From the NCBI GenBank assembly GCA_022561145.1, contig JADFRS010000018.1:1-35813 (forward strand): a stretch of DNA of 35,813 nucleotides, read 5' to 3'. Both the position numbers and the translations under genes were made by a program. Position 1 is the stretch's first letter; the number at the start of each line of letters is the position of its first letter. Positions 1 through 35,813 of this stretch are shown piece after piece. The notes under the pieces were generated by a model. The model saw only the letters and a list, made by a program, of their open reading frames with translations. It had not been told where the DNA came from and made no database searches. The stretch is from Gemmatimonadota bacterium (GTDB lineage: Bacteria; Gemmatimonadota; Gemmatimonadetes; Longimicrobiales; Gaopeijiaceae).

Positions 1-1
1 G

Positions 2-382
2 GCGCGTACCCTCAAGGGTGCCCGAGAGCTGGAGCATGTGCTCGGATTCCAGGAGTTCCTCGACAGAGTCGAGTCCGATCACTTCAAGCGGATGGTCGAC
101 TCACCCCAGATGTTCGAGCGCTACCTACCCTACGCGATGGCTCTTGGCGTTGAAAAGCGGTGGGCCAAAGCCTTCGACGACATCTACCGTGAGCCCCCGG
201 ACTGGTACCGCGGGTCTCCTGGCATGCACTTCCGCCCGACGATTTTCGTCACGAACCTCGGCACCATGAGTTCGCAGGTGGGGTCCGCGATGGCCTCACA
301 GCCGCGAAGTAGCGGTGGCGGGGGGTTCTCGGGCGGCGGGGGCGGCGGCGGCTTTGGAGGGGGCGGTGGAGGGGGATTCTAG
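2..382 (+). CDS. DUF2207-family membrane protein, C-terminal part (5' end outside window)
   Basis: The reading frame is open from the first bases of the window, so only the last ~126 residues are visible. They contain a helical stretch (GFQEFLDRVESDHFKRM, then FERYLPYAMALGVEKRWAKA) of the kind that precedes the C-terminus of DUF2207/YciQ-like membrane proteins. A low-complexity tail of Gly with occasional Phe and Ser follows and runs to the stop. Such Gly-rich ends are common in that family, and their role is unknown. The membrane segments would lie upstream of the window. The stop codon shares the palindrome CTAG with the stop of the convergent carrier gene, so the two 3' ends overlap by four bases. 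The family call rests on remembered motif similarity, and the function is unknown. Confidence 0.7.
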   Translation, partial: ARTLKGARELEHVLGFQEFLDRVESDHFKRMVDSPQMFERYLPYAMALGVEKRWAKAFDDIYREPPDWYRGSPGMHFRPTIFVTNLGTMSSQVGSAMASQPRSSGGGGFSGGGGGGGFGGGGGGGF

Positions 383-1764
383 AGCGGACGCGTCGACACT
401 CTGGCCGCGTCCTTCGCCTGCTGCGCCCGACCCAGGGCCAGACAGAGCATAGCCCAGACGCCTGCTACCGGCACGATCGCGGCTGCAACCCAGGCCAACG
501 TCAGCCCCATGGCAGCGAACATGCCATCCACTCCCACCCCAGCCACATCACCGCCACGATATAGGAACACATCCACGAACGGCTTCGCCTTGTACTTCTC
601 AGACGTTGAGACGACGCTGAACAAGGTCTCCCGCGCAGGCCTCGCCACGGCGTACCGGGTAGCGCGATGCACCGCCTGGAAGACCGCCATGACACCGAAG
701 ACGGTCCAGGCCGAGAGAACCGCGAAGCCGGCCATGGTCACAATGGGCAAAATGACGAGCGTCCAGCCCACACCGATGCGCTTGATCACATGCGTGGTCA
801 CAAAAATCTGGACGAAGAGCGTGGCGCCTTGGGCGAGGGCGTCGAATTGAGCGAAACCCGTTACTCGTTGGCTGAACGTGTCTGTGTTGTCGAGGATGAT
901 GTTGGCCTGCGTGAAGTAGATCAGCGTATTCGAGATCGCCATCAGCACGATGTAGGCACCGATGCCCAGCAGATACGGCGAAGCCACAACGGCCTTGGCA
1001 CCATCCAAGAACGTCCCGCCGATGTTCGCCTGGCCGGCGGCCTCCCTCTCGCTAGCCCCCTGGTGGCCCTGGATGGCCGCCTCGTCACCGGTGAGCCGCG
1101 AATGTTCGGAGCCAAGCGCCAGGCGGTCCAGCGTGAGCATCACCGCGATGGCCATTCCGAAAAAAGCGGCTCCTGTCAACATGAGCCCCGCGGGGAGGTA
1201 CACTGAGTCTGTCATCCCACTGATCACGGCCGTCGCCGAGCCGCCGACCAGTGCCCCGAGCGTGCCCCCGATGCCGATGAAGGCGAACATCCTCTTGCCC
1301 TGGCGCATGTCGAAGATGTCCACCATGAACGCCCAGAAAACGCTGGTCACGAACAGATTGACTGTGCTGAGCCAGACGAAGAAGATGTAGCCCACATACC
1401 GCGCCACGGGCGTCTCGGTATCCGTGCCGATGAGTCCCCCTCCGGCGGCTCCGTCCGCGATCAGCATACCCGAAAACACGATCAGGCACCCGATCACGAA
1501 CAGGTAGGCGATCGGGATGAACCGGCGGCGGTTCGTTCTCGCCACGAGCCCACCGAACGCGAGGACGAACAAGAGTGACACTACCGCAGTCCCCACGAAG
1601 AGCCAGCGGAGCTCGCCCATCCCCCTGGCGACCCCCATCGCGTCCCGTACCGGACGGAGGAAGAAATAACCGCACAAGATGCAGAAGAAGTAGACAGCCG
1701 ACAGGAGGGCGAGCGGCCGCTCCGCCTTCTTGAAGTTCAGGATTCGTGATACGGTATCGGCCAC
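379..1764 (-). CDS. Npt1/Npt2-type nucleotide carrier-like MFS transporter
   Basis: This is a polytopic inner-membrane protein of about 461 residues with roughly twelve hydrophobic segments. It opens with a short amphipathic leader, then a first membrane segment ending in YFFLRPVRDAMG. That is the signature of the Npt1/Npt2 (ATP:ADP antiporter-like) branch of carriers, which is frequent in free-living bacteria where the substrate is unproven. Energy parasitism should not be assumed from the family name. I chose the GTG at 1764 because AAGGA lies ten bases upstream and because it leaves the usual ~15 residues before the first membrane helix. The frame is open to a GTG at 1827, which would add 21 atypical residues. 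The gene stands alone and converges with the DUF2207 gene. Confidence 0.72.
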   Translation of the reverse strand: MADTVSRILNFKKAERPLALLSAVYFFCILCGYFFLRPVRDAMGVARGMGELRWLFVGTAVVSLLFVLAFGGLVARTNRRRFIPIAYLFVIGCLIVFSGMLIADGAAGGGLIGTDTETPVARYVGYIFFVWLSTVNLFVTSVFWAFMVDIFDMRQGKRMFAFIGIGGTLGALVGGSATAVISGMTDSVYLPAGLMLTGAAFFGMAIAVMLTLDRLALGSEHSRLTGDEAAIQGHQGASEREAAGQANIGGTFLDGAKAVVASPYLLGIGAYIVLMAISNTLIYFTQANIILDNTDTFSQRVTGFAQFDALAQGATLFVQIFVTTHVIKRIGVGWTLVILPIVTMAGFAVLSAWTVFGVMAVFQAVHRATRYAVARPARETLFSVVSTSEKYKAKPFVDVFLYRGGDVAGVGVDGMFAAMGLTLAWVAAAIVPVAGVWAMLCLALGRAQQAKDAARVSTRPL

Positions 1765-1920
1765 CTTGTTCGCGTCCTTGCGATGAGGGGGATTCAAGCC
1801 TTCAGCCGGGCAACCTAAGGTTACCACACGCTCGACGCACCGCCTTCAGGCGTTGGGGCAGATGACGGCCCGTCAGGGGTGTGATGCTGGCCACGGACCG
1901 GACGAAGGGGAGGTTGCATC

Positions 1921-2043
1921 GTGGCCCGAGTATTGATCGTCGAAGATGAACCTACCGATCAGCTACTCCTGCACTCCATCCTCAAGGAAGTTGGGCACGA
2001 GATCTACATGGCCCGTGACGGTGAGCATGCCTTCCGTAAGTGA
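1921..2043 (+). pseudogene. Truncated response-regulator receiver domain (40 codons)
   Basis: A GTG start preceded by a strong ribosome-binding site (AAGGGGAGG at 1905-1913) opens a frame that begins ARVLIVEDEPTDQLLL and continues through KEVGHEIYMARDGEHAF. That is the first beta strand, acidic pocket and first two helices of a CheY-type receiver domain. A TGA then ends it after 40 residues, before the phospho-acceptor Asp and the conserved Thr and Lys. The DNA that follows is the 3' end of the convergent M28 peptidase gene, and no frame there restores the domain. This looks like the 5' remnant of a response-regulator gene whose remainder was deleted. The intact translation signals suggest recent loss, although a translated micro-protein cannot be excluded. 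Confidence 0.7.
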
Positions 2044-2058
2044 GGAGGACGCCACCCG

Positions 2059-3558
2059 TCAGCGACGCTGCCTTCCCCGACGGCCGTCCTCCCACTCCTC
2101 CCACACGTTGAACGTCCTCATCTGCTGCTCCAGATCGGTACTCGCGACCAGGCGGTCGATCTCGGCGCGCGTCTGGCGCCGCCATGGCGCGGGACCCGTC
2201 GCGAATCCGTAGGTCACTGCGGCCACGATGGCTGCGTTCAGGCGCAGCGTGCGCACATCACACTGTTCGAACTGATCTGAAGAGGCGTGATAATTCGGCC
2301 CGTACGTGGCCGGCTCCTGGTTCCCCACCAGGTTCGCCACACCGTGCATCATGAAATCGAAATTGTCCGTGCCGACGATGGGCACATCGATATTCGTGAA
2401 TGGGCCCAACCCCCGCACCGGCCCCAGCCTGCGTTCGAGGCCCGCCAGGACCTCCGGGCGCCCCCCGGTGAAGAATCCGTTGATCAGCCCGCAGCCGATG
2501 TCGAAGGACATCGCCATGACGTGACGATCGAGCTCACGCTCATGTCTTCGGGTGTAGGCACCGGATCCCTGGAGTCCCTCCTCCTCGCCATTCCAGAGCG
2601 CAAAGCGAATGGTCCGTTCGGGCCGGATGCCGAGCCGCTGCATCTGCCGGGCCACATCGATGACGAGGGCCACGTTGGCACCGTTGTCCAGGGCACCGCC
2701 GCCCAAATCCCACGAATCGATGTGCGCGCCCACCACGACGATCTCGTCGGCACGGGTGGAGCCTCGGATTTCGGCGATCACGTTGTGGCTCTCGTACGGT
2801 CCACCGATCTCGAGATCCAGGTTGAGCGTCAGCGTGAGTGACCGGCCCGCATTCAACAAAGCGAGCGCACGGGTGGCCGGCCCCCGGTCCATGATGGCCA
2901 TGGGCCTCGCGAGGTCACCCATGAGAGATGAGTTGTGGCGGTACAGGATGCCCTCCGCCCTCGAGCCCATGTAAATCACGCCACGGGCACCCGCGTCCAC
3001 CGCCCGCCGCTCGGTGAGGTAGGCCTCACCGTATTCGCGGAAAAGGCCATCGATGTCGAGGAGCGTGGGGGTAGCCACGAGAATGAAGGCCCCCTGGACG
3101 GAGGCCCCGGCCCGGGCGAAATCGTCGTCGGTCCCGAAGCCGACAGAAATCAGCGGCGCGGTGACCCCACCTCGCGCCGTAGGGGTCGAAAAGGGCATCG
3201 CGGCCATGCGGGCGGGAAAGGCGATGCCATCTCCCCGGACCTCGGCAGAGGAGGACCGCTCCAGCCACAGCCGTGGCATGGTGAACGCCTCGCGCGACAC
3301 CGAGACCCCCGCCTCCCTAAATCGCTCGAGGCCCCAGAACACGGCGTCACGGTTGGCGGCCGAGGCGGTCGGGCGGCCCCCTATCTCCTGGGTGAGTGAC
3401 ATCAGGTCGGTCACCAGCGGCGTGTCGCCGAGCATCGCAGCGATCAGGCGTCCCATATCGGACTCCTGGCGGTCGACGCGCTGTGCATACAGAGTCGACG
3501 CTCCGAGGAAAAGCACCGTCAAACTCACTGCTAGGACGTTCACAAGGCGAAGGCTCAT
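2059..3558 (-). CDS. Secreted M28-family zinc peptidase (carboxypeptidase Q-like)
   Basis: This 499-residue protein has an N-terminal Sec signal (hydrophobic residues 7-20, cleavage likely after STLYA-Q), so it should act in the periplasm or outside. A PA-like insert occupies about residues 125-245, and the C-terminal half is the di-zinc M28 catalytic domain. The expected metal ligands and catalytic acids are present: His279 in GAHIDSWD, Asp291 in ALDNGAN, Glu325/Glu326 in NGEEEGLQGS, Asp353 in SFDIG and His424 in NYHASSDQF. The enzyme is therefore predicted to be an active aminopeptidase or dipeptidase; substrate preference cannot be read from sequence. A GGAG lies a few bases before the ATG. 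The gene is single, divergent from the damaged receiver gene at 3806. Confidence 0.88.
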   Translation of the reverse strand: MSLRLVNVLAVSLTVLFLGASTLYAQRVDRQESDMGRLIAAMLGDTPLVTDLMSLTQEIGGRPTASAANRDAVFWGLERFREAGVSVSREAFTMPRLWLERSSSAEVRGDGIAFPARMAAMPFSTPTARGGVTAPLISVGFGTDDDFARAGASVQGAFILVATPTLLDIDGLFREYGEAYLTERRAVDAGARGVIYMGSRAEGILYRHNSSLMGDLARPMAIMDRGPATRALALLNAGRSLTLTLNLDLEIGGPYESHNVIAEIRGSTRADEIVVVGAHIDSWDLGGGALDNGANVALVIDVARQMQRLGIRPERTIRFALWNGEEEGLQGSGAYTRRHERELDRHVMAMSFDIGCGLINGFFTGGRPEVLAGLERRLGPVRGLGPFTNIDVPIVGTDNFDFMMHGVANLVGNQEPATYGPNYHASSDQFEQCDVRTLRLNAAIVAAVTYGFATGPAPWRRQTRAEIDRLVASTDLEQQMRTFNVWEEWEDGRRGRQRR

Positions 3559-3805
3559 GGTTCGCTCCGGCTACCTACAGGATGATCCTGGTCCAGCGCG
3601 CCAAGAGGAAGCAAGGTGTGGGGCGGCCAGGGGACCGGCAAGCGGGCTGGACCGGCTCGCCGGCCGAGTCCGACGTGCGGTCAACCTCGTTCCGGGCTCT
3701 CGGGGAGGTATCATGGGGATGGCTTTCGCGGCCAGCGTACGCCGACTCAAGAACGGCGGCAGACACCCGACAATAGGAACAACGCGTCTGGCGGGATGGA
3801 AGACA

Positions 3806-4211
3806 ATGACAGACAAGAAAATCCTACTCGTCGATGACGAAGTGGACGTTCTTCGCGTGTTCGCAAGGGCGTTGGGGAAAATCGGTTACACGGTATACAC
3901 CGCAGTCAGGGGAAGCGCGGCGCTCGAAATCCTGAGAAATGAGACAATCCAGGTGATGTTCTTCGACCTGAACATGCCGGAGATGAACGGCCTGGAGTTG
4001 TGCCGCAGAGCGCGAAAGGAATTTCCCACGGCCGTGATCCACGCCGTTACGGGTTACGGCGCCACTCTTCGAGTCGGCGGCCTGCCGGGAGGCCGGGTTC
4101 GACCACTATTACACGAAACCGGTCGAGCTCGACATGCTGATCGCGGCTGCGGAGTCCGCCTTCGAGAAGATGGAGCGCGGGGGGAGTAGCAAACCCTCGA
4201 CTGTCGCCTAG
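3806..4211 (+). pseudogene. Frameshifted single-domain response regulator (CheY-like)
   Basis: The ATG at 3806 (GGAAG just upstream) begins a receiver domain: acidic pair Asp10/Asp11 in LLVDDE, phospho-acceptor Asp54 in FFDLNMPEMNG, and a switch strand ending in AVTGYGA. At about 4064 the frame is lost. One base further on, the frame starting at 4065 continues the same domain with LFESAACREAGFDHYYTKPV, including the conserved Lys-Pro, and runs through a last helix to TAG at 4209-4211. Without the shift, translation would give an unrelated Arg-rich tail ending at 4189. One extra base near 4048-4065 explains everything. No slippery heptamer is visible, so I read this as a real frameshift mutation or a sequencing/assembly error rather than programmed recoding. 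No output domain is present in either frame. Confidence 0.75.
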
Positions 4212-4220
4212 CCCGAGGCC

Positions 4221-5540
4221 CTACCGCAACTCCACCACTCCACGCAGCACGGCAGGGTCGCCGTCGATCGGCATGGAGGGCTCGAGACCCAGCAGCCCGG
4301 CGATCCACGGGTAGACATGGATGTTCTCGAAGCGAGGGATCGTCCGGCCGGCCTCGATGCCCGGGCCCATGGCCAGAAAGACCGCGTGCATGGCTTCGTC
4401 GGCGGGGTCCCACCCGTGGTTCCAGCTGTAGGGTGTGCCACCTCTCCAACGGTCCGTGACCTCCCACCCCAAGTCCGGCACGATGATGATGTCCCCCAGA
4501 CGCCGGTCGCCGACGAAATGCATCCGCTCTGGAAGCCCATCGAACGTGTAGACCTTCGCTCGAGGCAGGGCCTTGGTGAGCTGGTCCTTCAATTCTGTAC
4601 GCTCTTGGTCCGTGCCGTCGAGGTATATCAGCGTGACGGCTCCCTTCTCCCCGAACCGCAGTCCATCGAGGTCGATGAAGTCCTCGAGGTAGTAAATCTG
4701 GTCGGGCCCAAGCTTCGCCATGCCATGGTCCGACACGACGACTACGTAGACCTGGTCTGAGTGGGGTAGGGTGGCGATCCCGTCCAGGAGTTGTCCGATC
4801 GCCCAATCGATCGAGCGCACGGCCTCGGCCATTTCGGGACTCTCGGGCGCAAAATTGTGGCCTACCTGATCGGCGTCCTCGAAGTAAAGCGTGAGAATGT
4901 GAGGTCGCGTGCGCACCGGCTCGGCCAACCACGCGAGCACCTGCTTTGCGCGATCGGCGTCGGGCACATCCCCGTCGAAGGTGCGCCAGTGCGTGGGGCG
5001 CACTCCCCGGATGTCGGCCTCCGAGCCAACCCAAAAGAACGCCGCGGAAACCATGCCCCGCTGCTCCGCCAATACCCAGAGTGGCTCGCCTCCGTACCAG
5101 GTGCCGTCTCCCACCTTTTCGCGGTCGAGGTACACGTAGGCCTCGTCGCGTTCCGGATCGTAGAAGCGATTGCTGATGAGGCCGTGCCTCGTAGGATACA
5201 TTCCGGTTGCGATCGAGTAGTGGTTGCTGAAGGTCTTCACGGGGAACACGGGAATCATGGCCTCCGCCCTGACACCCCCGTAGATGATGCGCCGCAGGTT
5301 CGGGACATCGAATCGGTCCAAGTACTCGTGGCCGAAGCCGTCGAGCGAGATGAGTACGACGTACGGGGCGTTGTCGTGGCGCTCATGGTTCACGCCACCC
5401 GAGCCTTCGGCGAGCAGGGGGAAGACGTCCTCGCCACGCGTCGATCCAGGGTTCCCGGCCTGCGGTCCGCACGCGCCGGCCACCACCGCCAGGAGGGTCG
5501 TCGCCCCCGCGGCAGCCCGTCCGAACGAGCGCCGCGTCAT
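4221..5540 (-). CDS. Exported alkaline-phosphatase-superfamily phosphodiesterase (ENPP-like)
   Basis: This 439-residue protein belongs to the nucleotide pyrophosphatase/phosphodiesterase branch of the alkaline phosphatase superfamily. The two-metal site is complete: Asp67 in LISLDG, nucleophile Thr103 in PVKTFSNH, Asp224 and His228 in DADQVGH, Asp271/His272 in SDHGM, and His375 in WNHGW. The N-terminus has a twin-arginine start (TRRSFGR), a hydrophobic run and a possible lipobox ending at Cys24, so it is probably exported, perhaps by Tat and as a lipoprotein. Likely substrates are phosphodiester or pyrophosphate bonds of nucleotides or lipids. Its ATG shares one base with the pdhC stop (TGATG), so it is translated with the pyruvate dehydrogenase operon, although no metabolic link is obvious. 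It converges with the frameshifted receiver gene nine bases away. Confidence 0.88.
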   Translation of the reverse strand: MTRRSFGRAAAGATTLLAVVAGACGPQAGNPGSTRGEDVFPLLAEGSGGVNHERHDNAPYVVLISLDGFGHEYLDRFDVPNLRRIIYGGVRAEAMIPVFPVKTFSNHYSIATGMYPTRHGLISNRFYDPERDEAYVYLDREKVGDGTWYGGEPLWVLAEQRGMVSAAFFWVGSEADIRGVRPTHWRTFDGDVPDADRAKQVLAWLAEPVRTRPHILTLYFEDADQVGHNFAPESPEMAEAVRSIDWAIGQLLDGIATLPHSDQVYVVVVSDHGMAKLGPDQIYYLEDFIDLDGLRFGEKGAVTLIYLDGTDQERTELKDQLTKALPRAKVYTFDGLPERMHFVGDRRLGDIIIVPDLGWEVTDRWRGGTPYSWNHGWDPADEAMHAVFLAMGPGIEAGRTIPRFENIHVYPWIAGLLGLEPSMPIDGDPAVLRGVVELR

Positions 5541-6817
5541 CAGAGCAGGATCGTGGCGGGCTCCTCGAGCATACCGCGCAGGGTCGCCAGAAATCGAGCC
5601 CCCAGCGCGCCGTCGATCACCCGGTGATCGCAGCTCATGGTGATGCGCATGCGGGGCCGGACCTGAACCTCGCCGTCGACCACCACCGGTGTATCCTCCA
5701 CACCACCCACCGCAAGGATGCCGGCCTCCGGCGGATTGATCACCGCGGTGAATTCATGGATGCCGAGCATGCCCAAGTTGGAGATAGAAAACGTCGCGCC
5801 GGTGTACTCCTCGGGCATCAGCTTCTTCTCGCGCGCTCGACCAGCCAACTCGCGAATCTCGACACCGATGTCCGCCACGCCCTTCAGGTGCGCGTCGCGG
5901 ATCACCGGCGTGATCAGGCCGTCGTCGATGGCCACCGCGACCCCGATGTGAACCCTGTTGAAGCGCCGCACGGAGTCGCCCATCCAGTGTGCGTTGCAGT
6001 CCGGGTGACGCCTCAACGCTGCGGCCGTGGCTCGAATGATCAAGTCGTTGATCGACATCTTGCGGCCTTCGGCTTCCAGCATCGCGTTGATGCGCTTGCG
6101 GGCCTCCAGCGCGCGTGTCATGTCCACGTCGACCGTGAGGAAGAAGTGCGGGACAGGTCCGATCGATTCCACGAGGCGCCGCGCGATCGTCTTCCGCATC
6201 TGCGTGAGCGGAACGTCCTCGTAGTCGGCATCGGAGGCCGGAGGGGCAGCCGTCGCGGGTGCGGGCGTTCCTGCCGGAGCGGCCGGTCCAACACCCTCGA
6301 GCGCCACCTCCACGTCCTTCTTGACGATGCGGCCCCCGGGACCTGACCCAGCCACGGACGCGAGGTCCAACCCCGCCTCGGCGGCCAAGCGGCGGGCCAC
6401 CGGCGACGCCTTGATGCGCCCGTTGCCGGCCCCATTCACCTCAGGCGCGGCTGCGGTCTCGGCGGCCTTTGTCGCAGGCGCGGCCGCCCCTACCTCGGTC
6501 ACCTCGCTCGCGTCCTGCGCGGGTGGCGGTGCGGCGGAAGCCCCTGCTCCACCGCTGTCGTACTCGGAGATATCCTCGTCAGCGGCGGCAATCACGGCGA
6601 TCACGTCTCCCACGGGCGCCGTTTCACCCTCACCGACCAGGATCCTGCGAAGCAGCCCGTCGCCCCGAGCGACCAACTCCATGGTCGCCTTATCGGTTTC
6701 GATCTCGGCCAAGATCTCCCCGGCCGTGACGGAGTCACCTTCGGCCTTGAGCCACTTCACGACCTGCCCCTCCTCCATGGTCGGGGAGAGCGCCTCCATG
6801 TGAACCTTGGTCGCCAT
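5540..6817 (-). CDS. pdhC: Pyruvate dehydrogenase complex E2, dihydrolipoamide acetyltransferase
   Basis: This E2 core transfers acetyl groups from the lipoyl arm to CoA. It has one N-terminal lipoyl domain (residues 1-78, lipoylated Lys43 in ETDKATM), an Ala/Pro-rich linker, a peripheral-subunit-binding domain (about 136-174, SPVARRLAAEAGLD), a second linker and the catalytic domain. The active-site motif DHRVIDG is near the C-terminus, with His398 and Asp402. At 425 residues it is a typical single-lipoyl E2. It follows pdhB after eight bases and its stop overlaps the start of the phosphodiesterase gene. A 2-oxoglutarate or branched-chain E2 is less likely because the E1 is a split alpha/beta type with lipA alongside, but a branched-chain specificity cannot be fully excluded. 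Confidence 0.93.
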   Translation of the reverse strand: MATKVHMEALSPTMEEGQVVKWLKAEGDSVTAGEILAEIETDKATMELVARGDGLLRRILVGEGETAPVGDVIAVIAAADEDISEYDSGGAGASAAPPPAQDASEVTEVGAAAPATKAAETAAAPEVNGAGNGRIKASPVARRLAAEAGLDLASVAGSGPGGRIVKKDVEVALEGVGPAAPAGTPAPATAAPPASDADYEDVPLTQMRKTIARRLVESIGPVPHFFLTVDVDMTRALEARKRINAMLEAEGRKMSINDLIIRATAAALRRHPDCNAHWMGDSVRRFNRVHIGVAVAIDDGLITPVIRDAHLKGVADIGVEIRELAGRAREKKLMPEEYTGATFSISNLGMLGIHEFTAVINPPEAGILAVGGVEDTPVVVDGEVQVRPRMRITMSCDHRVIDGALGARFLATLRGMLEEPATILL

Positions 6818-6825
6818 ACTCAGCG

Positions 6826-7803
6826 CTACCTGTACAACACGCGGTGGCAGGCTTCCACCACCCGGGGCACGCTGGGTTTGGTCATGGCCTCGAGCTTCTT
6901 GTTGTATGGCATGGGGATGTCCGCCTGGGTCACCCGCAACACGGGCGCGTCCAGGTCGTCGAACGCCTCCTCCTGGAGGATCGCGACGATCTGGGCGCCG
7001 ACGCCGAGGTAGGGCCAGCCCTCTTCGACATAGATGGCCCGGTTTGTCTTGTGCACCGACGCGAGCATGGCCTCGACGTCCAGCGGGCGAAGCGAGCGTA
7101 AGTCGAGCACATCGGCCTCGATTCCGTCCTTGGCCATCTGGGAAGCCGCCCGCAAGCAGAGATGGACCATACTACCATGTGTGATGATCGAGACGTCACC
7201 CCCTTCCCGCTTGAGGTCCGCCACCCCCAGAGGGATCACGAAGTCGTCCTCTTCGGGCACTTCGCCCTTGATGTTGTAAAGCAGCTCGCCCTCCATGAAC
7301 ACAACCGGGTCGTCGTCTCGAATGGCTGCCTTGAGGAGGCCCTTTGCGTCGGCCGGAGTCGCGGGCGTGACGAGCTTCACGCCTGGTGCGTGCACGTACC
7401 AGGTCTCGCACGCCTGCGAGTGCTGGGCACCGAGCTGCAGCGCCGCGCCCGTGGGACCGCGGAATACCATCGGGATGTTGATCTGACCCCCGCTCATGTG
7501 GAGCATCTTGGCCGCGCCATTGATGACCTGATCTAGCGCGAGCAGCGAGAAGTTGAAGGTCATGAATTCGACCACCGGCCTCAGGCCGACCATGGCAGCT
7601 CCCACACCCAAGCCGGTGAAGCCCAGCTCGGATATGGGGGTGTCGACCACCCGCATGTCGCCGAACGTATCGAGAAGTCCCTTGGACACCTTATAGGCGC
7701 CATCGTACTCGGCCACCTCTTCGCCCAATAGGAAGACGGAGTCGTCCCGCTCCATCTCCTCGGCGAGCGCCTGGTTGAGCGCCTCTCTATACGTCAGTTC
7801 CAC
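6826..7803 (-). CDS. pdhB: Pyruvate dehydrogenase E1 component, beta subunit
   Basis: This 325-residue protein is the beta half of the thiamine-diphosphate-dependent E1, which decarboxylates pyruvate and acetylates the lipoyl arm of E2. The N-terminal pyrimidine-binding domain shows LLGEEVAEYDGAYKVSKGL and the conserved DTPISELGFTGLGVGAA, and the C-terminal transketolase domain has the usual EGWPYLGVGAQI end region. The start is a GTG that overlaps the last 17 bases of pdhA, so the two subunits are translationally coupled. Coupling fits the need for equal amounts in the alpha2-beta2 heterotetramer. The family also includes branched-chain E1 beta. The pyruvate assignment follows from the gene set and is the most common for this arrangement. 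Confidence 0.93.
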   Translation of the reverse strand: MELTYREALNQALAEEMERDDSVFLLGEEVAEYDGAYKVSKGLLDTFGDMRVVDTPISELGFTGLGVGAAMVGLRPVVEFMTFNFSLLALDQVINGAAKMLHMSGGQINIPMVFRGPTGAALQLGAQHSQACETWYVHAPGVKLVTPATPADAKGLLKAAIRDDDPVVFMEGELLYNIKGEVPEEDDFVIPLGVADLKREGGDVSIITHGSMVHLCLRAASQMAKDGIEADVLDLRSLRPLDVEAMLASVHKTNRAIYVEEGWPYLGVGAQIVAILQEEAFDDLDAPVLRVTQADIPMPYNKKLEAMTKPSVPRVVEACHRVLYR

Positions 7804-8860
7804 GATCTCGTCCGTCGAAGAAGAGGCGTCCGTTCGGATTGATCTCCGAATACACGTGCTCGTACAGGGTGGCAGGGTCCGGCTCGGGGGCGGCTTCGGC
7901 GAAATCCGCTGCCGCCTGCACCTCCTGCTTGACCTCGGTGTCCATCGCCTCCAACTCGGCTTGTGTCAGCAACTCGGCCGCCAGGAGGCGCTCTTTGAGA
8001 ATCACGATCGGATCGTCGTGCTCCGTCTTCTCGGAGACCTCCTCCTTGGAGCGATACGTGCCCGACACCGGGTCGGACATCGAATGGCCCTTGAAGCGGT
8101 AGGTCTGCGCGTCCACGAACTGCGGGCCGCCCCCGTCCCTGACCTTCTCGTACAACTCGGAGAAGGTCCAGTAGGTCTCCATGACATCCTGCCCATTCAG
8201 GATCGTGGCCGGAATGCCATAGACAGCCGATTTTTCGGCTATCGGAGTCTGCGACACCCGGCTGAATTTCGTGCCCATGCCGTAGTCGTTGTTCTCGACC
8301 ACATAGACCACCGGCAACTGCCAGACGGCGGCCATGTTCATGGACTCGTGGAAGGCACCCTGATTTACCGCCGCGTCTCCCATGAAGCAGACACACACAC
8401 GGTCCTGGCCCCGGTACTTGATGGCCCACGCGATCCCCAGGGCCAGAGCGGTCTGGGCTCCCACGATCCCATGGCCGCCCATGAAGCCCTTGTTCGCGCC
8501 GAACATGTGCATGGACCCTCCCATGCCTCCCGAGGCGCCCGCCGCCTTCCCGTACAGTTCAGCCATCACGGCTTCGGGTGGCAGGCCCTTCGCCAGGGCC
8601 TGGGTATGCTCTCGATACGCGCTGATGGCGTAGTCGTCCTCGCGGAGTGGAAGGATGCTTCCGGCCGCGAGCCCCTCCTGGCCGATGTGCAGGTGGCAGA
8701 AGCCGCCGATCTTGCCGATGGCGTACGCCTCCTCGGCCTTCTCCTCGAAGCGTCGGTAGAGTAGCATCTGGCGGAGGAAGTGCAGCAACTGCTCGCGCGC
8801 GAACCCGTCCAGGCCTTCGCTCTTGGCCTGCGACTCGGCAATGGTGCCACGCCCCTCCAT
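7787..8860 (-). CDS. pdhA: Pyruvate dehydrogenase E1 component, alpha subunit
   Basis: This is a 357-residue TPP-binding E1 alpha. The diphosphate-Mg binding motif runs from GDAAVNQGAFHESMNMA (Asp162) to VVENNDYGMGT, and the glycine-rich GASGGMGGSMHMF and the RFKGHSMSDPV phosphorylation-loop region are both present. The reading frame is open far upstream, but that extension is out-of-frame lipA sequence. The ATG at 8860 is preferred because it starts the family's natural N-terminus and shares one base with the lipA stop (TGATG). Its own stop lies inside pdhB. It works with PdhB and PdhC, and the E3 (lipoamide dehydrogenase) subunit must be encoded elsewhere. Confidence 0.94.
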   Translation of the reverse strand: MEGRGTIAESQAKSEGLDGFAREQLLHFLRQMLLYRRFEEKAEEAYAIGKIGGFCHLHIGQEGLAAGSILPLREDDYAISAYREHTQALAKGLPPEAVMAELYGKAAGASGGMGGSMHMFGANKGFMGGHGIVGAQTALALGIAWAIKYRGQDRVCVCFMGDAAVNQGAFHESMNMAAVWQLPVVYVVENNDYGMGTKFSRVSQTPIAEKSAVYGIPATILNGQDVMETYWTFSELYEKVRDGGGPQFVDAQTYRFKGHSMSDPVSGTYRSKEEVSEKTEHDDPIVILKERLLAAELLTQAELEAMDTEVKQEVQAAADFAEAAPEPDPATLYEHVYSEINPNGRLFFDGRDRGTDV

Positions 8861-9993
8861 CAAGTGCCCTTCAACCCATCGGCGGTGCCGCCCCGTCGCC
8901 CGACCTCGATCTGGACGAGTTGGAGATGCGGCACTTCCCCGGGCGCGGCCAAGTCGGCCTCCATCACCTCGCGGATGCGTCCGGGCCCACCGGCCATGAC
9001 CTGACGGGCCTGCTCCTTCGCGTGGTAGCTCGATCGCACCAACGGGCCGGACTCCACGTGCCTGAAGCCGTAATCCCGCTCCCCGACCACCTTCCACTGA
9101 GCAAACTCCTCGGGCGTGACCCAGCGTGCGACCGGAATGTGCATCGCGGAGGGTCGCAGGTACTGGCCGAGCGTCAGGATGTCCACCGCCGCTTCGCGCA
9201 GATCCTGCATGGCCTGATGGACCTCGTCCTCCTCCTCGCCCATACCCAGGATGATGCTGGTCTTGGTGAGCATGGTTTCGTCGATGCGCTTCGCGGCACC
9301 CAGGAACGAGATCGACCGCCAATACCGGCCACCGGGACGGACTTCAGGGTGCAACCGCTCGACCGTCTCCAGGTTGTGCCCCAGAATCGCCGGGCCCGCC
9401 TCCATGACCGTCCGCAACGCGTCTTCGTCGCCCTTGAAGTCCGGGATGAGCACCTCGACCGAGCAATCAGGCAGGCGTTTATGAATCTGTCGGATGGTCT
9501 CCGCGTAGATCCCCGCGCCACCGTCAGGGAGCTCATCCCGATTCACGCTGGTCATCACGACGTGCTCGAGACCCATCGCCTCCACGGTCTCCGCCACCCT
9601 ACGAGGCTCGTCCAGGTCGAGCTCCGTGGGCATGCCGTGCGCCACCGCGCAGTACTTGCAAGCGCGCGTACAAACATCGCCGAGAATCATGAAGGTGGCG
9701 GTTCCGGCCTCCCAGCACTCACCGATGTTCGGGCAGCCGGCTTCCTCGCACACCGTGTGCAACGCTCCGCCCCGCATGAGGCGCTTCAGCCGCCCATAGT
9801 TCTCACCACCGGGCGAGCGGACCTTGAGCCACTTGGGCTTTCGCTCCCTGAGTGGAACGGTCTCGATGCCCTGGTGCGCCGGAATGGCGGAGGTGCCCTT
9901 TGGCTTCACGATCCCGGTATCCTTGCCACCGGGAGCATAGCCTTTGGGCCGCATCGTAAGGGTTTCGGTCATGAGCAGGTCACTCGAACTCAT
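8860..9993 (-). CDS. lipA: Lipoyl synthase (radical SAM)
   Basis: LipA inserts two sulfurs into octanoyl groups carried by E2 and GcvH proteins, giving lipoyl. Both iron-sulfur clusters are recognisable: the auxiliary cluster Cys82, Cys87, Cys93 (CEEAGCPNIGEC) with its distal RSSY serine motif (VRSSYHA), and the radical-SAM cluster Cys108, Cys112, Cys115 (CTRACKYC). KPKWLKVRSPGG before the first cluster is also typical. The length of 377 residues is a little above the usual ~300-330 because of an N-terminal extension. The start could also be the ATG at 9972. Neither has a convincing Shine-Dalgarno sequence. The stop overlaps the start of pdhA, placing cofactor synthesis directly ahead of the enzyme that needs it. 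Confidence 0.93.
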   Translation of the reverse strand: MSSSDLLMTETLTMRPKGYAPGGKDTGIVKPKGTSAIPAHQGIETVPLRERKPKWLKVRSPGGENYGRLKRLMRGGALHTVCEEAGCPNIGECWEAGTATFMILGDVCTRACKYCAVAHGMPTELDLDEPRRVAETVEAMGLEHVVMTSVNRDELPDGGAGIYAETIRQIHKRLPDCSVEVLIPDFKGDEDALRTVMEAGPAILGHNLETVERLHPEVRPGGRYWRSISFLGAAKRIDETMLTKTSIILGMGEEEDEVHQAMQDLREAAVDILTLGQYLRPSAMHIPVARWVTPEEFAQWKVVGERDYGFRHVESGPLVRSSYHAKEQARQVMAGGPGRIREVMEADLAAPGEVPHLQLVQIEVGRRGGTADGLKGT

Positions 9994-10015
9994 CTGTTTA
10001 TGAGGATGCTGAGAC

Positions 10016-10043
10016 TCTAAAGAAAAGGCCCCTACCAGGGCCT
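10016..10043 (-). terminator. Intrinsic-terminator-like hairpin ahead of lipA
   Basis: Read on the minus strand, AGGCCC, a six-base loop TGGTAG and GGGCCT form a perfect six-pair stem, followed immediately by TTTTCTTTA. This is the geometry of a rho-independent terminator. It begins at the stop codon of the putative 37-aa ORF and ends about 22 bases before the lipA start. It should separate the upstream genes (M14 to LOG) from lipA-pdh, or act as a partial terminator or attenuator, because no convincing promoter was found in the short remaining leader. Confidence 0.6.
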
Positions 10044-10156
10044 CACAAGGCCAAGCCGGCGCTTCGGACCAAGAAAAAGACGGCGAGCCCCACGTGGTTC
10101 CCGACCGAATACCCCAGAAGGCCCACGATGACACCCTGCAGAGTCGAACGGTCCAT
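10043..10156 (-). CDS. Putative 37-residue single-span membrane peptide
   Basis: An ATG at 10156 opens a short frame whose product is mostly one hydrophobic stretch (LQGVIVGLLGYS and then VGLAVFFLVRSAGLAL). It could form one membrane helix or a tight hairpin. The stop codon sits exactly at the base of the terminator-like hairpin, which is where a real gene would end. Against it, no Shine-Dalgarno sequence precedes the ATG, and the same frame is open upstream into the LOG gene without an obvious better start. I do not recognise a family. Confidence 0.35.
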   Translation of the reverse strand: MDRSTLQGVIVGLLGYSVGNHVGLAVFFLVRSAGLAL

Positions 10157-10235
10157 GCGCGTCGAATCCGTGATGATGATGAGAGACAGATCCTCGTCGC
10201 TTAGGGAGCCGGGGCGAACGAAGCCTGGGATTCCA

Positions 10236-11003
10236 TCACGCGTCGCCCGATTTCTTCGCCGAGATGGCGGCCAGCTGTTGCCGGTAGCGTTCGGCCACAT
10301 GGTCCACGGCCTCGTCCGGTGAGTCCGTGACGAAGATGAGGTCGAGATCCTTCTCCGCGAGCTTGCCTTCGGCGACCAGCGTGTCACGCATCCAGTCGGT
10401 GAGCCCGCTCCAATAGTCCTTGCCGAACAGGACCACGGGGAAGTGTCCCACCTTGCCGGTCTGAATCAGAGTCAGGGCCTCGAACAGCTCATCCATCGTC
10501 CCGAATCCACCGGGGAAAATCACGAACGCCTCGGCGTATTTCACGAACATCGTCTTGCGCACGAAGAAGTACCGAAAATCGATGGAGATATCGATGTAGG
10601 GGTTGCTGCCCTGCTCGAAGGGCAACTCGATGTTGCACCCCACGGAGGCCACGCCCGCCTCCCTCGCGCCACGGTTGGCCGCCTCCATGATACCCGGACC
10701 GCCTCCGGTGATGATGGCGAAGCCGGCCTCTCCCACACGCCGAGCCGTTTCGACGCACTCATGATACATGGGATCGGCCTCGGTCACCCGCGCGGAGCCG
10801 AAGAACGACACGGCAGGTCCGAGGTTTTGGAGCTCGTCGAATCCCTCGACGAACTCTCCCATGATGCGGAAGACGCGCCACGAGTCCTTGCCGACCTCGA
10901 AGAGACCCTTCTCCTCGAGCCGCTCAACGGCGGACTGAAGGAAACGTTCATCCTCGGTGACGCGGAACAGTGGAGGCGGTGGCTTGATTTTCGGGTCGGT
11001 CAA
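10236..11003 (-). CDS. LOG-family (TIGR00730) Rossmann-fold nucleotide hydrolase
   Basis: This 255-residue protein carries the LOG/lysine-decarboxylase-like signature PGGFGTMDE at residues 164-172, the partner Arg149/Lys150 in FVRKTMF, and the glycine-rich nucleotide loop ITGGGPGIMEAANRG. Family members cleave the N-glycosidic bond of nucleoside 5'-monophosphates, such as cytokinin ribotides or AMP-like nucleotides. The old lysine decarboxylase name is a misannotation. About 60 N-terminal residues precede the core, as in the longer bacterial subgroup. The start is a TTG, supported by AGGAGA seven bases upstream. It lies four bases after the SDR stop and is clearly co-transcribed with it. The in vivo substrate is unknown. 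Confidence 0.88.
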   Translation of the reverse strand: MTDPKIKPPPPLFRVTEDERFLQSAVERLEEKGLFEVGKDSWRVFRIMGEFVEGFDELQNLGPAVSFFGSARVTEADPMYHECVETARRVGEAGFAIITGGGPGIMEAANRGAREAGVASVGCNIELPFEQGSNPYIDISIDFRYFFVRKTMFVKYAEAFVIFPGGFGTMDELFEALTLIQTGKVGHFPVVLFGKDYWSGLTDWMRDTLVAEGKLAEKDLDLIFVTDSPDEAVDHVAERYRQQLAAISAKKSGDA

Positions 11004-11007
11004 GATT

Positions 11008-11997
11008 CTATCTCCTGTCCTGTTTCCGGAGCCACTCTCCAGTGCGCCGGAGGGCGTCTTGGTGAGTATGGGGAGGATCCCAGTTGAGGACCTCGCGCGC
11101 CAACGACGAGTCGTAGGGGTTGTTGTTCAAGGCGAGAGCAGCGACCCGCGCCAACGAGAGATCGCGGGCACCCGGGATGTTGAAACCCAACGTCTCACCC
11201 AGCTTCGCCGCCGCACGGATAACCCCGGCGGGCAGGTGCATGAACCGCGGCGTGCGGCCCAGGCCGACCGCCAACCACTTCATGAGCTCCAACTGTGTGA
11301 TCGGGTGATCGGTGGCCATGTTGAACGCGCGGCCTGCTCCCAAACCCGAGAGAGCCGACTCCACGCCGGCGGCGATATTGCCGGCATAGACGACGGGAAG
11401 CGTGTTCGTCCCAGGCCCCATCACCGGGGTCAACGGAAGTTGAACCATGCGCGCTAGTTTGGGAGCGAACAGGCGGTCACGTTCGCCGTACACCGCAGAG
11501 GGTCGGAGGATCGTGAGCGCCATACCACGGCCGTGAAAGCGCATTGCGACCGTCTCCGCTTCGCGCTTGGAACGGGCATATAGGTCCGCCGGCCGCAGCG
11601 GACGATCCATTGGAGCGGACTCGTCGATGTGGTCACCCGGATCGCCGTATACCGCAATCGAAGACACATGGACCGCCCTCGAGACGCCGGCCTCGGCCGC
11701 TGCCTGAAGCACGTTACGGGTGCCGTCGACGTTGACCGCCCGCACCTCCGGCCAGGACATGCTCCCGTAGATGAGCGCCGCACAGTGCACCACGGCGTGG
11801 CAGCCGCGCATGCGTGGAATATGATACTCGATACCGTCGCGCACGTCGCCCACATGGATCTGGCACCCGTGCGCCTCCAGAAAGCTCGTGTCCGAGTTCG
11901 GCCGTTGAAGCGCGACCACGTCGTGACCGCTTCGGATGAGCCGGCCGGCTACGTGCGATCCGATGAGGCCGGAGCCTCCAGTCAGGAAAATGCGCAT
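11008..11997 (-). CDS. Extended SDR / NAD-dependent epimerase-dehydratase
   Basis: This 329-residue Rossmann-fold protein begins with the NAD(P)-binding glycine motif TGGSGLIGSHV (residues 6-16). It has the acidic DVRDG strand, the active-site Ser in HVSSIAVYG (about 112-113) and the catalytic pair Tyr140/Lys144 (YARSK). This fits the extended short-chain dehydrogenases that act on nucleotide sugars, sterols or similar hydroxyl compounds. The rather hydrophobic C-terminal half (FMHLPAGVIRAAAKLGE) resembles the 3-beta-hydroxysteroid dehydrogenase-like subgroup, but the substrate cannot be named. It lies 30 bases after the zinc-ribbon gene and four bases before the LOG gene, in the same operon. 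Confidence 0.85.
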   Translation of the reverse strand: MRIFLTGGSGLIGSHVAGRLIRSGHDVVALQRPNSDTSFLEAHGCQIHVGDVRDGIEYHIPRMRGCHAVVHCAALIYGSMSWPEVRAVNVDGTRNVLQAAAEAGVSRAVHVSSIAVYGDPGDHIDESAPMDRPLRPADLYARSKREAETVAMRFHGRGMALTILRPSAVYGERDRLFAPKLARMVQLPLTPVMGPGTNTLPVVYAGNIAAGVESALSGLGAGRAFNMATDHPITQLELMKWLAVGLGRTPRFMHLPAGVIRAAAKLGETLGFNIPGARDLSLARVAALALNNNPYDSSLAREVLNWDPPHTHQDALRRTGEWLRKQDRR

Positions 11998-12027
11998 GAG
12001 ATGTGCCGGCCTCCTCGTCCCAGGGGG

Positions 12028-12810
12028 CTAGCCCCCGCTGAGGAATTCCTCCGCGGCACTCCGGATCGTCGGCATGAGCTTTTCGTGGGCCAGGTACTCC
12101 GGTCGGGCCTCGGCCATCTCCGCCTCCCACACGTCAAGAATCTGCTGGTGGTAGTGCCGAGCCACATCGTCGTCGTCGAGCGCCGCGGAGGCTTCGGCTG
12201 CAGAGGACAGCAGCAAGAGATGGTCAGGGGCGTTCTCCAGCGCCTGGGCCGAGACCGCCAGCGCCTCCTCATACCTTTGGGCCTCGCGAAGCAGGGTGGC
12301 CAGGTGGTGGACGCCGTCGGCGTCCAGCGGAGCAGCACGCTCGTAGGCGGCGATCGCCATCGGCATGAAGCCCAGGACCTCCCCTTGGTTTCCGGCCGAG
12401 ACGGCCGTCATGACCCGGTCGTAGAGCCGATCCGCGGCCTCGCGCGGCGTCATGCTGGTGAGGTCCACGCCCGAGGCGCCCAAGCCCCCTGGGCTCTGAG
12501 AGGGAGATGGAGGAGGAATCTGGCTGCCCGGTCCGTAGATCGGCCAGGCGACCACCAAGATCAGGCCGGCCAACAGAGCTCCCGCAATCCACCAGCCCAT
12601 GTTTGCCGTAGGGCCGTCTCCGGACCCGCCGCTCGCGGGGACCGCACCCTGCCCGCCCTCGGAAGCCAGCGAGCCACCGCACTGGTTACAAAAGCGAGCG
12701 CCGGGCTGGGACTGGTGTCCGCACGACGGGCATTCAGGCGCGACCAGCGCTGCCCCGCACGCCGAGCAGAACTTGCCGTCCCCGGAGGCTCCGCATCGTG
12801 CGCAAGTCAT
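12028..12810 (-). CDS. Double zinc-ribbon membrane protein with TPR-like C-terminus
   Basis: This 260-residue protein starts with two rubredoxin-like zinc ribbons: Cys3, Cys6, Cys15, Cys18 and Cys27, Cys30, Cys41, Cys44. A Gly/Ser linker follows, then one transmembrane helix (about 72-90, WWIAGALLAGLILVVAW), a Pro/Ser linker and an alpha-helical region (about 115-250). That region has TPR-like helices, for example AIAAYERAAPLDADGVHHLA and YEEALAVSAQALENAPDHL. The ribbons are expected in the cytoplasm and the helical repeat outside. The ATG overlaps the end of the M14 gene by four bases (ATGA). Proteins of this design are common and mostly uncharacterised, and I assign no function beyond a membrane-anchored scaffold. 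Confidence 0.75.
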   Translation of the reverse strand: MTCARCGASGDGKFCSACGAALVAPECPSCGHQSQPGARFCNQCGGSLASEGGQGAVPASGGSGDGPTANMGWWIAGALLAGLILVVAWPIYGPGSQIPPPSPSQSPGGLGASGVDLTSMTPREAADRLYDRVMTAVSAGNQGEVLGFMPMAIAAYERAAPLDADGVHHLATLLREAQRYEEALAVSAQALENAPDHLLLLSSAAEASAALDDDDVARHYHQQILDVWEAEMAEARPEYLAHEKLMPTIRSAAEEFLSGG

Positions 12811-15158
12811 CTCGCTCCTTTGGCATCGGGTTCACCAACAGGTGGTCGGAGCTTTGTGCTCATGGCGTTCCACAGGAGCGGCCACGTCGCCACAGTCTGC
12901 GCACGGTAGTTCGGTTGGAATCCGAACAGCACCACCGACCCGGACCCGATCGGAACCTCGACGATCGCCGGCTTCCCCGCCACGTGCTCCGGACCGAGAA
13001 TCCACCCGGACAGCACGGGGTCGCCCGCCGCATAGCGGGCCAATACCCGGGCGTTGGCCTCCATCACGTCGAAAGCGCGACTGCTCCGCCAGAACCAGAC
13101 CGGGGACGCAGCGCCCATGCCTGCCGTGATCGGGTGGTCCTCGAGGTCGACTTGGAGGATCGAGCCCGGGATGAAAAAGTCCTGCGTTTCCAAACGCTCC
13201 ACCGCGTTCGAGATCTCGAGACCGAACAACTCCGTGACGAAGTCGGTGGCCTCCTCGATCGCGATGAGCCGCCCGCCGGAACGCACGAACGACTCCAGAG
13301 CACTCACGCCCGCTTGCCCCAACCCGCCTGTGTACTCGGGCGGGAGGTCGCCGGGGGAGTAACCGTCACGGATCGAGCCCGGGCTTTGGTCCTGGAGGAG
13401 GATAACGTCGTAGTCGGCTCCGAGGCCGCCCTGGCGAGCGCGCGCGTCCTTCAGCGTATCGTACTTGAGCCCGTGCTGGTCGAAGACCCACCGGGTCCAG
13501 CCCGCCTCCATGGGCTCCTGCGCCGACTTGTAGATCGCGACGCGCGGCGCGTCGGGCCCGGCGAGAGCATCCGGGAGTTCGAACGCGAAATTCGGGATCC
13601 CGATGGGGTCAGGCTCCAGAACACCAGAGAGATCCGGAACCTCCTCCACCGCCACGGCCTCGACATCCATGAGGAGGGGCAGCGTGTGCGCCGTCACATC
13701 GTACGGCGGCTTCGGCGGTCCCCCTGGGAACTGTCGAAGATCCGGGTAGCGCTGCACCTCGAGCATCGTCTGAGCGAAGCCCGCGTAAGGCTGGTACATC
13801 GGGATCACGTACGATCCCGCCGGGAACGAGCGTCCGTCGCCCTCGAAGTCCGTCAGGGCCCGATACACCTCGACGTCCCCCATGCGGAGGGTCCGCAAGA
13901 CGTAGGCCAAGCCCGCCGTGTTCGGTTGGTCGGCGGGAATCACCCACGCAGCAGGCCACGACTCCCAGCCCTTCACGGCGCGTAGGTTGATGCGGTAGAA
14001 GTTCTCCAGCCAGTACCGACGGTTCTTGGCGGCGTTGGTGAGCAAGGCCATCGCGCCCGCCTCCATGTACTCGACGATGTTGGGCAAGCCCCACTCGCCA
14101 CCCTCCCACGGGTACGGGAAGTTCCACGTCGCCACCGCGGCGTCGTATCCGCGGCCGCCACCGATGTCGGCGGCGGTCTGTGTGATGGGAGTTGCGACGC
14201 GCACAGACGCCGTTTCGGAGAGAATGCGGGCCCCCGCGTGGTAGTGTTGGTACGCGCGTGCCGGGGTGAAGCCGTCATAAATGGCGTTCACCACCACACC
14301 CTTCTTTCCCTGGGCGGTCAACTCGGCCGCCATGTAGGTGCCTAGCATGTTGACCGCCGTGACCAGGCCCGGGTCCACGTTGTGTTCAATGGGATCGATG
14401 TAGGGCGGGAAAAAAATGCGGGCCCCCCGGTTCCCCATCTGATGGATGTCGTGCACAATCTGGGGATGCCAGGCGTTGTGGGCCTGAAGCACCGTGTACT
14501 GGGTTTCGAGTTGCGTGAAGGCGTACCAGTCCCGGTTGTTGTCGTGCCCCACGTAGTAGTGGTACAGCCAGGGCATCGACGAAGCCTCGTACTCCGTCCC
14601 GACGTGCTCGTTGTACCAATCCACCACCCACTGCGTCCCGTCCGGATTCAGCGATGGGATGTCGAGGAGGATCACGTTGTCCAGAATCTCCCGGACCTTG
14701 GCCTCGTTTGAGGACGCCAGCCGGTACGCGAGCCGAGCGGCCGTCTGGGCGCTCCCGACCTCGGTGGAGTGGATCGCATGCGTGATCAGGACGACGGTCT
14801 TGCCCTCGTCCAGTAGCCGTTGGAGCTCTTCTTCGCCCCCCACACGTCGCGGGTCGGCCAGCCGCATTTGGATGTCCCGGAGGCGCTCGAGGTCGGCATG
14901 GTTCTCCGGACTCGTGATGGTGAGCATGACGAATGGAAGCCCCGAGGTGGTGGGCCCGAGTGTGTCGACGCTCACGCGCGGACTGGCCTGGGCGAGCCGT
15001 TCATAATACGCCGTCAGGGCGGACCAGTTTGCGAGCTTGCGGTCGGCCCCCAACTCGAAACCGAAGTGTGATTCGGGTGTGGGAACGACCTGCGCTCGGA
15101 GAGTGCCGGCAGCGAAGAGCACCACTCCCACGGTGATCGCCAGGACTCGCTTGATCAT
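12807..15158 (-). CDS. Secreted M14-family zinc carboxypeptidase
   Basis: This is a 783-residue exported peptidase. Residues 1-22 form a signal peptide (IKRVLAITVGVVLFAAGTL, cleavage near RAQ). The M14 domain has the zinc ligands His130 and Glu133 (HSTEVGS) and a third His in VHDIHQMG (probably His239). Substrate-binding motifs LNPDGTQ and NNRDWYAFTQ are present. The distal third contains a class-I-amidotransferase-like fold (YDVILLQDQSPG, SFVRSGGRLIAIEEATDF), as in large bacterial M14 proteins of this type. The ATG at 15158 has AGGAGA at the right distance; the frame is open further upstream, but that lacks a signal peptide. It is the first gene of the minus-strand run and is divergent from an M28 peptidase. 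It probably digests extracellular peptides. Confidence 0.88.
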   Translation of the reverse strand: MIKRVLAITVGVVLFAAGTLRAQVVPTPESHFGFELGADRKLANWSALTAYYERLAQASPRVSVDTLGPTTSGLPFVMLTITSPENHADLERLRDIQMRLADPRRVGGEEELQRLLDEGKTVVLITHAIHSTEVGSAQTAARLAYRLASSNEAKVREILDNVILLDIPSLNPDGTQWVVDWYNEHVGTEYEASSMPWLYHYYVGHDNNRDWYAFTQLETQYTVLQAHNAWHPQIVHDIHQMGNRGARIFFPPYIDPIEHNVDPGLVTAVNMLGTYMAAELTAQGKKGVVVNAIYDGFTPARAYQHYHAGARILSETASVRVATPITQTAADIGGGRGYDAAVATWNFPYPWEGGEWGLPNIVEYMEAGAMALLTNAAKNRRYWLENFYRINLRAVKGWESWPAAWVIPADQPNTAGLAYVLRTLRMGDVEVYRALTDFEGDGRSFPAGSYVIPMYQPYAGFAQTMLEVQRYPDLRQFPGGPPKPPYDVTAHTLPLLMDVEAVAVEEVPDLSGVLEPDPIGIPNFAFELPDALAGPDAPRVAIYKSAQEPMEAGWTRWVFDQHGLKYDTLKDARARQGGLGADYDVILLQDQSPGSIRDGYSPGDLPPEYTGGLGQAGVSALESFVRSGGRLIAIEEATDFVTELFGLEISNAVERLETQDFFIPGSILQVDLEDHPITAGMGAASPVWFWRSSRAFDVMEANARVLARYAAGDPVLSGWILGPEHVAGKPAIVEVPIGSGSVVLFGFQPNYRAQTVATWPLLWNAMSTKLRPPVGEPDAKGAR

Positions 15159-15190
15159 AGATTCTCCTGGAGGCAGACGGGTGAGGAAAA

Positions 15191-15219
15191 ATGGTACCTC
15201 AGGTACCAGAGGTCGGCAA
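15191..15219 (-). promoter_or_regulatory. Probable promoter of the M14 operon with an overlapping inverted repeat
   Basis: On the minus strand, TTGCCG (15219-15214), a 17-base spacer and TACCAT (15196-15191) make a plausible housekeeping promoter, with four of six matches in each box. The palindromic element TGGTACC-TCA-GGTACCA (15192-15208) overlaps the spacer and the -10 box, the usual place for a repressor operator. It also sits in the only intergenic space shared with the divergent M28 gene. The regulator is unknown, and this is inference from pattern only. Confidence 0.45.
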
Positions 15220-15343
15220 CCTAACGTGGCACGCACCTCCAGGGGAGCGGGTCGCCCGCACAGCACGGGCGCACTACGTTGCTGGCCCGCTGAGGAGCCC
15301 GGGCCGTGCTCCGGACACCATGCCAAAGAGTGGAGATGTGATT

Positions 15344-16975
15344 GTGAAGCGCTTTATCATCGTTTCAGCGGTAGCTCTCGTTGGGTGTGCGAGTGAGTCG
15401 ACCGACACCACGATTCCCGAGATCTCGGGCGACATGATCCGGGAGCACATGCAGCGCCTCGCCTCCGACGAGTTCATGGGCAGGGGCCCCGGAAGCGACG
15501 GTGGGCGCCGGGCGGCAGAGTATGTCGCCAGCCAGTTCGAGGCCGCCGGACTACAGCCAGTCGATGGCAGCTACTTCCAGGACGTCCGCCTCATCGGCAC
15601 CACTCCCCAACCCTCTGAAATCGAACTGGTATTCTCCAGGGACGGGACGAGCGTGTCCCCCGACTACCTCGACGACTTCGTACTCTGGTCTGGTGAGCCC
15701 GAGTCCGAAATGGTCGAGGGATCCGCGGAGTTGGTGTTCGTGGGCTACGGGGTCTCCGCCCCCGAGGCCGACTGGGATGATTTTGGGATCGACGTGGCGG
15801 GAAAGGTCGTGCTGATTCTGGTGAACGACCCCCCGGCGCCGCCGGGTGAGCCGGATCTGTTCGGCGGACGAGCCATGACCTACTACGGCCGGTGGACCTA
15901 CAAGTACGAGGAGTCCGCCAGGCAGGGCGCGCTGGGCGCCTTCGTGGTCCATACGACCGAGGCGGCCGGATACCCCTGGAGCGTCGTGCGCGGGGGTTGG
16001 TCGGGTGAGCAGATGGCACTTCCTCCCGCTCCCGATGCGAACCCTGTACCGCTCCAAGGCTGGCTGTCGTATGAGACGGCCTCCAGTGTGCTGGCCCTCG
16101 CCTCGCTCGACCTGGATGAGCTGATGGCCCAGGCCGCCAGCCGGGACTTCGAGCCTGTCGCGACGGGAATTCAGGTCCATGCCCGGGTCACCAACACAAT
16201 CCGCGTGGTCGAAACGCAGAACGTAGTGGGATTGCTGCCTGGGTCCTCTCGGCCCGACGAGGTCATCACGCTCACCTCGCACTACGATCACTTCGGTATT
16301 GGCGAGAGGGTGGATGGGGACTCCATCTACAATGGAGCCTACGACAACGCGAGCGGTACGGCGCTGCTGATTTCGCTGGCGAGCGCAACCGCCGCGCTGA
16401 CCGAAGCGCCACCCCGCTCACTTCTGTTCATCGCCACCGCTGCGGAGGAGCAGGGACTGCTGGGCAGCGCCTGGTACGTTCAGTCACCGCTGTTCCCCCT
16501 GGCCAACACCGTCGCCGAGATCAACATGGACGGGGCGAACCTGTGGGGCGAAACCGACGACATGATCGCTCAGGGCGCCGAGCGTAGCGGTCTGGGCCGT
16601 TACGTGGAGGCCCGCGCCGCCGAGGCGGGGCTGACACTCATGCCGGACGCCGAACCGGAGAAGGGGTTCTTTTTCCGAAGTGATCACTTTCCCTTCGCGC
16701 GGGCCGGAGTGCCGTCGCTCTACATCGAGCATGGGCGACAGTACCGCGGCAAGCCCGACGGCTGGGGTATGGAGGTGGCGGCGAATTATACGGCCAACCA
16801 GTACCACGCCCCCAGCGATGAGTTCTCCGACGACTTCGTTTTCTCGGGTGCGGTCCAACAGGGTTGGCTCATCCTGGCGACTGCGCTCGATATTGCCAGG
16901 GACGACACCTGGCCGAATTGGTTGGAGGACTCGGAGTTCAGGGCGGCCCGCGATGCGATGCGGCCTGGGGGTTGA
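15344..16975 (+). CDS. M28-family peptidase lipoprotein with PA domain
   Basis: This is a 543-residue lipoprotein peptidase. The GTG at 15344 has GGAGA seven bases upstream and gives a perfect lipoprotein signal (MKRFIIVSAVALVGC, lipid-attachment Cys15). An ATG at 15320 in frame would bury it. Residues ~130-275 form an inserted PA domain. The M28 di-zinc site is complete: His313 in SHYDHFG, Asp334 in AYDNASGTA, Glu368/Glu369 in ATAAEEQGLLGS, Asp396 in NMDGAN and His488 in NQYHAPSDEF. It should be an active aminopeptidase on the outer face of a membrane. Its divergence from the M14 carboxypeptidase suggests joint control of peptide digestion. The first gene-length M28 enzyme in this window (2059-3558) is a different subgroup. 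Confidence 0.9.
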   Translation: MKRFIIVSAVALVGCASESTDTTIPEISGDMIREHMQRLASDEFMGRGPGSDGGRRAAEYVASQFEAAGLQPVDGSYFQDVRLIGTTPQPSEIELVFSRDGTSVSPDYLDDFVLWSGEPESEMVEGSAELVFVGYGVSAPEADWDDFGIDVAGKVVLILVNDPPAPPGEPDLFGGRAMTYYGRWTYKYEESARQGALGAFVVHTTEAAGYPWSVVRGGWSGEQMALPPAPDANPVPLQGWLSYETASSVLALASLDLDELMAQAASRDFEPVATGIQVHARVTNTIRVVETQNVVGLLPGSSRPDEVITLTSHYDHFGIGERVDGDSIYNGAYDNASGTALLISLASATAALTEAPPRSLLFIATAAEEQGLLGSAWYVQSPLFPLANTVAEINMDGANLWGETDDMIAQGAERSGLGRYVEARAAEAGLTLMPDAEPEKGFFFRSDHFPFARAGVPSLYIEHGRQYRGKPDGWGMEVAANYTANQYHAPSDEFSDDFVFSGAVQQGWLILATALDIARDDTWPNWLEDSEFRAARDAMRPGG

Positions 16976-16981
16976 GTCTGA

Positions 16982-17734
16982 TCAGAGTCCGGTAGGGGCG
17001 TCGATGAACTCCCAGGGGATCTCGAAGCGTTCCTCGATATGGGCGGCGAGCGCCTTTACGCCCCACGTCTCGGTGGCGTAGTGGCCTGCGTAGTAGGCGT
17101 TCACTCCTAGCTCCATGGCCTCGTGGAACGTGTGGTGGGCACCCTCACCCGTGACCAGGGCGTCTATCCCTGCGTCCGCGGCCTCGGAAATCATGCTCGC
17201 AGCTCCTCCGGTCACGACTGCCACGCGGTTGATTTGGTCCGGCCCGCCGGGGATGAGTTTCACGGGTCCGTCGACCATCGCTGCGATCGTCTCACGGAAA
17301 GCCTCCCGCTCGGCGTCGAGAAATCCCCACCACCCTATCTCCTCTCCGGCGTAGCTACCGAATCGCTCCAACCGGTCCAGGCCGAGTCCTCGAGCGAGGA
17401 CCGCGCAGTTTCCTACCTCCGAGTGCGCGTCCAGCGGGAGATGGGCACTGAATAACGCGAGCCCCTTCGTGATCAGCGCGTGGAGCTTCCGGTAGCGGGG
17501 GCCGGTCACCCTGTGGCGTCCGTCCCAGAACAGACCGTGATGCACGATCAAGAGATCAGCGCCCCTCCGGGCTGCCTCGTTGATGACTGCCTCGCTGGCA
17601 TCGACCGCAACGCAGATACTCGTGACACGGTCAGGCCCCTCCACCTGGAGGCCGTTTATCGCCAGGGGGTAGTCGGGGAACTCCTCAAGCCGGAGATACT
17701 CCGAGAGATATTGGAGCAGGGATTCTAATTTCAT
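16982..17734 (-). CDS. Nif3-like dinuclear metal-centre protein
   Basis: This 250-residue protein is a member of the NIF3/YbgI (GTP cyclohydrolase I type 2-like) family. Metal-binding residues are visible as LIVHHGLFWDG (His65/His66), SAHLPLDAH (Asp102) and the C-terminal GHYATETWG with the preceding EGAHHTFHEA. Members form hexameric toroids with a di-metal site, and the biochemical role is still uncertain. The 250-residue length means that the extra PII-like domain of longer homologues is absent. It is 90 bases downstream of bactofilin, on the same strand, so it may be the last gene of the par operon or have its own promoter. It ends six bases from the convergent M28 gene. Confidence 0.88.
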   Translation of the reverse strand: MKLESLLQYLSEYLRLEEFPDYPLAINGLQVEGPDRVTSICVAVDASEAVINEAARRGADLLIVHHGLFWDGRHRVTGPRYRKLHALITKGLALFSAHLPLDAHSEVGNCAVLARGLGLDRLERFGSYAGEEIGWWGFLDAEREAFRETIAAMVDGPVKLIPGGPDQINRVAVVTGGAASMISEAADAGIDALVTGEGAHHTFHEAMELGVNAYYAGHYATETWGVKALAAHIEERFEIPWEFIDAPTGL

Positions 17735-17824
17735 GCGCTCCCCGCCTGAAACTGTGGAAAAGGGGCCGTTGAGGAGCAGCCACTAGGCATTTGAGCACAC
17801 CAAAGCATAGTGTAAGTCGCTATC

Positions 17825-18301
17825 TTAAACGGACTTAGAAAGTTTTCCCGACGATGTGGAAAAGTCCGGGTCGCCAGCGGGCTCCGCAAGCACGGCATTA
17901 CTCTGTCCGTCGGCGATGACATGTTCGAGCTTGGGTGCCGCCTGTTTGCCCTCCCCGACCATGATCTGGCCGTCTAGGGAGGCCCCCTCCTCGAGCTGCA
18001 TCCGGCGCGCGCGAATCGTGCCTTCGATGCGGCACGTGGCGTGCACCTCCAATCGGGATCCAATCGTCAGGGTGCCCACCACGCGGCCGGAGATCACTGC
18101 ATCCTGAGTCTCGATGTCGCCGTCGACAAAACCCTCCTTGCCTACAACCACGGCCTTGCCGGCCCGGACTGTTCCTTTAACGGCACCCTCGATCCTGAGG
18201 CTCCCCGTGGTTACGCAATCACCGGTCACCTGCATGCCGGGTCCAATGATAGAGATTACATCCTCCGGTGGTGTGCCGTTGCGGGCGCGGTCTCTTGCCA
18301 T
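17825..18301 (-). CDS. Bactofilin (polymer-forming cytoskeletal protein)
   Basis: This 158-residue protein has the DUF583/bactofilin right-handed beta-helix. Repeating short strands run from ISIIGPGMQVTGDC through GSLRIEGAVKGTVRAG, GFVDGDIETQDAVISG and CRIEGTIRARRMQLEEGA, about residues 17-125. The ends are disordered. Bactofilins polymerise without nucleotide on the inner membrane and act in cell shape, stalk or chromosome-related scaffolding. Here the gene follows an M23 peptidase (23-base gap) and parAB. Bactofilin-M23 pairs are a known shape-determining module in other phyla (for example Helicobacter and Hyphomonas), and Myxococcus bactofilins position ParABS, so the neighbourhood fits both roles. 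Confidence 0.92.
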   Translation of the reverse strand: MARDRARNGTPPEDVISIIGPGMQVTGDCVTTGSLRIEGAVKGTVRAGKAVVVGKEGFVDGDIETQDAVISGRVVGTLTIGSRLEVHATCRIEGTIRARRMQLEEGASLDGQIMVGEGKQAAPKLEHVIADGQSNAVLAEPAGDPDFSTSSGKLSKSV

Positions 18302-18324
18302 TTCCTATACCCTTCCTGTCGCCT

Positions 18325-19092
18325 TCATGGTTGTTGCACCATCGTGAGCGGATCGACCGCCTCATCATCCAGCAAGATCTCGAAGTGCAAGTGCGGCGCG
18401 GTCGAGCGGCCTGTAGATCCACTCAACGCAATTACCTCGCTGCGACGAACCCGAGCCCCTAGCGCCACAAGCGTGGTGGAAGCGTGTGCGTACAGCGTTT
18501 CATACCCGTTTCCATGGTCGATCCGAATGAAGCGCCCGTACGTCGGGTCATCACCAACCTCGGCCACCACACCGCTGCCGGCGGCTAGAATATAAGAGTC
18601 TGTGGGCACGGCGATGTCTAGGCCCGGGTGCTCACCGGCGTCTCCCGCCAAGAGGCGCTGTGTGACGAATCCCCGGTCCGTGAGCGGCCATGCCGACGGC
18701 ATGGCGGCCCCGTCCTGGGATCGTGTCGACCCCGAGCGGCGGCCGCCAGGTGGTGGGAGCCACATCTCGGACGCGGGAGGTAAACCCTCGTAACCGAACA
18801 AAGACCGAAGAGTCTCGTAGCGTTTTTCGAGATCGTTGACAACCCGAATCAGGGTCCGAACCTGTGCCTGCTCGGCATGGAGCTGAGCCACCTGATCCTC
18901 GAGATCTTCGACACGGGCGGATCGGGCGACCAGGAAGGGCCAACTGGCCAGCATGAAGACGGCAGCGCTTCCCAGAGCGATACCGCCCAGGCGGAAGGCT
19001 CTCAGCCTCTTTCGGGAGAAGCGAAACGTCCGACTTTCGCCGCCATCCTCCGGGACGAGGATGATGCTCAGGTGCGTGTTCCTCTCGCTCAT
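18325..19092 (-). CDS. M23-family (LytM) peptidoglycan endopeptidase
   Basis: This is a 255-residue envelope protein. One N-terminal membrane anchor (about 36-55), a coiled coil (about 58-100), a Pro/Gly linker and a C-terminal LytM domain are visible. The zinc site is complete: His155 and Asp159 in HPGLDIAV and His236 in HLHFE, with His234 and His203 (YAHAS) as catalytic partners, so it should be an active cross-link-cleaving enzyme rather than a degenerate activator. Its ATG overlaps the parB stop by four bases (ATGA), and bactofilin follows. That suggests it is the hydrolase localised by the bactofilin scaffold. Confidence 0.92.
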   Translation of the reverse strand: MSERNTHLSIILVPEDGGESRTFRFSRKRLRAFRLGGIALGSAAVFMLASWPFLVARSARVEDLEDQVAQLHAEQAQVRTLIRVVNDLEKRYETLRSLFGYEGLPPASEMWLPPPGGRRSGSTRSQDGAAMPSAWPLTDRGFVTQRLLAGDAGEHPGLDIAVPTDSYILAAGSGVVAEVGDDPTYGRFIRIDHGNGYETLYAHASTTLVALGARVRRSEVIALSGSTGRSTAPHLHFEILLDDEAVDPLTMVQQP

Positions 19093-19985
19093 CCAACGAC
19101 CTCGGTCGCCTCACGGCCGGCCATGAGCGCGAAGAGGCGCTCGAAGTCCTCGGGGTTGTGGAAGGGCACCTCGATTACGCCGTCTTTCTTGTTGGTGGTC
19201 CGGATTCGGACCCGCGTGGCGAGCACGGAGCGCAATTCCTCCTCGAGCGCTTGGAGGATCGGGTCCGCGCTGGTTTTTCCAGTCGCGGCGGCGGTCTTGG
19301 CTACCTGCGTGAGCCTCTTCACCTGGCGCTCAATCTCCCGCACCGACCAACCCCCACGTACTGCGCTGCGGGCGAGATCGGCCATGCGCAGCGGGTCTTC
19401 GATCGCCAAGAGGGCTCTGGCATGACCAACTGAAAGGTCGCCTTCTTCCACGAGCTTGCGCACGGACACCGGCAGGCGAAGAAGGCGCAGCATGTTGGCG
19501 ACCGTAGAGCGGTCCTTACCCACGGAGCGGGCGATCTCGTCCTGAGTTAGGCCGTATTGATCAGCGAGCGCGCGGTATCCCTGCGCCTCCTCCAGAGGAC
19601 CTAACGCCTCCCGTTGGAGGTTTTCGACGAGCGCCAATACCAGGAGGGTGTCGTCATCCACATCGCGGACGACGACCGGGACGTCATGCCATCCAAGGCT
19701 CGCGACCGCGCGAAGCCTGCGCTCGCCGGCCACGAGCTGGTAGCGCCCGTCCAACCCAGGAGCCGGTCGTACCAGGAGTGGTTGGAGGAGGCCGTTTTGG
19801 TCGATGGAGGCGGCGAGTTCCGCGAGTTCAGCCTGCGAAAAACTCCTGCGAGGCTGCTGCGGATTCGGATCCACTGACGAAACGGCAACCCGTTGGACGT
19901 CGCCTTTGGGGGGCTCGGTTGTCATGTAATCGCCGAGCAACGCACCCAACCCCTTGCCCAAACGATCCTTCGTTGGCCGACTCAC
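19089..19985 (-). CDS. parB: Chromosome-partitioning protein ParB
   Basis: This 298-residue protein is a CTP-dependent DNA clamp that loads at parS and spreads. It contains LGKGLGALLGDY at the N-terminus, which typically contacts ParA, then the CTPase motif GERRLRA (87-93) and VVRDVDDDTLLVLALVENLQ. The helix-turn-helix follows (GLTQDEIARSVGKDRSTVANM), then the dimerisation end. I take the GTG at 19985, which overlaps the parA stop by four bases (GTGA). The open frame upstream lies inside parA. A perfect parS site lies 1.5 kb away at 21458. It is co-translated with ParA upstream and the M23 peptidase downstream. Confidence 0.95.
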   Translation of the reverse strand: MSRPTKDRLGKGLGALLGDYMTTEPPKGDVQRVAVSSVDPNPQQPRRSFSQAELAELAASIDQNGLLQPLLVRPAPGLDGRYQLVAGERRLRAVASLGWHDVPVVVRDVDDDTLLVLALVENLQREALGPLEEAQGYRALADQYGLTQDEIARSVGKDRSTVANMLRLLRLPVSVRKLVEEGDLSVGHARALLAIEDPLRMADLARSAVRGGWSVREIERQVKRLTQVAKTAAATGKTSADPILQALEEELRSVLATRVRIRTTNKKDGVIEVPFHNPEDFERLFALMAGREATEVVG

Positions 19986-20788
19986 GCCCCGGTCACCTCC
20001 ATGGTCGAAAGGCTTGCCGATGTCGTGTCGCCGCGGCCTGCGACCATCTCCCGCGCAAGGCTGAGGTAGCACTGCGCTCCTGCTGATAGCACGTCGTATT
20101 GCAGGATGGGCTTGCCGAAGCTGGGCGCCTCCGCAAGGCGCACGTTGCGGGGGATCACCGTCTTGTACACGCGGTCGCCGAAGTACTCACGGGCCTCGGA
20201 GGCAACCTGTTTCGAGAGCTTCAGGCGGCCGTCGTACATCGTGAGAAGCACACCTTCTATCTCGAGGGTCCGATTGAGCCCACGCTGAACCAGCCTCACG
20301 GTATTGAGAAGCTGGCTGAGGCCCTCGAGGGCGTAGAACTCGCACTGGATCGGGATCATCACGGAATCCGCCGCCGTGAGAGTGTTCAGGGTGAGGAGGC
20401 CCAGCGAGGGGGGGCAGTCGATCAGAATGAAGTCGTATTCGTCGCGAAGCGATTCCAGCACTCGCCGCAAGACCAATTCGCGTGACCCTGCGTTGACCAA
20501 CTCGATCTCCGCTCCCACGAGGTCGCGAGTGGAGGGAATGAGGTCGAGAAACGGTACGCTCACGCCGGATCGCACGCAGTCGCCCACCGGAACGCCCCGC
20601 ATGAGCGTATCGTAAATCGTGGGCCCGTCTCGGGAGGCCCCGAGCCCGCTCGTGGCATTGGCCTGAGGATCCATGTCAACGATGAGAGTGCGGTGTTCCG
20701 CGACCGCCAACGATGCCCCGAGGTTTATGGCGGTCGTGGTCTTACCCACACCGCCTTTTTGGTTGGCAATAGCGATTACGCGCGACAT
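19982..20788 (-). CDS. parA: Chromosome-partitioning ATPase ParA (Soj)
   Basis: This 268-residue protein is a Walker-type ATPase that moves ParB-parS complexes over the nucleoid. The deviant Walker A motif KGGVGKTTT is at residues 11-19, and Walker B appears in DFILIDCPPSLGLLTLN. There is no N-terminal DNA-binding extension, so it is the short chromosomal type. A housekeeping-like promoter lies just upstream (20837-20865). It is the first gene of parA-parB-M23-bactofilin. The ancestral neighbour rsmG is not next to it. A plus-strand lipoprotein gene is found there instead. Confidence 0.96.
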   Translation of the reverse strand: MSRVIAIANQKGGVGKTTTAINLGASLAVAEHRTLIVDMDPQANATSGLGASRDGPTIYDTLMRGVPVGDCVRSGVSVPFLDLIPSTRDLVGAEIELVNAGSRELVLRRVLESLRDEYDFILIDCPPSLGLLTLNTLTAADSVMIPIQCEFYALEGLSQLLNTVRLVQRGLNRTLEIEGVLLTMYDGRLKLSKQVASEAREYFGDRVYKTVIPRNVRLAEAPSFGKPILQYDVLSAGAQCYLSLAREMVAGRGDTTSASLSTMEVTGA

Positions 20789-20836
20789 TCTCGGGCACCG
20801 ATCGGGAATAGCTGACTCGCATCCGGAAGGTCGACG

Positions 20837-20865
20837 AATATACGCGCGGCCGTTCCTCTCGTAAA
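20837..20865 (-). promoter_or_regulatory. Probable parA operon promoter
   Basis: On the minus strand, TTTACG (20865-20860), a 17-base spacer and TATATT (20842-20837) resemble a housekeeping promoter with a near-consensus -10 box. Transcription would start about 40 bases before the parA ATG. The GC-rich surroundings make the AT-rich -10 stand out. Confidence 0.5.
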
Positions 20866-20952
20866 GCTGATGTTTTGTGGCGCGAGGTGGGGGGTCCCGA
20901 CTACATTTCGCTTAGGCGGACGATCGAAGGGCCTACGGAAGGTCCGGAAGGG

Positions 20953-21426
20953 ATGGGCATGGGATCCAGAGCATTCAGGATCGCGACCAAGGCAGTTGTG
21001 TTGTTCCTGGCGGGTGTGGCGGTTTCTTGCGGGGGGGACTCATCCGGCCCGGGCGATACGCCGGGGCCGGATTTCATGGTCGGGGATTGGATGGCCACGG
21101 TGCTGGTCATCACGAGCACTGTCAATCCGGAGGTTTCCCGGGATCTTATGGCGGCGGGAGCCACGTTCACTCTTTTGGTCCAGCCGTCGGGCCGGTACAC
21201 GGCTATCCTGTCCGCGCTTGGGCAATCATCTAGCGAATCGGGCATTCTCTACGTGGAAGGCCCCCAGGTCGTCTTTCGTAGAAGCATTCCTTCGGTCGAG
21301 GTTTCCCGGTCCACGTGGGTACGTGAGGGGGCTGACGTCATCCTGACCGGGCCGACCGAATACGACTTCAATCTGGACGGCATGGTCGAGGACGGAACGA
21401 TCGTGATCAGGCTCACTCCGCGTTAA
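20953..21426 (+). CDS. Small lipoprotein of unknown function
   Basis: This protein of about 157 residues has a lipoprotein-type signal (hydrophobic run VVLFLAGVAVS before Cys26), a short Gly/Ser/Pro spacer and a compact, probably beta-rich domain of ~115 residues. The domain begins GPDFMVGDWMAT and includes FTLLVQPSGRYTAIL and EYDFNLDGMVED. This lipocalin-like layout is common among secreted lipoproteins of this kind of bacterium. The ATG at 20953 is preceded by GGAAGG. The gene is alone on the plus strand, against the direction of all its neighbours, between parA and the parS site, where rsmG is often found. I do not recognise a named family. Confidence 0.65.
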   Translation: MGMGSRAFRIATKAVVLFLAGVAVSCGGDSSGPGDTPGPDFMVGDWMATVLVITSTVNPEVSRDLMAAGATFTLLVQPSGRYTAILSALGQSSSESGILYVEGPQVVFRRSIPSVEVSRSTWVREGADVILTGPTEYDFNLDGMVEDGTIVIRLTPR

Positions 21427-21432
21427 CTGGGC

Positions 21433-21450
21433 ACCCCCCTGCTTTGGGGT
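21433..21450 (+). terminator. Weak hairpin after the small lipoprotein gene
   Basis: ACCCC, an eight-base loop and GGGGT form a five-pair stem followed by only a short T stretch (TTCCG). It sits seven bases after the stop codon of the lipoprotein gene and could end its transcript before parS. The short stem and poor T-run keep confidence low. Confidence 0.35.
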
Positions 21451-21457
21451 TTCCGAA

Positions 21458-21473
21458 TGTTTCACGTGAAACA
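21458..21473. promoter_or_regulatory. parS centromere site
   Basis: TGTTTCACGTGAAACA is a perfect 16-base palindrome and an exact match to the widely conserved chromosomal parS sequence bound by ParB. It lies in the intergenic space between the small lipoprotein gene and mnmG, about 8.2 kb from the candidate oriC and close to parAB. I saw no second exact copy in this window. Confidence 0.95.
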
Positions 21474-21574
21474 CTAGGAATAAGGGGGTCCTTCGTGACC
21501 CGAAGGCCCTGTCCGCTCGAGGTGTCCTATGCAAACTCTGTGCATCGTGCGCGCGTATGGGTCTACCGCTTGAA

Positions 21575-21602
21575 ATAGAAAAAGGGCTGCTCCCGGAGGC
21601 CC
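21575..21602 (-). terminator. Intrinsic terminator of the mnmG transcript
   Basis: On the minus strand, just past the mnmG stop, GGGC-CTC, loop CGG, GAG-CA-GCCC forms a GC-rich stem with a two-base bulge. It is followed by TTTTTCTATTT. Position, orientation and T-run fit a rho-independent terminator closing the mnmE-to-mnmG gene run. Confidence 0.65.
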
Positions 21603-21604
21603 GC

Positions 21605-23509
21605 TCAGCGGCTTGGGACGGCGACTGCCCCTGAGCCTCCGGCCGCCCGCCAACGGCGAACCTCCATCATCAGGTTTTGGAGGTCTGCGGGCGAGACGCC
21701 GGAAATCCGTCCTGCCTGCGCCAGCGTGGTGGGCCGCACTCGATCGAGTTTTTCGCGGGCCTCGTGCGACAGCGTGAGGAAATCCGAATAGGGAGTCTCC
21801 TCCAGTAGCACGAAGCCGGCCTGCTCCCTCAGCTTCTCCGCTCGATCGATCTCCCGAGCGACGTACCCTTCATACTTGAGTTCGACCTCCACAGCCGCCA
21901 AAGCGTCGCCCGCACTCTCGTGATCGAACGGCGCCCCTCCCACCCGTGCGATCTCGGCAGCGTTGACACCCGGTCTCTTGAGTAGAACCAGCGCCGGCGT
22001 GGGCTCGGTGATTCCGGGAGTGCCGAGCCGCTCGAGTATCGGAGCTACGGACTCGGGCTGGACAGAGGCGGTTCGGAACCAACCCACAATACGGTCTTCA
22101 GCCGCGAGCCGTTCGGTCAGAACCCCCCGCTGCTCGGGAGTGAGCATCCCACGCGCCTCCGCCACCGGACCGAGGCGCCGCACAGCGTTGTCCTGCCGCA
22201 AGAGCAGGCGGTACTCCGCCCTCGACGTGAACAGCCGGTACGGCTCGTCCACTCCCTTGGTTACGAGGTCGTCGACCAGCACACCGAGGTAGGCTTGGTC
22301 ACGCTCGAGAATCAGGGGTGGCTCTCCCCGGGCGAGAAACGCTGCGTTGAATCCGGCGATGAGCCCCTGCCCCGCCGCCTCTTCGTAGCCGGTCGTTCCG
22401 TTGATCTGCCCCGCCAAGAACAGACCCGGGATGGCCTTCACTTCGAGGGTGTGCGTGAGCTGGTGGGGCGGAAAGTAGTCGTACTCGATCGCGTACCCGG
22501 CACGCGTCATCTCGACGCGTTCGAGGCCGGGCACCGTCCGCAGGAACTCCAACTGGATTTCCGCCGGGAGCGACGTCGAGAGCCCATTCACATAAAGCTC
22601 GGTCGTGTCGAGTCCCTCCGGCTCCAGGAAGACTTGATGCCGCGACGCATCAGGAAATCGAACGATCTTGTCCTCGATCGAGGGACAGTACCTCGGGCCT
22701 CGGCCGGCGATCGCACCGCCATAGAGTGCGCTTGTGTGCAGACTCCGCTCTACCACCTTCCGAAGTTCGACGCCCGTCCATGTGATCCAGCAGGGCCGCT
22801 GCTCGGGCACCTCCTCCCGCTGGTAGGCACTGAATCGGAAATCCCCCGGGTCCCCGTCCTGCCGCTCGAGAGCGTCGAAGTCGACCGTGCGTCCATCGAT
22901 TCTGGGCGGCGTGCCGGTCTTGAAACGTGCGACCTCGAGCCCCCTACGGGCCATCTCCTCCGCCAGGTCGACCGACGGGGCCTCTCCAGCCCGGCCGGCT
23001 GGCACCGGATCCTCGCCACCAATATGGATCTCGCCTCTGAGGAAGGTCCCGGCCGTCACGACCACGGTCCGGGAATCGATGCGTCGACCCGCACCGGTAA
23101 TCACCCCGACGGCTGCACCCCCCTCCATCACCAAGCCGGTTACCATGTCCTCGATCATCTCGAGGCCTGGCAGCTCTTCCAGAATCCGTCTCACTTCCAC
23201 CGGGTAGAGCGCCCGGTCGCACTGTGCCCTGGGCCCCCAGACGGCGGGCCCCTTCGAGCGGTTCAGCATCCGAAACTGGATCCGGGAAGCATCCGTGGCA
23301 CGACCCATGACGCCCCCCATGGCGTCGACTTCGCGCACAACGACCCCTTTCGCAATCCCTCCGATGGCCGGGTTGCAACTCATCTGGCCGACACGGTGGA
23401 GCTCCGGAGTGATGAGGAGGGCACGAGCGCCGATACGCGCAGCCGCAGCCGCAGCCTCAGTCCCCGCGTGACCTCCGCCTATCACAACGACGTCGTACAT
23501 TCCGTCCAT
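21605..23509 (-). CDS. mnmG: tRNA uridine-5-carboxymethylaminomethyl modification enzyme MnmG (GidA)
   Basis: This 634-residue FAD enzyme works with MnmE to modify U34 of several tRNAs, using methylenetetrahydrofolate and glycine or ammonium. The FAD dinucleotide motif [10 protein letters not shown] is at residues 11-20. [24 protein letters not shown] and [13 protein letters not shown] are all family signatures, and the helical C-terminal domain ends in the [13 protein letters not shown] region. An in-frame ATG at 23500 (starting [10 protein letters not shown]) is an equally possible start. mnmE is nearby on the same strand, with acylphosphatase and a small ORF between. A terminator follows directly. 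Confidence 0.96.
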
Positions 23510-23522
23510 CCGTCAAAGATTT

Positions 23523-23810
23523 CTAGAGAAGAATCTCGAACCGGTCCGTCGAAAGCCGGCCTTCGGACGGGACTCTCTCGACCCGGTCCACTTTGGCCAT
23601 CCAAGGACCATCCGCGAGCTGCGTCTCGAACGCCTCCAGCACCTCCGGCGGCGCCGTAGCGTGTACTACCACCGACCCATCGGGCCAGTTCTGGGCGCTT
23701 CCGCACACACCCAACTCCGTCGCGATCTCCCGGGCCCACCACCGATATCCTACGCCCTGGACCCGTCCCGTCACCCTATACCCCACCTGGGTCCAACCGA
23801 CGCTATCCAC
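23523..23810 (-). CDS. Acylphosphatase
   Basis: This 95-residue enzyme hydrolyses the carboxyl-phosphate bond of acyl phosphates such as carbamoyl or acetyl phosphate. The family motif GRVQGVGYRWWAR carries the phosphate-binding loop and the catalytic Arg, and the catalytic Asn is in SAQNWPDGSVVV. Length and domain are normal. The start is a GTG three bases after the stop of the preceding small ORF. A later in-frame GTG, beginning at the family's own first strand, is possible. It sits 13 bases ahead of mnmG and is presumably co-transcribed with it. Confidence 0.9.
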   Translation of the reverse strand: MDSVGWTQVGYRVTGRVQGVGYRWWAREIATELGVCGSAQNWPDGSVVVHATAPPEVLEAFETQLADGPWMAKVDRVERVPSEGRLSTDRFEILL

Positions 23811-23813
23811 CCC

Positions 23814-23975
23814 TCATTTCGCTCGCGGCGTGAGGTCCGGCCCATGCGCAGGCGCGGGGGACTCATGATCCGCCCGCAACTCGCCGGGCTTGGGCGCGTG
23901 CTCTGGCGACCACAGACCCTCAGGCAGTTCGGATATCGGAGCACCCCCGACGCCGGCTTCGTTATAGAGGTACAT
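23814..23975 (-). CDS. Doubtful small ORF between mnmE and acylphosphatase (53 aa)
   Basis: The ATG at 23975 opens a 53-residue, Pro/Glu/His-rich frame (YNEAGVGGAPISELPEGLWS onward) that stops four bases before the acylphosphatase start. Third codon positions are mostly G or C, as in real genes here. Just upstream, a GTG at 24030 opens a second 22-residue frame, one base out of register, whose product is a membrane helix (TYAWLAVILVLVVGA). It stops at 23962, inside the first ORF. Together they would make a sensible small tail-anchored or single-span protein if one base were different. They may be one frameshifted gene, two coupled micro-genes, or non-coding. I recognise no family. Confidence 0.35.
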   Translation of the reverse strand: MYLYNEAGVGGAPISELPEGLWSPEHAPKPGELRADHESPAPAHGPDLTPRAK

Positions 23976-24046
23976 GCGCGCCGACCACGAGAACAAGGAT
24001 TACGGCCAGCCACGCGTAGGTACGTCCCACGGTTTCGTCTCGCTCT

Positions 24047-25399
24047 CTACTTGCCTATGCAGAACTCGTCGAAGAGTGCGTCGAGCACCTCCTCCGAGGC
24101 GATGACCCCGAGAAGTTCCTCCAGCGCGCTCTCCGCCGGTCGAAGATGCGTGGATGCCAACTCCGCCGGTACCCCCTCTCTCAGGGCAGCGGAAAACGCG
24201 CGAACGCCCTCGAGCGCACGCCGCACGCCGTCGGCCTGTCTCTTGCGCGTCAGCACCGGCGCATCGGCCCGGGCGCTGACGAGACCTTGGAAGACGAGGG
24301 AAGGGAGTTTCTCCCGCAGTCGCCCCAGTCCCTCCCCAGTCAACGTGGAGACGACCACGTGATCCTCTTCGCCCAGGGCCTCTCCAGCCACATCGACGAG
24401 GTCGGCCTTGGTACGCACCACGACCACCTCCTTCCCGGCGAGAGACTCGGCGAACATCGCCTCGTCCTCCTCGACTGGGCGTCCGGCCTCGACGCACAAC
24501 AACACGAGGTCGGCACCCTCCAGGTAACGCCTGGCCACCTCCACCCCCAACCGCTCCACACGCTCGTCCGTGTCGTGGATCCCCGCCGTATCCACGAGGC
24601 GGAACGGAAATCCGCCGAGCGAAACCACAGCCTCCAACGCGTCACGCGTGGTGCCGGGCACCTCGGTAACGATGGCACGCTCCACCCCCAGCATGGCATT
24701 GAACAAGCTGGACTTGCCCGAGTTGGGTCGGCCGGCGAGCACCGTCACCGCTCCCTCGCGAAGCAACTCGCCCTCGGGTGCCGTCGCCAGCAACTCCTCT
24801 AGGGCACCCACCACGGAGTCGGCCTCGGTGGCGATGGAGTCCGGTGGCATCGGCGCCTCGTCCTCTTCCGGAAAGTCGATGTGTTGGACGAGATGCGCCT
24901 CCAGCCGGACCAACCGCTCTTTCAGATCGGCCAACCGCGATGACAACCCTCGCTCCAACTGAAAGATCGCCGCCTGATGGAACTCTCGGCTCTGCCCATC
25001 GATGAGATCGAGGATGGCTTCGGCTTGTACCAAATCGAGTTTCCCATTCAGGTACGCGCGCCGCGTGAACTCACCCGGCTCGGCCCGTCGGGCACCGGCA
25101 CCGATGAACGCCTCTTCGATCAGGGCCGGAGTCAGCCACCCGCCGTGGCTCGAGACCTCCACCATGTCCTCGCCGGTGTAGCTCTCGGGTCCCCGGAACA
25201 CCGTCACGACGGCGTGGTCGAGAACGCGTCCGTCGGCAGGATCAGCGAGCGTGCAGAGCGTGGGTCGGCGAACCTCGGGAAAACGGCCCGAGTCACCCAG
25301 GAGTGCGGAAAGGATCTCCGACGAGCGATCGCCCGAGAGTCGGATCACGGCGAGAGCGCTCCGCCCCGGTGGTGTCGCCAGCGCAACGATGGTGTCCAT
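24047..25399 (-). CDS. mnmE: tRNA modification GTPase MnmE (TrmE)
   Basis: This ~450-residue potassium-activated GTPase partners MnmG in U34 tRNA modification. It has an N-terminal folate-binding domain (ALATPPGRSALAVIRLSG; GEFTRRAYLNGKLDLVQAEA) and a helical domain. The inserted G domain shows GRPNSGKSS, the G2 motif GTTRD and DTAG, and the protein ends in the diagnostic FCIGK, whose Cys is required for activity. I prefer ATG 25399. A GTG directly before it (25402) is also in frame. It lies 33 bases after yidC, giving the classic order rpmH-rnpA-yidD-yidC-mnmE-mnmG without the jag (khpB) gene often found between yidC and mnmE. Confidence 0.96.
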   Translation of the reverse strand: MDTIVALATPPGRSALAVIRLSGDRSSEILSALLGDSGRFPEVRRPTLCTLADPADGRVLDHAVVTVFRGPESYTGEDMVEVSSHGGWLTPALIEEAFIGAGARRAEPGEFTRRAYLNGKLDLVQAEAILDLIDGQSREFHQAAIFQLERGLSSRLADLKERLVRLEAHLVQHIDFPEEDEAPMPPDSIATEADSVVGALEELLATAPEGELLREGAVTVLAGRPNSGKSSLFNAMLGVERAIVTEVPGTTRDALEAVVSLGGFPFRLVDTAGIHDTDERVERLGVEVARRYLEGADLVLLCVEAGRPVEEDEAMFAESLAGKEVVVVRTKADLVDVAGEALGEEDHVVVSTLTGEGLGRLREKLPSLVFQGLVSARADAPVLTRKRQADGVRRALEGVRAFSAALREGVPAELASTHLRPAESALEELLGVIASEEVLDALFDEFCIGK

Positions 25400-25435
25400 C
25401 ACGGTCGTGGCCTCGGCCCATCCGGGCCGCCCCGT

Positions 25436-27130
25436 TCAGCTCTTCGCCGAACGCTGGACAGCCTGAATCTTCTGGCGCTCCTTGGCAATCAAGTACTGCT
25501 GTGGAAGCGTAGCGAGGTTCGCGGTCAAGTAATAGAGGTTCAGCCCCGACGCCAGGTTGAGGAAGATGAACATCATCATCGGAGGCATCATCCACATCAT
25601 CATCTTCATCTGTGGATTCGGGGCCTCCTGGTACCGTATCATGATCCACTGCATGAGGAACATGGAAAGTCCCAGCAGTACCGGCAGGATATAAAACGGA
25701 TCCGCGGCCGAGAGGTTGGGGAGCCACAGGAAGGGCTCTCCTCGCAGCTCGATCGTGTTCTGGAACACGAAGAACAATGTGATCAAGATCGGCCACGGAA
25801 GCAGCATCGGCAGGCACCCCGCCAAGGGGTTGAAGCCGTGCTCCTTGTACAGCTTCATCATTTCCTTCTGAAGTTTTTCAGGCTGGTCCTTGTACTTGGC
25901 CTGAATCTCCTGCAACAGCGGCTGCACGGCCATGTTCTTCATCTGGGAGCGCATGGCCTTCTGGTTGAGCGGGAACAGGAGCACCCGCATCATGATCCCG
26001 AAAATGATCAGCACCCAACCGTATCCGACGTTCAGCCGGTCGTGAAGGTAGTTCAGAATGCCCAGCACGATTCCGACGAATGGACGGACCATCGGGCGCA
26101 TCCACCGCCAGCCGTAAGGGTTCACTTCCTCGAGATCGTTGTCGAACGAACTCAGCAGCGCACGGTTCTGTGGCGCCAGGAGCAGCCGGTGTTCGACCAC
26201 GCCCCTCGATCCCACGGGCTGGGATACCGCCACGTAGGCTTGGTCGTCCGCGGGTACCGGCTCGGAGATCAAACCACCCAAGTAGTCGGTCGTCTCGGCG
26301 TCGGTGCCCGGCATGATTGCGAAGACGAAATACTTGCTCTTGATCGCAGCCCAGATGAACGGCCCGGACTCGATCTTGGGCTCATCCGCTTTGCTCAGCA
26401 ATTGGGCACGGATGCCATCTTGGAGGTGGTTGGTGACATAGGCCAAGGCGCGGGATTCGTCCGCGATGCGGCCCTCGTTATAGGCGATTCCCGTGCCGAG
26501 ATCGGTGAGCAGCAGGTCGGCATCTACGCCCTCGATCCGGGTGCTTACATTCACCAGGTAGCTGTCCGGCTCGAACGTGTACGTGGTCGAGAGGGCGAAC
26601 GGTGCAGTGGGGTGTCGATACGTGAACGTGAGCGTCCGGGGACGTCCACCCTCGCGTAACCTCAGGCCATCACGCGGGACCACGTCGAACAGCTGATCCG
26701 TCAGGTCGAGCACGTTCTCGCCCACCTGGATGCGGCTTCCCAGAGCGCCGCTGCCGGCGGGAATCAACTCGACGAGTCCATCCCCGCCGCGTCCATCCTC
26801 CGCGAACGAGACGAAATCCGTGAGGACCGCCGACGTGAGGTTGGCACCACGTGAGGAAAAGGTGAACCGATAGAGGGGTCCGTCCACGACCACATCGCGC
26901 GCCTCTTCGGCAGCCGGCTCCACAGGCGCCGGCGTTCGCACCTCTGGGACCGAGGGTATCTCGAGCGGAGGAGTCGCCCTACCCTCGGTCGGGGCCAGCA
27001 CGCCTGGGTCGGCTTCCGTGCCCGGAAGATCGAGCTGCTCCGAGCGAATCGGCGGGAACAGGATGTTCGTCCCCACCAGGACGAGGATCATCAGGGAAAT
27101 CGCGAGCACAAACCGGGATTCTTGATTCAT
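25436..27130 (-). CDS. yidC: Membrane protein insertase YidC
   Basis: This 564-residue insertase is of the long diderm type. It has an N-terminal membrane helix (about 7-26), a Pro/Glu-rich linker, a large periplasmic beta-sandwich domain (about 80-340) and the conserved five-helix insertase core. The core shows [18 protein letters not shown], then [35 protein letters not shown] and [12 protein letters not shown] at the end. The hydrophilic-groove Arg is likely within the core's first membrane helix region. The long periplasmic domain implies an outer-membrane-bearing organism. Its ATG overlaps the yidD stop by four bases (ATGA). Confidence 0.96.
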
Positions 27131-27384
27131 TGATCGCTCATCTCTGACTTCATCCCACTTCCCCCCTCAACCCTTGGCACGGGGTCATAACCCCACTTGC
27201 CGAACGGATGACAGCGAAACACGCGCTTCGCCGCCAGCCAACTCCCATACGATGTCCCATGCTGCTCGATGGCCTCCGCAGCGTACGCCGAGCACGTGGG
27301 CGTGAAGCGACACGAGGCTGGCGACAGCGGGGAGATCCCTCGCTGGTAGATACGGATCAATCCGAGTAAAACTTTTCCGAGCAC
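27127..27384 (-). CDS. yidD: Membrane protein insertion efficiency factor YidD
   Basis: This 85-residue protein matches the YidD family: amphipathic [20 protein letters not shown], the triple-Cys region ([15 protein letters not shown]) and [17 protein letters not shown]. It is membrane-associated and thought to assist YidC-dependent insertion. The start is a GTG with GGAGG just upstream, inside the last 28 bases of rnpA. The stop overlaps yidC. This arrangement is highly conserved in bacteria. Confidence 0.95.
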
Positions 27385-27764
27385 AACGCCTCCGCTACTC
27401 CCCTTACCTCGGCCCTCAGTGTGGCATAGCCAACGCCATAGGCCTCTCTCTTAGCTCGAACCAGTACATCCAGGTTCCGCCCCGACTCCCGCAGATACGG
27501 CAGCACCTCGGTGCGCGCTATCTCGCGAAGCCTCCTCTTGAGACGGTTCCGATCGACGATGCGGCGCCGGTGCTTGGGCACGATCACGCCCAGCCGAGGA
27601 CGAGAAAAGGGGGAAGGCAAAAAGAAGACGTCGAGGTTCGCCGTCCTCTTCCGCTTCCCCCGCCTCAGGAGCCAACGGATTTCGGTAGACCGCTGGATCC
27701 GGCTCGAACGCGGCAGCCGCTGCGTTGGGGCGCCGCGGTCCAAGCGCGGGCCGCCGGTGTCCAC
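27357..27764 (-). CDS. rnpA: Ribonuclease P protein component
   Basis: RnpA is the protein subunit of RNase P, which matures tRNA 5' ends. This 135-residue protein has the RNR signature [13 protein letters not shown] in the middle, preceded by a basic strand ([12 protein letters not shown]) and followed by [13 protein letters not shown]. The N-terminus ([20 protein letters not shown]) is typical; the GTG at 27764 adds about 17 residues before it. It starts four bases after rpmH and overlaps yidD. The RNase P RNA gene is not in the window. Confidence 0.93.
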
Positions 27765-27768
27765 CGAC

Positions 27769-27918
27769 TTACTTGGAGCCGATCTTCACCACCAAGCGTC
27801 CCCTCCCGCGAACACGACGCCTGGCGAGGGTGGCACGCCCACCTCGAGTCTTCATGCGCAACCGGAATCCGTGCTTGTTCACACGCTTACGATTTCGTGG
27901 CCTATATGTCGGCTTCAT
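27769..27918 (-). CDS. rpmH: 50S ribosomal protein L34
   Basis: This is a 49-residue, Arg/Lys-rich protein, too short for many gene finders. It begins [18 protein letters not shown] and has the L34 hallmark [15 protein letters not shown], followed by a slightly long C-terminal tail ([10 protein letters not shown]). L34 is part of the large ribosomal subunit. It is the first gene of the rpmH-rnpA-yidD-yidC run and is divergent from dnaA across 195 bases, the ancestral arrangement near bacterial origins. Confidence 0.97.
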
Positions 27919-27965
27919 GCCTCACTACCTACTCTCATTCTCGATCGCTGAATTCGGAGCATGAA

Positions 27966-27995
27966 AAGATATCCGAGGCCCGGAACCGAGGTCAA
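27966..27995 (-). promoter_or_regulatory. Probable rpmH operon promoter
   Basis: On the minus strand, TTGACC (27995-27990), an 18-base spacer and TATCTT (27971-27966) give a good housekeeping promoter. It would start transcription about 40 bases before the rpmH ATG. Confidence 0.55.
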
Positions 27996-28045
27996 GGCCA
28001 TGACAACGAAAAAGTGCTAGAAACCGACGTGTTCCGAGGGCTCGT

Positions 28046-28074
28046 TTGACTTTTCCACATGCCCTGTCTAGTCT
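28046..28074 (+). promoter_or_regulatory. Probable dnaA promoter overlapping a DnaA-box-like site
   Basis: TTGACT (28046-28051), a 17-base spacer and TAGTCT (28069-28074) form a plausible promoter about 40 bases before the dnaA ATG. TTTTCCACA (28051-28059), one mismatch from the DnaA box TTATCCACA, begins on the last base of the -35 hexamer and runs into the spacer. That position would let DnaA repress its own gene, as known in other bacteria. Autoregulation here is an inference. Confidence 0.55.
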
Positions 28075-28113
28075 CTCCGCCCCCGCCCCGGTCAACACCC
28101 CACCGATGCGTCA

Positions 28114-29484
28114 ATGGAGCTAACCGCAGCCGAGGTTTGGACCCGCGTCCTGAGCGCAGCGCGGGCCAGCTTGCCGGAGCAAAGCTATCGGACTTGGCTC
28201 GCCGGCTCCTCCGCTATCGCCCTCACCGACGATGAACTCCTGGTCGAGTGCGCGAGCGAGTTTCACGTAGAGTGGATCGAGGACAGGTACGGAGCCATGC
28301 TGAGCGAGTTGGCCGGACGACTCCTCGGCAGGGAGCTTCGGTTGAGCTTCCGCCCAGGCGACCCGGAACCGGCAGCCTCGGTCCCCGCGGTCGAGGTGGC
28401 CGCTCCGACCCTGCCGACGAAAGGCGGTCCATCCCTCGCTCGTGAGCGGCCCTCCGGAATCAACGAGCGCTACACCTTCGAGCGCTTCGTGGTGGGGAAT
28501 AACAACCAGCTCGCCTCGGCAGCCTGCCACGCGGTCGCCCGGGAGCCGGCGAGAATGTACAACCCGCTCTTCCTGTACGGTGGCGTGGGGCTGGGGAAGA
28601 CCCACCTCATGCACGCTATCGCGAATGCGATTCTCGCCACCCGCCCAGAGACCCGGGTCTCCTACGTACCGTCCGAACGATTCACGAACGAACTCGTGAC
28701 CTCGATCCAGGCGGGCACGACTCCCGATTTTCGGCGGCGTTACCGGCAAATGGACCTGCTGCTCGTCGACGACATCCACTTCCTCGAGGGTAAGGAACGA
28801 ACTCAAGAGGAGTTCTTCCACACATTCAACGCGCTGTACGACGCCCGTAAGCAGATCATCCTGACCAGCGACCGGCCGCCGAAGGAACTCCCGGGACTCG
28901 AGGAGCGACTGATCTCACGGTTCGAGTGGGGGCTGGTAGCCGATATCAAGCCGCCCGACTACGAAACCCGCGTGGCGATCCTCAGGAAGAAGGCCGAGGA
29001 GGACTCACTGTTTCTGGACCCCGAGGTCATCGACTTCATTGCCCGCTCGTGCACCAACTCGGTCCGGGAACTGGAAGGGGCCGTCATCAAGCTCCTCGCA
29101 TACTCCTCTTTGACGAACCAGGAAATCACCGTAGATCTCGCGCAAACATCGCTCCTGAGTTCCGGCGGTGTGATCGGAGGAGTAGGCGAGCCACTCGGCC
29201 CCGAGCGAGTCAGCGAAACGGTCGCAAGCCGGTGGAAAGTGACCTCGGACGGCCTGAGCTCGAAGCGTCGTACAAAAGACTTGACGGTCCCCCGCCAAGT
29301 CGCCATGTACCTGATCAGGGATCTCCTGGATCTCCCGCTCGCACAGATCGGCAAGTTGTTCGGCGGGAGGGACCACTCCACCGTAATTCACTCGATCCGG
29401 AAGGTCGAAGACGCGATGGGTGGAGATCCGGATTTCCGTCGCGAAGTCGAGTCCGTTCGAGAAGAACTCAGAAAGCCTTTTTGA
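28114..29484 (+). CDS. dnaA: Chromosomal replication initiator protein DnaA
   Basis: This 456-residue AAA+ initiator has all four domains. Domain I is about 1-80 (VWTRVLSAARASLPEQSYRT) and the Pro-rich linker is about 81-115. Domain III carries Walker A GGVGLGKTH (Lys162) and Walker B LLLVDDIHF (Asp219/Asp220). The C-terminal helix-turn-helix ends in FGGRDHSTVIHSIRKVE, which contacts DnaA boxes. Domain I starts exactly at this ATG, but no Shine-Dalgarno sequence precedes it. A five-codon overlapping frame (28106-28123) spans the start. dnaA reads away from rpmH and toward oriC and dnaN. Confidence 0.97.
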   Translation: MELTAAEVWTRVLSAARASLPEQSYRTWLAGSSAIALTDDELLVECASEFHVEWIEDRYGAMLSELAGRLLGRELRLSFRPGDPEPAASVPAVEVAAPTLPTKGGPSLARERPSGINERYTFERFVVGNNNQLASAACHAVAREPARMYNPLFLYGGVGLGKTHLMHAIANAILATRPETRVSYVPSERFTNELVTSIQAGTTPDFRRRYRQMDLLLVDDIHFLEGKERTQEEFFHTFNALYDARKQIILTSDRPPKELPGLEERLISRFEWGLVADIKPPDYETRVAILRKKAEEDSLFLDPEVIDFIARSCTNSVRELEGAVIKLLAYSSLTNQEITVDLAQTSLLSSGGVIGGVGEPLGPERVSETVASRWKVTSDGLSSKRRTKDLTVPRQVAMYLIRDLLDLPLAQIGKLFGGRDHSTVIHSIRKVEDAMGGDPDFRREVESVREELRKPF

Positions 29485-29641
29485 ATGCTGTGGAGAGACG
29501 GGGAAACCATGTGGAGAAACCACGAGATGCCCACATCGAGTTCTCGCCATCCACATTCAGCGCTTGTTTTCCACCTGGACAGCACAGCGAGATCTCGCGC
29601 ACTGGGGCGCTCCATGCGACTATTCCACGAATCCACAGGCT

Positions 29642-29653
29642 CTACTACTACTA
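29642..29653 (+). repeat. Four tandem CTA trinucleotides (DnaA-trio pattern)
   Basis: CTACTACTACTA lies five bases after the DnaA-box-like GAATCCACA (29629-29637), with GGCT between, and leads into CTTTATATATAG. Its complement read 3' to 5' is GAT repeated four times, the DnaA-trio motif on which DnaA assembles along single strands in other bacteria. Confidence 0.75.
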
Positions 29654-29683
29654 GTCTTTATATATAGACACTCTCTAAAGACA

Positions 29684-29711
29684 TTCAGACTGTGAATAAT
29701 TCAGATATAAT
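29684..29711 (+). promoter_or_regulatory. Probable dnaN promoter
   Basis: TATAAT (29706-29711) is a perfect -10 box. TTCAGA (29684-29689) at 16-base spacing could serve as a weak -35. The DnaA-box-like TGTGAATAA (29691-29699) falls in the spacer, so DnaA occupancy of the origin could affect dnaN expression. Confidence 0.5.
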
Positions 29712-29732
29712 CGCACACGGAGCCGAGACTCG

Positions 29733-30845
29733 ATGAAATTCACAATCACGCGCCAGCACCTGCACAAGGGACTTGTCGCAGTCTCCGCCAGCATTCCGAC
29801 CAAGACCACCTTACCCGTGCTCTCGAACATTCTCTTCGAGGCCGGCCAGGATGGAGTCTGGATGAGTGGTACGGATCTGGATGTGGCCGTTCGCGTTTTA
29901 GTACCTGCTGACGTCGAGGAACAGGGGAGCCTCACGGCTCCGGGCAAGAAGCTTCAGGAGATTACCAAGGAACTGCCGGATGAACCCGTGGAGGTTCTTA
30001 CTCGGGGTGACCAGATCGAGCTCAAATGCGGCCGGGCACACTTCAAGTTGAACGGGCTACCTGCCGAAGAGTTTCCGACCTTGCCCGAAGTGAATTTCGA
30101 TGAAGGGTGGACGGTCGAAGGTGGGCACCTCCATAGCTTGATTCAGCACACGGCGTTCGCCGTCTCGACAGAAGAAAGCCGCCCCATTTTGAATGGCGCT
30201 CTGTGGGAACTGCGCGACGGACAGATGGGGATGGTGGCCACGAACGGGCATCGCTTGGCACGCATGAGCGTTCCGGCCGAATCGTCGTCTGCGCCGAGTG
30301 CCGATTTCATCGTGCCGCCTGCGGCGCTCGGGCAGGTACAGCGGCTCTTCAAGGAGACCGACAAACTGCAGGTGGCTTACAGCGGAAATCATCTTGGCTT
30401 CAGGGCTTCGGGCACCGAGGTCTACACACGGTTGATCGAGGGAAGCTATCCGAACTACGAACAAGTGATTCCCAAAGACAACGACAAGGTGGCGGTAATC
30501 GACAAGAACCTGCTGGTTGCAGCCGTGCGACGAATGGCTGTGGTTGCGAGCGATCAGACCCATCGTCTCCGGATGACACTCGAGCCGGGCCGAGTCCACC
30601 TGAACGTTCAGACCCCCGACCTCGGGGAGGGGCACGACGAACTGGAAGTTCAGTACGAGGGTGAGGGCCTCGAGATCGGCTTCAATGCGGCATACCTTCT
30701 CGAGGTGCTTCGTCACATGCCGACCGACGATATCAAGATGAGCTTCAAAGCTCCCGAACGGGCGGCAACAGTGGTTCCGGTGCCCGATGAAGGAGAGGAG
30801 ATAGACTACCTCTGCTTGGTGATGCCGCTACGCTTGCTGGACTAG
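29733..30845 (+). CDS. dnaN: DNA polymerase III beta subunit (sliding clamp)
   Basis: This 370-residue protein forms the dimeric ring that tethers polymerase III to DNA. Three repeated clamp folds are visible, with family landmarks MKFTITRQHLHKGL, TTLPVLSNILFE, GATNGHRLA-like MVATNGHRLARMSV, LIEGSYPNYEQVIP and the C-terminal peptide-binding end YLCLVMPLRL. CGGAG lies in the leader ahead of the ATG. It is the second gene in the direction leaving oriC and ends in a hairpin shared with the convergent pyrE. Confidence 0.97.
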   Translation: MKFTITRQHLHKGLVAVSASIPTKTTLPVLSNILFEAGQDGVWMSGTDLDVAVRVLVPADVEEQGSLTAPGKKLQEITKELPDEPVEVLTRGDQIELKCGRAHFKLNGLPAEEFPTLPEVNFDEGWTVEGGHLHSLIQHTAFAVSTEESRPILNGALWELRDGQMGMVATNGHRLARMSVPAESSSAPSADFIVPPAALGQVQRLFKETDKLQVAYSGNHLGFRASGTEVYTRLIEGSYPNYEQVIPKDNDKVAVIDKNLLVAAVRRMAVVASDQTHRLRMTLEPGRVHLNVQTPDLGEGHDELEVQYEGEGLEIGFNAAYLLEVLRHMPTDDIKMSFKAPERAATVVPVPDEGEEIDYLCLVMPLRLLD

Positions 30846-30874
30846 AAGGCTGTACTTCTTCAACAGCCTTCTAG
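30842..30874. terminator. Perfect 12-bp inverted repeat between dnaN and pyrE
   Basis: CTAGAAGGCTGT (30842-30853), a nine-base loop and ACAGCCTTCTAG (30863-30874) are exactly complementary. The dnaN stop TAG (30843-30845) lies in one arm and the pyrE stop TAG (30873-30871, minus strand) lies in the other. No T-run follows on either strand, so it may act as a bidirectional RNA stabiliser or factor-dependent terminator rather than a classic intrinsic terminator. Confidence 0.7.
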
Positions 30875-31440
30875 AGCGCGAGGGCCCTGGCCCGGAGATC
30901 CGGTCCCGAAAAGGCTGCCAGCACAGCATAGCCGGAGGCTTCGATCCGTGCGCGCCCGCCCTCATCGCGATCCACGAGACAGAAGACGCCCAGTACTTCG
31001 ACCCCATGTTCCCGGACGGCCGAGATGGCAGCGAGAGCGCTGGCCCCCGATGTGATTGCGTCCTCAATGACCACGACGCGGGCGTCAGCCGGAAGGCCCC
31101 CCTCGATACGCTTGCCCGTTCCGTGGGCCTTCGCCTCCTTACGGACCGTATAGGCGTCGATAGGCGCTCCTACCGTCCAACTGTGATGGGCGATCGCGTA
31201 CGAGACCGGGTCCGCGCCGAGGGTGAGCCCACCCACATGCGTGGGGTCCCAGCCAGCCTCGCGGATGGCCCCGTAGCCGACCGCACCGACCAAGGCCTGC
31301 CCCTCCGCCGACATGGTTGTGAGCCGCGCATCCACGTAGTAGGTCGAACGTGCACCGCTCGAGAGGGTAAAATCACCGACCCGAACGGAACGCTCGGTCA
31401 GAAGGGCCTGCAGGCGTTGTCGATCAGAGGATTGGTTCAT
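30871..31440 (-). CDS. pyrE: Orotate phosphoribosyltransferase
   Basis: This 189-residue enzyme makes orotidine 5'-monophosphate from orotate and PRPP in pyrimidine synthesis. The PRPP loop VVVIEDAITSGASA (122-135), the catalytic-loop residues in RKEAKAHGTGK (Lys101, Lys104, His106) and the orotate region FTLSSGARSTYYVDAR are all present. The ATG at 31440 is chosen; the frame is open upstream, but that overlaps the divergent gene. It is transcribed against fork direction, toward dnaN, and shares a 3' hairpin with it. Confidence 0.94.
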   Translation of the reverse strand: MNQSSDRQRLQALLTERSVRVGDFTLSSGARSTYYVDARLTTMSAEGQALVGAVGYGAIREAGWDPTHVGGLTLGADPVSYAIAHHSWTVGAPIDAYTVRKEAKAHGTGKRIEGGLPADARVVVIEDAITSGASALAAISAVREHGVEVLGVFCLVDRDEGGRARIEASGYAVLAAFSGPDLRARALAL

Positions 31441-31484
31441 GCCTTCGATTGTCCGTGGGCTGGCCGAGTTAGTCAAGGCGTACA

Positions 31485-32492
31485 ATGAGCCCAGAGACAG
31501 TAATGGCGCTAACAACTACCAGGATCGGCAAGCCCAGCAGGTTCATCCTGCTGGGATCGCTGGTCCTGCTGGGGTCGTGCAACGGAGGAACCGGGCCAGC
31601 CATCGGTACGCTCCGTTTCGCCCAGTTGGGCGAAATCCGGATCCAGCTCATCCAGCCTCTACAGCTGGGCGTGGGTGAGCTTCAGCAGTCCCTCACGTGG
31701 CACTCCTCGGGCCCCTGGCGGCTCGCCGAGGGTATCTCCTACCGGGGAATCCTAGGGGACGAGCAGGTGTTGGTCAGTGAGGGCGACCCCGATTTGCTGG
31801 CGGCGGCATATGCCCAGATCATCACGCATTTGAACGAGACCACCGGGCTCGAACTCTTCATCGACGAACTCGACCCGCTGCTGGACCCGCCGTGCGGCCT
31901 TACGGGCACACGGGTGAACCTGACACTCCGCGACGAAGGAAGGAACGAAGAGGTCACGTGGAGGCGCTGTACCACCGGCGATTTCAAGAACATCAGCCCG
32001 GTGGGCGCGGGTCCGGACCCGCAGGCCAGCAGGGTCGTGCAGGCGGCACTTCTCGTGAAGGCGGCGACACTCGGAGACGGCTTCATCTCGGAGTACGAGG
32101 GCAGCGTCCCGTTCTCTACGCTCGATCGTGGTGAGAACTCCAACGCGCCGCTCGAGGGTCCGCTTTCGTTCTCCAGCGAGGCCGGCTGGCCCGAGTTTTG
32201 GGAGCAGCACACCGCGCCCGGTCAGGTGCCTCCCGCCATCGACTTCGAGGTCGACCAGGTGGTCGTTGCGGCCGTGGGTCTACGCACAGAGGCGGGTGAT
32301 TCGGTGGAGGTGCGCAGGATTCTTCGGGTGGGTGTCGGAAGCCTCACGCACATCCGGGAGCGTATTCCGGGGGACTTCTGCTCGCCCGCGGCCCGCAACC
32401 AAGTACCCTTCCACATCGTCCTGTCGCCCAAGACGCCTCTTCCCATGGCATTCGCCGAGATCCTGGTGGAGCGGGTCTCCTGCGGCCTGTGA
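31485..32492 (+). CDS. Lipoprotein with PrcB-like C-terminal domain
   Basis: This 335-residue protein has a lipoprotein signal (RFILLGSLVLLGSC, Cys32). Residues ~40-225 are of unrecognised type. The last ~105 residues resemble the PrcB-like (PF14343-type) domain: a helix with WPEFWEQHTA, then FEVDQVVVAAVGLRTEAGDS, and PGDFCSPAARNQVPFHIVLS before the final strand. In Treponema the namesake stabilises a surface protease, and the role in other bacteria is unknown. AAGG lies six bases before the ATG at 31485. ATG 31503 is an alternative. It ends 14 bases before the histidine kinase and is probably co-transcribed, possibly as an envelope input to it. The domain call is from memory and moderate. 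Confidence 0.6.
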   Translation: MSPETVMALTTTRIGKPSRFILLGSLVLLGSCNGGTGPAIGTLRFAQLGEIRIQLIQPLQLGVGELQQSLTWHSSGPWRLAEGISYRGILGDEQVLVSEGDPDLLAAAYAQIITHLNETTGLELFIDELDPLLDPPCGLTGTRVNLTLRDEGRNEEVTWRRCTTGDFKNISPVGAGPDPQASRVVQAALLVKAATLGDGFISEYEGSVPFSTLDRGENSNAPLEGPLSFSSEAGWPEFWEQHTAPGQVPPAIDFEVDQVVVAAVGLRTEAGDSVEVRRILRVGVGSLTHIRERIPGDFCSPAARNQVPFHIVLSPKTPLPMAFAEILVERVSCGL

Positions 32493-32506
32493 GTCAGGGT
32501 TCGTCG

Positions 32507-33931
32507 ATGTCCCTCAGGCGCCAGTTCATCGTCGTCTTCGTCACGTTCTCGGCCGTGCTCACGGCAATGGGCGGTTTCGGTACATATTGGATCGTTAGCC
32601 GGACGCTCGAAGAGGAAATGGACGACAAGCTCCAGGAGGTGGCGGGTGTGGCTGTGGTTGTCGGTTTCGAGACGAGCGGTCTCGAGTTACTTCTGGCTGG
32701 TGAGGAGCAGTCGACCATGTGGGCATCGGCCCACGCTAGGTTGAGGGGGCTCGAGAACTTTGTGGCCGCCGCTTGGATTTTCAGGACCGATGACTACACG
32801 GCGATCGTCTCGAGCTTCCCGGCCGACAGTGTCCAGATTGGCACGCCGCTCCCCGAGTTCGAGTCACACGCCGACGTGATCGAACGGGCCAAGGTTGACG
32901 GTTCGGCAACGTCGCTTCTGTTTCCCGGCGAGGATGGGCAGCAGTACAAATACGGATTCGTGCCAATCCAACGCAGCCCCGACCTGATGCTGGCCGTGCG
33001 GATGCGCGCCGACTACCTCGAGCCGCTTGCGAGCTTCCGCCGTCGGATCGTGCAGGTGTCTGCGGCGAGCGTGGTGATCGCCGCGGTCCTGGCCTGGTTC
33101 CTTGCGGCCAACGTGACGGGTCCGCTGGATCGCCTCAGCCGGGTGGCTCTTCGCATTCAGCGCGGGTGGTGGGCCGAGGCGGTGCGGGAAGAGCCCGGCA
33201 AAGAGCTCGGCCGCCTCTCCCGGGCCATGGAAAGGATGCGCGCAGGCATCCTCGAGCGGGAGGAGCAACTCCGCCTCATGTTGGCTCAGGTGGCCCACGA
33301 GGTCAGAAATCCGTTGGGTGGGCTGGAGCTTTTCGCCACCGCGGCAGCGGAGGCCGATACCGCTGACGAACGCGAGCATCTGCTCGGCCGCGTACGTGGC
33401 GAGATCAACTCGCTCAACCTCATCATCGACGATTTTCTGACGTTTGCACGGCCCCTGGACCCCGTACTCGAGACCCATGACGCGCGTCTCCCCCTTCGAG
33501 AGGCCGTGGACCTTCTGGACTCGGATGGCAAGGAAATAGTGGTTGATCTCCCCGTCTGGCCGCTGTTGGTTCACGCCGATCCCGGCCACCTCAAAAGGGT
33601 GGCCTTGAACTTGCTTAGGAACGCTGCGCAAGCCAGCGCGAGCAAGGTCCAACTATATAGCGAGACCGCCGGGGATGAAGTTCTGGTTTGCGTGCGGGAT
33701 GATGGTCCGGGAGTGCCAGAGGAGCTCCGCGAGAGAATCTTCGAACCCTTTGTTACCGATAAGGAAAAAGGCGCCGGCTTGGGCCTGGCCATCGTGCAAA
33801 AGCTGGTCGAGGTGAACGGCGGAAGGTTGGAGCTGGCCCCCCGCTTGGACGGAGAAATTCAATCGGGCGCCGAGTTCCGCGTATATTGGAGGGCGGCGGA
33901 CCGGCGTGACGAGGTGCGCGCCGATGGGTAG
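32507..33931 (+). CDS. Membrane sensor histidine kinase (NtrB-like)
   Basis: This 474-residue sensor has a first membrane helix (about 6-29), a periplasmic sensing domain of ~150 residues without a recognised fold, and a second helix (about 180-203). A HAMP linker (ANVTGPLDRLSRVALRIQ) and HisKA with phospho-acceptor His264 in AHEVRNPLGG follow. The ATPase domain has the N box LNLLRNAAQAS, G1 DDGPGVP and G2 GAGLGLAI. The start at ATG 32507 has AGGG seven bases upstream. A GTG at 32489 overlapping the previous stop (GTGA) is the alternative. The sigma-54 activator follows after 40 bases and is its obvious partner. Confidence 0.9.
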   Translation: MSLRRQFIVVFVTFSAVLTAMGGFGTYWIVSRTLEEEMDDKLQEVAGVAVVVGFETSGLELLLAGEEQSTMWASAHARLRGLENFVAAAWIFRTDDYTAIVSSFPADSVQIGTPLPEFESHADVIERAKVDGSATSLLFPGEDGQQYKYGFVPIQRSPDLMLAVRMRADYLEPLASFRRRIVQVSAASVVIAAVLAWFLAANVTGPLDRLSRVALRIQRGWWAEAVREEPGKELGRLSRAMERMRAGILEREEQLRLMLAQVAHEVRNPLGGLELFATAAAEADTADEREHLLGRVRGEINSLNLIIDDFLTFARPLDPVLETHDARLPLREAVDLLDSDGKEIVVDLPVWPLLVHADPGHLKRVALNLLRNAAQASASKVQLYSETAGDEVLVCVRDDGPGVPEELRERIFEPFVTDKEKGAGLGLAIVQKLVEVNGGRLELAPRLDGEIQSGAEFRVYWRAADRRDEVRADG

Positions 33932-33971
33932 CAGGTTCGACTAAACTCACCTCCGGGAACGCCATAACGGC

Positions 33972-35368
<1,397 letters not shown>

Positions 35369-35372
<4 letters not shown>

Positions 35373-35813
35373 TCCTCCCGAACGCCCACCCCAGGCTAAC
35401 GCGGACACCGCGGAGGTTGATCCTCGCGGTGCTCGTTGTCGTAGGCCTGAGTGGCGTGCCCACCGGGGTGCTCCATGGCCAGGCCTCCCCGATGGTCGTC
35501 CAGCTTCGCCTCGAATACCGTGAGGCGTTGAGCACGCTCGAGGCGGCCGTGGCGGCGTTCGAAGTCGTGGATTCGCGATTCAACCAGGCGCTGGATGAGC
35601 TTACGGTCGCCAAAGAATCGGGTGACGAGAACCGGCTGGATCGGGCGTACGCCGCCGCCCAGGCTGCCGCTCCACCCATCCGGGTGGCCATGGCACGGGT
35701 GCGCGAGAGGAATGAGGCCGCCGAAGAGGCGCGCGCCCGCCTGGGGGATGGGCTCGAGGATGAGCTCGATCGGCTCTACGCCGGGGAAGACACCGTCCCG
35801 ATAGAGGTGCTTG
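35369..35813 (+). CDS. Exported coiled-coil protein, N-terminal part (3' end outside window)
   Basis: The ATG overlaps the response-regulator stop (ATGA), and the frame is open to the window edge, giving 148 residues. Residues ~17-38 form a signal sequence (LILAVLVVVGLSGVP, cleavage probably near LHGQA). The rest is strongly helical, rich in Ala, Glu and Arg, with heptad-like segments (YREALSTLEAAVAAFE; VRERNEAAEEARARLGDGLE). It looks like a periplasmic helical protein, perhaps an adaptor or tape-measure-like factor with TPR repeats downstream. No family can be named from this part. Translational coupling suggests it belongs to the two-component operon. Confidence 0.65.

Follow-up and report, generated by a model that had tools for sequence, protein, structure and literature searches.

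Two questions are raised by the intergenic spacer between dnaA and dnaN in this member of the Gemmatimonadota: whether it is the chromosomal origin of replication, and whether it carries an opening signal of the kind known from Bacillus subtilis. The window, i.e., the whole stretch of 35,813 nucleotides that was analysed, belongs to an assembly of 4.12 Mb in 252 contigs (89% complete), and the closest named relatives of its dnaA are in Gemmatimonadetes MAGs. The window encodes the replication initiator DnaA (dnaA, 28114..29484, plus strand, 456 aa; TIGR00362, 516 bits) and the DNA polymerase III beta clamp (dnaN, 29733..30845, plus strand, 370 aa; TIGR00663, 307 bits), and the 248 bp between them (29485..29732, no strand assigned) are the predicted oriC by their box density, a local skew minimum and the skew switch seen in a complete relative, G005. 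Upstream and on the opposite strand, the window holds rnpA, yidC, mnmE and mnmG, the customary neighbourhood of oriC. We consider it very probable that the spacer is the chromosomal oriC and that positions 29621-29689 within it are a basal unwinding system (BUS).

The spacer contains six DnaA-box-like 9-mers with up to 2 mismatches, a density of 24/kb as compared to 0.87/kb elsewhere in the window (28-fold). Next to dnaA are CTCTCCACA (29489..29497, 2 mismatches) and TTCTCCACA (29510..29518, 1 mismatch), both on the minus strand, and these are followed on the plus strand by CCATCCACA (29547..29555) and TTTTCCACC (29567..29575), with 2 mismatches each. From 29629 onward, the initial annotation had read a box, GGCT, four CTA repeats and an AT tract, with non-consensus boxes, and the DNA has exactly that order, GAATCCACA-GGCT-CTACTACTACTA-GTC-TTTATATATAG. 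The box GAATCCACA (29629..29637, plus strand, 2 mismatches) does begin there, but a further box in the same orientation that had been missed, TATTCCACG (29621..29629, plus strand, 3 mismatches), overlaps it by one shared base and puts the start of the unwinding site at 29621. The core of this distal box, TCCACG, is at -18 from the first trio and that of the proximal box at -10. The GC-rich spacer GGCT (29638..29641, plus strand) is 4 nt long, as it is in most relatives, and leads into four perfect DnaA-trios (29642..29653, minus strand), which read CTA four times on the plus strand and 3'-GAT-5' four times on the minus strand, the strand that DnaA is predicted to hold. The AT-rich unwinding tract (29654..29689, no strand), which begins with GTCTTTATATATAG, is partly palindromic, and the 40-mers with the least GC anywhere in the 35.8-kb window begin at 29646 and 29672. 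Between this tract and dnaN is an inverted DnaA box, TTATTCACA (29691..29699, minus strand, 1 mismatch), which is identical in L003 of the same genus. A search of Rfam gave no match. The extended pattern TCCACNNNTCCACANNNNCTACTACTACTA has a single match in the window (29624-29653, 0 mismatches), stays unique there when up to 3 mismatches are tolerated, occurs once across the 4.12-Mb assembly and is absent from 100 dinucleotide shuffles even with up to 3 mismatches allowed.

The cumulative GC skew of the window is lowest at 29-30 kb. Because the source assembly is in contigs, global skew was read from two complete relatives, G005 and G022, in place of the source genome. For G005, a single-contig genome of 4,224,903 bp from the same family, forty 20-kb samples put the minimum of the cumulative skew at 3.126-3.160 Mb, with dnaN at 3,126,087; in the sample that covers this gene, the 1-kb skew stays below zero as far as 3126 kb, changes sign at 3126-3127 kb, the position of dnaN, and is from there on mostly above or close to zero. 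The global skew of G022 is noisy, and its local sign switch is also at dnaN. The skew minimum that had been expected at this locus is therefore found, both in the window and at dnaA/dnaN in the same-family genome.

A survey of bacterial origins (PMC8287927) predicts a BUS in 85% of 2070 origins, shows function in vitro outside Firmicutes, and searches for a box with up to 2 mismatches, an optional second box with up to 4, a spacer of up to 16 nt and at least three trios. Measured against TTATCCACA, GAATCCACA has 2 mismatches and TATTCCACG has 3; the spacer is 4 nt; there are four perfect trio units where at least three with a middle A, mostly 3'-GAT-5', are asked for; the location is oriC, with global skew taken from the complete genome of the same family; the cores stand at -18 and -10 as in Bacillota; and the cognate DnaA has the capture residues and the arginine finger, with V in place of I190. 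As in the B. subtilis BUS (PMC8287927, PMC10721633), two boxes of the same orientation, whose cores are spaced by 8 bp, are followed by a short GC-rich spacer, 3'-GAT-5' trios on the same strand and an AT tract, all before dnaN, so that TATTCCACG is the counterpart of B. subtilis box 6 and GAATCCACA that of box 7. Unlike B. subtilis, where the distal box 6 is the consensus one, the window has two non-consensus boxes of which the proximal is the better match, and it has four perfect CTA units in a GC-rich genome. The spacer thus carries a canonical BUS of an already known kind, with a function predicted from the layout of the DNA and from its DnaA.

To learn how far this layout extends, we collected ~190 dnaA-dnaN spacers from 11 Gemmatimonadota families. 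Rows anchored on the trios had been selected by trio score, and for that reason their conservation is not proof for the trio columns; anchoring on the tandem boxes alone, at 11 or more box matches out of 12, and leaving aside both the loci that had been retrieved through the trio pattern and genus g36 with its deviant tract, avoided this circularity. Of the 58 box-anchored Gemmatimonadota spacers, 53 have CTA at precisely +10 relative to the second box core. Each of the 11 families has members with trios of CTA or a CTA-like sequence in this spacer, and the distal core is kept at -18 across the phylum and in Bacillota, whose loci show the same -18/-10 register (e.g., TTATCCACATATTCACAGCCC-CTACTACTATTA), as do the loci from other groups that were examined in this way. 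The initial annotation's expectation that the CTA block and box spacing would be conserved is thereby confirmed in close as well as distant relatives, and its description of a Bacillus-like unwinding layout outside Firmicutes was apt. It overstated the case in taking the locus as a fresh test of the generality of the trio model, because PMC8287927 already predicts the BUS across bacteria and shows it to work in vitro outside Firmicutes; a BUS-type opening signal is expected here, not new. The main text of that survey leaves Gemmatimonadota unnamed, and an earlier prediction for the phylum is possible. The papers searched here gave no dedicated origin study of Gemmatimonadota, and the layout is now documented across the phylum. 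Conservation of the origin-opening register to the base in a phylum that is GC-rich and distant from Bacillota lends support to the idea of an ancestral BUS.

There are departures from the common pattern. Family f11 forms a separate class with TTATCCACA boxes, several of them with CTAATAATAATA. The trios of family f9 (L273-L276) begin at +9, one base earlier than in most other families. Five loci (L009, L020, L220, L256 and L257) retain the CTA block next to tandem DnaA boxes that have decayed, and the spacer of L020 is very AT-rich (33% GC). An exact scan of the phylum for TCCACAN{0,6}CTACTACTA matched 53 of 395 genomes; as evidence by itself it was too strict and not discriminating, and the spacers next to dnaN were used in its place.

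The DnaA protein of the window aligns end to end (residues 7-453, E 2e-121) with the B. subtilis DnaA of PDB 8btg, which is the structure of the B. subtilis BUS. In B. subtilis numbering, E183, N187, R202, K222, E223 and E228 are kept and the arginine finger R264 has its equivalent, while I190 is replaced by V and N196 by G; the roles of the trio-capture residues are described in PMC10721633 and PMC8287927. By analogy with B. subtilis and the other species tested, two DnaA molecules would dock via domain IV on the tandem boxes as double-stranded DNA, and their AAA+ domains would seed a DnaA filament running onto the minus strand. Each 3'-GAT-5' trio would have two of its bases held between adjacent subunits, and the duplex would therefore open into the AT tract. 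Loading of the helicase would then probably be assisted by DciA, a protein encoded by the source genome and by 18 of the 18 relatives searched. DciA stands here in place of the DnaD of B. subtilis: a DnaB_2 domain (DnaD/DnaB; PF07261) was detected in 0 of these 19 genomes, the source assembly being 89% complete, and the B. subtilis control was positive. The DnaD recognition element (DRE) lies opposite the trios (PMC10201434), and that strand is present in the window too; since neither the source nor the 18 relatives have a DnaB_2 match, the DnaD route to a second helicase, in its described form, is not open to them.

Three other explanations of the locus deserve consideration. The CTA block could be a triplet repeat without function, made by chance or by slippage, that happens to adjoin a DnaA box. 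Repeats this short form readily, and the exact scan run with its pattern reversed, as a control, hit a similar number of genomes. Yet the window has (CTA)4 at a single place, its register is fixed in the box-anchored spacers, the scan matches that could be checked against dnaN lie nearly all ~80-125 bp upstream of it, and trios persist beside decayed boxes (L009, L020); conservation largely refutes a meaningless repeat, to which we give almost no credence. It is just as hard to believe that opening follows the E. coli type, through AT-rich repeats and a bent DnaA complex, with the trios left as vestiges. The tract after the trios is indeed very AT-rich, and E. coli itself is a weak BUS scorer (PMC8287927), but neither the strict register across the phylum nor the retention of the trio-holding residues in DnaA would be expected of a vestige.

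Or the region may be mainly a DnaA-regulated dnaN promoter, the true origin being elsewhere. A possible dnaN promoter, TTCAGA-16-TATAAT (29684..29711, plus strand), matches at 10/12 positions (1 promoter match found vs 0.2 expected) and adjoins the inverted DnaA box. The initial annotation had noted a perfect -10 box for dnaN, and TATAAT is present at 29706-29711, but the -35 is weak and L003 of the same genus has CATAAT at the -10 position; box cores and trios are identical in this sister genome and the TATAAT is not. The skew switch at dnaA/dnaN in G005 and the finding of no comparable DnaA-box cluster elsewhere in the window also speak against the promoter as the main function, which was rejected and which we regard as very unlikely. 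A promoter and an origin can coexist. The reading of the spacer as oriC with a BUS is the one retained in what follows, where middle-C trios and inverted repeats in relatives of the source genome provide two variations on the signal that are worth testing.

A trio whose middle A is exchanged for C remains active and one with G or T in that place has lower activity, which has been explained by an amino group that contacts N187 (PMC10721633). Among non-redundant Gemmatimonadota origins, the middle base of in-register trios 2 and 3 is A in 125 cases, C in 18, G in 5 and T in 1. C is thus three times as frequent a replacement as G and T combined, and for C against G (18:5) a one-sided binomial test gives p ~0.005 before any correction for shared ancestry. 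Such a preference for C is a prediction of the amino-group recognition model from B. subtilis DnaA, and Gemmatimonadota amount to a natural experiment on the middle-base rule. CGA trios were found in families f1, f3, f4 and f5. Most genomes of genus g36 (L033, L105, L222, L292, L293, L295-L301 and L304) read CTA TGA TGA CGA in the standard +10 register, i.e., with a middle C in trios 2-4, and TTA TGA TGA TGA occurs as a variant; in many of them the deviant trios are followed by another tract in direct orientation, such as CTGTTACTAATT. Judged by sequence, this genus has apparently switched to trios with a middle C, although the frame may instead be shifted to ATG ATG ACG ATC, with a middle A.

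The other variation lies beyond the AT tract. An inverted motif, [AT]AG[TCA]AG within 50 nt, occurs in 36 of 100 non-redundant Gemmatimonadota origins as compared to 13.7 expected from shuffles, while its direct-orientation control gave 9 vs 7.8 expected and other phyla gave 2/42 vs 3.4. As the motif had been written after part of the data was seen, fresh genomes were fetched as a held-out set, in which it was found in 9/14 origins of f4 (3.2 expected) and in 2/11 of f5 (1.9 expected). Without any motif, the trio block was also aligned locally to the reverse-complemented downstream arm; on first-look and held-out loci mixed, this alignment scored at least 8 in 25/123 cases vs 4.9 expected, mainly in f4 (14/32) and f5 (7/31), and in 5/40 vs 2.3 expected in other phyla. 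In f5, an arm fits its own partner more closely than it fits the arms of other species (permutation p 0.0002), and the f4 arms have no such preference (p 0.17). Hairpin tests of the trio-AT region gave a mean z of -0.65 vs -0.23 upstream, with z below -2 in 15% vs 6%, a signal that is weak overall and strong in a few f5 members. Inverted DnaA boxes with up to 2 mismatches are found beyond the AT tract across the phylum (32% vs 6% in shuffles), as are direct ones in 19% vs 6%.

Two readings fit these data, trios on the two strands or an inverted repeat that is conserved as such. In the former case, part of the Gemmatimonadota would have a mirrored BUS, with facing trios on both strands flanking the AT tract: inverted trio-like repeats would follow ~12-20 nt past the CTA trios, sometimes with an inverted DnaA box after them, and two DnaA filaments would grip opposite strands, marking both for helicase loading. 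We put this forward tentatively and think it rather unlikely; the alternative is a plain inverted-repeat role as a hairpin or cruciform. A mirrored BUS, if true, would be a DnaD-free answer to the placing of the second helicase, and with the inverted trios its loading becomes open to test in organisms that have DciA and in which DnaD was not detected. In the window, no clear inverted trios were seen beyond the AT tract, just the inverted box TTATTCACA, which seems to be all that its genus keeps. A mirror module of inverted box and inverted trios at a fixed offset (16-17 in f1 members L016, L017, L214 and L015) was suggestive and is not claimed, because inverted TCCAC is present in just 32 of 108 spacers.

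Inverted trio-like repeats were noted in f4 and parts of f5 and f1 (e.g., L140, L228, L232, L235, L242, L259, L262, L268, L319 and L331), and in some f5 members they form almost perfect inverted repeats with covarying arms. An inverted DnaA box on the dnaN side is also present in some loci of Clostridium (L037, L038). Between dnaN and the genes for a histidine kinase and sigma-54 response regulator pair, the window has two ORFs (31006-32489; 160 and 335 aa) with no match in Pfam or NCBIfam. Four genomes of family f3 (G024, G032, G034 and G036) encode, besides the dnaN at the origin, a second, divergent dnaN-like gene with 29-48% identity to the query.
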